Shown: positions 1 to 64,000 of the stretch, one piece after another | Position numbering within the stretch: the first letter of the stretch is position 1 | Layout of the letters: each line of letters opens with the position of its first letter | Assembly (NCBI RefSeq): GCF_003351045.1 | Contig: NZ_QQZY01000004.1 | Location: 186,001 to 250,000, forward strand | Direction: 5' to 3' | Origin: Gaiella occulta | Lineage (GTDB): Bacteria; Actinomycetota; Thermoleophilia; Gaiellales; Gaiellaceae | Length of the DNA stretch: 64,000 nucleotides | Made by a program: the position numbers and the translations under genes | The notes under the pieces: generated by a model | What the model saw: the letters and a program-made list of their open reading frames with translations, nothing else | Told to the model about the DNA's origin: nothing | Databases searched by the model: none

Positions 1-106
1 CTCCATCCTCCACCCGGACGGGGGGATGGCTTCCGCCATCGGCGGGGGCTAGCAAGGACGAGCGTCTTCGTATAGGATTTCGTATCCGATAGTGGAGGAG
101 TTGAAG

Positions 107-1846
107 GTGGCGACGATCTTTCCAGTCGACGACGTGATCGACGAGCCGTGGTATCCGGGCTACGACCCGGCCCGGAATGACGATTTCATGGCGTTCGATC
201 GGCCGGGGAACTTCTCCAAGAAGGACGAAACGGCATTCTGGCCGCTCGACTTCCACTACCCCCGCGGAGTCGTGCCGCTCGGGGTGACCGTGATCGTCTC
301 CGGAGCATGCTGGGGAAGCCAGGTCGCCGCCGAGGCGGTGCCGCTCCCCGCCGGCCGCGGGTTGCGAGGACGCTTCGTGGGCCCGCATCTCTATGCCACC
401 GAGGTACCGGTCGCGTCGCCGTTCGAGATCGAGCTTCGCACCGGTCGGGTGGCTCAGCGCATGCCCGAGTTGATCGCCGGGTTCCCCGAGATGTGGCGAC
501 GGGCCGTCGCCGAGCTGGAGGGATGGCAGGCCCTCGAGCGGAGGGACCTGTCGACGCTCGATCGCGCAGGAATCGGCGCGTTCTTCGACGAAGCCGTCAC
601 CTACGTCCGGCGCGCGTGGGAGATCCACTTCGAGGCGATGTACCCGCTGCTCGCGAACTACCTCGGCTTCCAGGGTCTCTGTGGCGAGCTGGGCCTGGAT
701 CCGGGTCAGGTGGCGACGTTCCTGCAGGGCTACCCCTCGAAGATCGTCGAGACCGACCGCGAGCTCTGGCGGCTCACAGCGCTCGCGCGCGAGCAGGGGC
801 TGGAGGCGCTGTTCGCCTCGACCGAGGCCGCAGACCTCTCAGGCGCTCTCCGCTCTTCCCCCGCCGCGGAGGCATGGCTGCGCGAGTTCGACTCGTACAT
901 CGACGTCTACGGATGGCGAACCGAGGTGATAACCGACGTCGCCGTGGCGCCCTGGGTCGAGGACCCCATCTCTCCGCTCGGCACGATCAAGACGTTCCTG
1001 ACTGCGAGCGGCGACCACGACTTCGACGCCGCGATCCAGCAGGCGGCGGCAGAGCGCGAGCACGCCATCGCCGGTGCGCGGTCTCAACTCACGGGCGAGG
1101 AGCTGAAAGCGTTCGACGCCGCCCTCGAGTCGTGCAGGGCCGCGAACTTCACGTGGTGGAACGAGGAGCACAACTTCTACATCGACCTGCGGGCGCACAT
1201 CCCCATTCGCCGTGCCGCCCTCGCTCTGGCCGACGCGCTCGGTGTCGAGGAACGCGACGACGTCTTCTTCCTCTTCTCCTACGAGTTCCGCGATCTCTGC
1301 GCGGGCCGCCAGGAGTGGAGCGACCTCGCCGACATCACGGCAGAGCGCCGGGCGTGGTTCATCGCCTGGCAGGAGCGCCGCGGGGCGCTGCCGCGCGTGC
1401 TCGGCACTCGCCCCCAGGGCTCCGCCGATCCGGTGGTGAAAGAGATCTTCGGCATGGGCCGCCACTACTTCGAGGCGCTCGAGGCGGACGGCGGCGCGGG
1501 CACCCGCCTCGAGGGGCTCCCCGCCTCGAGCGGTGTGGCGCGTGGGCGTGCGCGTGTGCTCCTCAGCCCGGCGGAGCTGCACGCGATCGAGCCCGGGGAG
1601 GTGCTCGTCTGCGAGGCGACGTCACCGAGCTGGACGCCGGCGTTCACGAAGATCGCGGCATGCGTCTGCGATGTCGGCGGCTCGCTCACCCATGCCTCGA
1701 TCGTCAGTCGCGAATACCGGATCCCGTGCGTCACCGCATGCGCCGTCGCGACGACGACGATCAGGACGGGCGACATCGTCGAGGTCGACGGCGGCAACGG
1801 CGTGGTCACCATCGTCTCGCGCGGCGAAGCAGAGCCTGCAGCGTGA
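107..1846 (+). CDS. PEP-utilising (swivelling-domain) subunit of a split dikinase
   Basis: About 579 residues. The last ~100 residues are a PEP-synthase/PPDK phosphohistidine swivelling domain. The motif GGSLTHASIVSRE carries the catalytic His about 51 residues from the end. The preceding ~470 residues are mostly helical, as in the substrate-binding part of rifampicin phosphotransferase and related dikinases. An in-frame GTG at 92 is possible, but GGAGGAG at 94-100 sits 6 nt before GTG 107 and would be the ribosome-binding site, so 107 is preferred. The next gene, overlapping by 4 nt, encodes the missing ATP-binding half. Together they equal a full dikinase (ATP + substrate + water or PEP to phospho-substrate, AMP and Pi) in reversed domain order. 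The family call is firm; the substrate is unknown. Confidence 0.8.
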   Translation: MATIFPVDDVIDEPWYPGYDPARNDDFMAFDRPGNFSKKDETAFWPLDFHYPRGVVPLGVTVIVSGACWGSQVAAEAVPLPAGRGLRGRFVGPHLYATEVPVASPFEIELRTGRVAQRMPELIAGFPEMWRRAVAELEGWQALERRDLSTLDRAGIGAFFDEAVTYVRRAWEIHFEAMYPLLANYLGFQGLCGELGLDPGQVATFLQGYPSKIVETDRELWRLTALAREQGLEALFASTEAADLSGALRSSPAAEAWLREFDSYIDVYGWRTEVITDVAVAPWVEDPISPLGTIKTFLTASGDHDFDAAIQQAAAEREHAIAGARSQLTGEELKAFDAALESCRAANFTWWNEEHNFYIDLRAHIPIRRAALALADALGVEERDDVFFLFSYEFRDLCAGRQEWSDLADITAERRAWFIAWQERRGALPRVLGTRPQGSADPVVKEIFGMGRHYFEALEADGGAGTRLEGLPASSGVARGRARVLLSPAELHAIEPGEVLVCEATSPSWTPAFTKIAACVCDVGGSLTHASIVSREYRIPCVTACAVATTTIRTGDIVEVDGGNGVVTIVSRGEAEPAA

Positions 1847-2898
1847 CTCCGATCGCCTGGCTGGACCACCTCGACGCCACCGACGAGGTCGACGTCGGCG
1901 GCAAGCTCGCGAAGCTCGGCGACCTTCGCCGGGCTGGCGTCGAAACGCCGCCGGGGTTCGCGGTTCGCGCGCAGGCGTTCGCCGAGTTCGCGCGGGAGAG
2001 CGGCGTCGGCACAGCGATCGAGAGCTTCCTCGCAGGTGTCGACGACCCCGACGACCTGGATGCGATCGAGAGGGCTGCGCAGGCGATCCGCTCGGCGATC
2101 GAGGCTGCCGCGATGCCCGCGCCGCTCGCGCACGCGATCACGGAGGCGTACGAGGCTCTCTCCGACCGGTGCCGCGACCTCAACGTTCCCACCGCCGTGC
2201 GGAGCTCGGCCCTCGCCGAGGACAGAGCGGACGCGAGCTACGCGGGACAGTACGACACGTTCCTCGGCGTCACCGGCGCCGAGTCCGTGCTCACCGCCGT
2301 GATGCGCTGCTGGGCCAGCCTGTTCAACGGGCGGGCGCTCGCCTACCGGCTTCGCGCGGGGGACGACCCACGCGACAGCGCGATCGCCGTCGGCGTGCTG
2401 GAGCTCGTCCCAGCCCGCTGCTCGGGCGTCGCATTCTCCATGCACCCGGTCACCGGCAAGCGCGACCGGATCGTGATCGAAGGCTCCTGGGGGTGGGGGG
2501 AGGCGGTCGTCAAGGGTCTCGTCGTTCCGGACCACTTGGAGGTGGACAAGGCGGGCGGCCGCACACTGCGCTACGACGTGGCTCGAAAGGACGTCGTCTC
2601 GCTCTTCGACTACGCGCAGGGCATGGTCGTCGAGGCGCCGATGCCGGAGCGTCTCCGTGAGCGGCCGATCCTCGACGACGAGCAACTCGGCGCTGTCGTG
2701 GATGCCGTGCTCTCGGTGGAGCGGCACTTCGGCTTCCCCGTCGACGTGGAGTGGGTGATCAGCCGGCACCGGCGTCCGGGCGAGCCCGTGACCGTTGTGC
2801 AGGCGCGGCCGGAGACGGTCAACCTGGGCGTGCCGCCCACGCCGACGTGGGACACGGCCGTGATGCTCCGGCACGCGTTCGGAGGCGAGCCGCGATGA
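1843..2898 (+). CDS. PEP/pyruvate-binding ATP-grasp subunit of the split dikinase
   Basis: 351 residues matching the N-terminal ATP-grasp domain of PEP synthase/PPDK. It opens with a GGK-like glycine-lysine segment (VGGKLAKLGDL). It contains VRSSALAED and YAGQYDTFLGV near residue 120, and ends with an EW..........VQARPET strand typical of the family. Start GTG 1843 overlaps the stop of the upstream gene (GTGA), giving translational coupling; I reject a much longer reading upstream in this frame because it lies over the first gene. The family's usual C-terminal swivelling domain is absent here and encoded by the neighbour, so the two proteins should work as a complex. It could serve as a phenylphosphate-synthase-like or rifampicin-phosphotransferase-like kinase; neither can be decided from sequence alone. 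Confidence 0.82.
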   Translation: MTPIAWLDHLDATDEVDVGGKLAKLGDLRRAGVETPPGFAVRAQAFAEFARESGVGTAIESFLAGVDDPDDLDAIERAAQAIRSAIEAAAMPAPLAHAITEAYEALSDRCRDLNVPTAVRSSALAEDRADASYAGQYDTFLGVTGAESVLTAVMRCWASLFNGRALAYRLRAGDDPRDSAIAVGVLELVPARCSGVAFSMHPVTGKRDRIVIEGSWGWGEAVVKGLVVPDHLEVDKAGGRTLRYDVARKDVVSLFDYAQGMVVEAPMPERLRERPILDDEQLGAVVDAVLSVERHFGFPVDVEWVISRHRRPGEPVTVVQARPETVNLGVPPTPTWDTAVMLRHAFGGEPR

Positions 2899-4340
2899 GC
2901 GGCACCATGCTCGTCGACGGGTGCTGGCGTTCCAGCGGCCGGCGCGCCGAGATTCGCGATCCGGCGAACGTCGACGAGATCGTCGGCGAGGTAGACCTCG
3001 CCACCGAGTCCGACGTGGCGGACGCCTACGCGGCGGCCGCCGGAGCGGCGCAGGCATGGCGACGTGCCCCGGCGACCGAGCGCGCCGCCGTCCTCCACCG
3101 CGCCGCCACGATCCTCGTGGAGCGGGCGGACGACGTGGCACGGGGGCTGGTACGTGAGGAGGGGAAGATCCTCTCCGACGCGGCCGGGGAAGTGCAGCGC
3201 TCGGCGGAGACGCTCCGATACTTCGCAGGCGAGGCCCTCCAGCCGATCGGCGACGTGCTTCCAGGCGTCAAGCCCGGTGCGCTCACCCTGGCCAGGCGGC
3301 TCCCCGTCGGCCCTGTGCTCGCCGTGACACCGTTCAACTTCCCCCTCCTCATCCCCACCTGGAAGATCGCCGCCGCCCTCGCGTTCGGCAATACGATCGT
3401 TTGGAAGCCATCGCAGCTGACGCCGCTGACGGCGGTTCGCCTGGCCGAAGTGCTTGCCGACTCGGGCCTTCCCGGTGGCGTGCTCAATCTCGTCACCGGT
3501 ACCGCCCGCGAGATCGGCGACGCTCTCCTCGACCACCCGGCGCTCCACGCCCTCACCTTCACCGGCTCGACGCCCGTTGGGCGCGGGCTCGAACGGCGGC
3601 TAGCCGGACGCGGCGTTCGCGTCCAGCTCGAGATGGGCGGCAAGAACGTCGCGATCGTCCTCGACGACGCTCCCGTTGCCGAGGCGGCTCGTGCGATCGT
3701 CGTGGGCGCGATGGCCGCCACCGGGCAGCGCTGCGTGTCGATCAGCCGCGCGGTCAGCTCGCATCGCCTCGCCGGTGAGCTACGCGAGGCGGTCGTCGCA
3801 GAGGTCGCCCGTATCCGGCTCGGCCACGGTCTCGAGGCGGAGACGACGATGGGGCCGCTCGTCAGCGCCGACGCCGCCGCGGCGGTGCTCGCTGCCGTCG
3901 AGTCGGCGCGCGTCGAGGGTGCATCGGTCGTCACGGGCGGCGCGCGACCCGACGACACAGAGCTCTCGCACGGACACTTCGTGGCGCCAACCGTCCTCGA
4001 CAACGTTGACCCGGCGTCTGCGGTCGCCCAGGAGGAGGTCTTCGGACCCGTGCTCTCCCTGATCGGCGTGGACGACGACGAGCGCGCGATCGAGGTCGCG
4101 AACTCCACCCGCTACGGGCTCAACGCAGCCGTGTTCACATGTGACCTCGAGCGTGCGCTCGCGATGGTCGACGGCATCGAGGCCGGGATGGTGCACGTCA
4201 ACGCCGTCACCGGGATCCAGCCGTACATCCCCTTCGGTGGGCACAAGGACTCGAGCTTCGGCCCGGCGGAGCAGGGCAAGGCGGCGGCCGAGTTCTTCAC
4301 CGAGCTACAGGTCGTCAACATCCACCCGAGGTGCGCATGA
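2895..4340 (+). CDS. NAD(P)-dependent aldehyde dehydrogenase
   Basis: 481 residues, normal length for the family. It oxidises an aldehyde to the acid. Visible landmarks are the cofactor-site TPFNFPLLIPTWK, the WKPSQ lysine segment, FTGSTPVGR (Rossmann loop), the general base Glu in LEMGGKN, the nucleophile Cys in TGQRC, and the late EEVFGPVLS and PFGGHKDSS. ATG 2895 overlaps the preceding stop (ATGA). Position between a dikinase and a HAD phosphatase suggests its aldehyde is an intermediate of the same pathway. The exact substrate cannot be read; it resembles general fatty or aromatic aldehyde and semialdehyde dehydrogenases. Confidence 0.88.
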   Translation: MSGTMLVDGCWRSSGRRAEIRDPANVDEIVGEVDLATESDVADAYAAAAGAAQAWRRAPATERAAVLHRAATILVERADDVARGLVREEGKILSDAAGEVQRSAETLRYFAGEALQPIGDVLPGVKPGALTLARRLPVGPVLAVTPFNFPLLIPTWKIAAALAFGNTIVWKPSQLTPLTAVRLAEVLADSGLPGGVLNLVTGTAREIGDALLDHPALHALTFTGSTPVGRGLERRLAGRGVRVQLEMGGKNVAIVLDDAPVAEAARAIVVGAMAATGQRCVSISRAVSSHRLAGELREAVVAEVARIRLGHGLEAETTMGPLVSADAAAAVLAAVESARVEGASVVTGGARPDDTELSHGHFVAPTVLDNVDPASAVAQEEVFGPVLSLIGVDDDERAIEVANSTRYGLNAAVFTCDLERALAMVDGIEAGMVHVNAVTGIQPYIPFGGHKDSSFGPAEQGKAAAEFFTELQVVNIHPRCA

Positions 4341-5233
4341 AGCCGGACGCCGCGGCTCCGCCACCGCTCGGGTCGCTCGAGCGCTACGGCGCGGTCTTGC
4401 TCGATCTGGACGGCACCGTCTATCTGGACCGGGACGCGCTTCCCGGGGCGCGCGACTTCGTTCTCGCAAGTCGTGCGGCCGGGCTGCGTGTCGGCTTCGT
4501 CACCAACATGGCGTTCGAGGACACCGCATGGTGCGTCGAAGGGCTTCGGCGCTGCGGGATTCCCGCGACACCCGGCGACGTCGTCACTGCGGCCGACTCG
4601 CTCGCCCTCGCGCTCTCTGCCGGTGGCATCGGAGCCGTTGCCTACGTTGGCGGCGTGGGACTCCGCACCGCGCTCGATGCGAAGGGAATCGATGCGCTCG
4701 AGGTCGACCGCGTCGATGTCGACAGTTGGGCTCGGGCACCGGCCGACGGCCGCGCGCTCGCCATCGGCATGACGCCGGGGATCACCAGCAACCAGATCGA
4801 TCGACTCGCACGCCTCGCCGGCGCTGGATTCCCGCTGTACGTCTCGAGCGTTGATCGAGGCATGCCGACGAAGAGCGGTATCGTTCCCGGCGCGGCCGCG
4901 GTCCTGGCCGAGTTGCGCGACCGTGTCGATGTCGAGGCCCGGGTCTGCGGCAAGACGTCCCCGGAGTTCGCATCGCTCGTTCACCAGCTCCTGGACGGAA
5001 CGAATCCGCCGCTCGTGGTGGGAGACAGCCTCGAGGCGGACGTCGTCTTCGCCGCCCAGGAGGGGTTCGACTCGCTCCTCGTGCTCACCGGCGTCTCGAC
5101 CGCGGAGTCCCTCGGTGCCGCGAGCGTCGGCCCCACCTACTGCGAGCCGGACCTCGCATCCGCATACCGGAACGCCTTCGGCGGCGATGCGGCCACCGGG
5201 CGGCACGAATCGATCGAAAGGAACGCACCATGA
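4337..5233 (+). CDS. HAD-superfamily subclass IIA (NagD/phosphoglycolate-type) phosphatase
   Basis: 298 residues. Motif I is LLDLDGTVYLD near residue 22, with the nucleophile Asp and the DxDGT pattern. Motif II is VGFVTN. The C-terminal motif VGDSLEADVVFA holds the metal-binding Asp residues. Long cap insertion and length fit subclass IIA phosphatases (NagD, p-nitrophenyl phosphatase). ATG 4337 overlaps the aldehyde dehydrogenase stop and the gene ends in an ATGA overlap with E1 beta, so it is in the middle of the operon. It may dephosphorylate the product made by the dikinase pair; this is inference from context. Confidence 0.82.
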   Translation: MKPDAAAPPPLGSLERYGAVLLDLDGTVYLDRDALPGARDFVLASRAAGLRVGFVTNMAFEDTAWCVEGLRRCGIPATPGDVVTAADSLALALSAGGIGAVAYVGGVGLRTALDAKGIDALEVDRVDVDSWARAPADGRALAIGMTPGITSNQIDRLARLAGAGFPLYVSSVDRGMPTKSGIVPGAAAVLAELRDRVDVEARVCGKTSPEFASLVHQLLDGTNPPLVVGDSLEADVVFAAQEGFDSLLVLTGVSTAESLGAASVGPTYCEPDLASAYRNAFGGDAATGRHESIERNAP

Positions 5234-6288
5234 GCATCGGCAACACCGAGGCGCCCGCGTCGCCCCTCCGCGAGGCGACGAAGCTGCGCATGAACCAGGC
5301 GATCGGCGCCGCGATGGCGGACGAGATGCGCGAAGACGACACCGTGGTCGTGTTCGGCGAGGACGTGGCCCAGAGTGGCGGCGTCTTCAAGACGAGCGTC
5401 GGTCTTCTCGACGAATTCGGCCCGTCGCGCGTACGCGACACGCCGATCTCGGAAATGGCGATCGCGGGCGCGGCCGTCGGCGCCGCCGCCGCGGGCCTCC
5501 GACCCGTGATCGAGATCATGTTCGCCGAGTTCTACGGCGTCGCGCTCGACCAGATCGTGACGCAGGCGGCGAAGCTCCACTATCTCTCGAACGGGGCGCT
5601 CACGATCCCGCTCGTCAGCCGCGGCTCCTGCGGCGCCGGGCGCGGCTTCGGTGCGACCCACTCGCAGACGCTCGAGACGTGGTTCCTCGCCACACCCGGT
5701 CTCAAGCTCGCCGTCTGCTCGGGCGCACAGTCCGCCTACGGTCTGCTGCGCTCCGCGATCCGCGACGACAACCCCGTCGTGTTCCTCGAGCCCAAGGCCC
5801 TCTACGGCGAGCGCGAGGAGGTGGTGACCGGCGACGAGGGCATCATCCCGCTCGGGGTCGCGGCGACGAAGCGAGCCGGCGACGACGTCACGCTCGTCAC
5901 CCTGGGGCAGATGGTCGGCGTCTCGCTGCGAGCGGCGGCGGCGCTCGAGAGCAGGGTCTCGGTCGAGGTGATCGACCTGCAGACGCTGCTGCCGTGGGAT
6001 CACGCCGCCGTGCTCGCGTCGGTCGCCCGCACGAGGCGCCTCGTCGTCGTCGAGGAGAACCCATTCACCGGCGGCTGGGGCACCGAGATCGTCGCGCACG
6101 TTGCCTCGCAGCTGCACGGACAGCTCGACGCCCCCCCACACCGCGTGACCACCCCGGACGTGCCGGTCCCGTTCAACCGCACGCTCGAGTTCACGTACCT
6201 CCCGTCGGCCGAGTACGTCGCCGAGCAGGTGGCACATCTCGTCGAGCACGGCATCCTGCCCGCGCCGTGGTGGGAGGTGTACGCATGA
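5230..6288 (+). CDS. 2-oxoacid (pyruvate/acetoin-type) dehydrogenase E1 beta
   Basis: 352 residues, usual for the E1 beta subunit that forms the alpha2beta2 thiamine-diphosphate decarboxylase. It begins with the family start TKLRMNQAIGAAMADEM. It has FGEDVAQSGGVFKTS, DTPISEMAIAGAAVGAA (the conserved Glu contacts ThDP), the pyrimidine-domain segment GAGRGFGATHSQ, and the C-terminal LVVVEENPFTGGWGTEI of the transketolase C domain. The start overlaps the HAD stop. It must pair with one or both E1 alpha proteins downstream, since this is the only beta subunit in the cluster. Acetoin dehydrogenase AcoB is a close alternative name. Confidence 0.88.
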   Translation: MSIGNTEAPASPLREATKLRMNQAIGAAMADEMREDDTVVVFGEDVAQSGGVFKTSVGLLDEFGPSRVRDTPISEMAIAGAAVGAAAAGLRPVIEIMFAEFYGVALDQIVTQAAKLHYLSNGALTIPLVSRGSCGAGRGFGATHSQTLETWFLATPGLKLAVCSGAQSAYGLLRSAIRDDNPVVFLEPKALYGEREEVVTGDEGIIPLGVAATKRAGDDVTLVTLGQMVGVSLRAAAALESRVSVEVIDLQTLLPWDHAAVLASVARTRRLVVVEENPFTGGWGTEIVAHVASQLHGQLDAPPHRVTTPDVPVPFNRTLEFTYLPSAEYVAEQVAHLVEHGILPAPWWEVYA

Positions 6289-7322
6289 GCATCAGGTCGC
6301 TGACCGTCGACGCACCCGACGGGACGACGGCGCTCGCGCGCCGGGACGCCGTTCGGGGCGACCGGGTCGTCCGCCTCGGCCGCATGCTCGAGGCACGCCA
6401 CGTCGAGACCCAGATCCGCCGCTTCCACGATGAGGGGATGGCCTGGGGATCGACGCACACCGCCGAATGGCAGGAGGCATCCGCCGTCGGCCTCGCCGCG
6501 GCGCTGCAGCACGACGATCTCGTCTGCTTCCCCCACCGCGTGCACACGCTCTCGGTCGCTTTCGGGATCACACCGGAGGCCGTCCTCGCCGAGTGTCTCG
6601 GCAAGGCGAGCGGCATCGTCGGCGGCATCGGCGGCTCCGTCCACGTCACCGACACCAGCGTGGGCATCCTGCACACGTTCACGATCCTCGGCGCCCAGGT
6701 GCCGGTCGCCGCAGGCGTCGGCCTCGCGCTCCAGGTGCAGGGTTCTGCGTCGATCGCCGTCTCCATCTTCGGTGACGGCTCCGTGAACATGGGCGCGTTC
6801 CACGAGGGCCTCAACCTGGCCTCGATCTGGCGGCTGCCGGTGCTCTTCGTCTGCGAGAACAACCAGTACTCCGAGCACACGCGCTACGACCGGGTCACGG
6901 CCGGCGGAGACATCGCCGCGCGCGGGGCCTCGTACGCCATTCCGTCGGCCGCGGTTGACGGGCAGGATGTCGATGAGGTCGTCGCCGCCGTCGCCGACGC
7001 GCGGACGCGGGTTGCGGCCGGCGAAGGGCCGTTCCTGCTCGAGATCAAGACGTGGCGCCGCTACGGCCACTCCCGCTCGGATCAGGCAGGCTACCGAGAC
7101 GACGAGGAGGTCGCGCGCTGGCTCGAACGCGACCCCATCGAGCTGTTCGCACAGCGCCTGCGCTCTGAGGGTCTCCTCGACGAGCAGGCCGAGGAGCATC
7201 TTCGCGCCGACGCCGAGCGGCGGGTCGCCGAGGCCGCCGAGCATGCCCTTGCCGCCACCGAGCCCGATGCGTCCGTGATGTTCCGCAACGTCCACGTCGA
7301 TCGGGAAGAGGGAGCAGCATGA
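6285..7322 (+). CDS. 2-oxoacid/acetoin dehydrogenase E1 alpha, copy 1
   Basis: 345 residues. The ThDP/Mg signature GDGSVNMGAFHEGLN runs into the ENNQYSEH asparagine motif. The phosphorylation-loop equivalent is RRYGHSRSDQAGYR. The family segment HTAEWQEASAVGLAAAL is altered from the usual QEA context by a Trp. ATG 6285 overlaps the E1 beta stop and the end overlaps the lipoyl gene, so the alpha, beta and lipoyl proteins are made together. A second E1 alpha lies only 245 nt after this gene's end. Both keep the catalytic motifs, so neither is an obvious pseudogene. Confidence 0.87.
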   Translation: MSIRSLTVDAPDGTTALARRDAVRGDRVVRLGRMLEARHVETQIRRFHDEGMAWGSTHTAEWQEASAVGLAAALQHDDLVCFPHRVHTLSVAFGITPEAVLAECLGKASGIVGGIGGSVHVTDTSVGILHTFTILGAQVPVAAGVGLALQVQGSASIAVSIFGDGSVNMGAFHEGLNLASIWRLPVLFVCENNQYSEHTRYDRVTAGGDIAARGASYAIPSAAVDGQDVDEVVAAVADARTRVAAGEGPFLLEIKTWRRYGHSRSDQAGYRDDEEVARWLERDPIELFAQRLRSEGLLDEQAEEHLRADAERRVAEAAEHALAATEPDASVMFRNVHVDREEGAA

Positions 7323-7561
7323 GCGTGGCCACCGTGAAACTGCCGAAGCTGGGCGAGATGGTCGAGAGCGCCGTCATCGTCGAGTGGTACGTCGTCGAGG
7401 GAGCGCACGTCGAGCGCGACGCACCGCTTGTTCGCGTCGAGACGGACAAGGTGGAGATGGACGTCCCCGCTCCGGTGGCGGGCACCGTCCTCCGGCTGAT
7501 GGCAGTCGAGGACGAGGAGGTTCCCGTCGGAGGTCCGATCTGTCAACTCGAGATGGCGTAG
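7319..7561 (+). CDS. Free-standing lipoyl (biotinyl/lipoyl attachment) domain protein
   Basis: 80 residues forming one lipoyl domain and nothing else. The modified Lys sits at about residue 44 in VETDKVEMDVP, and the flanking halves KLPKLGEMVES and GTVLRLMAVEDEEVPVG are the two symmetric beta hairpins. E2 proteins normally carry this domain at the N-terminus followed by a peripheral-subunit-binding domain and a catalytic domain. Here all of that is absent, and the next gene starts 3-6 nt later, so it is not a frameshifted E2. It probably accepts the acyl group from E1 and must deliver it to an acyltransferase encoded elsewhere, or to water or another acceptor. Confidence 0.85.
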   Translation: MSVATVKLPKLGEMVESAVIVEWYVVEGAHVERDAPLVRVETDKVEMDVPAPVAGTVLRLMAVEDEEVPVGGPICQLEMA

Positions 7562-7567
7562 GTCGTG

Positions 7568-8572
7568 ATGGACTCGGTCATCGCCGACGAGGCAGTGCAG
7601 CGGCGCAGGTCCGTGCGCTCGAGCGCGCTGGCGCGGCTCGAGCGGATGATCGAGATTCGCCTCGTGGAAGAGCGAATCCGCGACCTCCATCGAGAAGGGA
7701 AGGCCTGGGGGACTACGCACTGCGCTGACGGTCAAGAGGCGGTCGCGGTCGGGCTCGCGGCGGCGGCTCGCCCCGACGACCTGGTCGTGTGCACCCACCG
7801 AACGCACCACATCGGGCTCGCGCTCGGTGTGACGCCAGAGTCGCTGATCGCGGAGAACATCGGCCGCGCTTCGGGCGCGCTCGGCGGGCTCGGCGGCTCC
7901 ATGCACCTGACGGCGACCGAGGTCGGACTGTTGCACTCGATCCCCATCATCGGCGCGATGATCCCGGTCGCCGCCGGAGCTGCGCTGGCGGCGCAGGTGC
8001 TCGGCGACGAGCGGGTCGCGGTCGCGGTCTTCGGGGACGGCGGGGTCAACATCGGCGCCTTCCACGAGAGCCTGAACCTCGCCGCCGTCTGGCGCCTGCC
8101 CGTGGTCTTCCTCTGCGAGAACAACGTCTACGCCGAGTACACCGCCTCGGCCGAGACGACACCGGTGCCGATCGCAACGCGCGCCGATGCTTACGGGATG
8201 CCGTCCGCGGTGCTCGATGGGCAGAACGTGGAGGCCGTGCGCGAGGGGCTCGAGCAGGCGTTCGTCAGGGCGCGCGCCGGAGACGGGCCGACGCTCGTCG
8301 AAGTCGCCACGTACCGGTACGGAGGGCACTCCGCCTCCGACCAGAGCCCGTACCGCCGGGACGGAGAGCTCGAGCGCTGGCTCGAGCGCGACCCGATCGC
8401 CGTGCAGGTGGCCCATCTCGAGGCGCTGGGGGAGATCGGCGACCTCGACGCGCTGCGGCGGCAGGTGACCGCCCGCGTCGACGCAGCGACCGAGGCTGCG
8501 CTCGCAGCGCCAGAGCCGGAGCTCGCCGCCATGTTCGCCAACGTGCTCGCTCCCGGCCCGGCACCAGTTTGA
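7568..8572 (+). CDS. 2-oxoacid/acetoin dehydrogenase E1 alpha, copy 2
   Basis: 334 residues. The ThDP motif GDGGVNIGAFHESLN, ENNVYAEY and the loop RYGGHSASDQSPYR are intact. It is clearly paralogous to copy 1, with matching segments such as AWGTTHCADGQEA versus AWGSTHTAEWQEA and the shared LERDPI tail, but diverged along its whole length. That points to an old duplication or a separate origin. ATG 7568 is chosen; GTG 7565 directly before it is an alternative, and no clear ribosome-binding site favours either. It is the last gene of the operon. It may give the complex a second substrate specificity using the single E1 beta. Confidence 0.85.
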   Translation: MDSVIADEAVQRRRSVRSSALARLERMIEIRLVEERIRDLHREGKAWGTTHCADGQEAVAVGLAAAARPDDLVVCTHRTHHIGLALGVTPESLIAENIGRASGALGGLGGSMHLTATEVGLLHSIPIIGAMIPVAAGAALAAQVLGDERVAVAVFGDGGVNIGAFHESLNLAAVWRLPVVFLCENNVYAEYTASAETTPVPIATRADAYGMPSAVLDGQNVEAVREGLEQAFVRARAGDGPTLVEVATYRYGGHSASDQSPYRRDGELERWLERDPIAVQVAHLEALGEIGDLDALRRQVTARVDAATEAALAAPEPELAAMFANVLAPGPAPV

Positions 8573-8982
8573 GCACGAGCATGGTCGTCGGTGGGCGGAA
8601 GCGTCGAGAACCGGAGGCAGCGAGGTCGAGCCACTCCCCGTGCTGAATCCGGTCGCTGTGGCCGCCGGGGTTCCCCGCTCACCCGGTGCCACCCGCGGGC
8701 GCGCCACGCCTGACAAAGGCTACGGCGGCCGAGACTTCGAACCCAGACGGCAAGGACGGGCTCTGGACGTGCGGGGAGCACCCAGCCGAGTGGTGGCGCC
8801 AACCGGACGGCTGGTCGGCTACGCCTGGCCCGCCCACCGGCGGCTCAGCGCCTGGGCTGGGGCGACCCGACAAGCGTCCGTGCTTCTCATGTACCTGCTG
8901 GCCCTACCCGCGTTCCCCGTGGTCGGGGCCGGCGTCGTTGACCGATCTTGCTGTTCTCTGGCGGGGCCGCCCGGCGCCTGTC
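8573..8982. other. Convergent intergenic gap, no gene seen
   Basis: 410 bp between the last gene of the dikinase/E1 operon and the 3' end of the glycosyltransferase-ATPase fusion on the other strand. Reading frames here are uninterrupted only because of high GC and show no family motif. I see no convincing terminator hairpin followed by a T-run. Confidence 0.5.
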
Positions 8983-10758
8983 CTATGCGGCGCGTTGAAG
9001 GGCGTAGATGCCTGTGTCGGCGTGCGGAGCGGCATGTGGCTGGGGAGCATGGCGGTCGGCGGCAGGCTTCGGGGACGCGTGCCGCCGCAGGACGGAGCCC
9101 GGATACACCAGGCGGAAGCACGCCCCGCCGGTTCGAGCGCGCTCGTAGACCAGGCTTCCTCCGGCTGCCTCGGCCGCCATGCGCGCGACGGCAAGGCCGA
9201 GTCCAGCCCCTGCCGCCTCCTCGCGTGACTCTTCGCTCCGTGCGAAAGCCTCGAAGAGGTGAGACGTGAAGGCGTCTGCGACACCGCGTCCGCTGTCCTC
9301 GACTGTCAGCGTGAACTCGTCGCCGGCGTCGACGGAGACGGTGATCGGCACGTCCCCGTACCGCACGGCGTTCGAGATCAGGTTCGCGACGATCGTCTCC
9401 ATCCCCACGACATCGGCATCGATGGTCAACGTCGGGTCAACGTGGATACCGATCTTCGGTGCATAATCGGGAGCCACCTGCCAGATGACCCGGCGGACCA
9501 GTTCATGCACTCCCACAGGGACGGCAAGCCTGACGGGCGACTGTGAGACGGCCATCCGGTTCTGCGCGTCCTCTCTTTCGGCCGAGCGGTTGCGGCTCCT
9601 GATGCGCAACGAGGAAGCAGCCTGCTCGAGCAGCTCGCGGCGCATGCTCCCGTGGAACCGCCGAAGCCAGAGCGGAACCGTGGATCGGTAGACGGCGAGC
9701 CTGTCGGCCCTGCTCAGGTCGGCGCGCTCGATGGCCAGAAGGTACTCGGCGAAGAGACGGAGGAACTCGGTCGTCTTTTCGTCGCCGCTTCCAGGATCGA
9801 ACCACTCTGCTACCTCGGCAGATGTGCGGTTTGCCGCGCGGGATGTGCCCTCGTGCGCCCGGCGGAAGAACAGAGGTTCCGGGATCTCCCAGAACTGACC
9901 AGCGAGCGCCAGCTCGACCAGAAGCACGTAGTCGGCAGAGATGTAGGAGCCGTGGCCGCGCGTTCCCCGCAGTACGTCGGTGCGCATGAGGCCAAAGACG
10001 GCATTGCTCAGAACGAGGTTGCGGATGAGGACGGCAACCCGTTCGTGCGGCCGTGCCTGACGAAGGTCCAGCCCGTCCTCGTACGTACCGACCGGTTTCC
10101 CGCTCTCATCGACGATGACCGTACGGGGGTACGCGACGACGACGGACATGGGAGCCCTGTCGAGAACCTCGACACACCTCTCGATATAGGTTGGGCCGCA
10201 GAGGTCGTCATGCGCGGCCCACTTGAAGTACCGGCCCCGGGCAAGAGCAAGGGCACGGTTGTAGTTCCACGCCGCCCCTCGGTTCACCTCCGAGCGGTGC
10301 ACGGAAACCCGTTCGTCACGCCGAGCAAACACCTGGCTGATGCGCGCGGTAGCGTCCGTGGAGCCGTTGTCGCAGACGATGATCTCGATATCTCCGAACG
10401 TCTGCGATACAAGCGAAGCAAGCGCCTGCTCGAGATAGCGCTCGCCGTTGTACACCGGGACGCCGATGCTCACGCTGGGGCCGGTCTGGCAGACGCGGCC
10501 GCCGCCCGAACCTGATCGTGTCATCGGGTGCGCGAAGCGCGGCGGTGCTGGATCGATCTCGATCCTTGCACCGTGCAGCGCCGCCCAGCCGTTGGCGCGA
10601 GCAGAAACGAACGCAGCGGCCTCCACCGCGCTCGGCAGCCAAGGACTGGACACCTCGACCGAACCGTCCGTGGGCGGCGCTACAAGACATCCGGCCTCCG
10701 TCAAAGCCCGCACGAGGCTCGGCATCAGGTAGGCAGGTTCGATGAGGGTTATCCGCAT
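8983..10758 (-). CDS. Glycosyltransferase family 2 fused to a histidine-kinase-type ATPase domain
   Basis: 591 residues in one open frame. Residues ~1-75 form a small N-terminal segment I do not recognise. Residues ~93-310 are a GT-A glycosyltransferase: SIGVPVYNGERYLEQ at ~97, DNGSTD at 130-135 and AAHDDL near 181 (nucleotide-sugar and metal-binding Asp). Residues ~415-555 are a HATPase_c domain: N-box NLISNAV at 459-465, G1 DSGRG at 488, F-box LFEAFARSEE and G2 GAGLGLA at 517. No HisKA dimerisation/phosphoacceptor helix is visible before the ATPase. No signal peptide or membrane helix is seen. The fusion is unusual. It could couple ATP binding or kinase signalling to glycosyl transfer. It stands alone, with empty flanks on both sides. 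Confidence 0.85.
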   Translation of the reverse strand: MRITLIEPAYLMPSLVRALTEAGCLVAPPTDGSVEVSSPWLPSAVEAAAFVSARANGWAALHGARIEIDPAPPRFAHPMTRSGSGGGRVCQTGPSVSIGVPVYNGERYLEQALASLVSQTFGDIEIIVCDNGSTDATARISQVFARRDERVSVHRSEVNRGAAWNYNRALALARGRYFKWAAHDDLCGPTYIERCVEVLDRAPMSVVVAYPRTVIVDESGKPVGTYEDGLDLRQARPHERVAVLIRNLVLSNAVFGLMRTDVLRGTRGHGSYISADYVLLVELALAGQFWEIPEPLFFRRAHEGTSRAANRTSAEVAEWFDPGSGDEKTTEFLRLFAEYLLAIERADLSRADRLAVYRSTVPLWLRRFHGSMRRELLEQAASSLRIRSRNRSAEREDAQNRMAVSQSPVRLAVPVGVHELVRRVIWQVAPDYAPKIGIHVDPTLTIDADVVGMETIVANLISNAVRYGDVPITVSVDAGDEFTLTVEDSGRGVADAFTSHLFEAFARSEESREEAAGAGLGLAVARMAAEAAGGSLVYERARTGGACFRLVYPGSVLRRHASPKPAADRHAPQPHAAPHADTGIYALQRAA

Positions 10759-11050
10759 GCGAGACGCACACTACTGCCGGCCTCTAGGGACAGAGACGGC
10801 ATCGCTGCAAAAGCTCGAGTGCTCAATTCAGAAGGTACCCCATGAGGAAGCTGCCCGAACCATGCGTCGAACCAGATCTCCCGTCAAGGATCTCTCCGTC
10901 GTGTCTGCTGCCCGCCGGCGGCCGACCGAGAATCGGCCACCGGTACCCGGCGGTCCTGCCCGCGTTCGCAGGTACTTCTCGGACAGTGCTGTCCGCAAGC
11001 CGCGTGGTTGCGTCGATTGTCGTCCCGATCCTGGGCCGCGGGTGGCCGCA
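10759..11050. other. Divergent intergenic gap, no gene seen
   Basis: About 290 bp between the start of the leftward glycosyltransferase-ATPase gene and the operator of the rightward RHH/MazF pair. It must hold the promoter of the fusion gene, but I cannot pick out convincing -35/-10 boxes. Confidence 0.4.
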
Positions 11051-11073
11051 GCGTAGCATGATTCGTGCTACGC
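11051..11073 (+). promoter_or_regulatory. Palindromic operator/promoter of the RHH-MazF operon
   Basis: A perfect inverted repeat, GCGTAGCA and TGCTACGC, 8-bp arms separated by 7 nt. It ends 7 nt before the antitoxin ATG. The right arm contains TACGCT, a plausible -10 box, so a dimer bound here would block the promoter. Ribbon-helix-helix antitoxins typically autoregulate this way, so the antitoxin is the likely ligand (inference). Confidence 0.6.
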
Positions 11074-11080
11074 TTGGTGG

Positions 11081-11326
11081 ATGCCCCGTTCGCTGCACGT
11101 TCGCCTCGACGATGCTTCCGCCGCCGCGCTCGAGGTCGTTCGCGCCGGCGAGATGACGGATTCGGACGCGGTGCGCACGGCGCTGCGCGAGGCCGCTGCC
11201 CGCCGGCGCGTCCGCTCGGCGCTTCGCGAGGAGGTGCGGCGCGTGGCGGCCGACGAGGGCGATCGCGAGGAGATGCGGATCGTCCGGGAGCAGCTGGCCG
11301 AGCTGGCGCCACGCTCGCCGGGCTGA
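11081..11326 (+). CDS. Ribbon-helix-helix antitoxin
   Basis: 81 residues. The N-terminal RSLHVRLDDASAAALEVV strand followed by two helices is the RHH DNA-binding fold. The basic, Arg/Glu-rich C-terminus is the usual toxin-binding tail. It is followed 1 nt later by a MazF/PemK-like toxin, the standard antitoxin-first order. A TACGCT box ends 6 nt before the ATG, so the message is probably leaderless or nearly so. It should repress its own operon through the palindrome just upstream and neutralise the toxin. Confidence 0.75.
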   Translation: MPRSLHVRLDDASAAALEVVRAGEMTDSDAVRTALREAAARRRVRSALREEVRRVAADEGDREEMRIVREQLAELAPRSPG

Positions 11327-11327
11327 G

Positions 11328-11645
11328 ATGGTCCGCGGCGAGGTCTTCCACCTGCCCCCGCGGCGCGGAGCGCGCGGCCATGAACAGCGCGGTGCCCGCT
11401 ACGCGGTGATCGTGCAGGCCGACGAGTTCCTCGAGCTCAGCACCACGCTCGTCGCGCCAACCTCGGCGAGCGCGCGGCCGGCGAGCTTCCGCCCGGCGAT
11501 CACGATCGGCGGACGCGAGACGCGTGTTCTCGTCGAACAGACGACCGTGGTCGACCCGCGGCGCCTCGGCCGGCCGGCGGGGCGCCTCGACGCGGGCGAG
11601 CTGCGCGCCGTGGACGAGGCGCTCGGCCTCATCCTCGGCCTCTGA
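11328..11645 (+). CDS. MazF/PemK-family mRNA interferase toxin
   Basis: 105 residues, normal for the family. It opens with the RGEVFHLP beta strand and the R...G...R...V segment (RGHEQRGARYAVIVQAD) typical of MazF/PemK (RGDVW...PxxGSEQ-type). The VAPTSASARP and VLVEQTTVVDPRRLG strands follow. Family members are sequence-specific endoribonucleases that stop growth when the antitoxin is lost. The glycine/arginine pattern of the active-site loop is modified from the MazF consensus, so activity is likely but not certain. Confidence 0.75.
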   Translation: MVRGEVFHLPPRRGARGHEQRGARYAVIVQADEFLELSTTLVAPTSASARPASFRPAITIGGRETRVLVEQTTVVDPRRLGRPAGRLDAGELRAVDEALGLILGL

Positions 11646-11950
11646 AGGCCGGACGGGCGACGTTGTTGCCCCGTGCGGCGTGCGCTCCAGAATGCGAGTG
11701 CAGTCGAGGAAGCCGTAGAGAGAGTCCGGATGGACTACGGAACGGCGGTTCCGCTCGTCCGGGTCCGAAATGCCCGTTCAGAAGGTGATTCAACAGAGCG
11801 AGAAGCTCCGGCTCTCGGGGTGGCACGCTTCTCCCCGAGGTTTCCACCCCATCCAGGCCCGATCGCGTTGTGTCCCTATCGGGCAACGCTCCTCTTGCGC
11901 CGAAGCTGCGTCTTCCCGAGCCGATGGCGCTGGGCCCGCGTCCCCTGTCG
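11646..11950. other. Gap between two toxin-antitoxin loci, no gene seen
   Basis: 305 bp between the MazF-like stop and the stop of the leftward RHH gene. I looked here for the missing toxin partner of that antitoxin and found no plausible frame. Confidence 0.4.
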
Positions 11951-12229
11951 TCAGGCGACATCGAGGTACTCGCGCAGCGCCTTGCGGATCACGGACGATG
12001 TGGTCTCGTGATCGCGTTCCGCGCGCCGGGAGAGCGCCTCTCGCAGGTCGGGATCGAGCCGGACAGACTCGACGGTCGCGGCGACTGAGCCGATCGGTGG
12101 GCGCCCGCCTCGGCGGCGCAGGATCTCGTCGACGCCATACCCGGCCTCGGCCTTCTCGGCCAGCTCGGCAACCAGCTCATCCGTGATCGGCACGCCGCTC
12201 GCGGTCGTGCCGTGCGTCTTCTTCGCCAT
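11951..12229 (-). CDS. Orphan ribbon-helix-helix (CopG/VapB-like) antitoxin
   Basis: 92 residues. The C-terminal half (VRLDPDLREALSRRAERDHETTSSVIRKAL) is an RHH motif. The N-terminal half has GVPITDELVAELAEKAEAGYG and RRRGGRPPIG, a layout common in VapB/BrnA-like actinobacterial antitoxins. Start ATG at 12229 (MAKKTHG) is preferred; the frame is open further upstream but has no family features there. No toxin gene is adjacent on either side, so it may be an orphan, a decayed pair or a plain transcription factor. Confidence 0.65.
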   Translation of the reverse strand: MAKKTHGTTASGVPITDELVAELAEKAEAGYGVDEILRRRGGRPPIGSVAATVESVRLDPDLREALSRRAERDHETTSSVIRKALREYLDVA

Positions 12230-12307
12230 GTTGATCCGTACGGGCTTCTGGTCGCGGGTTGCGGGACGGCGCACTTGCGGCCGGTCGCCGACCCGTGTAG
12301 CGTCGCT

Positions 12308-12329
12308 GACTAGACCGAACGGTCTAGTC
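12308..12329. promoter_or_regulatory. NemR/TetR-type palindromic operator
   Basis: GACTAGACC-GAAC-GGTCTAGTC: a perfect 9-bp inverted repeat with a 4-nt spacer. Its core TAGACC-N4-GGTCTA is identical to the published NemR-box form. It lies 25 bp before the cupin ATG at 12354, whose operon-mate is a TetR-family regulator. I infer that this TetR represses the cupin-tetR pair and perhaps also the leftward antitoxin gene. Confidence 0.75.
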
Positions 12330-12353
12330 AATCGTCGAGAGGAGAGGACGGCC

Positions 12354-12740
12354 ATGCGGATAGCGAAGGAGAAGGTCGACGTGCGGTTGGAGATTCCGGG
12401 CGCCGTGATCCGTCAGCAGACGGGGTTCGGCGACGTGAGCGGCTTCGACACGCTCAGCGGCGAGTACTTCTCGCTCTCCGCCGGCGTCGACACGACACCG
12501 CTCTTCGAGGGCCTGGAGGGCGACCTCTGCCAGTGCCCCCACTGGGGCTTCGTGCTGCACGGACAGCTGACGACGACCGATGCGAATGGCGCGCGTGAGA
12601 CGGTCGAGGCCGGGGACCTGTTCCACTGGCCGCCCGGGCACAACGTCAAGGTCGACGCCGACGCGGAGATCGTGATGTTCAGTCCGCAGCGGGAGCACAG
12701 CCACGTGATCGACCACATGATCGCGAAGGTCGGCGGCTAG
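12354..12740 (+). CDS. Small cupin-domain protein
   Basis: 128 residues. A single beta-barrel with CQCPHWGFVLHGQLT (metal-ligand His and Gly-rich turn), then a second motif with GDLFHWPPGHNVKVDAD. Ribosome-binding site GAGGAGAGG lies 8 nt before ATG 12354. It is preceded by the NemR-like palindrome and followed 38 nt later by the TetR gene. In this family such small cupins are often metal-dependent detoxifying enzymes or sensors; the substrate is not evident. Regulation by an electrophile-responsive TetR is a reasonable guess from the operator. Confidence 0.75.
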   Translation: MRIAKEKVDVRLEIPGAVIRQQTGFGDVSGFDTLSGEYFSLSAGVDTTPLFEGLEGDLCQCPHWGFVLHGQLTTTDANGARETVEAGDLFHWPPGHNVKVDADAEIVMFSPQREHSHVIDHMIAKVGG

Positions 12741-12778
12741 AGGGCCCGAGGGCCCGCGTCGAGCCGCGATCCGCTGCG

Positions 12779-13372
12779 ATGGCGACAATGCAGGTGATGC
12801 ACGTGACCAAGCAGCGCCTGCTCGACGCGGGCCTTCCCATGCTCCTCGCGCACGGGTACAACGACCTCGGCATCCAGGCGCTGCTCGCGGCGACGGGCGT
12901 CCCGAAGGGATCGTTCTACCACCACTTCGAGGACAAGGAGGACTTCGCGCTCCAGGTCGTCGACCAGTACATGCGAGGGGTGCACGACGCTCTCGACGGC
13001 TGCCTTGGAGACACGAGCCGGCCCCCGCTCGAGCGCGTGCGTTCCTTCTTCGAGACGACACAGGAGCACTACCGGGAAGAGGGGTACATGGGCTGCCTGC
13101 TCGGCGGGCTCGGCCAGGAGCTGTCGGGTGTCAGCGAGGTGTTCCGGCGCAAGATCGAGGAGTGCTTCTCCGAGATCGTCGAGCAGTTGACCGTCTGCCT
13201 CGACGAGGCACGGCAGCGAGGCGAGATCCCGGCTGGTTCGGATGCGCGGCGCATGGCGAGCCTGCTGGTGGACTGCTGGGAGGGCGCCGCGCTTCGCAGC
13301 CGGCTGCGGCGAGATGCTGCCCCGTTGGACGCGATGCTCGACTTCTTCTTCCGGTCGGTCGTCGCTAGCTGA
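12779..13372 (+). CDS. TetR/AcrR-family transcriptional regulator (NemR/AcuR-like)
   Basis: 197 residues. The N-terminal HTH is TKQRLLDAGLPMLLAHGYNDLGIQALLAATGVPKGSFYHHFEDKEDF, split across residues ~10-55, with the classic KGSFYHHF recognition helix. The C-terminal ligand-binding domain has MGCLLGGLGQEL, a segment and fold typical of the NemR/AcuR branch. It contains several Cys residues (near GDT, MGC, EEC, TVC and DCW) that could sense electrophiles. ATG 12779 is used; ATG codons at 12788 and 12797 are alternatives. It most likely represses the cupin through the palindrome at 12308-12329. Confidence 0.85.
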   Translation: MATMQVMHVTKQRLLDAGLPMLLAHGYNDLGIQALLAATGVPKGSFYHHFEDKEDFALQVVDQYMRGVHDALDGCLGDTSRPPLERVRSFFETTQEHYREEGYMGCLLGGLGQELSGVSEVFRRKIEECFSEIVEQLTVCLDEARQRGEIPAGSDARRMASLLVDCWEGAALRSRLRRDAAPLDAMLDFFFRSVVAS

Positions 13373-13445
13373 GGACGCCGGCAGGCTCTCCGCGGGTGGC
13401 TCCCCGGGCACCGGGGCTCCGTCGGTTGACCGTCCGGGAACCGTC

Positions 13446-13988
13446 TCAGAGGGGCTCGGCCGACCGCCCTTCGACGCCGTGCCGCTTCAGAGACGCTCGC
13501 ACGTCCTCCAGCAACGTCATGAGGTGAAGCGGGTCGGTCGGCGACTCCTCGAAGCCGTACTGCATGTACCACGCCTCCGCGGCGTCGTGCGTGGCGTGCA
13601 CGAGGAGGACGCGAGCGCCGATCGCCTCCGCCGCCTCCAGGCATCGGAGCAGGACGTCCTGGAGCAGCGAGCGGCCGAGGCCGGCGCCTTGGTGCCCGCG
13701 GTCGACAGCGAGCCCGGCGAGCAGGATCGCCGCTACCGGCCTCGCCCGAGGCTGGCCCTTGAGCGCTCGCGCGGCGGCGTTTTCCGGGGCGACCTGCGCG
13801 GCCGCGAGCGCGTAGTAGCCGACGACCGTCTGTCCGTCCTCGAGCGTCGTGACGAACACGCGGGCGGAGCCTGAGGCGTGCGCGCCGCGTGCGTGCCGCC
13901 GGAGCCACTTGTCGAGCGCCTGCTCGCCGCAGTCGAACTGGTCGAGGCGGTGGTGCTTCCCGAGCGGCTCGGGGCGCCGGTAGGCCAC
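13446..13988 (-). CDS. GNAT-family acetyltransferase toxin (TacT-like)
   Basis: 180 residues, GTG start. The start PEPLGKHHRLDQFDCGEQALDKWLRRHA is the hallmark N-terminus of TacT/AtaT-type toxins that acetylate the amino acid on charged tRNA. The acetyl-CoA loop is VDRGHQGAGLGRSLL and the late catalytic Tyr lies in AWYMQYGF. The upstream gene, 3 nt away, is a DUF1778 antitoxin. The pair is therefore a type II TA system. Target tRNA cannot be told from the sequence. Confidence 0.85.
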   Translation of the reverse strand: MAYRRPEPLGKHHRLDQFDCGEQALDKWLRRHARGAHASGSARVFVTTLEDGQTVVGYYALAAAQVAPENAAARALKGQPRARPVAAILLAGLAVDRGHQGAGLGRSLLQDVLLRCLEAAEAIGARVLLVHATHDAAEAWYMQYGFEESPTDPLHLMTLLEDVRASLKRHGVEGRSAEPL

Positions 13989-13991
13989 CGG

Positions 13992-14264
13992 CTAGTCGGC
14001 GCTGAAGACGCTCGGCTTGGAGAAGAGCTTCTCGAGGCCCGGGTTGTCCTGCGGCGAGCGGTCGAGCAGCGCGACGAACCGCTCCCACCGCTCGGGCTCG
14101 AGGACGAACTCCCGCCGGTCGGCGAGCAGCCGCTCAGCCTCGACGGCTGCCGCGTCGACGACGAAGTCGGTCAGCGTCCGCTCCGCGGTCTGCGCCGCCT
14201 GCCGGACGAGGCGGTCTGTCTCCGGATCGACGCGGAAGTCCCAGCGCTCCTTGACCTTGCTCAT
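13992..14264 (-). CDS. DUF1778 (TacA-like) antitoxin
   Basis: 90 residues. The N-terminal RHH motif is ERWDFRVDPETDRLVRQAAQ followed by TLTDFVVDAAAVEAE. The C-terminal toxin-wrapping tail has LEPERWERFVALLDRSP and PGLEKLFSKPSVF. ATG 14264 begins MSKVKERW. It is followed at once by the GNAT toxin. A possible promoter reading leftward is TTGCGA, 17 nt, TACAGC between 14300 and 14272, and TGTAC/GTACA arms at 14274-14294 could be an operator; both are weak. Confidence 0.82.
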   Translation of the reverse strand: MSKVKERWDFRVDPETDRLVRQAAQTAERTLTDFVVDAAAVEAERLLADRREFVLEPERWERFVALLDRSPQDNPGLEKLFSKPSVFSAD

Positions 14265-14418
14265 GCACCGAGCTGTACACACATCGTCCGTACATCGCAA
14301 GAGGCGACCGACTACGAAGCGAGGCTCGCACGGACGAGGGCCCGCGTCCGGTGGAGGGCCGCCACTGGGCACCGCCATGAGCGGTTGGCGTGCCGTTGGC
14401 GTTACGGGCTTCTCCAGC

Positions 14419-14438
14419 CTATGCGGAGCTCCGCATAG
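14419..14438. repeat. Perfect 20-bp palindrome
   Basis: CTATGCGGAG-CTCCGCATAG, with no spacer, in a ~300-bp gene-free stretch between the TacA-like antitoxin start and the 3' end of the NERD gene. No gene starts next to it. It may be a regulator site, a recombination site or a remnant of an inverted repeat. Confidence 0.6.
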
Positions 14439-14563
14439 ACGGGTCAAGTCCAGTTCCAATTCCGATTCGAATCCCGTTCGGAACAACAGCCAGGAGTGGG
14501 CGCAGCCAGTACCGAAAAGGGAGAACGACAGGCCGGCTCGCTCGGCTGCGGATCACCGAAATG

Positions 14564-15424
14564 CTAGGCGGGAGGTAGCGCGGCCGCAACGCGCCGAGCG
14601 AGCGTGATCAGGTGCTCACCTGCGAGCGGGCCGTCCGCGAGCAGTTGCTCGCCGAGCGCCTTGGCCCAGCCGACCCAGACCTCGTTGAGCCGGAACGGCT
14701 TCGCGAACAGCGACCATTCAGCATCGACGAAGCAGAGCGCGGCCTTCACATCGATCTCGAACTCCTGGACGACGGCTTCCCCGAGCGCGGATCGGATCGC
14801 CTCGATCTGCTTCCCCATCCCACCGACGAGCCTGGTGCAGTCCCGGCGTCCGACGTAGAGCCGCAGATCTGTCGAGAACCAGCCGCCCCTGTCGATCCGC
14901 TGCACCTTGCCCGCGTAGTTCTTCGCGTCGATGGCGTAGATGCCGTTGCGGCAGACCGCGATGTGGTCGATGTTCGCCTTCGAACCCGGGATCCTGCGGT
15001 CGTGCAGGACGATGACCCGCGACTCGTCGTGGATCGACTCCAGGTACTCGCCAAGACGCCGTTCGCCCTTGCTGCCGATACCCCACGCGCGTGTGGACTG
15101 CGGTTCGGTCGAGAGAGCGAGATAGACGCCGCCGATGCGACGGCCGAGCTTCTGCTTCGCATGCTCCTCGCGCCGGTCGTGGAGCTTCTCGTACTTGCGT
15201 CTGGCCGAGGCCCCGGGAGTACCCCGTTCGAAGGAGGTCGGCGACGAACGCTGCTCGACCGATGCTGGGTCCGGTTCACTTGCGGTGCGCTTCTCCACGC
15301 AGGCGAGGCAGGTGATCGCCTTCAGGCTCGGGTTCCACTCCGCCCGCGAACCCGCATCGAGCGCAGAGCCACAGGCAACACAGACATCGGGGCGGCGCAG
15401 TGCCATGACTCGCGGCTCGCGCAT
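14564..15424 (-). CDS. NERD-domain (nuclease-related) protein with N-terminal zinc ribbon
   Basis: 286 residues. Residues ~14-45 hold a Cys4 pattern (CVACG ... CLAC), a small zinc ribbon. A basic linker follows (RRKYEKLHDRREEHAKQKLG). The NERD domain runs from ~115: GSKGERRLGEYL, VIVLHDRRIPGSKANIDHIAV and YAIDAKNYAGKV. The last two give the Asp and the D-K pair of PD-(D/E)XK-like nucleases. NERD proteins are thought to act on DNA and often sit in mobile regions; here the gene lies just outside the tRNA-Asp repeats. ATG 15424 is used; ATG 15406 is possible, neither having a clear ribosome-binding site. Confidence 0.8.
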   Translation of the reverse strand: MREPRVMALRRPDVCVACGSALDAGSRAEWNPSLKAITCLACVEKRTASEPDPASVEQRSSPTSFERGTPGASARRKYEKLHDRREEHAKQKLGRRIGGVYLALSTEPQSTRAWGIGSKGERRLGEYLESIHDESRVIVLHDRRIPGSKANIDHIAVCRNGIYAIDAKNYAGKVQRIDRGGWFSTDLRLYVGRRDCTRLVGGMGKQIEAIRSALGEAVVQEFEIDVKAALCFVDAEWSLFAKPFRLNEVWVGWAKALGEQLLADGPLAGEHLITLARRVAAALPPA

Positions 15425-15451
15425 CTACTGAACTTACAGGCGGTTTCGAAG

Positions 15452-15479
15452 GCGGGAGCGACGGGACTCGAACCCGCGA
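15452..15479 (-). repeat. Partial copy of the tRNA-Asp 3' end (putative attachment scar)
   Basis: 28 nt identical to 21311-21338, the T-arm and acceptor 3' strand of the tRNA-Asp gene. The match stops before the anticodon arm, so it is not a tRNA gene. It lies 3028 bp from the next copy at 18480. Immediately right of it, 15479-15489 is the exact inverse of the 11 nt at 21299-21309 next to the true tRNA. Confidence 0.7.
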
Positions 15480-15547
15480 TTGTCACCCCATCGAGATTCG
15501 CTGAGCTACTGGGGAGGGCGGCGGGGTAGTTGTGGCGGCCAGGAGGG

Positions 15548-16696
15548 CTACGCCGCTTCTCGAGGCACCGGACCTCCGCGCACCGGCTGGCCCGCGATGA
15601 TGCGCCGTTCGTTGTCGCGCAGACGCGGCTCATAGTGCGAGAAGAACAGCTTGCCGACGAGCTCGCGCCGGCTCCGAACGCCGGTCTTCTCGAACACGCT
15701 CTTCAGGTGCTGCTGCACCGTGTGAGGTGACACGAAGAGGGCGTCCGCGATCTGCGCCGTCGAGTCGCCCTGCAGAACCAGCCGGGTGACCTCCTCCTCG
15801 CGCGGAGTCAGCCCGTAAGCGGCGATGAGCAAGGGCGTGATCCGGGCAGGGTGCGCGGGTTCGATGATGACGGCCACCCGCCGCGCGCCGCCCGCCACGA
15901 GCGAGGCTCCGTGAAGCACGATCCACCGACCGTCGCGCGAGAGCACCCGCGCGACCGCGACCTCCCCCGCCACCTCCTGCCCGTCGGCGGTACGCAGCGC
16001 GCGACCGGCCACGGCGAGCACCGAAGGAGGAAGCCTGTTCTGACCGTCCCAGTCGCCATCCGGCAGTTTGCCGAGCCAGCGCTCCGTGCCGGGCGTCAGC
16101 GATTCGACGCTCCAGTTTTCATTGAGGACGACGAGCCCCGGCGCGCCCGGCCCCTCGGGATCCGCCGCCTCGCCGACCAGCAGCCCCCGGCGGGCGCCCT
16201 CGGCGAGGTATGTCGAGACGGCGCGCAGGAACTCGAGCTCCTCCTGATCGAACTGCGGCTGCCCGGGCTCCCGATACAGGCCGGCGACACCCCACGCCTC
16301 GCCCGCTCGTGTCCGCAGGGCGAGCAGCAGCTCCTGGTCACCGCCGTACTCCATGTTCGCGTGCCAGCGCGCGCTAGAGCTGGGGTTGCCGCCGGTTGCT
16401 TCGTGCAGCGTGGAGACGCCGCGCTCGGAGCGCACGACGCTCGTGAGGTTGTGAAAGTCGTCCTCGTAGTACTCCTGGGCCATCCACTCCGGCGGCAGCT
16501 CAAAAAGCTCGGCCTGGTAGTGGCTCGTGACGAGCAACGACGCCGGGTCGAGCGTGAACCAGCAGGGCGACATGTAGTGCGGCACGGCGGCTGCGACGGC
16601 CTCGGTCGACTCGCGCCAGAACGTCGGCAGGTCAAGACCCTGTCCGGCGAGCGCTGCAATCCGCTCCCCGGCTCGCTCCTTCGCATACGCGCCCAC
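15548..16696 (-). CDS. LuxR-family transcriptional regulator with N-terminal sensor region
   Basis: 382 residues, GTG start. The C-terminal HTH is GLTPREEEVTRLVLQGDS followed by STAQIADALFVSPHTVQQHLKSV, a complete GerE/LuxR domain at ~310-370. The N-terminal ~180 residues look GAF-like (LLLALRTRAGEAWGVAGLYRE, an Asp/Glu-rich loop, then a helical QEELEFLRAVSTYLAEGARRG). A second PAS-like stretch follows (GLVVLNENWSVESLTPGTERWL). It is divergent from a SnoaL-cupin-cupin operon with 90 bp between the starts, so it probably controls that operon. It lies between two tRNA-Asp fragments and may be element cargo. Confidence 0.85.
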   Translation of the reverse strand: MGAYAKERAGERIAALAGQGLDLPTFWRESTEAVAAAVPHYMSPCWFTLDPASLLVTSHYQAELFELPPEWMAQEYYEDDFHNLTSVVRSERGVSTLHEATGGNPSSSARWHANMEYGGDQELLLALRTRAGEAWGVAGLYREPGQPQFDQEELEFLRAVSTYLAEGARRGLLVGEAADPEGPGAPGLVVLNENWSVESLTPGTERWLGKLPDGDWDGQNRLPPSVLAVAGRALRTADGQEVAGEVAVARVLSRDGRWIVLHGASLVAGGARRVAVIIEPAHPARITPLLIAAYGLTPREEEVTRLVLQGDSTAQIADALFVSPHTVQQHLKSVFEKTGVRSRRELVGKLFFSHYEPRLRDNERRIIAGQPVRGGPVPREAA

Positions 16697-16786
16697 GTGC
16701 GGATGCTACGCCCGCGCCGGGCGAGGCGGAAATACCAGCTTTCTGGCAGAGACACGCCTCGCTGCCCGGGCTAACGTCGCTCTCCG

Positions 16787-17152
16787 ATGAGGGCGGGAGC
16801 GCGGACACCAGAGGAGCTCGAGACGCTGCTGGAGGACGCGTTCGTGACCCACGACGGGGAGGCGCTGGCTCTGCTCTTCGAGGACGGAGCGGTGCTCGCG
16901 GCGCGCGATCAATGCCACGCGCGCGGCCCAGACGAGATCGCACGGGTCGCCAGATGGATCTGGGAAGACGGCCGCACCTATGTAGCCGAGCTGCGGCAGG
17001 TCCTCCAGGCGCGTGACACCGCCCTCGTCGTCGCGGACCGCGGTGTCAACGTGGTACGCCGCGGGAGCGACGGCGTCTGGCGGTACGCAATCGCGCTCCT
17101 GACACTTGACGACCCGCCCACAAAGGAGGAGCAAGATGCAGCAGACAACTGA
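16787..17152 (+). CDS. SnoaL/DUF4440-like (NTF2-fold) protein
   Basis: 121 residues. The pattern ELETLLEDAFVTHDGEALALLFEDGAVL is the opening helix and strand of the NTF2 fold. VADRGVNVVRRGSDGVWRYAIALLT is the closing sheet. Small NTF2 proteins of this type bind hydrophobic ligands or act as isomerases or hydrolases. TAACGT at 16772-16777 is a candidate -10 box 9 nt before ATG, suggesting a leaderless message. The 3' end overlaps the next cupin gene by 17 nt. Confidence 0.72.
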   Translation: MRAGARTPEELETLLEDAFVTHDGEALALLFEDGAVLAARDQCHARGPDEIARVARWIWEDGRTYVAELRQVLQARDTALVVADRGVNVVRRGSDGVWRYAIALLTLDDPPTKEEQDAADN

Positions 17153-17630
17153 GCCGCAGGCTCTCAAGCCCCTTGCGGTCCACAGCCACGAGGGCGAGGC
17201 CCGCTGGTGGTTCGGCGGCCTTGCGGTGCTCAAGGCAACAGCGGCGGATACCGGTGGCCAGCTGACGATCGTCGAGGTCACCGAACCCGTCGGCGAGGCG
17301 CCGCTGCACATCCACCACAGGGACGACGAGGCCTTCTGGATCCTCGAGGGCGATGTGACGTTCGAGGTCGGAGACGCCACGATCGAGGCGCACGCGGGCG
17401 ACTATGTCTTCGCCCCGCGCGGCATTCCGCACCGTTACACCGTCGGCGAGCCCGGCTGCCGGATGTTGTTCATCTTGGTGCCAGGAGGCTTCGAAGATGT
17501 GCTCAGGAAGACCAGCGAACCCGCCCGAAGCCGCACCCTCCCGCCACCTTCCGAGGAGGAGCCGACGCCGGAGGCGATCGAGACGCTCAAGGCGATCGTC
17601 AAGGAGCACGGCTACGAGCTGCTCGTCTGA
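17136..17630 (+). CDS. Cupin 2 domain protein
   Basis: 164 residues. Motif 1 is PLHIHHRDDEAFWILEGDVTFEVG (His, His, Glu ligands; split here across residues ~55-80). Motif 2 is GDYVFAPRGIPHRYTVG. The C-terminal ~40 residues are a Pro/Glu-rich helix. Start ATG 17136 has an unusually strong ribosome-binding site AAAGGAGGAG and lies inside the end of the SnoaL-like gene. Family members include quercetinase-like dioxygenases and isomerases; the substrate is unknown. The adjacent LuxR regulator probably controls it. Confidence 0.8.
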   Translation: MQQTTEPQALKPLAVHSHEGEARWWFGGLAVLKATAADTGGQLTIVEVTEPVGEAPLHIHHRDDEAFWILEGDVTFEVGDATIEAHAGDYVFAPRGIPHRYTVGEPGCRMLFILVPGGFEDVLRKTSEPARSRTLPPPSEEEPTPEAIETLKAIVKEHGYELLV

Positions 17631-18298
17631 TGGCCGTTTCGAGCAGCGGTGCCGGAGCGGTGAGAGGCTGGGAGCGGGCGCTGCTGTCGGAGATCGATGC
17701 CGTTGCCGCGCCGGGGATGGTTCCCTGGAGACCGGTGCGACGCTACTTCGGGATCGGCGCGTTCGGGATCAACGCCTTCAGCGCGCACGCTGGAGAGGAG
17801 GTGATCGAGCGTCACACCGAAGAGGCGCGACAGCACGAAGAGGCATACGTCGTCGTCAGCGGTAGAGCCGCGTTCACGCTCGGCGGCGACAAGGTCGACG
17901 CGCCCGCCGGAACGATCATCTTCGTGCGCGACCCGGCCGTCGACCGATCGGCGGTCGCGGAAGGGCCCGAGACGACCATCGTGGCAATCGGCGGCAAACG
18001 CGGGGCGCCCTACACGGTCGGGCCCTGGGAGTTCGTCTACGTCGCACGCGCGCGCGGGAACGCGGGCGACCATGAGGGTGCTATCGATGAGTTGAAGCGG
18101 GGACTGGAGCACCACCCAGACCATCGCATGCTGCTCTACCGCCTCGCGAATTGGGAAGCGGGGGCGGGCCGGACGGACGACGCACTCGACCATCTAGCGG
18201 CTGCCATCGCCGGGAGAAAGGCGCTGCACGATCAGGCGCAGAGCGACCCCGCGTTCGAAGCGATCCGCACCGACCCGCGCTTTCCTTCCACCTCATAA
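17630..18298 (+). CDS. Cupin domain fused to TPR-like repeats
   Basis: 222 residues. The first ~130 are a cupin barrel (RHTEEARQHEEAYVVVSGRAAF and APAGTIIFVRDP). The last ~90 form helical pairs, ARARGNAGDHEGAIDELKRGLEHHPDHRMLLYRLA and TDDALDHLAAAI, typical of TPR units, ending in DPAFEAIRTDPRF. The TGATG overlap with the preceding cupin gives translational coupling. The TPR part suggests a role in protein contacts rather than small-molecule chemistry alone. Confidence 0.75.
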   Translation: MAVSSSGAGAVRGWERALLSEIDAVAAPGMVPWRPVRRYFGIGAFGINAFSAHAGEEVIERHTEEARQHEEAYVVVSGRAAFTLGGDKVDAPAGTIIFVRDPAVDRSAVAEGPETTIVAIGGKRGAPYTVGPWEFVYVARARGNAGDHEGAIDELKRGLEHHPDHRMLLYRLANWEAGAGRTDDALDHLAAAIAGRKALHDQAQSDPAFEAIRTDPRFPSTS

Positions 18299-18326
18299 GG
18301 CTGTACCGGAGCGGTAGATTCGCCAA

Positions 18327-18476
18327 GCCGGCCGAAGAGCGGAACTGCTCGCAAGTCTCTTCGACCGAAGTCTGGCCTGACGGGGGATCGTCGCCGCCGT
18401 CAGGCCGCGCACGCCGTTGGTCCGCTATTGCAAGGCGGCCGAACGACTCGACCGCCTCGTAGCAGGCGGGGTGACA
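18327..18476 (+). pseudogene. Remnant of the C-terminal end of a serine recombinase
   Basis: 150 bp closely matching 21156-21305, the end of the larger recombinase remnant. The shared nucleotide stretches include the segments encoding the C-terminal helix (GCCGGCCGAA...CTGCTCGCAAG, TCAGGCCGCGC and AAGGCGGCCGAACG). Small indels disrupt the frame. As with the other copy, it abuts a tRNA-Asp fragment on its right. It marks the recombinase end of a second, older element. Confidence 0.75.
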
Positions 18477-18479
18477 AAG

Positions 18480-18524
18480 GCGGGAGCGACGGGACTCGAA
18501 CCCGCGACCTCCGGCGTGACAGGC
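18480..18524 (-). repeat. Partial tRNA-Asp copy (putative attachment site)
   Basis: 45 nt identical to 21311-21355, the tRNA-Asp gene from the anticodon loop to the 3' end; the 5' half is missing. The distance to the true tRNA is 2831 bp. With the recombinase remnants beside both copies, this is the expected far-end repeat of an element inserted in the tRNA. Confidence 0.8.
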
Positions 18525-18751
18525 GCCGCAAAGGGAAACACGATCCCCCACGCGAACACCCTGAAGAGATCAGCAGGGACTTCCTTCAGGGTGGCGGACG
18601 CCACTCCACGGCGTTCCACGGGAGACTCGGAGCTTTCCGCCCCATCCAGACCCCATGGCTGTGCCGCCTTTCCTGACAACGCGTCGATATCGGCGCGGCA
18701 CGAGTATGGGATGAACCTCGGACGGGAGCGGCCAGGGTCGTGTCCGACGTT
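18525..18751. other. Gap after the tRNA fragment, no gene seen
   Basis: About 230 bp of lower coding character between the tRNA-Asp fragment and the AbiE operator. Frames crossing it spell the well-known spurious peptide created by tRNA sequence and are not genes. Confidence 0.4.
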
Positions 18752-18770
18752 TGAGGGTTAATATCCCTCA
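18752..18770 (+). promoter_or_regulatory. AbiE promoter with overlapping inverted-repeat operator
   Basis: TGAGGG-TTAATAT-CCCTCA: 6-bp perfect arms flanking a -10 box TAATAT at 18759-18764. The ATG of abiEi follows 7 nt after the -10, so transcription would start at or next to the start codon (leaderless). AbiEi antitoxins are known negative autoregulators that bind inverted repeats, which fits this arrangement. Confidence 0.65.
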
Positions 18771-18771
18771 T

Positions 18772-19374
18772 ATGTCTGACAGGATCGACCACGACAGCCT
18801 CTATCGGCTTGCCGAGTCGCAGGCAGGCTATTTCACGGCCGAGCAGGCCCTCCAGACAGGGATGGACCGAAGCACCCTCCTTCACCATGCCCGTCCCGGT
18901 GGGCGCTACGAGCGCGTTCGGCGCGGGCTCTACCGGCTGCGCCACTTTCCGTCGAGTCCGCACGAGCACGTCGTCGCCGCGTGGCTCGACCTGCCGGCAC
19001 CGGCGGTTGTCTCCCACGAAAGTGCGCTCGAGCTGTACGAGCTGTCCGATGTCATCCCGAACGCGGTTCACATCACCCTTCCGCGCGAGAAGCGCGGCCG
19101 GCGTCCCAGAGCCGGTGTCAAGTTCCACATGCTCACGCAGGCACCGAGTCCCAACGAGGTCAGGCGCGTCGACGGCGTCCTCGCGACTACCCCCGAACGG
19201 ACGATCGTCGACTCGCTCGAAGCAGGAACGCAGCCGGAGCAGATCGAGCTTGCGATTGGACAGGCGCTCGAGCGCGGTCTGACGACGCCTCGTCGACTGC
19301 GTTCCGCGGCCGACGACCGCTCCAACCGTGTCCGCCAATTCATCGATCGCGTACTCGCGGAGCATGCGGCGTGA
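18772..19374 (+). CDS. abiEi: AbiEi-family antitoxin/transcriptional regulator (type IV TA)
   Basis: 200 residues. The N-terminal winged helix (LYRLAESQAGYFTAEQALQTGM followed by RYERVRRGLYRLRHFP) is the AbiEi_4-like DNA-binding domain. The C-terminal domain has VSHESALELYELSDVIPNAVHITLP and TTPERTIVDSLEAG. ATG 18772 is used; there is no ribosome-binding site, consistent with a leaderless transcript. The toxin AbiEii follows with a GTGA overlap. AbiEi counters the toxin without binding it directly and represses the operon. The pair sits between two tRNA-Asp repeats, as cargo of the element. Confidence 0.85.
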   Translation: MSDRIDHDSLYRLAESQAGYFTAEQALQTGMDRSTLLHHARPGGRYERVRRGLYRLRHFPSSPHEHVVAAWLDLPAPAVVSHESALELYELSDVIPNAVHITLPREKRGRRPRAGVKFHMLTQAPSPNEVRRVDGVLATTPERTIVDSLEAGTQPEQIELAIGQALERGLTTPRRLRSAADDRSNRVRQFIDRVLAEHAA

Positions 19375-20261
19375 GGTACGGCGACGCGGCGGCGTTCCGG
19401 CAAGCTCTCGAGCAACGGCTGCGTGCGCGCGCTGCTGGAGACGGTGCACGTCTCGCCCGCGATCGCAAGCGCGTTGCGTTCGATCGGCTTCTGGCCCGCC
19501 TCAACGAGGTTGCTCCGGGAGACTGGCTGCTGAAAGGCGGCTTCGCGCTCGACCTCCGCCTTGCCGATCGCGCAAGAGCCACTCGGGACGTGGACCTCGA
19601 TTGGCAGGCGGACGAGGAGAAACTTGCAGAGACGCTGATCGAGGCTGCCGGCGTCAGCGGCGACGACTTCTTCACCTTCGGCATCGAGCGAACAGGAATG
19701 GCGCCGGAGCGCCTTGGCGGCAGCCACCGCTCCCGCGTCACAGCGAGCCTCGCTGGTCGACCGTTCGAGACGTTTCTCCTTGATGTCGGCCTGCGGTCAT
19801 CGCTCGTCGACGAGCGCGACACGCTCACCACGAACGACCTTCTCTCATTCGCCGAGATCGAGCCAGTTGAGGTTCCAGCCGTCCCGCTGGAGCGACACAT
19901 CGCCGAGAAGCTGCACGCCTATACCCGCCGCTACGGCGACGATCGGCCGAGCTCGCGCGTCAAGGATCTGATCGACCTCGTCCTCATGAGCGAGCTTGCC
20001 TCCTTTGAGTACGGTCGGTTACGGGACGCGATCGCCAGAACGTTCGGCGAGCGCGAGACGCACGAGCTGCCCACGTCGCTACCAGCACCTCCCGCCGACT
20101 GGGCGCAGCCCTATCGCGTACTGGCGGGGGAGGTCGGCCTGGACGCAGGCCTGGCGTCGGGGCATCGGGACGCTGCGGCCTTTCTCGACCCGGTTCTTGC
20201 TGACGTGCCCGACCTTGACCTTTGGGACGAGCGGGCGATGAAATGGCGGCGTCGTCGCTAG
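19371..20261 (+). CDS. abiEii: AbiEii-family nucleotidyltransferase toxin (type IV TA, abortive infection)
   Basis: 296 residues. The DNA polymerase-beta-like site is WLLKGGFALDLRL at ~52 followed by TRDVDLD at 71-77, the GG...DxD signature. The C-terminal part has the IAEKLHAYTRRYG and SSRVKDLIDLVL motifs shared by AbiEii/MenT toxins, which modify tRNA 3' ends. GTG 19371 overlaps the antitoxin stop. Known systems give phage-induced growth arrest. All catalytic residues appear intact. Confidence 0.87.
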   Translation: MRYGDAAAFRQALEQRLRARAAGDGARLARDRKRVAFDRLLARLNEVAPGDWLLKGGFALDLRLADRARATRDVDLDWQADEEKLAETLIEAAGVSGDDFFTFGIERTGMAPERLGGSHRSRVTASLAGRPFETFLLDVGLRSSLVDERDTLTTNDLLSFAEIEPVEVPAVPLERHIAEKLHAYTRRYGDDRPSSRVKDLIDLVLMSELASFEYGRLRDAIARTFGERETHELPTSLPAPPADWAQPYRVLAGEVGLDAGLASGHRDAAAFLDPVLADVPDLDLWDERAMKWRRRR

Positions 20262-20397
20262 CCTGGGCGCGGAGCTGCGCGAGGAACCGCGGTTGCGCCC
20301 GATATTGTTCGCGCGCTTCAAAGTCGTAGGAGGAGGGTTGAGTGCCGAAGGTCGACATCTGCCCCGCTCCCCGGTCCGGCGTTGACAGGTAGCTGGT

Positions 20398-21306
20398 TTG
20401 GAGCGCCGGGCAGTCCCGGAGGCGCGTAGCGCCGGAGGGACTGTCTCCCTCGCGGCGTGGCTGAACGCCAAGGGCGCGCGGACGGCGCGTGGGCGCGCCT
20501 TCGGCAAGGACACCGTCCGCGAGATGCTCGTCAACGCCGCCTACTGCGGCTACGTCTGCGGGCTACGCAGCAAGGACCGCTCCGTCCGCGGGCTGCACGA
20601 GACGCTCGTTGCGGAGGAGTTGTTCGAGCGCGTGCAGGAGATCCGCGCCTGGCGCACGCGCGTCGTCAAGCCCGGCAGGCCCTTGGAGGACTACCTGCTG
20701 CGCAAGCTCCTCCACTGCGAGCGGTGCGGCTCTCGGATGCACGGGACGCGCGGCTCGCGCGCCGGCATCCGCCGCTACATCTGCTCGACCCGCCGCTACT
20801 CGCCCGACTGCGACCAGCCAATCGTCAAAGCAGAACCGCTCGAAGATCAGCTCGTCGACTGGATGCGCGACTTCCAGACGGACACGCAGCTGCGAGCGCA
20901 CATACTCGCCGCACTCCGCACCGAGGCGCAGGACAACGGAGGCGACAACGCCGAGCGCCGGCGCGAGCTGCATGGCCAGCTCGACCGGCTCCGCGACCTC
21001 TACGTACTCGGCGACCTCACCAAGAGCCAATACGTGCTCAGACGGCAGGCGCTCCAGGAAGAGCTCGAGCGGACATCGCCGCCGCTCGACCCACGCCTCG
21101 AGCAAGCCGAGGCGCTGCTCTCCGACTTCGCACGCTTCTGGCAGACCGAGCCCTCGCCGGCCGAACGGCGGAAACTGCTCGCAAGCCTCTTCGACCGAGT
21201 CTGGCAGGACGGCGGGATCGTCGTCGCCGTCAGGCCGCGCGCGCCGTTCGTCCGCTATTTCAAGGCGGCCGAACGGCTCAACCGCCCTCGTAATAGGCGG
21301 GGTGAC
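20398..21306 (+). pseudogene. N-terminally truncated large serine recombinase (integrase) remnant
   Basis: About 300 codons of the C-terminal part. It holds the end of the recombinase domain (SLAAWLNAKGARTARGRAFGKDTVREML, residues ~17-45), then the zinc ribbon (LLHCERCGSRM ... YICSTRRYSPDCDQP) and a long coiled coil (ERRRELHGQLDRLRDLYVLGDLTKSQYVLR). The catalytic resolvase domain with the Ser nucleophile, about 150 residues, is missing. The 137 bp upstream do not encode it. The open frame runs on into the tRNA-Asp gene, so the true end is near 21306. It is probably inactive for strand exchange. Confidence 0.82.
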
Positions 21307-21311
21307 AATAG

Positions 21312-21385
<74 letters not shown>

Positions 21386-21507
21386 GTGGGCCGTGGGATT
21401 GTAGCGGCGGCTCCCGGCTGCGGCGCCCCCTCTGCGGGGGCGCTCCGCTCGCGCTCCGAGCGCGGGCGGCGCAGGGCAGCCGCCGCGCGGGGCGAAACTG
21501 TCGAGGC
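21386..21507. promoter_or_regulatory. Region upstream of tRNA-Asp and marP-like gene, with hairpin
   Basis: 122 bp between the divergent tRNA and protease genes. It contains a perfect 8-bp hairpin, GCGCCCCC/GGGGGCGC at 21423-21443 with loop TCTGC. Promoters of both genes must lie here, but no clean -35/-10 pair is seen. Confidence 0.35.
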
Positions 21508-22647
21508 GTGTACACCGTCGACCTGATTGCGCTTGCGATCGTCGCGCTCTCGGCCCTGGCCGGGCTTCGGCGCGGTCTCGTCACGGGCGTGCTCTCGCTT
21601 GCGGGGCTCGCGGGCGGCGCCGTCATCGGAGCGCGCGTCGGGTCGGACGTCCTCGGCGCCGAGCGGTCGCGCTGGCTGCCGCTCGCCGCGCTCGCCGGCG
21701 CGGTGCTGCTCGCCGCGGTCGGGCAGTCGGTCGGCGTCATGCTCGGCCGTCACCTGCGGCGCGGCCTGCTCGTGATCCCGCCGCTGCGCGTGTTCGACAG
21801 CGTCGGCGGCAGCATGCTCGGCGCGGTCACGGGTCTCGCAGTCTGCTGGGTCGCCGGCGCCGTGCTCCTGTACGTCCCCGGCCAGACCGAGCTGCGCCGC
21901 TACGCCCAGGAGTCGCGCATCCTCTCCACGCTCAACCGCGAGCTGCCGCCCGCGAGGCTGCTCGACACGCTCGCCCGCGTCGATCCCTTCGCCGCGCTCG
22001 CCGGCCCCGACGCCGGCGTCGGCCCGCCCGACCCGGCGGTGCTCGGCTCCGCCGGCGTGAACGGGGCCGCGCTCAGCGTCGTGCGCGTCGTCGGCGACGC
22101 GTGCGGGCTCGGCATCGAGGGCTCCGGCTGGGTGGCCGCAGCGGAGACCGTCGTCACGAACGCCCACGTCGTGGCAGGTGTCGACCGGCCGCGCGTCGAC
22201 CGCAACGGCGGCGGCACCGTCCTCCCCGCCCGCGTCGTGTTCTTCGACCGCACCAACGACGTGGCCGTGCTGCGCGTCCCGGGGCTGCGCGCCCGTCCGC
22301 TTCCTCTCGGCGCCGCCGCGGCGGGCGCCGCGGCAGGGATGCTCGGCTACCCGAGCAACGGGCCGTACACGGAGACGCCCGTGCGCGTCGGCAAGATCGT
22401 GCCGATCGTCGGCCGCGACGCCTACGGCCGCTTCCCGACGAGCCGGGTCGTGACGACGATCCGCGGCACGATCCGCAGCGGCAACTCCGGCGGGCCGGTG
22501 GTCGACGCCGCGGGCAAGGTCGTGACGATGGTGTTCGCCCGGCGCGTCGGCGCCGACGGAGGCTACGGCGTGCCGGCGGCGTTCGTCGGCGCGGCGCTCG
22601 CGAAGGCGGGCGACACGCCGCTGCACACCGCCTGCGTCGAGCGCTGA
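21508..22647 (+). CDS. MarP-like membrane serine protease (CvpA domain + trypsin-like domain)
   Basis: 379 residues, GTG start. The first ~150 residues contain four hydrophobic helices in the CvpA arrangement (GLRRGLVTGVLSLAGLAGG is the conserved start). The periplasm-side domain is a chymotrypsin-type protease: His in VTNAHVVAG, Asp in TNDVAVLRV, Ser in SGNSGGPVV. A Cys near DACGLG and one in HTACVER at the C-terminus match the disulfide pair of mycobacterial MarP, which is needed for acid and oxidative stress resistance. It is normally a stand-alone gene. Confidence 0.88.
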   Translation: MYTVDLIALAIVALSALAGLRRGLVTGVLSLAGLAGGAVIGARVGSDVLGAERSRWLPLAALAGAVLLAAVGQSVGVMLGRHLRRGLLVIPPLRVFDSVGGSMLGAVTGLAVCWVAGAVLLYVPGQTELRRYAQESRILSTLNRELPPARLLDTLARVDPFAALAGPDAGVGPPDPAVLGSAGVNGAALSVVRVVGDACGLGIEGSGWVAAAETVVTNAHVVAGVDRPRVDRNGGGTVLPARVVFFDRTNDVAVLRVPGLRARPLPLGAAAAGAAAGMLGYPSNGPYTETPVRVGKIVPIVGRDAYGRFPTSRVVTTIRGTIRSGNSGGPVVDAAGKVVTMVFARRVGADGGYGVPAAFVGAALAKAGDTPLHTACVER

Positions 22648-22705
22648 GCGACAAACCCCCCGATCGGGGTGCGCCGGCAGCGCCGCGCAGCCGAATAGGT
22701 GACGA

Positions 22706-24076
22706 GTGGCCTCCTCACAGCCCCCGACCCCCGCGGACCTGCGCCTCTCGGAGGTCGTCTCCGCGCTGTCGTACGCGCTCGACGTCGCCGAAGGCCAGGC
22801 GATCGGCCACGCTGTCCGCAGCTGCGTCATCGGCATGCGCCTCGCCGACGAGATCGGGCTCGCCGTCGAGGCCCGCTCCGCGCTCTTCTACGGCCTCCTG
22901 CTGAAGGACGCCGGCTGCTCGTCGAACGCCGCCAAGGTATCGGCCCTCTTCGCCGCCGACGACCACGAGGCGAAGCGAAACGTCAAGCTCGTCGACCACA
23001 GCCGCGTGCCCGCGGCGATGCGCTACGTGTGGGACAACGTCGGCGGGCGCGGCCCGCGCCGCGTCGCGAACGCCGTCGGCGCGCTGGCGCGCGGCCCGCG
23101 CGCAGCGAAGGAGATGACGCAGATCCGCTGCGAGCGCGGCGCCGCCATCGCGGAGATGCTCGACCTGCCGAGCGAGACGGCGGACGCGATCCGCTGCCTC
23201 GACGAGCACTGGGACGGACGCGGCCATCCCGCGGGTCTCGCCGGCGAGGCGATCCCGCAGCTCGCCCGCATCCTCAACCTCGCCCAGGTCGTCGAGGTGT
23301 TCCACTCGGCGAACGGGCGCGACGCCGCCTACGAGGTCGCCCACGGCCGCGCCGGACGCTGGTTCGACCCGGAGCTCGTGCGCGCGGCGGAGCGCTTCCG
23401 TGACGACGACGCCTTCTGGGACATGCTCGGCGACGGCGACGTGCGCCTGCTCGTCGCCGGACTCGAGCCGCAGAGCCTCGTCCTCGCCGCCGACGACACA
23501 CGGCTCGACCGTGTCGCCGAGGCGTTCGCGCTCGTGATCGACGCGAAGTCGCCGTTCACCTTCCGCCACTCCGAGCGTGTTGCCGAGCTCGCCGGCGGAG
23601 CCGGTCGCGAGCTCGGCCTCGACGCCGACGAGCTGCGCGACCTGCGCCGCGCCGCCCTGCTGCACGACATCGGCAAGCTCGCCATCTCGAACCGAATCCT
23701 CGACAAGCCCGGCCGCCTGGATGACGACGAGCGGGCGGCGATCGAGAGGCACCCCGCGTTCACGGCCGAGATCCTCGGGCGCATCCCGCACCTCGACGGG
23801 CTCGCCGCCGTCGCCGCCGCCCACCACGAGAAGCTCGACGGCTCCGGCTATCACCTCGGGCTGCGCGGCGACGAGATCCCGCCGGCGGCGCGCGTGCTCG
23901 TCGTGGCGGACATCTTCGAGGCACTCACCGCCGAACGGCCCTACCGCGTCGCGATGACGACCGCCGCCGCGCTCGGGCTGATGCAGGCCGACGTCGGGAC
24001 GAAGCTCGGCCGCGACGCCTTCGCCGCGCTCGAGGCTAGCCTGAGAACAGCTCGAGCGCCGCTTCGGGCCGCTTGA
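22706..24076 (+). CDS. Double HD-GYP-type domain protein (cyclic-di-GMP phosphodiesterase-like)
   Basis: 456 residues, GTG start. The C-terminal HD-GYP domain (from ~275) has LLHDIGKLAISNRI, HPAFTAEIL, AAHHEKLDGSGYH and VADIFEALTAERPYR. GYP is replaced by GYH. The N-terminal half is a second, degenerate copy: GQAIGHAVRSC, LLLKDAGCSS (KD instead of HD) and DEHWDGRGHPAGL (GHP instead of GYP). The intact HD and metal residues suggest a working C-terminal phosphodiesterase with a sensory or regulatory N-terminal twin. The 3' end overlaps the converging metF-like gene by 41 bp. Confidence 0.82.
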   Translation: MASSQPPTPADLRLSEVVSALSYALDVAEGQAIGHAVRSCVIGMRLADEIGLAVEARSALFYGLLLKDAGCSSNAAKVSALFAADDHEAKRNVKLVDHSRVPAAMRYVWDNVGGRGPRRVANAVGALARGPRAAKEMTQIRCERGAAIAEMLDLPSETADAIRCLDEHWDGRGHPAGLAGEAIPQLARILNLAQVVEVFHSANGRDAAYEVAHGRAGRWFDPELVRAAERFRDDDAFWDMLGDGDVRLLVAGLEPQSLVLAADDTRLDRVAEAFALVIDAKSPFTFRHSERVAELAGGAGRELGLDADELRDLRRAALLHDIGKLAISNRILDKPGRLDDDERAAIERHPAFTAEILGRIPHLDGLAAVAAAHHEKLDGSGYHLGLRGDEIPPAARVLVVADIFEALTAERPYRVAMTTAAALGLMQADVGTKLGRDAFAALEASLRTARAPLRAA

Positions 24077-25844
24077 ACGGCGGGATCACGTAGATCCCCG
24101 CGGCCCGCTCGCGCACCTGCTCGACGAGCTCGCGCGCCAGCGCGAGCCCGACGGCGGGCGCGCCGGCGCCCGCGTCGCGGAGCGCGTCGAGCACCCGCTC
24201 CGGCACCGAGATGCCGGGCACCTCGTTGTGCAGGCGCAGCGCCATCGTGTGCGAGCGCAGCGGCCAGACGCCGACGAGCAGCGGTACGGGCGGCTGCCCG
24301 CCGTAACGGTCGAGGAGCGCGTCGAGATGCGCGACGTCGAACAGCGCCTGGGTCATGGCGAACCGCGCGCCCGCGGCGACCTTGCGCTCGAAGCGGTCGA
24401 CCTCGAGCGGGAGATCGTGCGCCGACGGGTTCACCGCCACGCCGACGAAGAACGACGTCGGCTGGTCGATCGTCTTGCCGACGTAATCCTCCCCCTGGTT
24501 GAGGCGGGCGAGCAGCTGTACGAGCCCGATCGAGTCGACCTCGTAGACGCCGCGCGAACCGGGGTAGTCGCCGACCTGCGGTGGGTCGCCGGTGACCGCG
24601 AGGATGTTGCGGACACCCTCCGCGTGGGCGCCGAGGAGGATGCCCTCGAGGCCCATCACGGTCGTGTCGCGAGGGGTCACGTGCGGGATCGTCTCCATGC
24701 CGGCCTCGCGCTGGATCGCGATCGACGCCATCAGCGCGTTCATGCGCGCGCGCGCCATCGGGTTGTCGTTCACGTCGACGAAGCCCACGTGGCCCGATGC
24801 GCGCAGCGCCCGCGCGACGTCGATCATGGCGTCGTTCGTGCCGCCCTTCGGCGGGTCGAGCTCGACGCTGACGACCCACTCGCCCAAGCGCAGCGCGCGA
24901 GCGAGCCCGGTCTCCACCGCGTCCGCCGCGGGAGGCGCGGCGAGTGCCGGCTCGCCGGCCTCGAAGACGACGCGCGGCGCCCGCCCCTCGTCCAGTGCGC
25001 CGCGGATCGCCTCGATCTGCGCCGGCGTCGTGCCGCAGCAGCCACCGATGATGCGCGCCCCGAGCGCCGCGGCCTGCGCGGCGAACTCCGCGAAGTAGTC
25101 GGGGCTCGAGTGCGGGTACACGACCCGGCCGCCGGACAGGCTCGCGAGACCGATGTTGGGCAGCGCCGCGACCGGCACCTGCGCGCCGCGCATCGCGTCG
25201 ATCGCGGCCAGCGTCGCCTGCGGCCCGGCGCCGTGGTTGCTCCCGATCGCCGCCACCCCCAGCCCCGCCAGGCGCCGCGCCGCGTCGGCGGCACCGACGC
25301 CGCCCGACGTCTCGGCCTCCTCGTCGAAGGTCAGGAGCGCCACGATCGGGAGCGCCGACACGCTCTGCACCGCCTGCACGGCGACGACGAGGTCCTCGAG
25401 GTCGAAGAAGGTTTCGACCATGAACAGGTCGACGCCACGGCCCTCGAGGATCCGCGCCTGCTCCGCGTACAGCGCCCCGTGCTCCGACGCGTCGAGCAGC
25501 TCGAGCTCGCCGAGCGGGCCGATCGCTCCGGCGACGAGCACCTCGCGGCCCGACACGTCTCTCGCCTCGCGCGCGAGGCGCACCCCCGCAGAGTTGATCG
25601 CCTCGAAGTCGCCCTCGAGGAAGTGGGAGGCGAGCTTGCGGCGGTTGGCGCCGAACGTGTTCGTCTCGATCAGCTCCGCGCCGGCGCGGATGTAGCTCGC
25701 GTGCACGGCGACGACGCTCTCGGGGGCCCGCAGGTTCGCCTCCTCGGGGCAGCGCAGCCGCTGGACGGCGCCCCCGATGAGCGCGCCCATGCCGCCGTCC
25801 GCCACGATCGGCGGGCCGCTGCGCAGACGCTCGACGAGATCCAT
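24036..25844 (-). CDS. Bifunctional homocysteine S-methyltransferase / methylenetetrahydrofolate reductase
   Basis: 602 residues. Residues 1-~290 are the homocysteine methyltransferase barrel: DGGMGALIGG at the start, ETNTFGANRRKLA and the zinc ligands GGCCGTTP. Residues ~320-600 are the MTHFR barrel: VSVELDPPKGG, NDNPMARAR, LAVTGDPPQVGDYPG and ARFAMTQALFD. The same fusion is known from Bacillus YitJ and many actinobacteria. It makes methyl-THF and transfers methyl groups to homocysteine in methionine synthesis. The start is ATG at 25844. Its leader (25845-26200) is unusually structured. Confidence 0.9.
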   Translation of the reverse strand: MDLVERLRSGPPIVADGGMGALIGGAVQRLRCPEEANLRAPESVVAVHASYIRAGAELIETNTFGANRRKLASHFLEGDFEAINSAGVRLAREARDVSGREVLVAGAIGPLGELELLDASEHGALYAEQARILEGRGVDLFMVETFFDLEDLVVAVQAVQSVSALPIVALLTFDEEAETSGGVGAADAARRLAGLGVAAIGSNHGAGPQATLAAIDAMRGAQVPVAALPNIGLASLSGGRVVYPHSSPDYFAEFAAQAAALGARIIGGCCGTTPAQIEAIRGALDEGRAPRVVFEAGEPALAAPPAADAVETGLARALRLGEWVVSVELDPPKGGTNDAMIDVARALRASGHVGFVDVNDNPMARARMNALMASIAIQREAGMETIPHVTPRDTTVMGLEGILLGAHAEGVRNILAVTGDPPQVGDYPGSRGVYEVDSIGLVQLLARLNQGEDYVGKTIDQPTSFFVGVAVNPSAHDLPLEVDRFERKVAAGARFAMTQALFDVAHLDALLDRYGGQPPVPLLVGVWPLRSHTMALRLHNEVPGISVPERVLDALRDAGAGAPAVGLALARELVEQVRERAAGIYVIPPFKRPEAALELFSG

Positions 25845-25949
25845 CGCGTCGAGTCAAGCACAGCGGTCAACTCCGGGTGGGTGATAGGTGAACCGGCCGC
25901 GCATGCGGATACTGGGGTCATCTCATCGAGCGCGACGATGCGGCGGACG

Positions 25950-26099
25950 CGCAGGTGAGCGATACGGCCCCGCGGTGGGGTCTGCGAGGGGAGAGGGTCG
26001 GCGGCGGCCCTCTCTCCGTATGCGGCGCTCAAGCTCCGCCCGCCGCTGCCGATACAGGAGACACGCTTCTGGTCGGGGACTGACGGCAATCATCCTGCG
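25950..26099. ncRNA. Candidate structured RNA or leader element
   Basis: CGCAGG (25950-25955) can pair with CCTGCG (26094-26099) and closes a branched structure. GAGCG-ATACGG (25957-25967) pairs fully with CCGTAT-(GCGG bulge)-CGCTC (26016-26030). Inside are CCCC/GGGG (25968-25980) and GGAGAGGG/CCCTCTCT (25990-26015). Strand is undetermined: it lies in the 5' leader of the metF-like gene on minus, and on plus it would end in the hairpin at 26115-26141. It does not match any riboswitch consensus I know. Confidence 0.4.
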
Positions 26100-26114
26100 G
26101 CTGAGGCTGGCGAG

Positions 26115-26141
26115 AAGGGCGGCGAGCGATTCGCCGCCCTT
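26115..26141. terminator. Perfect 11-bp hairpin
   Basis: AAGGGCGGCGA-GCGAT-TCGCCGCCCTT. It is a very stable stem with A/T ends, but no T-run of more than two follows on either strand. It lies between divergent genes and could end a small RNA read rightward from ~25940. Confidence 0.45.
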
Positions 26142-26200
26142 CCCCGTTTCCAGGGCGCCCCCCTTGTTGCGCGGGCGTGCCGCGCCGTACGATCAGCGCC

Positions 26201-26728
26201 GTGGGCCACACCCCCGACGACGATGGGCGCGAGGTCTTCGCCGCGATCTTCGAGGACGGGCTCGACGGCGGCGACATCCGCCTGCGCCACGGCCGCGAGG
26301 ACGACGTGCCGGCGCTCGTCGCGCTCGTCGACGACGAGATGCGCCGGCAGCTGCTGCTCCCCGAGGTCGTCGACGCGGCGCTGACCCGCAGGATGCTCCT
26401 GCACGGCGGCGTGCTCCTCGTCGTCGACGCCGCCAGCGACGAGCCGCTCGGAGGCGTGCGCCTGTTCCTCCACGGCGACGCCGTCGAGATCGGGTACTGG
26501 CTCGGACCGGCAGCGCGCGGACGTGGCATCGCGACACGCGCCCTCGAGCTCGTCTCCGACACGGTCGTCGCCGACCTGCGGCCCGCCCGGCTCGAGGTGC
26601 GCACGACCGTCGGGAACGCGCCGAGCGAACGCGTCGCCGAACGTGCCGGCTACCGCCGCGTCGGCCCGGAGCCGCCGCTCGAGTACCCGGGCGGGCGCAT
26701 CGTGCACACGACGCTGTACGTGCGCTGA
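26201..26728 (+). CDS. GNAT-family N-acetyltransferase (RimJ/RimL-like)
   Basis: 175 residues from GTG 26201 (183 from GTG 26177). Family landmarks are IRLRHGREDDVPALVALVDD, EIGYWLGPAARGRGIATRALEL (acetyl-CoA loop) and VGNAPSERVAERAGYRRVG. A TTGTTG - 18 bp - TACGAT promoter has its -10 ending at 26193, 7 nt before GTG 26201. I prefer that start and a leaderless transcript. The substrate is unknown; the family acetylates protein N-termini or small amines. Confidence 0.8.
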   Translation: MGHTPDDDGREVFAAIFEDGLDGGDIRLRHGREDDVPALVALVDDEMRRQLLLPEVVDAALTRRMLLHGGVLLVVDAASDEPLGGVRLFLHGDAVEIGYWLGPAARGRGIATRALELVSDTVVADLRPARLEVRTTVGNAPSERVAERAGYRRVGPEPPLEYPGGRIVHTTLYVR

Positions 26729-26735
26729 ACGCGGT

Positions 26736-27512
26736 TCAGTCCGCGTGGACGACGCGGCCTTCCATGCCGCCCGCCACCGTGACGACCTGGCCGCTCACGT
26801 GCCCGGACAGCACGTCGGAGGCGAGCACGACGACCTGCGCCGCCACGTCCTCCGGCTGCGCGACCTTGCGCAGCGCCATCGTGCGCGAGATGCGGCGCAC
26901 CGCCTCGTCGTCGACGAGGCCGCGTGTCATCGGCGACTCCGTCCAGCCGGGGGCGACCGCGTTCACGCGCGCGAGCGGCGCGACGCGTGTCACCTCGTTC
27001 TTCAGCGACAGCAGCAGACCACCCTGCAGGGCCGACTTCGCCGCCGCGTAGTCGGCGTGGCCCGCCTCGCCGAAGCGCCCGGCGGTGGAGCCGACGAGGA
27101 CGAGCGACCCGCGGCCGTTGCGGGCGACCTCGCGCAGGAACCCGCGGGCGGTGAGGAAGGTGGCAGTGAGATTCTGGCACAGCGTCTCCTGCCAGCGGGC
27201 GAGCGGCAGCTGCCACACGGGCACGTCCTCGGCGGGCCAGACGCCGGCGACTGCGGCGCAGACGTCCACCGTGCCGAGCACCTCCCGGGCGGTGGCGAAC
27301 AGGCGGTCGACGTCCTCCTCGACCGTGAGGTCGGCCTGCGCGATCGCGGCGCCGCCGATCTCGTCGGCGACAGCCTGCGCCCGCTCCTCGCCGCGGTGGT
27401 AGTGGACGAGCACGTTCGCGCCCTCGGCGCCGAACAGCCGCGCGCACGCGGCGCCGATGCCCCCCGACGCGCCGGTGACGACCACGCCCTTGCCCGCGAG
27501 CCCCGTGTCCAC
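26736..27512 (-). CDS. SDR-family oxidoreductase (FabG-like)
   Basis: 258 residues. NAD(P) loop TGASGGIGAACARLF, NLTATFL, catalytic Ser in LVGSTAGRFGEAG and YAAAKSA (Tyr and Lys four apart), then PGWTESPMT. All classical SDR residues are present. The gene converges on the GNAT with 7 bp between stops. It is followed upstream by the pgl gene on the same strand with 75 bp between. The substrate is unknown. Confidence 0.85.
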   Translation of the reverse strand: MDTGLAGKGVVVTGASGGIGAACARLFGAEGANVLVHYHRGEERAQAVADEIGGAAIAQADLTVEEDVDRLFATAREVLGTVDVCAAVAGVWPAEDVPVWQLPLARWQETLCQNLTATFLTARGFLREVARNGRGSLVLVGSTAGRFGEAGHADYAAAKSALQGGLLLSLKNEVTRVAPLARVNAVAPGWTESPMTRGLVDDEAVRRISRTMALRKVAQPEDVAAQVVVLASDVLSGHVSGQVVTVAGGMEGRVVHAD

Positions 27513-27587
27513 GGATGCGTACGCTACCCGCCCGTCACGCGCCGGGTCGACGAACAGCGCCGATGCGTGAGAGCCCGTACGACGAGG

Positions 27588-28283
27588 TCAGGCGATCGGC
27601 AGCAGGGCGGCGGCGGCCTCGTCGAGGATCGCCGTGGTCGTGCCGCGCGCGGAGCGCACGAGGCTCGCGGGTGTCGCCGGCGACGGCGGCTCGGCGAACG
27701 CGCGCCGCGCGGCGTCGGCCTTGTCGGTGCCGGTTGCGAGGAAGACGACGCGTCCGGCGCTCGCGAGGGCGGGGATCGTCATCGTCACGCGCTCGACGGG
27801 CGGCGGAAGGCCGGGAGCCGCGGCCACCGCGAGGCGGTCGCGCTCTGTCAGCGACGGCGCGTTCGGGAACAGCGATGCCGTGTGCCCGTCCGCGCCGAGC
27901 CCGAGCAGTGCGAGGTCGAGCCGGACGCCGCGCAGCGCCCGGTCGTAGGCCGCGGCCGCCGCGGCCGGGGAGAGCTCCGTGGGCACCGCGTGCACGGTCG
28001 GAGGGACGGCCAGCCGGTCGAGCAGGGCGCGGCGGACGAGCAGCTCGTTCGAACGGGGATCGCCCCGGGCCACGCAGCGCTCGTCGCCGAACCAGGCCTG
28101 CGCGCTGCCCCAGTCCGGGCATGCGGCGGCGGCCAGCTCGTAGGCGCGCCGGGGCGTGGTGCCTCCCGCGAGCACGATCGACCCGCCGGCGCGCGCGCTG
28201 CGAGCGAGGACGTCGGCCGCGGCGGCCGCGGCCTCCTCGGGCCCCGGGACGACGACGAGCTCGACGTCGGCGCTCGCGTGCAC
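27588..28283 (-). CDS. pgl: 6-phosphogluconolactonase
   Basis: 231 residues, GTG start. Motifs are VLAGGTTPRRAYELA, FGDERCV, SNELLVRRALLD and LLGLGADGHTASLFPNAP, the signature of the pentose phosphate lactonase. It hydrolyses 6-phosphogluconolactone to 6-phosphogluconate. G6PD is not in view. It is divergent from the GH15 gene, whose start lies 192 bp away. Confidence 0.9.
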   Translation of the reverse strand: MHASADVELVVVPGPEEAAAAAADVLARSARAGGSIVLAGGTTPRRAYELAAAACPDWGSAQAWFGDERCVARGDPRSNELLVRRALLDRLAVPPTVHAVPTELSPAAAAAAYDRALRGVRLDLALLGLGADGHTASLFPNAPSLTERDRLAVAAAPGLPPPVERVTMTIPALASAGRVVFLATGTDKADAARRAFAEPPSPATPASLVRSARGTTTAILDEAAAALLPIA

Positions 28284-28475
28284 GCCGGTCAGCCGCCGCG
28301 GCGTCGGGTTTCGCCGCAGGCACCCCTCCTCGGACAGCTCCGAGCCGCGTCGTGCGCACGGCGTGCGCTCCGGGTCGCGTCGGCGTCGTCCACGCGACGG
28401 ACGCTACCGCCCGCGGCCGCCGCTGCCAACCCGCCCGCCGCGGCGGCGTCCGACTCCAGCGGTAAAGGAATCAGC

Positions 28476-30290
28476 ATGAGCGCACCGTCGTACCCACCGA
28501 TCGCCGACTACGCGCTCCTCGCCGACTGCCACGCTTCGGCGCTCGTCTCCCGCGACGGCTCCGTCGACTGGTGCGCCTTCCAACGCTTCGACGCGCGCCC
28601 CGTCTTCTCGCGCCTGCTCGACTGGGGCCGCGGCGGCTACTTCCGCATCGCCCCGCACGGCACGTACGCCGCCTCGCGCCGCTACCTGCCCGGGACGAAC
28701 GTGCTGGAGACGCGCTTCGAGACCGCGGGCGGGGTGCTCACCGTCACGGACGTGCTGCCGGTGACGGAGCGCCCGGGACATCCCGACCATCAGCTCATCC
28801 GCGTCGTGCGCTGCCTGTCCGGCTCGGTGCACGTCGCCGTCGAGTTCGAGCCGCGCTTCGACTACGGGCTCACACGGCCCCGCCTCGAGATCCGCGAGGA
28901 CGGGCTCGCGTTCGTGTACGGCGGCGCCGACGCCCTCGTGCTCCAGTGCGAGCTGGCGCTCGAGCACACCGACCTCTCGTCGTGTTGCGCCGGCACGCTG
29001 CTCGAGGAGGGCGAGCAGGCGTTCGTCGTGCTCACCTACTCGCTTCCGCACGAGGTGCGCGTCGAGCGGCTCGACCTCGCCGGCGCCTGTGCCCGCGTCG
29101 ACGCCACGGTCGCGTTCTGGGAGCGCTGGTCGGAGCGGATCGAGTACGACGGCCCCTACCGGGAGGAGGTGCTGCGCAGCGCGCTCGTGCTGAAGGCGCT
29201 CACGAACGCGCCCACCGGCGCGATCGCCGCCGCCCCGACGACGTCGCTGCCGGAGGAGATCGGGGGGGAGCGCAACTGGGACTACCGCTACTCGTGGCTG
29301 CGCGACTCGGCGCTCGCGCTCGACGCGCTCTTCGCCCTCGGCTACGACGAGGAGGCGCACGCCTACATGGCGTGGCTGAGGCGCACGACGGCGGGACGCG
29401 CGGAAGACCTGCAGATCATGTACGGGCTCGGCGGCGAGCGCTTCCTGCCCGAGGTCGAGCTCACGCAGCTCGAGGGCTACCGCGGCTCGAAGCCCGTGCG
29501 CATCGGCAACGCCGCGGCCGGCCAGTTCCAGCTCGACGTGTACGGCGAGCTCCTCGACACCGCCTGCCGCTACGCGGAGCGCGGCGGCGCCGTCGACGAC
29601 GTGTTCTGGCAGTTCCTCACCGAGGTGGGCGGCGAGGTGAGCGCGCGCTGGCGCCTGCCCGACCAGGGCATCTGGGAGATACGCGGCGAGCCGCGCCACT
29701 TCACCTACTCGAAGGTGATGGCCTGGGTCGCGTTCGACCGGCTCGTGCGGATCGCCGAGATCGGCGGTCGCGACGGCCCGCTCGACACGTGGCGCGCCGA
29801 GCGGGACGCGATCCGCGCGCTCGTCGAGGCGGAGGGCGTCGACGAGGCCACGGGCGCGTTCACGCAATCCTTCGGCTCGCCGGCGCTCGACGCGTCCAAC
29901 CTGATGATCCCGATCGTCGGCTTCGTGCCCTGGGACGACCCGCGCGCACGCGCCACGTTCGAGCGCATCTCCTCCGAGCTCTCCCGCGACGGCTTCGTCT
30001 ACCGCTACGTCACCGACGGCGTCGACGGGCTCTCGGGCGGCGAGGCGACATTCGCGATCTGCTCCTTCTGGCTCGTCGAGTGCCTGGCGCGCGCGGGCGA
30101 GGTGGAGCGCGCGCGCGAGCTGTTCGAGCGGCTGCTCGGATTCGCCAACGACGTCGGCCTGCTGGCCGAGGAGATCGACCCGGCAAGCGGGGCGCTGCTC
30201 GGCAACTTCCCGCAGGCGTTCTCGCATCTCGGCCTCATCCAGGCGGCGATCGCGCTGGCGCAGACGTCCGCCGGCGCAGGCCGGCGGTAG
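28476..30290 (+). CDS. Glycoside hydrolase family 15 protein (glucoamylase/trehalase-like)
   Basis: 604 residues. The N-terminal ~210 residues are the beta-sandwich (IADYALLADCHASALVSRDGSVDW...). The (alpha/alpha)6 barrel follows with LPEEIGGERNWDYRYSWLRDSAL (carrying a catalytic Glu region), WQFLTEVGG, QGIWEIRGEPRHFTYSKVMAW and GNFPQAFSHLGLI. ATG 28476 is preceded by AAAGGA 6 nt upstream. This branch includes mycobacterial trehalase and many uncharacterised enzymes. No signal peptide is seen, so it acts in the cytoplasm. Trehalose is a good but unproven substrate. Confidence 0.88.
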   Translation: MSAPSYPPIADYALLADCHASALVSRDGSVDWCAFQRFDARPVFSRLLDWGRGGYFRIAPHGTYAASRRYLPGTNVLETRFETAGGVLTVTDVLPVTERPGHPDHQLIRVVRCLSGSVHVAVEFEPRFDYGLTRPRLEIREDGLAFVYGGADALVLQCELALEHTDLSSCCAGTLLEEGEQAFVVLTYSLPHEVRVERLDLAGACARVDATVAFWERWSERIEYDGPYREEVLRSALVLKALTNAPTGAIAAAPTTSLPEEIGGERNWDYRYSWLRDSALALDALFALGYDEEAHAYMAWLRRTTAGRAEDLQIMYGLGGERFLPEVELTQLEGYRGSKPVRIGNAAAGQFQLDVYGELLDTACRYAERGGAVDDVFWQFLTEVGGEVSARWRLPDQGIWEIRGEPRHFTYSKVMAWVAFDRLVRIAEIGGRDGPLDTWRAERDAIRALVEAEGVDEATGAFTQSFGSPALDASNLMIPIVGFVPWDDPRARATFERISSELSRDGFVYRYVTDGVDGLSGGEATFAICSFWLVECLARAGEVERARELFERLLGFANDVGLLAEEIDPASGALLGNFPQAFSHLGLIQAAIALAQTSAGAGRR

Positions 30291-30299
30291 GCTGCGGCC

Positions 30300-30698
30300 G
30301 TGGACGCCGTCGAGATCGTGCGCCGCTCCTACGAGGCGTTCGCCCGCGGCGACATGGACGCGGTCGTCGCCGACATGCACGACAACATCGAGTGGCAGCA
30401 GGCGCAGGGCCTCCCGCACGGCGGCACCTACCACGGGCTCGCCGAGGTGCGCCGGAACGTGTTCGACCCGCTCGACAGGGACTGGTGGTCGGAATTCTCG
30501 GCGCTGCCGGACGAGTTCCTCGACGCCGGGGCCGAGGTCGTCGTGCTCGGGCGCTACCGGGGGACGGCGAGGCAGACGGGCAAGCGCCTCGACGTGCCGT
30601 TCGTGCACGTGTGGTCGCTGCGCGCGGGCAAGGCCTGGCGCTTCCGCCAGTTCCTCGACACCCGCGGCTGGGTCGAGGCGCTCGCGCCGAACCGCTGA
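30300..30698 (+). CDS. SnoaL-like (NTF2-fold) protein
   Basis: 132 residues, GTG start. EIVRRSYEAFARGDMDAVVADMHDNIEW is the typical opening. GAEVVVLGRYRGTARQTGKRLDVPFVHVW and WRFRQFLDT give the closing strands. A TAGGCT box at 30288-30293, made from the stop codon of the GH15 gene, ends 6 nt before the start. The function of this small family is not evident. Confidence 0.75.
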   Translation: MDAVEIVRRSYEAFARGDMDAVVADMHDNIEWQQAQGLPHGGTYHGLAEVRRNVFDPLDRDWWSEFSALPDEFLDAGAEVVVLGRYRGTARQTGKRLDVPFVHVWSLRAGKAWRFRQFLDTRGWVEALAPNR

Positions 30699-30851
30699 CA
30701 GGGCCGGCGGCCGGTTGACATGTCACGGGCCCCGGTGTGACACTCAACCGACGCGCCCGCCCGCTGCGGAGCAGGAGACGGGGGCGCGAGCAACAAGATC
30801 GGCGATCTCGACGTCTAAACCCAGGTGTACCCCACCAAGGAGGGCAACGGT

Positions 30852-32030
30852 ATGAGAAAACGGGGAGGAGTGGTGTTGGCGCTCGCGCTCGGCGCGGCCG
30901 CCGCACTCGCATCCACCGCAGGGGCCGGCTCGGCGCAGGTCGCCCGGTCACAGGCCCTGAGCTGCAACGGCACGCTCAAGATCGCGCTCATGGCGCCGCT
31001 CACGGGTGACGCCGGCTTCCTCGGCAACGAGCAGCTGAGCTGGACCAAGTACGCGGTCAAGACGCTCGCGCCGAAGTTCGGTCTCAAGATCAAGCTGCTC
31101 GCCGGCGACACGCAGCTCGACCCGCAGATCGCGGCGTCCCTGGCCCAGAAGTACGTGGCCGACAAGGGCGTCGTCGCCGTCATCGGCCCCTCCACGTCGG
31201 GCGCCGTCGCCGCGACGAGCCAGACGCTGTTCCAGGCCGGGCTCGCCCACATCTCGCCGTCTGCGACGCGTACGTCGCTGACGAAGGGCACGTCGAGGCA
31301 GGCGACGCCGGGCTTCTTCCGCGTCATCGCCGACGACGGCATCCAGGGCCCGGGCGACGCCCGCTTCATGATCGAGAAGCTGAAGGTGAAGAAGGTCGTC
31401 CTCATCGACGCGCAGGAGCCGTACTCGGTCGGTCTCGCCGACGCGACGCAGGCGTACCTGAAGTCGAAGGGCGTGACGACGATCCGGGAGTCCGTCTCGA
31501 TCAACCAGTCGGACTTCTCCTCCATCGTGACGAAGGTCCCCAACGACACGGACATCGTCTTCGCACCGTTCCAGCAGCCGCCGAAGGCGCAGACGCTCGC
31601 GCAGCAGCTGCTCGAGCAGGGCAAGAAGGCCAAGGTGTTCGGCGGTGACGGTACGGCGGACGCGGACAAGTTCAACGTCCCCGGCTCGTACGTCTCGAAC
31701 TTCGCGGCTCCGATCAGCAACTTCGCCTACAACAAGGCGATCATCGACGGCTGGAAGAAGGACAACCCGGGGCAGAGCCTCGGCGTGTTCGGCCCGCCCG
31801 CCTACGGTGCCGTGCAGGTCGCGCTGAACGCGATCAGGCTCGCGTGCAACCAGGGCAAGGGGCAGCTCAAGGATCGCCGTGACGTGATCCGCAACGTCAA
31901 GCGCATCCGGGTGAAGAACTGGATCCTCGGTGGCGACTTCCGGTTCTCGACGAAGACGAACGACCCGCTCAACGGGGCGTTCTACATCTTCCAGGTGCAG
32001 CCCGACAAGACGTACAAGCTCGTCGGGTAG
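30852..32030 (+). CDS. Branched-chain-amino-acid-type ABC transporter substrate-binding protein (LivK-like)
   Basis: 392 residues. The signal peptide is MRKRGGVVLALALGAAAALAST, residues 1-~25, with cleavage likely near AGAGSAQ. The mature protein starts with LKIALMAPLTGDAGFLGNEQL, followed by VAVIGPSTSGAVAATSQTL and FFRVIADDGIQG, all periplasmic-binding-protein type 1 landmarks. AAGGAGGG at 30838-30845 is the ribosome-binding site for ATG 30852. An in-frame ATG upstream lacks this. It binds the substrate outside the membrane; the ligand may be an amino acid or aromatic acid. A strong terminator follows. Confidence 0.87.
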   Translation: MRKRGGVVLALALGAAAALASTAGAGSAQVARSQALSCNGTLKIALMAPLTGDAGFLGNEQLSWTKYAVKTLAPKFGLKIKLLAGDTQLDPQIAASLAQKYVADKGVVAVIGPSTSGAVAATSQTLFQAGLAHISPSATRTSLTKGTSRQATPGFFRVIADDGIQGPGDARFMIEKLKVKKVVLIDAQEPYSVGLADATQAYLKSKGVTTIRESVSINQSDFSSIVTKVPNDTDIVFAPFQQPPKAQTLAQQLLEQGKKAKVFGGDGTADADKFNVPGSYVSNFAAPISNFAYNKAIIDGWKKDNPGQSLGVFGPPAYGAVQVALNAIRLACNQGKGQLKDRRDVIRNVKRIRVKNWILGGDFRFSTKTNDPLNGAFYIFQVQPDKTYKLVG

Positions 32031-32046
32031 GGAACGAAACGACCAG

Positions 32047-32086
32047 GCGAGCGGCCCGGCAGATCCGCCGGGCCGCTCGCTGTTTT
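32047..32086 (+). terminator. Intrinsic terminator after the binding-protein gene
   Basis: Perfect 14-bp stem GCGAGCGGCCCGGC (32047-32060) and GCCGGGCCGCTCGC (32067-32080) with loop AGATCC, followed by TGTTTT. It lies between the binding-protein gene and livH-like gene. It would reduce read-through, so that the binding protein is made in excess. Confidence 0.8.
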
Positions 32087-32107
32087 CAGGCATAGACTCG
32101 CGCTCTC

Positions 32108-33031
32108 GTGGACAACTTCATCCAGTTCACCGTCAACGCGCTGACGCTCGGCAGCGTCTACGCGCTCATCGCGCTCGGATACTCGCTCGTCTACGGGATC
32201 CTGAAGCTGCTCAACTTCGCGCACGGCGACGTCTTCATGGTCGGCGCGTTCATCGGCTTCGGCGTGCTGCAGGCGCTCGGCGGCGCCGCCGACCCGGTCA
32301 TCTCGATCTGGTTCGTGCTCGTGCTCGTCATGCTCTCCGCGATGGCAGGCTGCGCCATCCTCGGCGTCGCGATCGAGCGCTTCGCCTACCGGCCGCTGCG
32401 CAACGCGCCGCGCATCGCGCCGCTGATCAGCGCGCTCGGCGTGTCGTTCTTCCTCACGTACTCGATGCAGCTCATGTTCGGCAGCCAGCAGCGCGACTAC
32501 AACGCGTTCGCGATGGCCAACGGCGCGCTTTTCTTCAAGGGCTTCGACATCGGCAGCGTGCGCGTGCCGCTGCTGCGCATCGTCATCGTCGTGTCCGCGT
32601 TCGTGCTCATGATCCTGCTCTGGCTCCTCGTCACGAAGACGCGGATCGGGAAGGCGATGCGCGCGACCTCGTACGACCGCGAGGCGGCGGCGATGATGGG
32701 CATCGACATCGACCGCGTGATCGTGTTCGCGTTCGTGCTCGGCTCCGCCCTCGCGGGCGCGGCCGGCGTGATGTTCGCGCTGCGCGCGCCGGCTTCGGTC
32801 ACGATCGGCTTCGTCGCGGGCCTGAAGGGGTTCACCGCCGCGGTGATCGGCGGTATCGGCTCCATCCCGGGCGCCATGGCCGGCGGCCTCATCCTCGGCT
32901 TCGCCGAGTCGTTCACGCAGGGCTACATCTCGACGCGCTGGTCGGACCTGTTCGTGTTCCTGATCCTGATCGCGTTCATGCTCCTGCGCCCGCAGGGGCT
33001 CTTCGGCAAGGCGGACATCAAGAAGGTATGA
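32108..33031 (+). CDS. LivH-type ABC transporter permease
   Basis: 307 residues, GTG start. A hydrophobic protein with about eight membrane segments. Motifs LGSVYALIALGYSLVYGILKLLNFAHGD (start), AYRPLRNAPRIAPLISALG and GLKGFTAAVIGGIGSIPGAM are the LivH signature. TAGACT at 32093-32098 may be its own -10, 9 nt before GTG, just after the terminator. It pairs with the LivM-like gene overlapping at its 3' end. Confidence 0.9.
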   Translation: MDNFIQFTVNALTLGSVYALIALGYSLVYGILKLLNFAHGDVFMVGAFIGFGVLQALGGAADPVISIWFVLVLVMLSAMAGCAILGVAIERFAYRPLRNAPRIAPLISALGVSFFLTYSMQLMFGSQQRDYNAFAMANGALFFKGFDIGSVRVPLLRIVIVVSAFVLMILLWLLVTKTRIGKAMRATSYDREAAAMMGIDIDRVIVFAFVLGSALAGAAGVMFALRAPASVTIGFVAGLKGFTAAVIGGIGSIPGAMAGGLILGFAESFTQGYISTRWSDLFVFLILIAFMLLRPQGLFGKADIKKV

Positions 33032-34509
33032 GCGAGCAGCGGCCCCCCGAGAGCGCCGGCACGACCCCGGCCGTCGGCAAGGACGAGTGGGTCGCGCGTC
33101 TCGACGACAACCGGGCGCGCCGCACGGGGCTGCCCGGCGTCGTCGAGGAGCGCCTGCGGAACGTCCCCTGGTGGGCGTGGCTGACGCTGTTCGTCGCCGC
33201 CGTCGCGGCGCTCCCGATCGTCTACGACAGCGGCTACGTCAGGCGCGTGGCATTCGACACCGTCGTCTACATGCTGCTCGCGCTCGGGCTCAACGTCGTC
33301 GTCGGGTGGGGCGGCCTGCTCGACCTCGGCTACGTCGCCTTCTACGGCATCGGCGCCTACTCGTACGCGCTGCTCTCCTCCAACCAGTTCGACGTCCACC
33401 TGCCGACGCTCGTCACCGTGCCGCTCGTGGTCGCTATCGGCGCCGTCGTCGGCCTCCTCGTCGGTCTGCCGTCACGCCGGCTCTCCGGCGACTACCTCGC
33501 GATCGTGACGCTGTTCTTCTTCCAGCTCTTCATCGTCGTCGTCACGAACGGCGATCACCTCTTCGGCACCAACGTCACCGGCGGCTCGAACGGGATCGGC
33601 GGCGTCGAGGCGGACGTCGACCCGTTCAACCTGTTCGGCCGCGACCTCGTCGTCTCGACGGGCGGGATCTTCAACGTCTGGTACCTGTACGTCGCGCTCG
33701 CGTTCTTCGTCGTCGTGTTCGTGCTGCTGCGCTTCGTGAACCACTCGCGCATCGGCCGGGCCTGGCGCTCGCTGCGCGAGGACCCGCTCGCCGCGGAGAT
33801 GATGGGCATGCCGGTCAACTGGCTCAAGCTGCTCGCGTTCTCGTTCGGCGCCGCGGTGGCGGCGCTCTCCGGCACCATCTTCGCCGGGCTCAACGGCGGC
33901 GTCTTCCCGACGACGTTCGCCTTCCCGCTCCTCATCACCGTCTACACGATGGTGATCCTGGGCGGCTCGGGCAGCCAGGCCGGCGTCGTCGTCGGGGCCA
34001 TCCTCGTCAACGTGCTCCTCGAGCTGCTGCGTGACCCCGGGCAGTCCCGCTACCTCTTCTACTTCCTCATCGTCGTCGGCCTTCTCGCCATCTTCCGGCT
34101 CTCCGTGCGGCTCGCCGTCGTCCTCGGCGGCACCATCGTGCTCGGCTTCGCCGTCCACGCGATCGCGTCGTCCATCTCCGACGCGGCCGTGTCGGGTGCG
34201 TCGAACGGGGGCGGCTGGCTCGCCGACGCCCTGCGCCAGTGGGTGATCACGCCGTCCAGCCTCGGGGCGTGGGCGCCGATCTCGTACGTGGCGCTCGTGT
34301 CGCTCGTGCTCGTGCTCACGCTGCTCGCAGGCTGGGTGCGCATCGCCGTGCTCGTGCCGACGCTGTACCTCGCCGCCTTCGTGTGGGAGAACGTGATGCT
34401 CGCCAAACCGGAGGCGACGCGCTTCATCGTCCTCGGAGCGATCCTCGTCGCCGTGATGATCGTCCGTCCGTCCGGCCTGCTCGGCGAGAAGCGGGTCGAG
34501 ATCGTCTGA
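33028..34509 (+). CDS. LivM-type ABC transporter permease, extended
   Basis: 493 residues against ~320-420 usual. After a ~45-residue soluble N-terminus, the core has LLALGLNVVVGWGGLLDLGYVAFYGIGAYSYALL, LSGDYLAIVTLFF, GRAWRSLREDPLAAEMMGM and VILGGSGSQAGVVVGAIL. The C-terminal ~130 residues add three or four more membrane helices. ATG 33028 overlaps the LivH stop. Extended forms are known in actinobacteria. Confidence 0.88.
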   Translation: MSEQRPPESAGTTPAVGKDEWVARLDDNRARRTGLPGVVEERLRNVPWWAWLTLFVAAVAALPIVYDSGYVRRVAFDTVVYMLLALGLNVVVGWGGLLDLGYVAFYGIGAYSYALLSSNQFDVHLPTLVTVPLVVAIGAVVGLLVGLPSRRLSGDYLAIVTLFFFQLFIVVVTNGDHLFGTNVTGGSNGIGGVEADVDPFNLFGRDLVVSTGGIFNVWYLYVALAFFVVVFVLLRFVNHSRIGRAWRSLREDPLAAEMMGMPVNWLKLLAFSFGAAVAALSGTIFAGLNGGVFPTTFAFPLLITVYTMVILGGSGSQAGVVVGAILVNVLLELLRDPGQSRYLFYFLIVVGLLAIFRLSVRLAVVLGGTIVLGFAVHAIASSISDAAVSGASNGGGWLADALRQWVITPSSLGAWAPISYVALVSLVLVLTLLAGWVRIAVLVPTLYLAAFVWENVMLAKPEATRFIVLGAILVAVMIVRPSGLLGEKRVEIV

Positions 34510-35300
34510 TGGGCGAGAAGCTCCTCGATCTGCAGGGTGTGTCGATGGCGTTCGGCGGCCTGACGGTGATCGACGGGCTCGACCTGCACGTCGACGAAGG
34601 CGAGATCGTGAGCGTGATCGGGCCGAACGGGGCCGGCAAGACGACGCTGTTCAACCTCGTCACCGGCGTGTACGAGCCCAGCGCCGGCGACATCGTCTTC
34701 GCGGGCGAGAGCATCAAGGGGCTGGAGCCGCACAGGATCACGCGCAAGGGAATCGCCCGCACGTTCCAGACGCTGCGGCTGTTCCTCAACATGTCGGTGC
34801 GGGAGAACGTGATGGCCGCCGCGTACGGGCACACGCGCGCCGGGGTGTTCCGCTCGATGTTCCGGACGCCCGGCCAGCGCCGCGAGGAGAAGGAGATCCG
34901 CGAGCTGGCCGAGCGCTGCCTCGCGTTCTTCGGCGAGCGGCTGATGGGGTATCGCTGGGATCAGCCCGCGTACAGCCTCTCGTATGCGAACCGGCGCCGC
35001 CTCGAGATCGCCCGCGCGACGGCCACCAAGCCGCGGCTGCTCCTGCTCGACGAGCCGGCCGCCGGCATGAACCCGAAGGAGACGCAGGAGATCACCGAGC
35101 TGATCGGCAAGCTCCGCAGCGAGGGCGGCTTCACGATCCTCGTCATCGAGCACGACATGCACGTCGTCGAGGGCATCTCCGACCGCGTCGTCGCGCTCGA
35201 CCACGGCGTCAAGATCGCGGAGGGCTCGTTCGAGGACGTCGCGACCGCGCCGCAGGTCGTCGAGGCGTACCTCGGCACGGGAGGGATGGCGAGGAAATGA
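34509..35300 (+). CDS. LivG-type ABC transporter ATP-binding protein
   Basis: 263 residues. Walker A is GPNGAGKTTL near 37. The Q-loop region is ARTFQTLRLF, the signature is LSYANRRRLEIARA (SY for SG variant common in LivG) and Walker B is LLLLDEPAAGMNP. The H-loop is VIEHDMHVV. The TGATG overlap with LivM and ATGA overlap with LivF show tight coupling. Confidence 0.92.
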   Translation: MGEKLLDLQGVSMAFGGLTVIDGLDLHVDEGEIVSVIGPNGAGKTTLFNLVTGVYEPSAGDIVFAGESIKGLEPHRITRKGIARTFQTLRLFLNMSVRENVMAAAYGHTRAGVFRSMFRTPGQRREEKEIRELAERCLAFFGERLMGYRWDQPAYSLSYANRRRLEIARATATKPRLLLLDEPAAGMNPKETQEITELIGKLRSEGGFTILVIEHDMHVVEGISDRVVALDHGVKIAEGSFEDVATAPQVVEAYLGTGGMARK

Positions 35301-36016
35301 GCGCCGCCGCGCCGCTGCTGCAGCTCGAGGGGATCAACACCTACTACGGGCAGATCCACATCCTGCAGGACTCGAGCATGGTCGTCGGTGAGGGCGAGCT
35401 CGTCTGCCTGCTCGGAGGCAACGCCTCGGGCAAGTCGACCACGCTGAAGACGATCCTCGGCATCGTCGCGCCGCGGACGGGCCGCGTGCTGCTCGGCGGC
35501 GAGGACGTCACGCGGATGCCGACCGCGCACCGCATCCGGCGCGGCCTCGCGATCGTGCCGGAGAACCGGCGCCTGTTCGGCCCGATGACCGTGCTCGAGA
35601 ACCTCGAGATGGGCGCCTACCTGCGGCCGAAGGCCGACCTGAAGGAGGAGTTCGAGCGCGTCTACACCCTGTTCCCGCTCCTCTACGAGCGTCGCTCCCA
35701 GCTCGCGGGGACACTGTCGGGGGGCGAGCAGCAGATGGTCGCGATGGGACGCGCGTTGATGTCGAAGCCGAAGCTGCTGCTGATGGACGAGCCCTCGATG
35801 GGGCTCGCCCCGGTGCTCGTCGAGCGCAGCTTCGAGATCATCAAGCAGGTCAACGACGCGGGCGTCGCGATGCTCGTGGTGGAGCAGAACGCGAACGTGT
35901 CGCTGTCGATCGCCGACCGCGGCTACGTGCTCTCGACCGGCCGCGTCGTGCTCGAGGGCAAGGCGGCCGACCTGCTCCAGAATGAAGAGCTCCGCAAGGC
36001 GTATCTGGGCCGCTGA
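35297..36016 (+). CDS. LivF-type ABC transporter ATP-binding protein
   Basis: 239 residues. LEGINTYYGQIHILQDSSM start, Walker A GGNASGKSTT (a variant of GxNGAGKST, Ser for Gly-Ala), NRRLFGPMTVLENLEMGA, signature LSGGEQQMVAMGRAL, Walker B LLLMDEPSMGLAP and LVVEQNANVSL. The asparagine-alanine-serine Walker A occurs in other LivF proteins. It overlaps both neighbours. Confidence 0.92.
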   Translation: MSAAAPLLQLEGINTYYGQIHILQDSSMVVGEGELVCLLGGNASGKSTTLKTILGIVAPRTGRVLLGGEDVTRMPTAHRIRRGLAIVPENRRLFGPMTVLENLEMGAYLRPKADLKEEFERVYTLFPLLYERRSQLAGTLSGGEQQMVAMGRALMSKPKLLLMDEPSMGLAPVLVERSFEIIKQVNDAGVAMLVVEQNANVSLSIADRGYVLSTGRVVLEGKAADLLQNEELRKAYLGR

Positions 36017-36699
36017 TGGGCGTCGTCAGCGCACACGGGTCGATCCCGCCCAGGCGCGGCTCCGAGCTCGCGCTGGAGACGGTGCGGCTCGGCCCGGGCG
36101 AGGCGCTCGAGGCGGGCGACGGCGGGCACGACGTGCTGCTGTTCGCCTTCGCCGGCGCGGGCACGCTCGCGGGCGAACCGCTTCCTGCGGGCGCGGCGGC
36201 GCTGCTGGCGCAGGGGGAGCAGGCGGCGCTCGCGGCCGGCGAGGGCGGGCTCGCGGCGGTGCGGGTCACGGTCGGGGCCGGCACCGATATGCATGCGCCG
36301 ATGGGCGCGCGGGAGCGCATCGTCGCGATCGACGACGTCGAGCCAGGAAAGGCCACCGGCAGCCGCTCCTTCCAGGTGCTGTTCGGGCCCCACAACGGCT
36401 CCACGCGCGCGACGATGTTCGTCGGGTACATCCCGCCGGGCAGGGCGCCGTGGCACTACCACCTGTACGACGAGATCGTGTGGGTCTGGCGGGGCCCGGG
36501 CCGCTACCACAGCGGCGACACGGTCGAGGAGCTGCCCGACGGAGCCGCCTTCCGCATCGCGCCCCGGCAGGTGCACATCGTCGAGAACCTCTCGAGTGAG
36601 CGGGAGCTGGCCGTGCTCGGCATCTTCACCCCGGCCGGGAGCCCGTCCGCGGCCTACCTGATGCCGGACGTCGCAGCCGCCGCGTACGTGATCGGATGA
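36016..36699 (+). CDS. Bicupin protein
   Basis: 227 residues, two cupin barrels. The first (1-~110) lacks clear metal ligands. The second has PPGRAPWHYHLYDEIVWVWRGPGRYHSG (His, His and Glu) and RIAPRQVHIVEN. Layout resembles uronate isomerases (KduI/IolB) and (S)-ureidoglycine aminohydrolase. The ATG lies in the LivF stop (TGATG), so it is made with the transporter. It probably acts on the imported compound. Confidence 0.72.
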   Translation: MGVVSAHGSIPPRRGSELALETVRLGPGEALEAGDGGHDVLLFAFAGAGTLAGEPLPAGAAALLAQGEQAALAAGEGGLAAVRVTVGAGTDMHAPMGARERIVAIDDVEPGKATGSRSFQVLFGPHNGSTRATMFVGYIPPGRAPWHYHLYDEIVWVWRGPGRYHSGDTVEELPDGAAFRIAPRQVHIVENLSSERELAVLGIFTPAGSPSAAYLMPDVAAAAYVIG

Positions 36700-37844
36700 G
36701 CCGGGTCGGCGACGCCGTCCGCGCCGAGTTCCCGATCCTCGAGCGCGCGACCTACCTCAATGCGTGCTCGCAGGGCGCGCTCTCGCACCGTGTTCGCGCC
36801 GCCTACGAGGAGTACCTCGCGGGCTGGGACGCGAACGGCGCCGAATGGGAGTTCTGGGTCGAGCGCGCGGAGACCGCGCGCGCCGGGTTCGCGCGCCTGC
36901 TGCACGGCGCGCCGGACGAGGTCGCCGTCACGACCTCGGTCTCGCAGGGAGTGAGCGCCATCGTCTCGGCCCTGCCGTTCGAGCGTGGCGGGCGCAACCG
37001 GATCGTGATCGGCGAGTACGAGTTCCCGACGGTGGGCCAGATCGCCCATGCGCAGGAGCTGCGCGGCGCGGAGGTGGTGCACGTGCGCCCCGAGCGGGAC
37101 GGGTCGATCCCGGTGGAGCGCTTCGCGGAGGCGATCGACGAGCGGACGGCGCTCGTGTGCTGCACGGCGATCTCCTACCGCACGGGCCACCGCAGCGACG
37201 TCGCCGCGATCGCGGAGGCGGCGCACGCGCGGGGCGCGCTCGTGCTCGCCGACAGCTACCAGGCTGTTGGGGCGATCGAGGTCGACGTGCGCACGCTCGG
37301 CGCCGACTTCGTCGCGGGGGGGACGGTCAAGTACCTGCTCGCCTCCGCCGGTCTCGGCTTCCTGTGGGTGCGCGGCGGCCTGCTGCCGGAGCTGCTGCCC
37401 ACGCAGACGGGATGGTTCGCCGACGAGGACATCTTCCGCATGGACATCTCGGACTACTCGCCGCATGCGACGGCGCGCCGCTTCGACGCGGGCACGCCGC
37501 CGGTGCCGAACATCTACGCCGGGGTCGCGGGCCTGTCGCTTGTCGAGGAGGCCGGGGTGCCGGCGATCGAGGCGCACGTGCGCGGCCTCAACACGCGCCT
37601 CATCGAGGGGCTGCACGAGATGGGCGCCACCGTCGTCACGCCCGCGGACCCCGCGCAGCGGGGTCCGCTCGTCTGCGTCCGCTCGACCGACGCGCCCGCG
37701 CTCGTGGCGTCGCTTCTGGAGGAGAGGATCGTCTGCTCGCTCCGCGACGCGAACCTTCGTGTGGCCGCCCACTACTACAACACCGACGAGGACGTCGACA
37801 CGCTGCTCGCGGCGCTCGGGCGTCGGCGCCACCTGCTGGCGTGA
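36696..37844 (+). CDS. Class V aminotransferase-fold PLP enzyme (kynureninase/NifS-like)
   Basis: 382 residues. ATYLNACSQGALSHRV opens the fold. TTSVSQGVSAIV binds the PLP phosphate, ALVLADSYQAVG carries the PLP-ring Asp, and Lys in AGGTVKYLLA is the Schiff-base residue. It is similar to kynureninase and isopenicillin-N-epimerase-like enzymes rather than to cysteine desulfurases, because no catalytic-loop Cys is visible. It overlaps the bicupin by 4 nt (ATGA). Confidence 0.82.
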   Translation: MSRVGDAVRAEFPILERATYLNACSQGALSHRVRAAYEEYLAGWDANGAEWEFWVERAETARAGFARLLHGAPDEVAVTTSVSQGVSAIVSALPFERGGRNRIVIGEYEFPTVGQIAHAQELRGAEVVHVRPERDGSIPVERFAEAIDERTALVCCTAISYRTGHRSDVAAIAEAAHARGALVLADSYQAVGAIEVDVRTLGADFVAGGTVKYLLASAGLGFLWVRGGLLPELLPTQTGWFADEDIFRMDISDYSPHATARRFDAGTPPVPNIYAGVAGLSLVEEAGVPAIEAHVRGLNTRLIEGLHEMGATVVTPADPAQRGPLVCVRSTDAPALVASLLEERIVCSLRDANLRVAAHYYNTDEDVDTLLAALGRRRHLLA

Positions 37845-37848
37845 GCTC

Positions 37849-38640
37849 GTGGCTCTGAGCCACAAGCCGCCTCCGGCCCGCCAGATCGCCTACGGCGACC
37901 ACCCCGACCAGGTGGGCAACCTGCACCTGCCCGCGGGTGACGGGCCATGGCCGGTCGTCGTGCTCGTGCACGGCGGCTTCTGGCGCTACGGCTGGGACCG
38001 GACTCTCATGACGCCGCTCGCGCGCGACCTCGCCGGGGGCGGCATCGCGGCCTGGAACGTCGAGTACCGGCGCGTCGGCCAGGAGGGCGGCGGCTGGCCC
38101 GGCACGCTCGCCGACGTCGCCGCCGCCGCCGACGCGGCGGCAGGCCTGGAGGGCGTCGACCCGACCCGCGCGGCCACGCTCGGGCATTCGGCGGGCGGGC
38201 ATCTCGCGCTCTGGCTCGCCGCGCGCCACCGGCTTCCCGCCGGGGCGCCGGGCGCGGGGCCGCGCCTGCGGCCGGTAGCCGCCGTCTCCCAGGCCGGCGT
38301 CGGCGACCTCGCGCGCGCGGCCGCGGACGGGCTCGGGGGCGGCGCCTGCGAGGCCCTGCTCGGCGGCACCCCGCTCGAGCGCCCCGACCGCTATGCGGCC
38401 GCGTCGCCCGCTGCGCTGCTGCCGCTCGGGGTGCCGCAGCTGCTCGTGCACGGCGCGCGCGACGACATCGTGCCGCCCGGCCAGAGCCGCGCCTATGCCC
38501 ACGCCGCCGCCGCAGCCGGCGACGAGGTCGAGCTCGTCGAGCTCGAACAGGCCGATCACTTCGACGTCATCGAGCCGGGCCATGCCGCGTGGGCGGCCGT
38601 TGTCGGCCGCCTCCCCCGGCTGCTCGGTCTCGCAGCCTGA
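37849..38640 (+). CDS. Alpha/beta hydrolase (arylformamidase-like)
   Basis: 263 residues, GTG start 4 nt after the PLP enzyme. LVHGGFWRYGWDR is the HGGxW oxyanion motif typical of kynurenine formamidase, and GHSAGGHLALWLA holds the nucleophile Ser. Asp in GARDDIVPP and His in QADHFDVIEP complete the triad. It is the last gene of the transporter operon. Together with the kynureninase-like enzyme this suggests N-formyl or N-acyl amino-aromatic breakdown, but no dioxygenase is present. Confidence 0.82.
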   Translation: MALSHKPPPARQIAYGDHPDQVGNLHLPAGDGPWPVVVLVHGGFWRYGWDRTLMTPLARDLAGGGIAAWNVEYRRVGQEGGGWPGTLADVAAAADAAAGLEGVDPTRAATLGHSAGGHLALWLAARHRLPAGAPGAGPRLRPVAAVSQAGVGDLARAAADGLGGGACEALLGGTPLERPDRYAAASPAALLPLGVPQLLVHGARDDIVPPGQSRAYAHAAAAAGDEVELVELEQADHFDVIEPGHAAWAAVVGRLPRLLGLAA

Positions 38641-38647
38641 GCAGCGG

Positions 38648-39031
38648 TCAGAGCTCGGCGGCGAGAGCGCGGGCGCGCCGGCCGATCTCGTCCCGGAGCG
38701 CCCTCACCGTCTCGGCATCCTTGCCGTGCGGGTCGTCGAGCTCCCAGTCGACGTAGCGCTTGCCGGGCACGTAGGGGCACGCGTCGCCGCAACCCATGGT
38801 GACGACGACGTCCGCCCACTCGGCATCGGCCTGCTCGAGCCGCCGCGGGACGCGGCCGGAGAGGTCGATGCCGAGCTCCCGCATCACGTCCACGACCTCG
38901 GGGTGGACGTGCGCCGCCGGGGCGCTGCCGGCCGACCGCGCCTCGTGGCGACCTCGTGCCGCGCGCCGGAACAGGGCCTCGGCCATCTGCGAGCGCCCGG
39001 CGTTCTGGACGCAGACGAAGAGGACGTTCAC
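38648..39031 (-). CDS. arsC: Arsenate reductase, low-molecular-weight phosphatase type
   Basis: 127 residues from GTG 39031. The P-loop is VLFVCVQNAGRSQMAEALF (CX5R). RSAGSAPAAHVHPEVV and the Cys pair VTMGCGDACPYVPG match thioredoxin-coupled ArsC. GKDAETVRALRDEIGRR closes the domain. It reduces arsenate to arsenite. Third gene of arsR-arsM-arsC. Its start is uncertain by a few codons since upstream frame is open. Confidence 0.87.
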   Translation of the reverse strand: MNVLFVCVQNAGRSQMAEALFRRAARGRHEARSAGSAPAAHVHPEVVDVMRELGIDLSGRVPRRLEQADAEWADVVVTMGCGDACPYVPGKRYVDWELDDPHGKDAETVRALRDEIGRRARALAAEL

Positions 39032-39066
39032 GTCGCCGCCCGCGCCACCCGCGCGCTCCGTCCCGC

Positions 39067-39879
39067 TCAACAGCAGGCACATCCCCCGGAAGCGGCGTCG
39101 GGCGCGAGCTGCCGCCGCGCCGCCTCCGGCTTGCGCGCCTTCACGATCGCGCCGTGCATGCCGTCGGCGACCTCGTGCGTGAACGACACCTCGACGTCCA
39201 CGAGCCCGGCCCCCTCGAGCCCGGCCACGTACTCCGAGCGCGAAAGCGCCCCGGCGATGCAGCCCGCCCAGCCGCCGCGCTCCGTGCGCTCGGCGGCCGA
39301 CAGGTGATCCTCCGCGACGACGTCGCTGATGCCGAGCCTGCCGCCCGGGGCGAGCACGCGCGCGATCTCGGCCAGCACGCGTGCCTTGTCGGCGGACAGG
39401 TTGACGACGCAGTTGGAGATGACCACGTCGACGCTCTCGGCGGGCAGCGGGATGTCCTCGATCGTGCCCCTGAGGAAGTGGGCGTTCGTGACGCCGGCTT
39501 CCTGCCGGTTGCGGCGGGCGAGCGCGAGCATCTCCTCGGTCATGTCCAGGCCGTAGACGACGCCCGCCGGGCCGACGCGCCGCGCCGACAGCAGCACGTC
39601 GATGCCGCCGCCCGAGCCGAGGTCGAGCACCGTCTCGCCCTCGCGCAGCTCGGCGACGGCGGTCGGGTCGCCGCAGCCGAGGCTGGCGAGCGCGGCCGCC
39701 TCGGGCAACGCCTGCCGCTGCTCGGCGTCGTACAGGCCCGCTCCGAACAGGCTCCCCGTCGTCTCGGCACAGCACGACCCGCCGCCGCAGCTCGCGGCGT
39801 CTCTCTCGGAGACGGCCTGCGCCGCCTGCGCGTATCGTGCCCGGACCTCCTCGCGCAGCGCTTCCGCATCCACGCTCAT
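39067..39879 (-). CDS. arsM: Arsenite methyltransferase
   Basis: 270 residues. The N-terminal Cys cluster is CGGGSCC. SAM motif I is VLDLGSGGGIDVLLSA, followed by GLDMTEEMLALAR. The arsenic-binding Cys is in VVISNCVVNLSADK, and the tail ends with a Cys cluster, GGCACC. It methylates trivalent arsenic with SAM. ATG 39879 overlaps the ArsR stop. Confidence 0.9.
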   Translation of the reverse strand: MSVDAEALREEVRARYAQAAQAVSERDAASCGGGSCCAETTGSLFGAGLYDAEQRQALPEAAALASLGCGDPTAVAELREGETVLDLGSGGGIDVLLSARRVGPAGVVYGLDMTEEMLALARRNRQEAGVTNAHFLRGTIEDIPLPAESVDVVISNCVVNLSADKARVLAEIARVLAPGGRLGISDVVAEDHLSAAERTERGGWAGCIAGALSRSEYVAGLEGAGLVDVEVSFTHEVADGMHGAIVKARKPEAARRQLAPDAASGGCACC

Positions 39880-40205
39880 ACCGACACCACCTGTGCCTCG
39901 ACGAGTGCGGCCAGCCGCGCGAGCGCCGCGCGGTCGAGCGAGTAGTAGGCCCAGACGCCGCGCTGCTCGCGAACGAGCAGGCCCGCCTGGGTGAGCTTCT
40001 TCAGGTGATGCGAGACGGTGGGCTGGGAGAGACCGAGCGCCGGCGTCAGCTCGCACACGCAGACGGGCCCGTCGCCGGCGGCGAGCAGGTTGACGAGCCG
40101 GACGCGCGCGGGGTCGGCGAGCGCCTTGAACAGCGCCGCCGTCGCCTCGGCGTCGTCGCTCGACATCGGCGGGCCGTCGAGCGGGCGGCAGCACGCGCCG
40201 CTCAT
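39876..40205 (-). CDS. arsR: ArsR-family metalloregulator
   Basis: 109 residues from ATG 40205. That start has a purine-rich ribosome-binding site (AGAGGACGAGG) and is preferred to ATG 40259, which would put the operator inside the gene. The HTH is LGLSQPTVSHHLKKLTQAGLLV. CVCEL in the DNA-binding region offers the CxC arsenite ligands. An extra CC pair lies near the N-terminus (GACCRP). It should repress the operon until arsenite binds. Confidence 0.88.
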   Translation of the reverse strand: MSGACCRPLDGPPMSSDDAEATAALFKALADPARVRLVNLLAAGDGPVCVCELTPALGLSQPTVSHHLKKLTQAGLLVREQRGVWAYYSLDRAALARLAALVEAQVVSV

Positions 40206-40238
40206 CGCCTCGTCCTCTCGAGCATCAACTCTCCATCC

Positions 40239-40254
40239 ATCGACAGTTATCGAT
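40239..40254. promoter_or_regulatory. Candidate ArsR operator
   Basis: ATCGA-CAGTTA-TCGAT: 5-bp arms, 34 nt before the arsR start codon, in an A/T-rich patch. Its position and dyad form fit autoregulation by ArsR. Confidence 0.5.
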
Positions 40255-40447
40255 ATCAAGGATGGCGGAGAGATCGATGTTTGTCAATGTCTCCCGGCGG
40301 GCTCAGTCGAGCGGTCGCGCGGAGCGGGCGGGATCGCCCGCCGGCAGCGCGTCGCGCGGTTCCTCTGTCGGGGCGCTGAGCAGGCGCGTGCCGAAGCGAC
40401 CCTGGCGGTGGCGGTTGCCCTCGTGCGAGAGCCGTGCCCGATGGCGG

Positions 40448-41341
40448 ATGATGCACCTCGTGCGCCCCCGCGTCCACGTGTCCGAGCCCGTTCCCCGCGA
40501 GGTCGACGAGGCGCTGCGCCGCGAGTTCGACCTCGTCGGCACGCCGCAGGGCGCCGACGGCATCGTCAGCATGCTCACGGTCACGGTCGACGACGCCTAC
40601 CTCGAGGCGGCCGGCCCGCAACTGCGCGTCGTCGCGAACTACGCGGTCGGCGTGAACAACATCGACCTCGCGGCGGCCCGCCGCCGTGAGGTCGTCGTCG
40701 CGAACACGCCCGACGTGCTCACCGGCGCGACGGCGGAGCTCGCGCTCACCCTGATGCTCTCGCTGCTGCGCCGGGTCGGCGAGGGCGACCGCTTCGTGCG
40801 CCGCCGCGAGCCGTGGCGGTTCTCGCTCGAGTTCATGCTCGGCCGGCGACTCGCGGGCGCGACCGTGCTCATCGTCGGCGCCGGCCGCATCGGCCGCGAG
40901 ACCGCGCGGCTCGCCGAGGCCTTCGGCGCCCGGCCCGTGCTCGCCGGCCGCGGCGACGACCTCGACTCGCTGCTCCGCGAGGCCGACATCGTCTCGCTGC
41001 ACGTGCCGCTCGGCGACGACACGCGCCACCTCGTCGACGCCCGGCGCCTGCGCCTGATGAAGCCGACGGCGGTGCTGATCAACACCTCCCGCGGTGCCGT
41101 CGTGGACGAGGAAGCGCTCGCCGCCGCGCTGCACGAGGGTGTGATCGCGGGGGCGGGGCTCGACGTGTACGAGCACGAGCCCGAGGTGTGCGAGAAGCTG
41201 CTGCCGCTCAAGAACGTCGTGCTCTCGCCCCACCTCGGCAGCGCCACCCGCGACACCCGCATCGCGATGGGGATGCTCTGCGTCGAGGCGCTGCGCGCCG
41301 TGCTGCTCGAGGGCCGCACGCCGGCCAACGCCGTCACGTAG
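40448..41341 (+). CDS. D-isomer-specific 2-hydroxyacid dehydrogenase (glyoxylate/hydroxypyruvate reductase-like)
   Basis: 297 residues from ATG 40448 (or 40451). The frame is open back to 40262 but those residues do not match the family. VVANYAVGVNNIDLAAARRR, the NAD loop VLIVGAGRIGRETARL, the Arg in NTSRGAVVDEEAL, Glu in YEHEPEV and His in VLSPHLGSAT make the catalytic set complete. The NAD-loop acidic residue is replaced by a small loop (AGRGDD), which suggests NADPH preference. Confidence 0.87.
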   Translation: MMHLVRPRVHVSEPVPREVDEALRREFDLVGTPQGADGIVSMLTVTVDDAYLEAAGPQLRVVANYAVGVNNIDLAAARRREVVVANTPDVLTGATAELALTLMLSLLRRVGEGDRFVRRREPWRFSLEFMLGRRLAGATVLIVGAGRIGRETARLAEAFGARPVLAGRGDDLDSLLREADIVSLHVPLGDDTRHLVDARRLRLMKPTAVLINTSRGAVVDEEALAAALHEGVIAGAGLDVYEHEPEVCEKLLPLKNVVLSPHLGSATRDTRIAMGMLCVEALRAVLLEGRTPANAVT

Positions 41342-41352
41342 CCTTCCCGGCC

Positions 41353-42210
41353 GTGCCGGAGTACGGCTGCCAGGCGATGTGGGGGACGCTCGAGCGCGTG
41401 CTCGTACGCCGCCCCCTGCCCGCGGACGCGGATCATGTCGCCCGCTACGCCTGGCGGGGCGAACCCGATCCGGCGGCGGCGGCCGCCGAGCACGAGGCGC
41501 TCTGCCTGCTGCTCGAGGCGGCCGGCGCGGAGGTCGTCGTCTCCGAGCACGATCCGGGCAACCCCGACGCGATCTACGTCTACGACCCCGTGCTCGTCGG
41601 TGATGCCGGCGCCGCGCTCCTCATGCCCGGCAAGGAGGGTCGCCGCGGCGAGCCCGCCGGCATCGCAACCACCCTCGAGGCCGCCGGCGTGCCGGTCGCC
41701 TCGACGATGGCGCTGCCCGCGACCGCCGAGGGTGGAGACACGGTCTGGCTCGACCACGACACGCTGCTCGTCGGCCACGGCTATCGCACGGGCGCGGCAG
41801 GGATCGCGGCGCTGCGCGCGGCCTTCCCCGCCGTCGAGGTGGTCGTGTTCGACCTGCCGCACTGGAACGGCGCCGGCGAGGTCATGCACCTCATGTCCTT
41901 CATCTCGCCGCTCGACCGCGACCTCGCGCTCGTCTACCCCCGCATCGCTCCGACGCGCCTGCTGGAGCTGCTGGCCGAGCGTGGGATCGGCGTCGTCGAG
42001 GTGCCCGACGAGGAGTTCGCGTCGATGGGCTCCAACGTGCTCGCGCTCGGGCCGCGGCGCGCGCTCGCGCTGGAGGGCAACGACGTCACGCGCCGGCGTA
42101 TGGAGAAGGCGGGCGTGGACGTCGTCAGCTATGCCGGCGACCACATCTCGCGGCTCGGCGACGGAGGGCCGACCTGCCTCACGCGGCCGCTCCTGCGCAG
42201 GCAGGGATGA
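41353..42210 (+). CDS. Amidinotransferase/arginine-deiminase-fold hydrolase (DDAH-like)
   Basis: 285 residues, GTG start. Guanidino-modifying signature: EGGDTVWLD (substrate acidic residues), catalytic His in GEVMHLMSFISPLD and Cys nucleophile in GGPTCLTRPL, 11 residues from the end. It likely hydrolyses dimethylarginine, arginine or a related guanidine. TAGCCT at 41339-41344 ends 8 nt before GTG, a leaderless candidate made within the previous gene's stop. Confidence 0.85.
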   Translation: MPEYGCQAMWGTLERVLVRRPLPADADHVARYAWRGEPDPAAAAAEHEALCLLLEAAGAEVVVSEHDPGNPDAIYVYDPVLVGDAGAALLMPGKEGRRGEPAGIATTLEAAGVPVASTMALPATAEGGDTVWLDHDTLLVGHGYRTGAAGIAALRAAFPAVEVVVFDLPHWNGAGEVMHLMSFISPLDRDLALVYPRIAPTRLLELLAERGIGVVEVPDEEFASMGSNVLALGPRRALALEGNDVTRRRMEKAGVDVVSYAGDHISRLGDGGPTCLTRPLLRRQG

Positions 42211-42233
42211 GCGCGCCGCTCGGGGACGGCTTC

Positions 42234-43292
42234 CTAGGGCTCGAACGCGAGCTGGCGGTGCTCGGAGAGGCCGGACACGCCCACTCCCACGAGCCGTAGC
42301 GCTCCCGGCCGGTCGCGCAGGCCGCGGTCGAGGAGGCCGCAGGCGAGCTCGGCGATCCGGTCGGCCTCGTCGATCGGCGCCGGTAGCGTCGTCGAGCGCG
42401 AGCGGATCGAGAAGTCCGCGTAGCGCAACTTCGCCGTCACCGTCCGTCCCGACACGCCCGAGCGCCGCATCCGCGCCGCCAGCTCCTCGGCCAGGCGCCG
42501 CAGCTCGGCGTGCAGCAGCGACCGTTCGGCGATGTCGCGCTCGAACGTCTCCTCGACCGAGAGGGAGATGCGCTCGGCCTCGAGCTCGAGGTCGCGCGGG
42601 TCGACGCCGAGCGCGCGGTCGCGCAGGAGCATGCCCACCGCTCCGGGCAGCACGGCGCGCAGCTCCACGTCGGTCAGAGCGGCGAGATCCCCGATCGTCT
42701 TCACTCCCGCGGCGGCGAGCCGCTCCTCCGCGCGCGGGCCGACGCCCGGCAGCGTGCGCACCGGGAACGGGGCGAGGAAGCGCGCTTCCCTCCCGGGCGG
42801 CACGACCGTGATGCCGCCGGGCTTGCGCCGGTCGGACGCGACCTTGCACACGACCTTCGAGGTCGAGACGCCGAGCGAGCACGAGAGCGAGGTGGCAGCC
42901 CGCACCGACGTCTGCACCGCCTGGGCGACCTTCCGCGCGGCCGTGAACTCGGACACGACGGTGCCGAGATCGAGGTACCCCTCGTCGATCCCGACCTGCT
43001 CGACCCGCGGCACCACCTCGCGGATCGCCGTCCACACGGCCTCCGAGTACTGCCGGTAGACGGCATGGCGCGGGCGCAGGAACACGACCTCGGGGCAGCG
43101 CCGGAGCGCCTCGGCAGAGCTCATCGCCGACCGGATCCCGAAGCGGCGCGCGACGTAGTTCGCCGTCGCCACCACGCCGCGACCCTGCGGGTCGCCGCCC
43201 ACCACGAGCGGCCGCGCGCGCAGCGACGGGTCCTCAAGCTCCTCGACCGCGGCGAAGAAGGCATCGAGGTCGACGTGCGCGAGAATCGGCAT
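42234..43292 (-). CDS. dinB: DNA polymerase IV (Y-family translesion polymerase)
   Basis: 352 residues. AHVDLDAFFAAVEELEDPSL (metal Asp), VVATANYVARRFGIRSAMS, the SxDEgYLD equivalent VGIDEGYLDLG, SLGVSTSKVVCKVASD and the HhH LPGVGPRAEERLAAAG. The C-terminal little-finger domain is present but the very C-terminal clamp-binding peptide is not obvious. It converges with the DDAH-like gene. Confidence 0.93.
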   Translation of the reverse strand: MPILAHVDLDAFFAAVEELEDPSLRARPLVVGGDPQGRGVVATANYVARRFGIRSAMSSAEALRRCPEVVFLRPRHAVYRQYSEAVWTAIREVVPRVEQVGIDEGYLDLGTVVSEFTAARKVAQAVQTSVRAATSLSCSLGVSTSKVVCKVASDRRKPGGITVVPPGREARFLAPFPVRTLPGVGPRAEERLAAAGVKTIGDLAALTDVELRAVLPGAVGMLLRDRALGVDPRDLELEAERISLSVEETFERDIAERSLLHAELRRLAEELAARMRRSGVSGRTVTAKLRYADFSIRSRSTTLPAPIDEADRIAELACGLLDRGLRDRPGALRLVGVGVSGLSEHRQLAFEP

Positions 43293-43370
43293 CGGCCCAA
43301 GGCTACGGTGCGCCGGTGATCACCGCTCCCCCGCCGCCGCGCTGCGCCGCTTCCGTGGCCGACCTTCAGG

Positions 43371-43424
43371 TATATTTTTTGTAGCTAGTACCCGGTGATC
43401 ATCCGTCACCGCATTCGCAAGGAG
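43371..43424 (+). promoter_or_regulatory. AT-rich promoter region and ribosome-binding site of lon
   Basis: TATATTTTTTGTAGCTAGTAC (43371-43391, split here by function) is a rare AT-rich block and must hold the promoter. AAGGAG at 43419-43424 is the ribosome-binding site for GTG 43436. No HspR (HAIR-type) inverted repeat is visible. Confidence 0.5.
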
Positions 43425-43435
43425 CGTGAACCAGC

Positions 43436-45724
43436 GTGAGCAAGCTGCTGCTCGTCCCTCTCGACGACATCGTCGTCTTCCCGAACATGAGCGTCACCCT
43501 GACCGTCGACGTCGGCGACGAGGAGCGCGTGCTGCTCGTGCCCAAGCACGAGGGCGAGTATGCGAAGGTCGGCACCGTCGCGGAGGTGACGGACCGTGTG
43601 CGCCTGCCCGGCGGCGGGCTCGCCGTGGCGCTGAACGGTCTGCACCGGGGCATCGCCGGCGCTGCCGAGACCGATGCACGGGGACGCCTCTTCGTGGAGG
43701 TGGACGAGCGGCCGGACGAGAGCGAGAGCACGGAGGCGATCCGGGAGCTCGAGACGCAGTACCGCGCCGTCGTCGAGGAGATCCTGGAGCTGCGGGGCGA
43801 CGACGGCCGCATCGCCGCCTTCGTGCGTTCCATCAGCGAGCCGGGCGCGCTCGCCGACACCTCTGGCTACTCGCCCGATCTCACCTTCGCGCAGAAGGTG
43901 CAGATCCTCGAGGCGGTCGACGTGGTCGAGCGACTCGAGCTGTCGCTGCAGCTGCAGCGCGAGCGCCTGACGCTGATGCAGCTGCGCCAGCGCATCCGCG
44001 AGGACGTCAACACGGGGATGGAGAAGCAGCAGCGCGAGTACATCCTGCGCAAGCAGCTCGAGTCGATCCGCAAGGAGCTCGGCGAGGACGAGACGTCCGT
44101 CGTCGACGAGTTCCGTGCGAAGATCGCCGAGTCGGCGATGCCCGACCACGTGCGCGAGCAGGCGGAGCGCGAGCTCTCCCGCTTCGAGCGCATGGGGGAG
44201 AGCTCGCCGGAGGCGCAGACGATCCGCAGCTACCTCGACTGGCTGCTGGCGGTGCCGTGGGGGGTCCGCTCGGAGGAGCGGCTCGACCCGCAGGCGACCC
44301 GCGAGGTGCTCGACGCCGACCACGCCGGCCTCGAGGATGTGAAGGAGCGCATCGTCGAGTACATCGCCGTGCGCAAGCTGCGGCAGGAGCGGGGCATCGA
44401 GCCGGACAGGAAGTCGGGCGCGATCCTGACGCTGATCGGGCCTCCGGGCACGGGCAAGACGTCGATCGGCGAGTCGATCGCCCGCTCGCTCAACCGCGAG
44501 TTCGTGCGTATGTCGCTCGGCGGCATCCGCGACGAGGCGGAGATCCGCGGGCACCGCCGCACCTACATCGGCGCCCTCCCGGGCCGGCTCGTGCGCGCCC
44601 TGCGCGACGCGAAGACGATGAACCCGGTGATCCTGCTCGACGAGGTCGACAAGGTCGGGGCCGACTGGCGCGGCGATCCGTCGGCGGCGCTGCTCGAGGT
44701 GCTCGACCCGGCGCAGAACTCGACCTTCCGCGATCACTACCTCGACGTGGAGCTCGACCTGTCCGAGGTCGTCTTCATCGCGACGGCGAACCAGGCGGAG
44801 ACGATTCCGGGGCCGCTGCTCGACCGCATGGAGGTGATCCGCTTCGACGGATACACCACCGACGAGAAGGTGGCGATCGCAAAGGGGTACCTGTGGCCGC
44901 GGCAGCGCGAGCGCAACGGGCTGCGCGAGGACGAGGTGGAGGTGGCCGACGAGGTGCTCGAGATCGTGATCTCCGAGTACACGCGCGAGGCCGGCGTCCG
45001 CCAGCTCGAGCGCGAGCTCGGCACGGTGCTGCGCAAGACGGCGACGCGGATCGCCTCCGGTGAGGCGACGACTCCGGTGACCATCGACCTCGAGGCCGTG
45101 CGTGACGCGCTCGGGCGCCAGAAGTTCTTCCGCGAGGCGGCGGAGCGGACGGCGGTGCCCGGCGTGGCGACGGGGCTTGCCGTCACGGGCAGCGGCGGCG
45201 ACGTGCTCTTCGTCGAGGCGACGAGCGTGCCCGGCGGCGAGAAGCTCGTGCTCACCGGCCAGCTCGGCGACGTCATGAAGGAGTCCGCCCAGATCGCCCT
45301 GTCGGCCGTGCGCGCCAGGGCAGGCGAGTACGGGCTCGAGGACGACCTGTTCGAGAACCGCTCGTTCCACCTGCACGTGCCGGCGGGAGCGATCCCGAAG
45401 GACGGGCCGAGCGCAGGGATCACGATGGCCACCGCCCTCGCCTCGCTCCTGACCGGGCGCCCGGTGCGGCACACGGTCGGCATGACCGGCGAGGTGACGC
45501 TGCAGGGGCGGGTGCTGCCGATCGGCGGCCTCAAGCAGAAGGTGCTCGCCGCGCACGCGGCCGGGCTGACGGACGTGGTGATCCCGGAGCGCAACCGCGC
45601 CGACCTCGACGACGTACCGCAGCACGTGCGGGACGAGATGGCCTTCCACCCGGTGATGTCGCTGAGCGAGGTGCTCGACGTGGCGCTCGAGCCTGCGGCC
45701 AAGCCGGTCGATGTCGCGCTGTAG
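43436..45724 (+). CDS. lon: ATP-dependent protease Lon
   Basis: 762 residues, GTG start. The N-terminal LON substrate domain ([19 protein letters not shown]) is followed by a coiled coil. The AAA+ module has Walker A GPPGTGKT at ~335 and Walker [10 protein letters not shown]. The protease domain has [13 protein letters not shown], catalytic Ser in KDGPSAGI at ~659 and Lys in [13 protein letters not shown] hexameric cytoplasmic protease for damaged and regulatory proteins. The 3' end overlaps the HxlR gene by 14 nt. Confidence 0.95.
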
Positions 45725-46025
45725 GCATTGCGCCCCCGTCCCCGAGGGGGTCCGCCAGGCGGCGGGCCTCCTCGAGGGGCGCTGGACGGTGTCGATCCTG
45801 TGGGCCTCCTACGAGGGAGCGTCGCGGTTCAACGAGTTCAAGCAGGCGGTGGGTGAGATCCCGCCGCGCACGCTCGCCCAGCGGCTCGTCGAGCTCGAGC
45901 GCGCCGGCGTGCTCGAGCGTGTCGTGATCGATGCGCGCCCGCCGCGGGTCGAGTACCGCCTGACGCCGGCGGGGCGCCGGCTGCAGGCCGTGGTGGACGC
46001 GCTCGTGCGCTGGGCGGGAGCGTAG
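45711..46025 (+). CDS. HxlR-family transcriptional regulator
   Basis: 104 residues. CPVP-like start ([21 protein letters not shown]), then WTVSILWASYEGASRFNEFKQAVGEIPPRTLAQRLVELERAGVLER, the complete HxlR winged helix. The Cys near residue 7 is the usual redox or electrophile sensor of the family. It overlaps the end of lon, so it may be cotranscribed with it. Confidence 0.85.
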   Translation: MSRCRHCAPVPEGVRQAAGLLEGRWTVSILWASYEGASRFNEFKQAVGEIPPRTLAQRLVELERAGVLERVVIDARPPRVEYRLTPAGRRLQAVVDALVRWAGA

Positions 46026-46076
46026 GGCCTCGAAGCCGCCGCAGCGCCGCGTCCGCGCGCGTGCGATCATGGGCAC

Positions 46077-46727
46077 ATGCCCGTGTCTGCCACACGCTCG
46101 CCCGAGGACGTCCTCGCGGCGATCGAGTCATCCGATCGATTCGTCATCCAGCAGCTGTTCAGGCCGATCGCGAACGAGTACCGGATCAGCGTTCCCGCGA
46201 GCGGGTCGAGCGACGAGGGCGAGCCGCTCCTGTTCGTGAAGCAGAAGAAGATGAAGATCAAGGAGGACATCCGCTTCCGCCTCGACCCCGAGCGCGACGA
46301 GCATCTCTTCATGATCAAGTCGAAGTCGGTGTTCGAGTTCGCCGGGCGGCACGACGTGCTCGCCGCCGACGGCAGCTCGATCGGGCTGCTCGAGAAGAGC
46401 TTCGGCAAGTCGCTCCTGCGCAGCCACTGGCGTGTGTCCGGCCCCGGCGACGCGGGCCCTCTGTGCGAGGCGCAGGAGAAGAGCTTGACGGTGGCGATCG
46501 TCCGGCGGGCGGCGGGGCTCGTCGGGGACGGCCTGCTCGCGCTGCTGCAGTGGCTCCCGTTCGGCTTCGTGCTGCACCGGGACGGCGAGGAGATCGGCCG
46601 CTACAACCGCGTTCTCGGCCAGTTCCGGGATCGCTACGTGCTCGAGCTCGATCCCGGCGCCGCCGGAATCGACCGCCGGCTGCTGCTCGCGTTCGCCGTC
46701 GCGCTCGATGCGCTGCAGGACCGCTGA
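46077..46727 (+). CDS. LURP-one/tubby-like (LOR) domain protein
   Basis: 216 residues. RFVIQQLFRPIANEYRISVP, LLFVKQKKMKIKEDIRFR and the repeated beta strands with FEFAGRHDVLAADGSSIGLLEKSF fit the tubby-like LOR barrel (related to scramblases). A hydrophobic stretch around LLALLQWLPFGFVL precedes the last strands. A membrane-phospholipid or stress role is possible but unknown. Confidence 0.6.
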   Translation: MPVSATRSPEDVLAAIESSDRFVIQQLFRPIANEYRISVPASGSSDEGEPLLFVKQKKMKIKEDIRFRLDPERDEHLFMIKSKSVFEFAGRHDVLAADGSSIGLLEKSFGKSLLRSHWRVSGPGDAGPLCEAQEKSLTVAIVRRAAGLVGDGLLALLQWLPFGFVLHRDGEEIGRYNRVLGQFRDRYVLELDPGAAGIDRRLLLAFAVALDALQDR

Positions 46728-46824
46728 GGCCCGACGCCGTCGTCGGGCGAGCTCGCGCCGCCCATCGGAGCCTCTGCCGATCTGCTCTATACCTCGAACG
46801 AGTGTCTGCCGATAGACGGATGGA

Positions 46825-49386
46825 ATGGAAGCCTCGTCCTCGCTGTCCTCGCGCCTGATCGGCGCCATCTTCGTCGAGAAGGGCCTCGTCACGGCCGAGC
46901 AGCTCGAGCGCGCCCTGCAGCTGCAGGACGAGACCGGCGAGCGGCTCGGCGAGATCATCGTCGCCCGGTTCGGCGTCTCGCGGCTCGAGCTCGCGAGCGT
47001 CCTCGCCGAGCAGTGGGCGGAGCTCGAGCGCACGGAGAAGGCGGCCGACGCGGCCGCGGCAGCGCCGCCGGGCGACCCTTCGCCGCAGCCGGCGGGTGAT
47101 CCGGAGCAGCCGCTGCCGCGCAAGCCGATCGGCGAGATCTTCCTGGAGCGCGGCTTCGTCTCCCGCGAGGAGCTGCAGGCCGCGCTCGACGTGCAGCACA
47201 CGAGCGGCGACCGGCTCGGCGAGATCCTCGTCGAGCGGGGCGCGCTCACGCGGCTCGATCTCGCGAGCGCGCTCGCCGAGCAGTGGTCGGCCTTGCAGAA
47301 GCTCCGTCCCCCTGCGCCGGCCGCGCCGCGGCCGTGGCAGAACGGAAGCCCCGTCACGCAGCCCGACCAGGCGGCCCCGGCCCCGGCGCCGGCCGAGGAC
47401 GTCGCCGCCGCTTTCGTGACGCTCGATGAGCGCCTCCGTGTCGTCGAGCGCGCTGCGACGGCCTCCCCGTGGCGGGACGACCTCGAGCGCACCGCTTCCG
47501 AGTTGCGTGCCGCGCTCGGCGAGATGGAGCAGCGTCTGGCGGCGGCTCGCGGCGAAGAGGCCGTTCTCGGCTCGCTTGCCGGTGCCGTCGAGGAGCTGCG
47601 TGCTCGCGTCGAGGAGCCGGCGGCCCGGATCGAGGCCCTGGAGCGCAGGCTCGGCGAGGTGCCGGCTGCGAAAGCGCTCGCCGGCCTCGAGTCGCGTCTC
47701 GGCGAGCTGCACCTTCTCGTCGCCGGACATGCCGACATCGACGAGCTTCGCGCCCGCCTGGACGAGCTCGCCGCCCGCGTTGCCGCTCCGGAGCCGTTCG
47801 ACGACATCCGCGCCGGGGTTGCGGCGTTGCGCGCGCGTGTCGACGAGCTGGCGTCCCGGGTGCCGAGCGTCGAGGTCGTCGACGAGTTGCGTGGCGCGCT
47901 GGCGGAGGTGGCGGCGCAGGCTGCGCGTGTGGGCGAGGTTGCCGCGCTCGTTCCGGCGGAGCGGGTTGAGGAGCTTGCCGGGCGGGTGGAGGAGCTCGAG
48001 GAGCACGTTGCCTCGGCGGCGCCGCTCTCCGCGGTGCGCGAGGAGATCAGGCGCGTGGCGGAGGTGGCGGCAGGCGAGCAGGCGTCGCTCGCGCAGGCGC
48101 TGCTCCAGCGCGTCGAGGAGCTGCGCGAGCGGGCGCCCCGAGACGAGGAGCTGGCCGAGCTGCGAGGTCTCGTCGACGAGATCGCCTCGCGACCGACGCG
48201 CGACGACGCGCTCTGGGAGCGCGTGGAGGAGCTCGCGGGCCGCCTGCAGGCGCTCGCCGGAGCCGCCGAGGCGACGGAGGAGCTGCAGCGCGCGCTCGGG
48301 TCGCTCGATGCCGCGCGCGAAGCGATCGGCGAGCAGGTGTCTGTCGCGGCCGATGCGCTGCACCGGCGCATCGACGGCGTCGAGGCCGGGATCTCCTCGC
48401 TCGATGCTCTCGACGCACGTATCGGCGGCCTCGAGCAGCGGACGGAGACGTTCGTCGACCGCGCCTCGCTGGAGGAGGCGCTCGCCGCGCGCGAAGCGCG
48501 GCTGCACGAGGAGACCGCGGCCCAGAACCGGAAGATCGAGGCTCTGCAGGCCGAGGTCGGTTCGCTGGCGATGCGGGTGGACGAGATGCTGGGCCTGCGC
48601 CGCCTCGACGTGAAGGCGGCACGGGAGGCGCACGAGTCGCTCGCGGCACGCGTGGACGCGCTGCACGACCTGCGCGCGGACGACCTCGAGTCGGCGCAGA
48701 TCGCCGCCGCGGAGCTCGTCGCGCGCCTGGACGACGTCGCCGTGCGTGCCGCTTCCGGCGCCGCAGAGGCAGAGCGTGCGCTGCGGGAGGAGCTTGCGCG
48801 GATCGCCGCGCGGGCCGAGGAGCGCGACGCCGCGGCGGTCGAGGGGCGCGAGGCGCTGCGGCTCGAGATCGAGCGCGTGGCGGCCTCGGTCGGATGGCGG
48901 CTGGAGCGGATCGAGGAGTCGCTCGCGGCCGACGACCGCGAGCAGCTGCGCTGCGCCGCAACGGAGATCGAGCGCCGCCTCGACGCGCAGCTACGGCAGG
49001 CCGACGAGCAGGTGCGCGTCACGGAGCGCGCGCTGCGCAAGGGACTCGCCTCGCTCGGGGCGCGGCTCGCCGAGAGCGAGTCGGCCTACGTCGAGGCCGG
49101 CAACGCGCTGCGCCGCTCGATCGAGCGGCTCGGCGCCGCCGTCGTCGAGGCGGACGAGCGCATCGAGGCGCGCGACGACGTGGAGCGCTTTGCGACGGCG
49201 GTGTCGTTCCTCGCATTCGCGCCCACCGACGACGGCTACCGCCTCGTCGGGGTCGAGGGCCCGCCCCCGATCGTCGGTGCGCGCGTGGAGGTGCCGGGTG
49301 CGGAGGGCGAGCTCGTGGTTGCGCGCGTGAGCGCCTCGCCGCTGCCGCTCGACGCCCGCCCGTGCGCATACCTCGAACAGCCGTAG
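46825..49386 (+). CDS. Giant coiled-coil protein with two MshEN-like domains
   Basis: 853 residues. Residues ~8-65 and ~93-150 are repeated MshEN/T2SSE-N modules (IGAIFVEKGLVTAEQLERAL with RLGEIIVARFGV; IGEIFLERGFVSREELQAAL with RLGEILVERGAL). These modules bind c-di-GMP in MshE. From ~200 to ~790 the protein is long amphipathic helix rich in Glu, Arg, Ala and Leu, with ~25-residue periodic VDELAARV/VEELAGRV units. A short globular end follows. No membrane anchor is visible. A structural or scaffolding role regulated by nucleotide is possible. Confidence 0.75.
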   Translation: MEASSSLSSRLIGAIFVEKGLVTAEQLERALQLQDETGERLGEIIVARFGVSRLELASVLAEQWAELERTEKAADAAAAAPPGDPSPQPAGDPEQPLPRKPIGEIFLERGFVSREELQAALDVQHTSGDRLGEILVERGALTRLDLASALAEQWSALQKLRPPAPAAPRPWQNGSPVTQPDQAAPAPAPAEDVAAAFVTLDERLRVVERAATASPWRDDLERTASELRAALGEMEQRLAAARGEEAVLGSLAGAVEELRARVEEPAARIEALERRLGEVPAAKALAGLESRLGELHLLVAGHADIDELRARLDELAARVAAPEPFDDIRAGVAALRARVDELASRVPSVEVVDELRGALAEVAAQAARVGEVAALVPAERVEELAGRVEELEEHVASAAPLSAVREEIRRVAEVAAGEQASLAQALLQRVEELRERAPRDEELAELRGLVDEIASRPTRDDALWERVEELAGRLQALAGAAEATEELQRALGSLDAAREAIGEQVSVAADALHRRIDGVEAGISSLDALDARIGGLEQRTETFVDRASLEEALAAREARLHEETAAQNRKIEALQAEVGSLAMRVDEMLGLRRLDVKAAREAHESLAARVDALHDLRADDLESAQIAAAELVARLDDVAVRAASGAAEAERALREELARIAARAEERDAAAVEGREALRLEIERVAASVGWRLERIEESLAADDREQLRCAATEIERRLDAQLRQADEQVRVTERALRKGLASLGARLAESESAYVEAGNALRRSIERLGAAVVEADERIEARDDVERFATAVSFLAFAPTDDGYRLVGVEGPPPIVGARVEVPGAEGELVVARVSASPLPLDARPCAYLEQP

Positions 49387-49421
49387 CGACGTCCTGGCGG
49401 TCCGTACACTCCGGAGCCGTA

Positions 49422-49494
49422 GGGCCGTTAGCTCAGCTGGTAGAGCAGGGGACTTTTAATCCCAAGGTCGCTGGTTCGAATCCAGCACGGCCCA
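49422..49494 (+). tRNA. tRNA-Lys (anticodon TTT)
   Basis: 73 nt. Acceptor GGGCCGT/ACGGCCC, D-arm TAGCTCAGCTGGTAGAGCA, anticodon loop CTTTTAA (TTT), T-arm GCTGGTTCGAATCCAGC, discriminator A, no encoded CCA. TACACT at 49405-49410 is a possible -10. A mosaic region begins right after it. Confidence 0.95.
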
Positions 49495-49613
49495 TGCAAA
49501 ATGCCTGCAAAACGAGATTTCGTCAGTTGTAGTCTCTGTTGCTTTGGTCGCCGTCGTTGCGGCCGCCGCGTGCGGGGTCGGTTGTCGCCGGGACGGGATC
49601 TCTGCGTAGGTGC

Positions 49614-50645
49614 TCATGCGGTCTCAGCCACTCGCGCGACGGTCGGCAGCTCACCGAGCTCCTGCAGCCTCGCGGTAACGCTGCGGACGACGTCGGTCTG
49701 CGTCGCCTGTCCGAGAATGAACAGGACACCGTCGCAGCCGCGTGCACGTAGGTCCCCAAGACGCCTGCGCCACGCGTCGAGGTCGCCCCAGAGGACGAAG
49801 TGCTCGACCAGGTAGCTCGCGAGTTCTTCCGACATCAGAGCAGCATTGCCCGAGCGGCTGCTGTCGGCGTGGAAGGCGTAGTCGTACCTGCGCCAGAGCT
49901 CTTCGACCTCCCGCTGCAGGCGGGCGGGAACTCCGCGTTCGGTCAGGTCGGTCCCGCGCAGCGCGCGGTTGGCCTGTGCGACGAGCATCTCGCCCATGTC
50001 TGCGAGCACACCGTCGACGGTGTTTGCCAGCGAGACCGCGGGTGCGGCCCAGAAGGTCTGGCCGGCACGTCGCTTGCCGGCTGCCACGCGTCGGTCGAGC
50101 ACGGACGGGTCGAGCGTTCCTCCGTACAGCATTCCGTCGCCGACCTCTCCCGCCAGCTCGGCTGCCCTTGGGCCGTCAGCTGCCAGGATCAGCGGGCACC
50201 CGGTTCGAACACGACCTGAGGCAGGGATGGTGCTCGTGCGAAACGATCCGCCCTCGCCGGCCCAGTAGCCCCGGATCGCCGCCACGGCCTGTCGGAGCTC
50301 GTCGACGGTGGCAGGGGCGAGGCCGAGGCCTCGTGCGGCGCTGTTGCCGGTCGCGAGCGTGCCGATCGTCCGTCCGCCGCCAAAGTCGGCCAGCGTGGCC
50401 AGCAGATTGCCGACGACGAGCGGGTGGCGGACGACGACGTGGGAGACGAGTGGCCCAACGCGGAGGCGGCTCGTGGTTCGGAGCGCCTCCGCCTGGTGGA
50501 GATACGAGTCGTCGTAGACGACGGGTGAGTCTGCAATGCCGAGCCAGTCCCAGCCTGCCGCGTCGGTCTCCCGCGCGATCGTGCGGGTTTCCTCCAGCGA
50601 CCGGGGGAGGGTCATCAGGCCGAAGCGCAGCCTGTCCGACGTCAT
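49614..50645 (-). CDS. Luciferase-like (LLM-class, possibly F420-dependent) oxidoreductase
   Basis: 343 residues from ATG 50645. RFGLMTLPRSLEETRTIARETDAAGWDWLGIAD is the LLM barrel start. RLRVGPLVSHVVVRHPLVVGNLLATLADFGGGR and CPLILAADGPRAAELAGEVGDG are hallmark segments of F420-dependent methylene-H4MPT-reductase-like enzymes. TACGGT 7 nt before the ATG suggests a leaderless promoter. FMN or F420 use cannot be decided. Confidence 0.82.
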   Translation of the reverse strand: MTSDRLRFGLMTLPRSLEETRTIARETDAAGWDWLGIADSPVVYDDSYLHQAEALRTTSRLRVGPLVSHVVVRHPLVVGNLLATLADFGGGRTIGTLATGNSAARGLGLAPATVDELRQAVAAIRGYWAGEGGSFRTSTIPASGRVRTGCPLILAADGPRAAELAGEVGDGMLYGGTLDPSVLDRRVAAGKRRAGQTFWAAPAVSLANTVDGVLADMGEMLVAQANRALRGTDLTERGVPARLQREVEELWRRYDYAFHADSSRSGNAALMSEELASYLVEHFVLWGDLDAWRRRLGDLRARGCDGVLFILGQATQTDVVRSVTARLQELGELPTVARVAETA

Positions 50646-50746
50646 TGCAGAACCGTATCGCGCCCAGCACCTGCCGCCCTCGGCGACGAACACACGCCAG
50701 CGCGGATGTACGTCCCGTGCGTTTCGTCGCTCAGCATTCCTCGTGA

Positions 50747-51565
50747 GCAGCTCGCCCTGGGCGAGCAGGGTTCGCGCCCGGCGATCCGGTCGTGCTGAAC
50801 CAGCGGCTCGCATGCGGCAACTGCGCCGCGTGTACTCGCGGCGAGCCGAACCTGTGTACACGGGGCGGTGGCTTCTACGGGGAGGACGTCGCGGGCGGAT
50901 ACGCGGAGTACGTCATCGCACGGGCGTCGAACGCCGTTCACCTTCCGGTCGGCTTGAGCACCCAGACTGCCGCGACGCTCCCCTGCGGCGTCGCGACAGG
51001 CCTCCACGCGCTCCACCGCGCCGGGCTCACGGCAGGCGAGACGGTGCTCGTCACCGGGGCGAACGGCGGCGTCGGGATCCACGCCGTCGTGCTCGCACGG
51101 TTGTTCGGCGCCGCCGTGATCGCGGTGATCCGCAGCGCCGAGGTCGAGGACGACGTCCGCGCGGCCGGTGCCGCGGAGGTCGTCGTGGCACCGGACGGTG
51201 CCTTCCACCGGGCGGTGCGCGCCTGGGCGCCCGACGGGGTCGATGTCGCGATCGAGTGCGTCGGCACGCCGACCATCGCCGCCACGCTCCGATCCGTCCG
51301 CTCAGGGGGCCGGGTAGCGGTCGTCGGGAACGTCGACCCGTCGGCGGCGGATCTGGGGCTCGGACTGGTGATCCTGAAGGAGCTCAGCGTCCTCGGGTCG
51401 TCGCACGCGACGCCCGCCGAGCTGGCAGAGGCGGTCGAGCTCGTCTCCTCGGGTCGGCTCGCTCCGGTGATTGCCCGTACATTTCCCCTCGAGCAGGCCG
51501 CAGAGGCGCACGCGTTCGCAGAGCATGCGACGGCGACAGGCCGGGTCGTGCTGAGAGCCGTGTGA
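50747..51565 (+). pseudogene. 5'-truncated zinc-dependent alcohol dehydrogenase
   Basis: The coding frame begins after a stop at 50744 and enters the family at GDPVVLNQ, then the structural zinc site CGNCAACTRGEPNLC. The Rossmann domain follows (VLVTGANGGVGIHAVVLA, ECVGTPTIAATL). The first ~85 residues with the catalytic zinc ligands and the GHE motif are missing. GTG 50792 could start a 257-residue product, but it would lack catalysis. The 3' end overlaps the cyclase start. Probably a decaying gene. Confidence 0.75.
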
Positions 51566-52491
51566 GAACGGAGACCGTCGTGGAGATCTCAGCCGCACTC
51601 ACGAGGAAGCAGGAGCTCGCCCGCCGCAACTGGGGCCGCTGGGGCGGAGACGATGAGCGTGGAACGCTCAACCTGCTCGGCCCCGCGGAAATCACGGCGG
51701 CAGCAAGCCTCGTCCGCCTGGGTGAAGCTCTGCCGCTCGCGCAGGAGCTCGACCGGAAGACGCCCACGCCTCCCCGGCGCCCGGCACCGGCCCACTTCAT
51801 GCACCGCGACGGCGGTGACTACCTGCGCTCCGGCGACCCCCCGCCACGCGCGCAGTTCAGCGACGATTCGATGCTCCTCGCGCTGCACACCGCGACGCAC
51901 GTCGATGCGCTCGCACATGTCTGGCACGGCGAGGAGCTCTACAACGGCTTCTCGCGTGAGACCGTGACAAGCACCGGTGCGCATCGCTGCGGCGCGGAGA
52001 CGCTCGGGCCGATCGTCGGCCGGGGGATCCTGCTCGACGTGGCGACCGCGCTCGGGGCCGACGTGCTTCCCGTCGATCACGCAGTCCGTGTCGAGGATCT
52101 CGAGCGGTGCCTCGAGCTCGCGAAGCTCGAACTGCACCCGGCGGACATCGTCCTGATCCGGACGGGGTGGTGGTCGGCATGCGCGGCATCGGAGTCGACG
52201 TTCGCCCGCGAGCCCGGCCCGAACCTCGATACGGCATGCTGGCTCGCCGAGCAGGACATCGCTGCCGTCGGCTCCGACAACTTCGCGCTCGAGGTGCTTC
52301 CATCGGGTTTCGACGAATTCGTCTTCCCCGTTCACGAGCTGCTCCTCCGCGACTGCGGGATGCCCATCTTCGAGGGGCTCGCGCTCGACGACCTCGCGCA
52401 GCGAAGCATCTACGAGTTTATGTTCGTGGCGGCACCGCTTCCGATCGTGGGCGGCACCGCCAGCCCTCTCAATCCACTGGCGGTGATATGA
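51562..52491 (+). CDS. Cyclase family protein (kynurenine formamidase-like metal hydrolase)
   Basis: 309 residues, GTG start coupled to the ADH stop (GTGA); GTG 51580 is an alternative. GRWGGDDERGTLNLL start, LALHTATHVDALAHVWHG (HxxTHxDxxxH zinc motif) and HPADIVLIRTGWW. This cyclase subfamily (PF04199) hydrolyses amides, lactones or isatin. The TPLE-like PLPIVGGTASPLNPLAV end is typical. It is coupled by ATGA to the regulator. Confidence 0.87.
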   Translation: MRTETVVEISAALTRKQELARRNWGRWGGDDERGTLNLLGPAEITAAASLVRLGEALPLAQELDRKTPTPPRRPAPAHFMHRDGGDYLRSGDPPPRAQFSDDSMLLALHTATHVDALAHVWHGEELYNGFSRETVTSTGAHRCGAETLGPIVGRGILLDVATALGADVLPVDHAVRVEDLERCLELAKLELHPADIVLIRTGWWSACAASESTFAREPGPNLDTACWLAEQDIAAVGSDNFALEVLPSGFDEFVFPVHELLLRDCGMPIFEGLALDDLAQRSIYEFMFVAAPLPIVGGTASPLNPLAVI

Positions 52492-53186
52492 CTTCCGTCG
52501 TCAAGGAAAGGCTGAGACCATTGTCCGAGGAAACGCGCGAACCTGAAACCGAGCAGGCGCGGGCCGGGTCGGCGAGGCAGTCACCGAGGGTCGTGACCGA
52601 AACGGTCGGCCGCCGCGTTCGCACGATTCGCGGCGAGCGCGGGCTCAGCGCCCGCACGGTGGCGGCGGCGGCACAGATCAGCCCGAGCTTGCTCAGCGGC
52701 ATCGAGCGCGGGACGGCGAGCCCGTCGCTCGTCTCCCTCGTCGCGATCGCGGAGGCGCTGGGCGTTCGCCCGGGCGAGCTCCTCGAGCGTGACGACGAGG
52801 CGAAGGCGGGGGAGTCGAACGTCGTCCGGAAAGAAGAGCGGCGGGTGATCGACGATCGACGTTGCCGCCGCGAGTACCTGATGCACGTCGACGACCCCTA
52901 CCTCGAGGTCGCCGAGCTCCTGCTTCCCTCGGGTGGGGCGTCGCGTCCCGCGCTCGCCCGGCACTCGGGCCGCGACTACGCGATCGTCCTCACCGGCACT
53001 GCGACCGTCGAGTTCGCCAACGGGAGCGAGGTCCTCTCGGAGGGCGACTACATCGCCTTCGACTCGGACGCGCCTCATCGCGTCGTCAACAACTCGACCG
53101 AAGAATGCAGGCTGATCTGGATCGTCGCCTACAACCCTGAAGCCGAAGCCCGTCGGCGGGAGCTGCACGGGGGCTCTCTCCCGTAG
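52488..53186 (+). CDS. XRE-cupin transcriptional regulator
   Basis: 232 residues. The HTH at ~43-98 is VGRRVRTIRGERGLSARTVAAAAQISPSLLSGIERGTASPSLVSLVAIAEAL. The C-terminal cupin at ~150-220 has GRDYAIVLTGTATVEF and EGDYIAFDSDAPHRVVN. It is ATGA-coupled to the cyclase, so it is probably a ligand-responsive regulator of that pathway. A dyad at 53265-53283 downstream is a plausible target. Confidence 0.87.
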   Translation: MTSVVKERLRPLSEETREPETEQARAGSARQSPRVVTETVGRRVRTIRGERGLSARTVAAAAQISPSLLSGIERGTASPSLVSLVAIAEALGVRPGELLERDDEAKAGESNVVRKEERRVIDDRRCRREYLMHVDDPYLEVAELLLPSGGASRPALARHSGRDYAIVLTGTATVEFANGSEVLSEGDYIAFDSDAPHRVVNNSTEECRLIWIVAYNPEAEARRRELHGGSLP

Positions 53187-53264
53187 CCTCCGACCAGTCG
53201 CGCAACCGTACCCGTCGTCGCGCCCCGGTTGGCCGGTCGCGAGCGCCCGACGGACGTTCGGTCT

Positions 53265-53296
53265 GAGTAGACACTGTTCACTCTCATTGCTACGCT
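53265..53296 (+). promoter_or_regulatory. Promoter with overlapping dyad before the second SDR
   Basis: TAGACA (53268-53273), 17 bp, TACGCT (53291-53296) is a good promoter. GAGT-N2-ACA-C-TGT-N2-ACTC at 53265-53283 is a 19-bp dyad covering the -35. The XRE-cupin gene ends 78 bp upstream, so its product is a natural candidate to bind here. Confidence 0.55.
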
Positions 53297-53304
53297 CGCC
53301 GCCA

Positions 53305-53409
53305 ATGGATGTGGCGTGCGATCTCGGCTGTGATGCGGATGACGGGAGAACCCTGGTGTCTCTCGTCTTGATCCCGCGCGATCCGCGAAATGCGATCGCA
53401 CCGTGGTAA
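53305..53409 (+). CDS. Possible 34-codon leader peptide
   Basis: ATG 53305 to TAA 53409, 34 residues with two Cys (DVACDLGCDADDG). ATG lies 8 nt after the -10 box, as for leaderless messages in this window. There is no homology I recognise. It may be a leader peptide before the SDR gene or chance. Confidence 0.3.
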   Translation: MDVACDLGCDADDGRTLVSLVLIPRDPRNAIAPW

Positions 53410-53511
53410 GCGAACGAGACGCCGTGCCTGCGCTCGATCGAGGAGCCGCGTGAATAGCGAGCTGCCGCGTTTCGAAGCCGGACGTCACCCGTCGAACGAG
53501 AGGGCACGGCG

Positions 53512-54270
53512 ATGAGCCGGTTCGAAGGGAACGTGGCGGTCGTCACCGGTGGCGGCCACGGCATCGGTGAGGCGACGGCAAGGCGCTTGGGCGCGGAGGG
53601 TGCCACGGTCGCACTCGCCGACGTCAAGGATCCAACGGCGGCGATCGCACGCCTGGCCGCCGACGGGATCGACGCCCACCCCTACGTTCTCGATGTCAGC
53701 GACGAGCAGGCCGTCGACGACTTCGCCGGCCGCGTCGGCGCCGATCTCGGGCCGGTGGACGTGCTGGTCAACAACGCGGGCGTCCTCCTCACCGGCACCG
53801 CGCTGACCGTGGCGCTGGAGGACTGGCGCCGCACCTTCTCGGTCAACGTCGACGGGTTGCTGCTGATGGCGCGTGCGTTCCTACCGGGCATGATCGAGCG
53901 GGGTGACGGCGCGATCGTCAACGTCGCATCCACGGGAGGCCTCTACGGGGTTGGCAACCTCGTGGCCTACAACGCCTCGAAGGGCGCTGTCGTGAACCTG
54001 ACGCGCAATCTCTCGACCGACTTCATGCGCGCCGGTGTCCGCATCAATTGCGTCTGTCCGGGCTGGGTGCAGACGGGGTTCAACGACCCGCTGCTCGAAG
54101 GGGTCACCGAGGAGGACGTCGAGCAACTGATCGACAGGACGGTGCCCGCAGGCCGCCAGTCCGATCCCTCCGAGATCGCCGCCGCGATCGCGTTCCTCGC
54201 CTCGAACGACGCGTCGTACGTCTCCGGCATTGCTTTCGTCGTCGACGGCGGCCTGACCGCCGCGCTCTGA
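53512..54270 (+). CDS. SDR-family oxidoreductase (FabG-like)
   Basis: 252 residues. GGGHGIGEATARRL NAD loop, LVNNAGVLLTGTAL, catalytic Ser in NVASTGGLYG, YNASKGAV and CPGWVQTGF, and SGIAFVVDGG at the end. All catalytic residues are present. It follows the XRE-cupin gene and may belong to the same pathway as the cyclase. Confidence 0.88.
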   Translation: MSRFEGNVAVVTGGGHGIGEATARRLGAEGATVALADVKDPTAAIARLAADGIDAHPYVLDVSDEQAVDDFAGRVGADLGPVDVLVNNAGVLLTGTALTVALEDWRRTFSVNVDGLLLMARAFLPGMIERGDGAIVNVASTGGLYGVGNLVAYNASKGAVVNLTRNLSTDFMRAGVRINCVCPGWVQTGFNDPLLEGVTEEDVEQLIDRTVPAGRQSDPSEIAAAIAFLASNDASYVSGIAFVVDGGLTAAL

Positions 54271-54473
54271 CGCCGCTCTACAAGCAGGCTGCCGACGATT
54301 CGATTCCGCTTGGATTCGAGCGACCCTGATTCCGGCTTCTGGCGGCCCGAGCCCGACGGGCGCCGGTGAGGGGTGGGCGGTCGAAGAACCCCCTATCCCC
54401 TGAAGAGGGACGGCGGGTGGGGCCACTGCAAGCGGCTGCAACGAGCTTCCGAGAGAAACTCGGCGAGCAGCTC

Positions 54474-54716
54474 GGGATCCGGCATCGTCGCGGCGGCTAC
54501 CGCGACCCCGAGTCGCAAGCCTTCATCGAAAGCTGGTTCGGGAAACCCAACGAGAAAGAGGTGTGGCGGGACGAATACGAGACCCTCGACGACGCCAGAC
54601 GCGGGATCGGCGGCGACGTCGACCGCTACCACCACCGGCCGCACGGCGGGCTCGACCACCGGACGCCCCTCGAGGTATGCCGGACCCGGGAAGACCTGCA
54701 AAACGTCGCAGCCTGA
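54474..54716 (+). pseudogene. C-terminal fragment of an IS3-family transposase
   Basis: About 80 codons of the end of the DDE integrase: SRGG-like RRGGYRDPESQAFIESWFGKPNEKEVW with the last catalytic Glu, then YETLDDARRGIGGDVDRYHHRPHGGLDHRTPLEV. The first two Asp and the N-terminal two thirds are missing. An upstream open stretch (54366-54473) does not match. It is a remnant insertion sequence in the mosaic region. Confidence 0.8.
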
Positions 54717-54808
54717 ACCGTCAACCCCGGCGGGCAGCACGTCCTGGGACATCTCTGAGAGAGATCGTTCTCGGACACTCGCCGAGCGAGCGCTGCGCGC
54801 ATCCGAGC

Positions 54809-54854
54809 CATAAAGTAGGAAATTGACATCATGCAAAATTATTCATACTTTATG
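54809..54854 (+). promoter_or_regulatory. Strong promoter with flanking 9-bp inverted repeats
   Basis: TTGACA (54823-54828), 17 bp, TACTTT (54846-54851), the best -35 in the window, in a local AT-rich block. CATAAAGTA (54809-54817) and TACTTTATG (54846-54854) are perfect inverted repeats 28 bp apart, the second covering the -10. It drives the universal stress gene, whose GTG lies 7 nt after the -10. Confidence 0.75.
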
Positions 54855-54858
54855 AATC

Positions 54859-55689
54859 GTGATAGCAACCGCACCGTTCCAGGCTCGGGGGCTGTCGAGC
54901 TCCGTGTGCGAGCGCATCGTCTGCGGAATCGACGAGACGCCCGAGAGCCTCGAGGCTGCGCTTCAGGCGGCTCGGCTGCGAGCACCCGGCGGCGTACTCG
55001 TGCTCGTCGCTGTCGCCGAGGTCGCTCTGGCCGCGCGGGCGGGGTGGGCGGCAGTGCGCGTTGCCGATCGGATCTGGGGCGGCTGCGAGGACGCGCTTCA
55101 GCGCGCGGTGGCACTCGTGCAGCCGACGAGCTACCGCATTGTCAAGGGGCGGCCGTATCTTGCGCTGCTCGGCCAGATCGAGCGTGAGCGGGCGACGCTT
55201 GTGGCTCTCGGAACGCATGAGCACCGACGGGCCGCGGGCCTTGTCTTCGGCAGCGTGGGGACGGCGGTGCTGTGCGACGCTCCCTGCTCGGTCCTCGTCG
55301 CGCGTCGGCAGCCGTCGGGCGGCGGGCCGCCGCGGCGGATCGTGGTGGGAGTCGACGGCTCGCCGCCGGCGGCTGTCGCGGCCGCGGTCGCGCAGGAGCT
55401 CGAAGCTCGCTTCAGCGGCGAGGTTCGGGCGGTGACGGGGCTCGGCGGGAAGCAGGTCGACAGCGGCGTCGTCTCCGAGCTGTACCCGGAAGCCGAGTTC
55501 GACCCGCGACCGCCGGTGGAGGCGATCGTGGATCGGTCGCGGACGGCCGACCTGGTTGTCGTGGGCAGCCGCGGCCTGCACGGCTGGCGGGCGTTCGGAA
55601 GCGTCAGCGAGCGGGTTGCGCACCGGGCGCGCTGCTCGGTTCTCGTGGCGCGTGGCCTTGACACGGCGGGAGTTTCGACAGGCGGGTAG
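54859..55689 (+). CDS. Tandem universal stress protein (two Usp domains)
   Basis: 276 residues. The first Usp domain has RIVCGIDETPESLEAALQAARLR and a shortened ATP loop (LVALGTHEHRRAAGLVFGSVGTAVL). The second starts RRIVVGVDGSPPAA and ends VVVGSRGLHGWRAFGSVSERVAHRARCSVLVAR, the ATP-binding G-2x-G-9x-G(S/T) form. GTG 54859 fits the promoter; GTG 54904 (start of the first strand) is also possible. It stands alone. Confidence 0.85.
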   Translation: MIATAPFQARGLSSSVCERIVCGIDETPESLEAALQAARLRAPGGVLVLVAVAEVALAARAGWAAVRVADRIWGGCEDALQRAVALVQPTSYRIVKGRPYLALLGQIERERATLVALGTHEHRRAAGLVFGSVGTAVLCDAPCSVLVARRQPSGGGPPRRIVVGVDGSPPAAVAAAVAQELEARFSGEVRAVTGLGGKQVDSGVVSELYPEAEFDPRPPVEAIVDRSRTADLVVVGSRGLHGWRAFGSVSERVAHRARCSVLVARGLDTAGVSTGG

Positions 55690-55821
55690 CAGGGCAAGCC
55701 GAGGGGCAGTATCCCCCAACGGGCGCCACCGTCAGCTCGGCCTTCTGGCCCGGTGGCGCCGGCCCAAGCGGGCGGGAGAGACCTTCGTCAGACCGGTTCT
55801 CGATCGACGAAGGGAGCGAGC

Positions 55822-56802
55822 ATGGCGGTGAGCTGGTGGGGATGGGTCGTCTTCGGCGCCTTCGTGGTGGCGATGTTCCTCGTCGACCTCGCTGCCTTCG
55901 GGCGCGGGGGACGGGAGATCCCGCTCCGGCGAGCGGCGGTGTGGAGCGTCGGCTGGACGGCGCTCGGGCTTGGGTTCGCCCTTCCGCTCCTCGTCTGGCG
56001 CGGGAGCCAGGCGACCAGCGAGTACCTGGCCGGCTTCCTGATCGAGAAGAGCCTCTCGGTCGACAACCTGTTCGTCTTCGCGCTCGTCTTCTCCTACTTC
56101 GCCGTCCCGCCCGCCTTGCAGCGGCGCGTTCTCTTCTGGGGCATCGCCGGAGCGCTCGTGCTGCGCGGCGTCTTCATCCTCGGCGGAGCCGCGCTTCTCG
56201 ACGCCTTCCACGCGACCGTCTACGTCTTCGGAGGCTTCCTCGTCCTGACCGGGATTCGGATGGCCCGGCAGCGAGGGGTCGAGATCCATCCCGAGCGGAA
56301 CCCCGTGCTGCGGCTGATGCGGCGCGCGCTGCCGATGACCGACGACTACCGCGGCGACCGCCTGACCGTGCGGGAGCACGGCCGCCGCCTGGCGACGCCG
56401 ATGCTGGCGGCGCTCGTCCTCGTCGCCACCTTCGATGTCGTCTTCGCCGTCGACTCGATCCCGGCGATCTTCGCGGTGACGCGAGACACCTTCATCGTCT
56501 TCGCGGCGAACGCCTTCTCCCTGCTCGGGCTCTCGGCTCTCTACTTCGTGCTCGTGGGGATGCTCGGTCGCTTCGTCTACCTGAACGTGGGCCTCGCGAC
56601 GATCCTCGTCTTCGTCGGCGTCAAGATGATCCTCTCCGATGTCGTCCAGCTGCCGCACTGGCTCTCGCTCGTGGTCGTGGTCGTGACGCTCGCGGCGGCG
56701 GTCGCGGCCTCGCTCGCATGGCCGCCGCGCGGCCGGCCGCCGTCCTCGCCCCCGCTCGCCGGCGCCCAGCGCGAGAAGGCCGGCGTCACGGTCGAGCGAT
56801 GA
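55822..56802 (+). CDS. TerC-family integral membrane protein
   Basis: 326 residues. Around eight membrane segments. EKSLSVDNLFVFALVFSYF, VFGGFLVLTGIRM and VATFDVVFAVDSIPAIFAVT contain the conserved acidic residues of TerC, linked to tellurite resistance and manganese export (Alx). AAGGGAGCGAG precedes ATG 55822. The C-terminus is a basic tail. Confidence 0.9.
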   Translation: MAVSWWGWVVFGAFVVAMFLVDLAAFGRGGREIPLRRAAVWSVGWTALGLGFALPLLVWRGSQATSEYLAGFLIEKSLSVDNLFVFALVFSYFAVPPALQRRVLFWGIAGALVLRGVFILGGAALLDAFHATVYVFGGFLVLTGIRMARQRGVEIHPERNPVLRLMRRALPMTDDYRGDRLTVREHGRRLATPMLAALVLVATFDVVFAVDSIPAIFAVTRDTFIVFAANAFSLLGLSALYFVLVGMLGRFVYLNVGLATILVFVGVKMILSDVVQLPHWLSLVVVVVTLAAAVAASLAWPPRGRPPSSPPLAGAQREKAGVTVER

Positions 56803-56852
56803 GGCTGCGCCGCCGAGACGCCCTCCGGGCGAGCGCGCGCTCCGGCGCAGGC

Positions 56853-57110
56853 ATGGCTGTGCGCGACCTCCCTCGAACGCCCCGGCGCCGCCTCGCGGTC
56901 GTCACGTCCATGGACTCCCGCATCGACACGCTGCTGCTCGTGGGCCTCGACCACGGCGACGCGCACGTGCTCCTCTGCATCGCGCGTGGCGCCGGCATGC
57001 GCGTCGTTCGCGGAGCGCGCTCGCGGCGAAAACAGCTCCGACGCACGCGCCGGGCGCCGAAGATGCAAGCTCCTGCTGTCGATTCCGCCGATACGCACCC
57101 ACAGCCATGA
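56853..57110 (+). pseudogene. Remnant of a beta-carbonic anhydrase
   Basis: 85 codons. PRRRLAVVTSMDSRIDTLLLVGLDHGDAHVLLCIARGAG matches the beginning of beta-carbonic anhydrase (RLAVVTCMDSRID...GDAHVLRNAGG) in order and spacing. The first zinc Cys is Ser (TSMDSR). After the match the sequence becomes unrelated, so the rest of the ~165-residue enzyme, including the other zinc ligands, is lost. I treat it as a pseudogene. Confidence 0.65.
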
Positions 57111-57122
57111 CCTCGGAAGATG

Positions 57123-58100
57123 CTAGAAGAGCTCGTTGGCACCGGCAAAGATCGCCGAGACGGATGTGTCGCTGAACACATTCGCGATCGTGTCGGCGAG
57201 GATCCCGGACGCGGTCAGCACCTCGACGTTTGCGGCGTCTCGCCCGCCGGCGAGCGGGACGGTGTCGGTGATCACGACCGTCTCGATCGCGCTCCCGGCG
57301 AGACGGGCGGCGGCGTCGCCGCTGAAGACGCCGTGCGTCGCGCAGGCGAGCACGCGGGCGGCGCCGGCGTCCCGCAGCGCGGCGGCGCCGGAGACGAGGG
57401 TCGCGCCGCTGTCGATGATGTCGTCGACGAGGATGGCCGCCTTCCCGGCGACCGATCCGATCACGGCGGGCGTGCCCCTGGCGCGGGCGGAGCGGCTGTC
57501 GCGGTTGAGCACGACGAGCGGGGCGTCGATCATCGCGGCGAAGCGCCCCGCGAGCTTCGTGCGGCCGGTGTCGGGCGACACCACGACCGCGTCCTCGGCC
57601 GCGCAGCGCTCGCGGAAGTGCTCGGCGAGCAGCGGCAGCGCCGTCATGTGGTCGACCGGGATCGAGAAGAACCCTGGTACCTGGCCCGCGTGAAGGTCCA
57701 TCGTCAGCACCCTGGCAGCGCCCGCGCGCTCGATCATCGCGGCCACGAGGCGCGCGGTGATCGGCTCGCGCGGGCGCGACTTGCGGTCGTGGCCGGCGTA
57801 GAAGAAGCGGGGGATCACCGCGGTGACCCGCTTCGCCGAGGCGAGCCTTGCGGCGTTGACCATCACGAGCAGCTCGACGAGATGCGCGTCGAGCGGCGGG
57901 GCGGCCGTCTGCACGATGAAGACGTCGGCGCCCCGCACCGACTCCTCGTAGCGGCACGCCCTGTCTCCGTTCGCGAACTCCTCCCTGTCGACCGCGCCGA
58001 GCTCGACCCCGAGGCTCGCCGCGATCTGCAGTGAGAGAGCCGGCGCGGAGCGGCCGCAGAACAGCATCAGGCGCCGCCTGGTTTCCTGCCTGATGCTCAT
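57123..58100 (-). CDS. Ribose-phosphate pyrophosphokinase (PRPP synthetase-like)
   Basis: 325 residues from ATG 58100. RRLMLFCGRSAPALSLQIAASLGV, ADVFIVQTAAPPLDAHLVELLVMVNA, PRFFYAGHDRKSRPREPITARLVA, TMDLHAGQVPGFFSIP and the PRPP loop AILVDDIIDSGATLVSG fit the family. The ATP-loop differs from standard PrsA, so it may be an ancillary enzyme. It is not near nucleotide genes and may be a paralogue. Confidence 0.82.
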   Translation of the reverse strand: MSIRQETRRRLMLFCGRSAPALSLQIAASLGVELGAVDREEFANGDRACRYEESVRGADVFIVQTAAPPLDAHLVELLVMVNAARLASAKRVTAVIPRFFYAGHDRKSRPREPITARLVAAMIERAGAARVLTMDLHAGQVPGFFSIPVDHMTALPLLAEHFRERCAAEDAVVVSPDTGRTKLAGRFAAMIDAPLVVLNRDSRSARARGTPAVIGSVAGKAAILVDDIIDSGATLVSGAAALRDAGAARVLACATHGVFSGDAAARLAGSAIETVVITDTVPLAGGRDAANVEVLTASGILADTIANVFSDTSVSAIFAGANELF

Positions 58101-58120
58101 CGGCGCCGTCTCTCGCCGCT

Positions 58121-58287
58121 CTAGGGATGCATCTCGGTCAGCTTGCCGTGCGTCTCGGGCCGCCGGTCGCGATAGAGCTGCCAGGTCGTGCGCACCTCGT
58201 CGATCAGCGCCAGGTCGAGGTCGGCGACTCCTGCTTGGACAGGTTCGCGTGGGCCTGGATGAGCGCGGCCCGCACCGTCCTCGACAC
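58121..58287 (-). pseudogene. Nitrilase/carbon-nitrogen hydrolase with internal deletion
   Basis: On the minus strand a ribosome-binding site AAGAGGGGAA and GTG 58287 start SRTVRAALIQAHANLSKQE, the N-terminus of nitrilase-family enzymes (the N-carbamoylputrescine amidase type). A stop comes at codon 28. In another frame the C-terminus appears: DLDLALIDEVRTTWQLYRDRRPE and the stop at 58121. The middle ~230 residues with the Glu-Lys-Cys triad are missing. It is a clear deletion remnant, only 167 bp. Confidence 0.7.
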
Positions 58288-58390
58288 CGTGGTTCCCCTC
58301 TTGCGGCGATGTCTGCGATCCGCGCGATGCAGTCGAACGGCGTGCCGCCGGCGCGGGCCGACGGCCCGCTTCGCACCGTCCGGCGCCCAC

Positions 58391-60061
58391 TCAGATCTCC
58401 ACGATGACGGGGATGATCATCGGGCGGCGTTTGGTGAGCGTGTAGACGAGCGCTGCGAGGTCGTCGTGGACGATCTCCTGCAGGTGTTGCGGGTCGTGGA
58501 TGTGCTCGCGGGCGGCGCGCGCGAGGGTTTTCTGCACGGCGCCGCGGAGCTGTTCGGTGAGGGTGTCGACGCCGCCGGCGGCGGGGACGCCGCGCAGGAT
58601 CACCTCGGGCGCGGCGACGGGCTCGTCGTCGCTTTCCTGTGCGGCGATCGCGACGACGAACACGATCCCGTCGCGCGACAGCGCACGCCGGTCGTGCAGC
58701 GCGGCGTCTTCGGGGTCGCCGACGCCGAGCCCGTCGACGAACATCATCCCGGCCTGCACCGGCTCGGCGAAGCGCGCTCCCTCGGCGTCGATCTCGAGCG
58801 GCCTGCCGTTCTCGCCCCTGAACACGCGGTCGGGGGTGATGCCGACCGACTCGGCCAGGAGCGCGTGCAGGTGGATGCGTTTGAAGTCGCCGTGGAACGG
58901 CATCAGGTAGCGGGGACGAGTCAGGTTGAGCATCAGCTTCAGCTCTTCGCGGTAGCCGTGCCCGGAGGTGTGCACCGGCGCCTGCGCGGCGGTGACGACG
59001 TCGCAGCCGAGCTGGTAGAGGCGGTCGATCGTCTCGTTCACGGCGCGCTCGTTGCCGGGCACCGACGTCGCCGAGAACACGACCGTGTCGCCGGCCCGCA
59101 GGCTCACCTGCTGGTGCTCGCCGTAGGCCATGCGCCGCAGCGCCGACAGCGGCTCTCCCTGCGAGCCCGTCGAGATGATCACGAGCTCGTCGTCGGGAAA
59201 GTCACCGATCTGCCTCGGCTGGATCAGCGTGCCGTCGGGAATCGTGATGTGGCCGAGCGAGCGGCCGATCTTCACGTTCTTCACCATCGAACGGCCGACG
59301 AGCGCGACCTTGCGGCCGAGCTCGTCGGCGGCACGCACGACCTGCGCGACGCGATGGATGTTCGACGCGAAGCTCGTGACGACGATGCGCCCCTCGCAGC
59401 GGGCGAACACGTCGAACAGCGCCGGCCCGACGGCCGACTCCGACGGCGCGAACCCATCCCGGTCGGCGTTCGTCGAATCACCGCACAGCAGCAGCAGCCC
59501 CTCGCTGCCGAGCCGCGCGAGCCGGTCGAAGTCGGCCGGCCGGCCGTCGACCGGGCTCTGGTCGAAGCGGTAGTCGCCGGTGATCAGCACACGACCGGGC
59601 GGCGTCGTCACGAGCACCCCCGCCGCATCCGGAATCGAGTGCGTCAGGTGGATCAGCTCCACCACGAACGGCCCCACCGTCACGACTTCACCGGGCTCGA
59701 GCGCGTTGAGCTCGACGTCGCGCAGCCGATGCTCGTCGAGCTTCGACCTCGCCATCGCCATCGTCAGACGGCGGCCGAACACCGGCGGCGCTTCCCTGTC
59801 GAGCTCCCGCAGCACGAACGGCAGCGCGCCGAGATGGTCCTCGTGCCCGTGCGTGATGAAGATCCCGTCGAGCCGATCGGCGTGCTCCAGAACGTAGGTG
59901 AAGTCCGGCAACACGAGATCGACGCCGTGCATCTCCGGCGACGGAAAGCGCACACCGGCATCCACCATCAGCATGCGGCCGTCGACTTCGAGCACCGTCA
60001 TGTTCTTGCCGATCTCGCCGAGACCACCGAGCGGCAGGACGCGCAGCGTGTCCTTCTTCAC
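58391..60061 (-). CDS. rnj: Ribonuclease J
   Basis: 556 residues. RVLPLGGLGEIGKNMTVLE, the metallo-beta-lactamase motif THGHEDHLGAL at 70-80, LITGDYRFD, beta-CASP segments CGDSTNADR and TSFASNIHRVAQVV, HTSGHGYREEL and MPFHGDFKR. The C-terminal domain is present. A 5'-exonuclease/endonuclease for mRNA and rRNA processing. Start ATG 60061. Confidence 0.93.
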   Translation of the reverse strand: MKKDTLRVLPLGGLGEIGKNMTVLEVDGRMLMVDAGVRFPSPEMHGVDLVLPDFTYVLEHADRLDGIFITHGHEDHLGALPFVLRELDREAPPVFGRRLTMAMARSKLDEHRLRDVELNALEPGEVVTVGPFVVELIHLTHSIPDAAGVLVTTPPGRVLITGDYRFDQSPVDGRPADFDRLARLGSEGLLLLCGDSTNADRDGFAPSESAVGPALFDVFARCEGRIVVTSFASNIHRVAQVVRAADELGRKVALVGRSMVKNVKIGRSLGHITIPDGTLIQPRQIGDFPDDELVIISTGSQGEPLSALRRMAYGEHQQVSLRAGDTVVFSATSVPGNERAVNETIDRLYQLGCDVVTAAQAPVHTSGHGYREELKLMLNLTRPRYLMPFHGDFKRIHLHALLAESVGITPDRVFRGENGRPLEIDAEGARFAEPVQAGMMFVDGLGVGDPEDAALHDRRALSRDGIVFVVAIAAQESDDEPVAAPEVILRGVPAAGGVDTLTEQLRGAVQKTLARAAREHIHDPQHLQEIVHDDLAALVYTLTKRRPMIIPVIVEI

Positions 60062-60244
60062 GCGTCTCCTCCCGGAGCGCCCGCGCGAGCACGCGATGCC
60101 ACAGCCGACCGCTTCATTACGGCCACTCTACTGCGACGTCGGAGATCGCCGTGGCCGACTCAGCAGTGTGTCCGGATGACGGCGGCGGCGGGTGCCGTTA
60201 GCCTTGTCTCCGTACGGGCTTCTTCGACGACGAAGAACCACTTC

Positions 60245-61585
60245 ATGGCCATCAGCGGAGACCCGAAGACGCGCTTCCGCGACCGGCGCGAAGCCGGGCG
60301 GCTGCTGGCCGAGCGGCTCACAGACCTCCGCGACGAGCAGCCGCTGGTGCTCGGGCTCGTACGCGGAGGCGTCCCCGTCGCCTTCGAGGTGGCGTCCGCC
60401 CTCGAGGCTCCGCTCGACGTCCTCGTCGTGCGAAAGCTCGGGGCGCCGCGCCAGCCCGAGTACGCGATCGGCGCCATCGCCGAGGATGGCACCTGCGTCG
60501 TCGATTGGGATGCGGCCGCGCCTCTCGGCCTCGGTGCCGCGCAGGTGAACCGGCTGATCGCCCGCGAGAGCATCGAGGTGCGACGGCGCGTCGCGCGCTA
60601 CCGCGAAGGCCGCACCCCGCTCGACGTGACCGGGCGCACCGTCGTCGTCGTCGACGACGGCGTGGCGACCGGGCTCACCGATCTCGTCGCCGTCCGTGCC
60701 GCCCATCGCGCCGGAGCGCGCAAGATCGTCGTCGCCGTGCCCGTGTGCGCCGCGCCGTCGATGGCGCGGCTGCGCCGGGAGGCCGCCGACGTCGTCTGCG
60801 TCATCGCGCCTCGCGTGCTCGGCGGGGTCGGTCGCTGGTACGACGACTTCTCCCAGGTGGACGACGACGAGGTCGTCGCCCTGCTCGCCGCGAGTGCCGA
60901 GCGCACGGGCAAGGCGAAGGTCGAGGAGGTCGTCGTCGAGACCGACGGTGTCCGGCTGCCGGGCGACCTGCGCCGCGTCGAGCAGCCGCGGGGCATCGTC
61001 CTCTTCGCGCACGGAAGCGGCAGCAGCCGGCGCAGTCCGCGCAACGTCGAGGTCGCCGCTGCGCTCGGGAACGCCGGCTTCGCGACGCTGCTGTTCGACC
61101 TGCTCACGGTCGAGGAGACGCGCGACCGCGCGAACGTCTTCGACATCCCTCTGCTCGGCGCACGGCTCGCCGCCGCGACGCGCTGGGCGCGAGCCCGGCC
61201 GCGTCTTTCCTCCCTCGCGCTCGGCTACTTCGGCGCGAGCACCGGGGCTGCCGCCGCCCTCTCGGCCGCCGCGCAGCTTCCCGGCGAGGTCGCAGCCGTC
61301 GTCTGCCGCGGCGGCCGCCCGGACCTCGCGGCGGAGGCGCTGGCGGCGGTGCGCGCGCCGACGCTGCTCATCGTCGGCGGCGGCGACCCGCAGGTGCTCG
61401 AGCTCAACCGCGGCGCGCTCGCGGCCCTGCGCTGCGAGCGCGAGCTCGCCGTCGTGCCGGGGGCCGGGCATCTCTTCGCGGAGCCGGGCGCGCTGGAGGA
61501 GGTCGCCCGCCTCGCCTGCGCATGGTTCCTCGAGCATCTCGCGGCCGGAGCGTCGCCGCCGGAGTCGAGGACGGGCGACGGCTGA
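60245..61585 (+). CDS. Phosphoribosyltransferase - dienelactone-hydrolase-like fusion
   Basis: 446 residues. Residues 1-~220 are a type I phosphoribosyltransferase: LVLGLVRGGVPVAFEVA, VRKLGAPRQPEYAIGAIAEDG and PRPP loop VVVVDDGVATGLT. Residues ~230-430 are an alpha/beta hydrolase: IVLFAHGSGSSRRSPRN, nucleophile GYFGASTGAAAA, and PTLLIVGGGDPQVLE and GAGHLFAEPGAL for Asp and His. This fusion also occurs in mycobacteria (Rv0571c). Its substrate is unknown. ATG 60245 has no strong ribosome-binding site. Confidence 0.85.
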   Translation: MAISGDPKTRFRDRREAGRLLAERLTDLRDEQPLVLGLVRGGVPVAFEVASALEAPLDVLVVRKLGAPRQPEYAIGAIAEDGTCVVDWDAAAPLGLGAAQVNRLIARESIEVRRRVARYREGRTPLDVTGRTVVVVDDGVATGLTDLVAVRAAHRAGARKIVVAVPVCAAPSMARLRREAADVVCVIAPRVLGGVGRWYDDFSQVDDDEVVALLAASAERTGKAKVEEVVVETDGVRLPGDLRRVEQPRGIVLFAHGSGSSRRSPRNVEVAAALGNAGFATLLFDLLTVEETRDRANVFDIPLLGARLAAATRWARARPRLSSLALGYFGASTGAAAALSAAAQLPGEVAAVVCRGGRPDLAAEALAAVRAPTLLIVGGGDPQVLELNRGALAALRCERELAVVPGAGHLFAEPGALEEVARLACAWFLEHLAAGASPPESRTGDG

Positions 61586-61696
61586 CGGGCGCCGCTGCCG
61601 TCTCGCCGTCCGCGACGTCCCCCTCGGCGATCCGGCCGGCGCTCGGCGGCGCACGGGCGTCACTCCCGCGGCCGCCGTCGCTGGCACAATTGGCGT

Positions 61697-62335
61697 ATGG
61701 ACACGCTCCAGAAGCCGCGGCTGCGCGGTGTCTTCCACTTCTGGGCGTTCTTCGTCGCGCTCGTCGCGGGCGTCGCGCTCGTCGCGCTCGCCGACAGCTC
61801 GCTGGCGCGGCTCGCCGCATGGATCTACGTCACCGCGCTCGCGAGCATGTTCGGCGCCAGCGCGCTCTACCACCGCTACCCCTTCAAGTCGGCCGCCCGG
61901 CGCGTGTGGGCGCGGCGACTCGACCACTCCACGATCTTCGTGTTCATCGCCGGCACCTACACGCCGTTCGCGCTCCTCGCCTTCCACGGGGCGCTGCGGT
62001 TCGGCGTGCTGGCGACGGTGTGGGCGGGGGCCGCGCTCGGCCTCGTGCTCAACTTCGTCTGGCTCGACGCTCCGAAATGGGTCAGCGTGCTCGTCTACAG
62101 CGCGGTCGGCTGGGTCGGGGTGATCACGATCCCGCAGATGTTCTCGGAGGTCGGCGTGACGGGATCGGTGCTCGTGATCGTCGGCGGCGTCCTCTACACG
62201 GTGGGCGCGCTGATCTACGCCTTCCACTGGCCGAACCCGTTCCCGAGGACGTTCGGCTTCCACGAGATCTTCCACCTCCTCGTCGTGGCCGCCGCGGCCG
62301 CGCAGTACGTGGCCGTCTCCACCGTCGTCCTCTAG
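61697..62335 (+). CDS. Hemolysin III / YqfA-family membrane protein
   Basis: 212 residues, about seven membrane helices. PRLRGVFHFWAFFVALVAGVAL, SALYHRYPF, RLDHSTIFVFIAGTYTPFALLA and FHWPNPFPRTFGFHEIFHLLVV contain the conserved His/Asp metal residues of the PAQR/HlyIII family. CACAAT 6 nt before the ATG may be the -10 of a leaderless message. Confidence 0.9.
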   Translation: MDTLQKPRLRGVFHFWAFFVALVAGVALVALADSSLARLAAWIYVTALASMFGASALYHRYPFKSAARRVWARRLDHSTIFVFIAGTYTPFALLAFHGALRFGVLATVWAGAALGLVLNFVWLDAPKWVSVLVYSAVGWVGVITIPQMFSEVGVTGSVLVIVGGVLYTVGALIYAFHWPNPFPRTFGFHEIFHLLVVAAAAAQYVAVSTVVL

Positions 62336-62365
62336 CGCCTGCACCGACGCGAAGGAGCCGGGCGT

Positions 62366-62620
62366 CTAGCGCTTCTGCATCGACTCCTGCGCGCTCGAGC
62401 TCGAGCGCTCGCCCTGAGCGGCATCAGCTGACGATCCCGAGGGCACGCCCCGTGCGTCGCGCCCGTGCAGGACGGGCTGGCACGACTTGCCGGCCGCTTC
62501 GGCCGCCGACCGCCCGAGCAGGCTCTCCGCCGCCCTGTTCATGTGCACGACGCGCATTTCCGCATCGAAGACGACGAGCGGCTCGCTGCGCACGATCGCG
62601 CCGGGAGCGCCGCGGCCCAT
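62366..62620 (-). CDS. Short PAS-domain protein or regulator fragment
   Basis: 84 residues. EPLVVFDAEMRVVHMNRAAESLLGRSAAEAAGKSCQPVLHGRDARG is the first half of a PAS domain of the type that precedes LuxR HTH domains. The remaining ~35 residues are low-complexity (Ser/Gly/Gln). No HTH or second PAS half follows, so it may be a truncated regulator. Confidence 0.5.
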   Translation of the reverse strand: MGRGAPGAIVRSEPLVVFDAEMRVVHMNRAAESLLGRSAAEAAGKSCQPVLHGRDARGVPSGSSADAAQGERSSSSAQESMQKR

Positions 62621-62698
62621 GGACGCAATTCCGTCGCGCCGGCGCCCCGCCGCGATCGGAAGCAGGCGGCTGCGGCAATCCCGCTATGCCAGCTAGTA

Positions 62699-62738
62699 AC
62701 AACTTCCGATTATCTACAAGCACAGAGTTGTGTATACT
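62699..62738 (+). promoter_or_regulatory. Bipartite redox promoter, copy 1
   Basis: ACAACT (62699-62704), 21 nt, AGTTGT (62726-62731), then GTATACT with -10 TATACT (62733-62738). TACAA at 62715-62719 repeats in the same place in copy 2 before thioredoxin. The ATG follows 6 nt after the -10, so the transcript is leaderless. It probably binds a redox-responsive regulator. Confidence 0.7.
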
Positions 62739-62744
62739 CGTCTC

Positions 62745-63080
62745 ATGCCCGCTCTTCCCACCGCTGAGACTCCGATGCTCCGTCTCTTCCAGACGGAGTG
62801 GTGCCCATCGTCCCACAGGGTGCGGCAGCGCCTCACGGAGCTGGACGTCGCCTACACGGCGCTCCAGGTGCCCGTCGAGCGCGACGAGCGGACTGCGCTC
62901 TTCCAGGCGACCGGCGGCGTCACCATCCCCGCGCTCGTGGCGGAGGACGGAGCCGTGCTGATCGGCGAGGACGCGATCCTCGACTACCTGGACAGGCGCT
63001 TCGACGAACCCGGGGGCGCCGTCGCCCACCGGGAGAAGGCCGAGCAGGCACGCCGGCGACTACTGGAGGAGGCAGCATGA
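62745..63080 (+). CDS. Glutaredoxin/GST-N-like thioredoxin-fold protein
   Basis: 111 residues from ATG 62745. MLRLFQTEWCPSSHRVRQRLTELDVAYTALQVPV is the glutaredoxin beta-alpha-beta with a single catalytic Cys (CPSS in place of CPYC). GGVTIPALVAEDGAVLIGEDAILDYLDRRF has the cis-Pro TIP and ends as in GST N-domains. It is coupled by ATGA to a 23-codon frame and then DUF302. Confidence 0.85.
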   Translation: MPALPTAETPMLRLFQTEWCPSSHRVRQRLTELDVAYTALQVPVERDERTALFQATGGVTIPALVAEDGAVLIGEDAILDYLDRRFDEPGGAVAHREKAEQARRRLLEEAA

Positions 63081-63148
63081 GACGCAGGCTCGACAGAGAC
63101 GCGCAGCGAGCGGAGGTGCCGGCTCGGCCGGCGCCGGAGCGGGTATGA
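63077..63148 (+). CDS. Possible 23-codon coupling peptide
   Basis: ATG 63077 overlaps the glutaredoxin-like stop (ATGA) and its own TGA overlaps the DUF302 ATG (ATGA). The peptide is 23 residues and very Arg/Pro-rich. GGAGGAGG precedes it. It may exist mainly to pass ribosomes from one gene to the next. Confidence 0.45.
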   Translation: MRRRLDRDAQRAEVPARPAPERV

Positions 63149-63552
63149 GCACGGCACCGTACGCCTTGACGACGAAGACCGCGCTCGCGTTCGACGACGC
63201 GGTCGCGCGCGTTCGCGAGGAGCTCGCGTCCGAGGGATTCGGCGTCCTCACCGAGATCGACGCGCAGTCGACCCTGCGCGAGAAGCTCGGGGTCGAGATG
63301 GAGCGCTACCTGATCCTGGGTGCGTGCAATCCGGCGTTCGCCCACGCGGCGCTCGAGCTGGAGCCGGAGATCGGCGTCCTCCTGCCCTGCAACGTGGTCG
63401 TCTACGAGCAGGACGGGTCGACGCTCGTCTCGGCGGTCGACGCCGAGCGGATGCTCTCGGTCGTCGGGCGCGGGGATCTGAACCCGATCGCGGACGAGGT
63501 GCGCGGACGGCTCGCCGGCGTCGTCGCGCGGGTCGGCGCGGCCACGGCCTGA
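63145..63552 (+). CDS. DUF302-domain protein
   Basis: 135 residues. [62 protein letters not shown] and [16 protein letters not shown] are the typical DUF302 pattern, with conserved Cys residues in GACNP and LPCN. The family's function is unknown; it commonly occurs with thioredoxin-like and metal-stress genes. A strong terminator follows. Confidence 0.9.
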
Positions 63553-63570
63553 GCGATCGCGATGCAGGCA

Positions 63571-63608
63571 GGCGGGCCGCCCGGACGATCCGGGCGGCCC
63601 GCCGTCTT
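63571..63608 (+). terminator. Intrinsic terminator after DUF302
   Basis: Perfect 15-bp stem GGCGGGCCGCCCGGA (63571-63585) and TCCGGGCGGCCCGCC (63589-63603), loop CGA, followed by GTCTT. It separates the glutaredoxin-DUF302 operon from the thioredoxin promoter. Confidence 0.8.
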
Positions 63609-63708
63609 CCCCGGGATCGGCGCCCTCGTCCTCTGCCACCACGGTGCCGGCGGTGTCCGCGCGGGCGGGCGGCCCCGCATCGAGCCGATCACGGGCGTGG
63701 TACCAACT

Positions 63709-63748
63709 ACAACTAGAAACCTTGTACAATCAAATAGTTGTGTATACT
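63709..63748 (+). promoter_or_regulatory. Bipartite redox promoter, copy 2
   Basis: ACAACT (63709-63714), 21 nt, AGTTGT (63736-63741), then GTATACT with -10 TATACT (63743-63748). Spacing is the same as in copy 1 at 62699, and TACAA at 63725-63729 is in the same relative place. A leader of ~25 nt with AAGGAG (63768-63773) leads to thioredoxin. Confidence 0.72.
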
Positions 63749-63778
63749 GGAGCAACCGATTCGACCGAAGGAGTTGAG

Positions 63779-64000
63779 ATGGACGTCTCTAGCGAGACTT
63801 TCGAGACCGATGTGATCGAGCGCTCACGCGAGGTGCCCGTGATCGTCGATTTCTGGGCGCCGTGGTGCGGCCCGTGCCACATGCTCGCGCCCGTGCTGGA
63901 GCGCGAGGTCGAGCGGCGCGGCGGCGCCGTCGAGCTCGTGAAGGTGAACATCGACGACAATCCCGACATCGCGCGCCGGTTCGCGATCAGCGGCATCCCG
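63779..64000 (+). CDS. trxA: Thioredoxin (partial at window edge)
   Basis: 74 codons are visible. [30 protein letters not shown] has the WCGPC active site. [22 protein letters not shown] ends at the cis-Pro. The 3' end lies beyond the window. AAGGAG is 5 nt before ATG 63779. It reduces protein disulfides in the cytoplasm. It shares its promoter element with the glutaredoxin-like gene upstream. Confidence 0.93.

Follow-up and report, generated by a model that had tools for sequence, protein, structure and literature searches.

A glycosyltransferase joined to a histidine-kinase-type ATP-binding domain and a small ferredoxin-like domain in two related bacterial genomes

A single gene of Gaiella occulta encodes a GT2 glycosyltransferase that is joined to a histidine-kinase-type catalytic/ATP-binding (CA, HATPase_c) domain and preceded by a small N-terminal domain. 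The gene is located on the minus strand at positions 8983-10758 of the window, i.e. the whole 64,000-nucleotide stretch of DNA that was analysed. It begins with ATG and no internal stop was found across its 591 codons, in agreement with the one uninterrupted frame claimed by a first-pass annotation of this DNA, which left the strand unstated. Absent from that annotation were the N-terminal domain, which makes a third module, and an orthologue of the same architecture. The fusion is real but rare. It places an ATP-binding half without a phosphoacceptor in one chain with a putative surface-glycan enzyme, and the ATP site is kept down to 55% sequence identity. The fusion may link the building of cell-surface sugars to cellular ATP or to signalling.

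The orthologue is encoded at L009:4995-6689 on the 9078-base contig JAICUZ010000094.1 (identical to G315:C265), from a genome placed in the same family as the window genome and in another genus. The two proteins are 55% identical; a scan of the genome contigs matched the second copy to residues 1-553 of the window protein, and all three modules are present. We note that the NCBI title of this contig, Burkholderiales MAG HEB_FP_1_bin.11, looks wrong. The transfer between phyla that it would imply was rejected, as the identical contig occurs in G315, a genome of the window's own family.

The window genome is a draft of 34 contigs, and the first-pass annotation had named a misassembly between the two domains, or homologues always split in two genes, as findings that would speak against a single protein. 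That two unrelated genes were joined by the assembly is exceedingly improbable, because the same three modules recur in a second, separately assembled genome, in another genus and among different neighbours. Moreover, the frame is open over the junction and each surrounding segment has a coding-type GC3. Homologues are not always split either, as the second genome has a fused copy; all remaining relatives that were found are stand-alone GT2s, but these are paralogues. The fusion occurs in 2 out of 103 genomes of the family; searches of these, of 60 relatives and of 399 genomes from the class, as well as of plasmids and viral contigs, detected no further copy. A short-peptide scan of 84,980 species, which has limited sensitivity, returned the L009 protein alone.

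The GT2 domain occupies residues 93-385 (9604-10482). Its Pfam match to Glycos_transf_2 (PF00535) covers residues 97-215 with an E-value of 2.4e-27 and 96.3 bits, against a cut-off of 23.3; the second copy reaches 104.4 bits. The AlphaFold model of the whole protein shows a GT-A fold in this region, with 10-residue block means of pLDDT mostly at 88-98 (one block at 78). The Foldseek matches of the GT2 model are chondroitin polymerase, SpsA and TarS, i.e. processive and cluster GT2 enzymes. The DD motif noted earlier is found as an HDD motif (D184/D185), which is kept in the second copy, and in the alignment D184/D185 and D276, the latter as the conserved catalytic acidic residue, are invariant or nearly so among GT2 relatives. 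By sequence and predicted fold the protein is thus a GT2 enzyme, with a predicted activity. Sequence and fold matches show that it has the GT-A fold and the HDD metal motif in common with the GT2s of polysaccharide clusters (PF00535; EpsE, TuaG, SpsA, chondroitin polymerase), but while those stand alone or are joined to other glycosyltransferase domains, the fusion has extra N- and C-terminal modules. A long helix is predicted at residues 350-405, running from the GT2 towards the CA domain.

The CA domain covers residues 413-556 (9091-9522) and is followed by a C-terminal tail (residues 557-591, 8986-9090) that is predicted to be disordered (block pLDDT about 30-35). The HATPase_c match (PF02518) spans residues 449-553 with an E-value of 8.3e-21 and 74.9 bits, against a cut-off of 26.4. 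All of the boxes listed in the first-pass annotation are present: the N box with N463, the G1 box with D488-x-G490-x-G492, the F box with F502/F505 and the G2 box with G517-x-G519-L-G521. An alignment of 11 related kinases has 27 invariant columns; both fusions retain 25 of these, among them N463, D488, G490, G492, F502, F505, G517, G519 and G521. In agreement with the annotation, which had stated that a HisKA phosphoacceptor is lacking, none was found here: Pfam gave no HisKA match in the fusion even at E <= 1, a HisKA search of the window genome did not pick up the protein, and no H-box is seen in an alignment with 11 HisKA kinases. A receiver domain (Response_reg) was likewise not detected by Pfam in the fusion. 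Judged by its sequence, the protein is not a histidine kinase, because the phosphoacceptor is absent. In the whole-protein AlphaFold model the pLDDT of the CA domain is about 43-67, with few sequences in its alignment, and the model is uninformative on contacts between the GT2 and CA domains.

The closest relatives of the CA domain lie in its own lineage. The best matches to a profile built from both CA domains are ordinary histidine kinases from the same family and order (E-values down to 1.8e-37), some of which resemble GAF-HisKA-HATPase proteins, with domains named by eye. In the alignment, the CA domain of the fusion is 36-46% identical to those of the 11 HisKA kinases, which are from the same order. 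The similarity starts just after the DHp domain, and the HELRTP region is replaced by a variable linker (residues 386-412, 9523-9603), which takes the position of the kinase DHp (HisKA) domain and has no H-box. With HisKA kinases of the same family (the GAF-HisKA-HATPase_c proteins L122 and L123 and the membrane kinases L118-L121) the fusion shares 40-46% identity in the CA domain and all ATP boxes; unlike them, it has neither a HisKA/DHp nor a sensor domain, and the GT2 takes their place. This pattern of sequence similarity indicates that the CA domain was captured from a HisKA-type kinase of its own lineage and joined at the DHp/CA border. At four positions (418, 455, 483 and 504) an arginine that is frequent among HisKA kinases is lost in both fusions, which may mean that contacts with a DHp domain were given up. 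A GHKL ATP site without HisKA is also common to serine kinases of the RsbW/SpoIIAB type (HATPase_c_2); unlike these, the fusion carries a CA domain of the histidine kinase type, and its HATPase_c_2 match stays under the cut-off (19.7 versus 27.4 bits; 21.7 in the second copy).

The N-terminal domain (residues 1-70, 10549-10758) has a predicted beta-alpha-beta-beta-alpha-beta, i.e. ferredoxin-like, order of elements according to AlphaFold, with a mean pLDDT of 91.8; the whole-protein model is confident for this domain too. A flexible linker (residues 71-92, 10483-10548) separates it from the GT2 domain, as suggested by the alignment and by a pLDDT of about 42-46 for residues 71-90. The domain opens up a widespread family of tiny proteins in this bacterial class for which there is no Pfam model. 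Most members stand alone and have about 70 amino acids; the search retrieved stand-alone proteins of about 70-100 amino acids. Comparison with a profile of nine of them gave a probability of 95.4% and an E-value of 2e-8; a profile of 33 relatives matches the fusion at E 5.9e-7, assuming 1000 targets, and the second copy more weakly (E 0.0025). When 299 genomes of the class were searched with the nine-relative profile, 45 of them had family members at E <= 1e-6; the loci are L148:1426-1725 and L150-L186. The matches of the first searches with the N-terminal domain were dismissed as chance, and true relatives emerged only in the wider search. The first of these, L148, was barely above chance (E 2.8e-4 per genome, 399 genomes), and a second round of searching with L148 gave more.

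We also note that there are often several members of this small-protein family per genome, and that, besides the ferredoxin-like pattern, they have a conserved L..W motif. Pfam assigned the stand-alone relatives to no convincing family, and a PDB fold search with the N-terminal domain gave only weak ferredoxin-fold matches (E > 0.03). The surroundings of the stand-alone genes vary, and no constant neighbourhood was seen among 15 loci; two of the 15 directly adjoin NarL-type response regulators, as judged by eye from the translations.

The gene neighbourhood of the second copy points to a sugar pathway. In L009/G315 the gene row consists of a PhyH-like protein, a glucose-1-phosphate cytidylyltransferase (TIGR02623 match over the cut-off), an NAD-dependent epimerase/dehydratase, two C-methyltransferases and a stand-alone GT2 (306 amino acids). 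After a gap of 233 bases the fusion follows, with the same orientation, as the last gene visible before the contig ends. We take these genes to be a set for a CDP-activated, C-methyl-branched sugar. The window genome has a matching cluster on contig C3 (about 345 kb), again with a stand-alone GT2 but here lacking an adjacent fusion, and its fusion is found alone on contig C4, far from the sugar cluster. In a tree of 63 GT2 domains the two fused domains group together (100/96), as do the two cluster GT2s (100/99), and the four form a common group (99/93). Because the fused domains pair with each other as sisters to the cluster GT2s, the tree indicates that one GT2 was duplicated and that the copy was fused once, before the two genomes parted. 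Among the 103 family genomes nothing else matches either the fusion or the cluster GT2 at E <= 1e-60, so within this set both are confined to the same two genomes. It is also seen that the GC3 of the fusion is 0.77-0.78 in both genomes despite the different locations, as against mostly 0.84-0.93 in the cluster genes.

The selection acting on the modules was estimated from the two copies by the Nei-Gojobori method; dS is near saturation, which makes the values rough. For the GT2 domain dN is 0.30 and dS 1.1 (dN/dS about 0.28), and for the CA domain dN is 0.46 and dS 0.98 (dN/dS about 0.47). The linker at residues 386-412 has dN 1.57 and dS 1.91 (dN/dS about 0.8) and only 14% identity between the copies, and in the N-terminal domain dN is 0.62 with dS saturated. 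Rough as they are, these values show that the GT2 and CA domains are under purifying selection and that the linker is hardly constrained. The CA domain is the less constrained of the two, and a slow loss of its function could be under way.

The usual view is that two-component modules act on enzymes via phosphorylated receiver domains. For the fusion we tentatively put forward, as the likeliest explanation, another kind of connection, i.e. that it is a functional GT2 for a surface glycan, in which the captured CA domain would act as an ATP-binding regulatory module, next to an N-terminal domain from a lineage-specific small-protein family. The GT2 would probably add a sugar from, or onto, a cell-surface glycan with the CDP-activated, C-methyl-branched sugar. 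The CA domain would bind ATP-Mg; its lid and the neighbouring helices would then shift the position or the activity of the glycosyltransferase, and glycan assembly would thereby follow ATP or a bound partner. The N-terminal domain would be a docking or oligomerisation part. Here, ATP binding, the coupling of the GT2 and CA domains and the sugar used are what we infer; the key residues of both enzymatic modules are retained, with only 55% identity between the two copies. It is possible, though in our view doubtful in this detail, that ATP binding in the captured domain, a GHKL ATPase serving as a cis-regulator, switches the glycosyltransferase and that the unnamed ferredoxin-like family provides the docking module. 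Should the coupling hold, it would mean direct control of a glycan by ATP and the reuse of a CA domain outside phosphotransfer. The ATP-gated glycosyltransferase proposed in the first-pass annotation is a fair hypothesis. Its other proposal, a new kinase that senses sugar chemistry, is the weaker one: lacking a phosphoacceptor itself, the protein would need a partner as its substrate in order to work as a kinase.

Action on such a partner is the main rival explanation, and we regard it as unlikely. The CA domain would phosphorylate in trans the histidine of a DHp/HisKA or Hpt protein that lacks an ATP-binding domain, and the glycosyltransferase would report its state into a phosphorelay. The intact CA boxes and the very lack of a phosphoacceptor beside the ATP domain are consistent with such a division, and 1 out of 17 HisKA matches in the window genome (G000:C1:144036, with an Hpt-HisKA-REC order) has no HATPase_c in its frame. 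However, this candidate partner is encoded on another contig and has a response-regulator gene of its own, and the loss of the four arginines in both fusions may have cost the contacts that a DHp domain would need. There is a precedent for a split histidine kinase in CheA3/CheA4 of Rhodobacter sphaeroides (PMC3591291), where, as would be the case here, ATP-binding domain and phosphoacceptor sit on different proteins; CheA4, however, is a chemotaxis protein, whereas the fusion is a putative sugar-transfer enzyme with only a candidate partner. We note that the Hpt-HisKA-REC protein (L202:2248-3666, G000:C1:143247-144665) lies directly after a LuxR-type response-regulator gene.

The CA domain could also be a structural remnant, captured by accident and serving only in folding, dimerisation or docking with no ATP-dependent function, so that the protein would simply be another cluster glycosyltransferase. 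The faster evolution of the CA domain compared with the GT2, the nearly unconstrained linker, a GC3 under that of most neighbours and the presence in two family genomes only would all fit this explanation, which we likewise consider improbable. Were nucleotide binding useless, however, the two diverged copies would not be expected to have both preserved the ATP-box columns, and this conservation favours a regulatory module over a mere remnant.

The first-pass annotation knew of no described protein with this combination, and our search of the open-licence literature also returned no paper on GT2 plus HATPase_c proteins. The nearest precedent is found in archaea, where a census of two-component systems describes REC-BcsA-type glycosyltransferase fusions confined to three genera of Methanobacteriaceae (PMC5847659). 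These MTH_548-type proteins resemble the fusion in joining a two-component module to a GT2-type glycosyltransferase and in their narrow phyletic spread; they differ in that a REC domain is joined to a BcsA-like enzyme in archaea, whereas in the fusion the CA domain is combined with a GT2 of the bacterial cluster type. The fusion belongs to a known kind of protein, an enzyme joined to a two-component module, and its mechanism is presumed.

Several likely toxin-antitoxin genes are located near the fusion (11081-11645, 13446-14486 and 18751-19374). They include a PemK/MazF-like toxin whose gene is preceded by a small one, taken by eye for the antitoxin (no Pfam match), and a GNAT that, again by eye, pairs with a possible DUF1778-type protein. 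Pfam also identifies an AbiEi-like regulator. Further on, a recombinase frame (20398-21385; PF07508, Zn_ribbon_recom) overlaps at its end a tRNA-Asp gene (21311-21385, minus strand). An integrated island may have its edge here, and the fusion and several of the toxin-antitoxin genes could lie within it.
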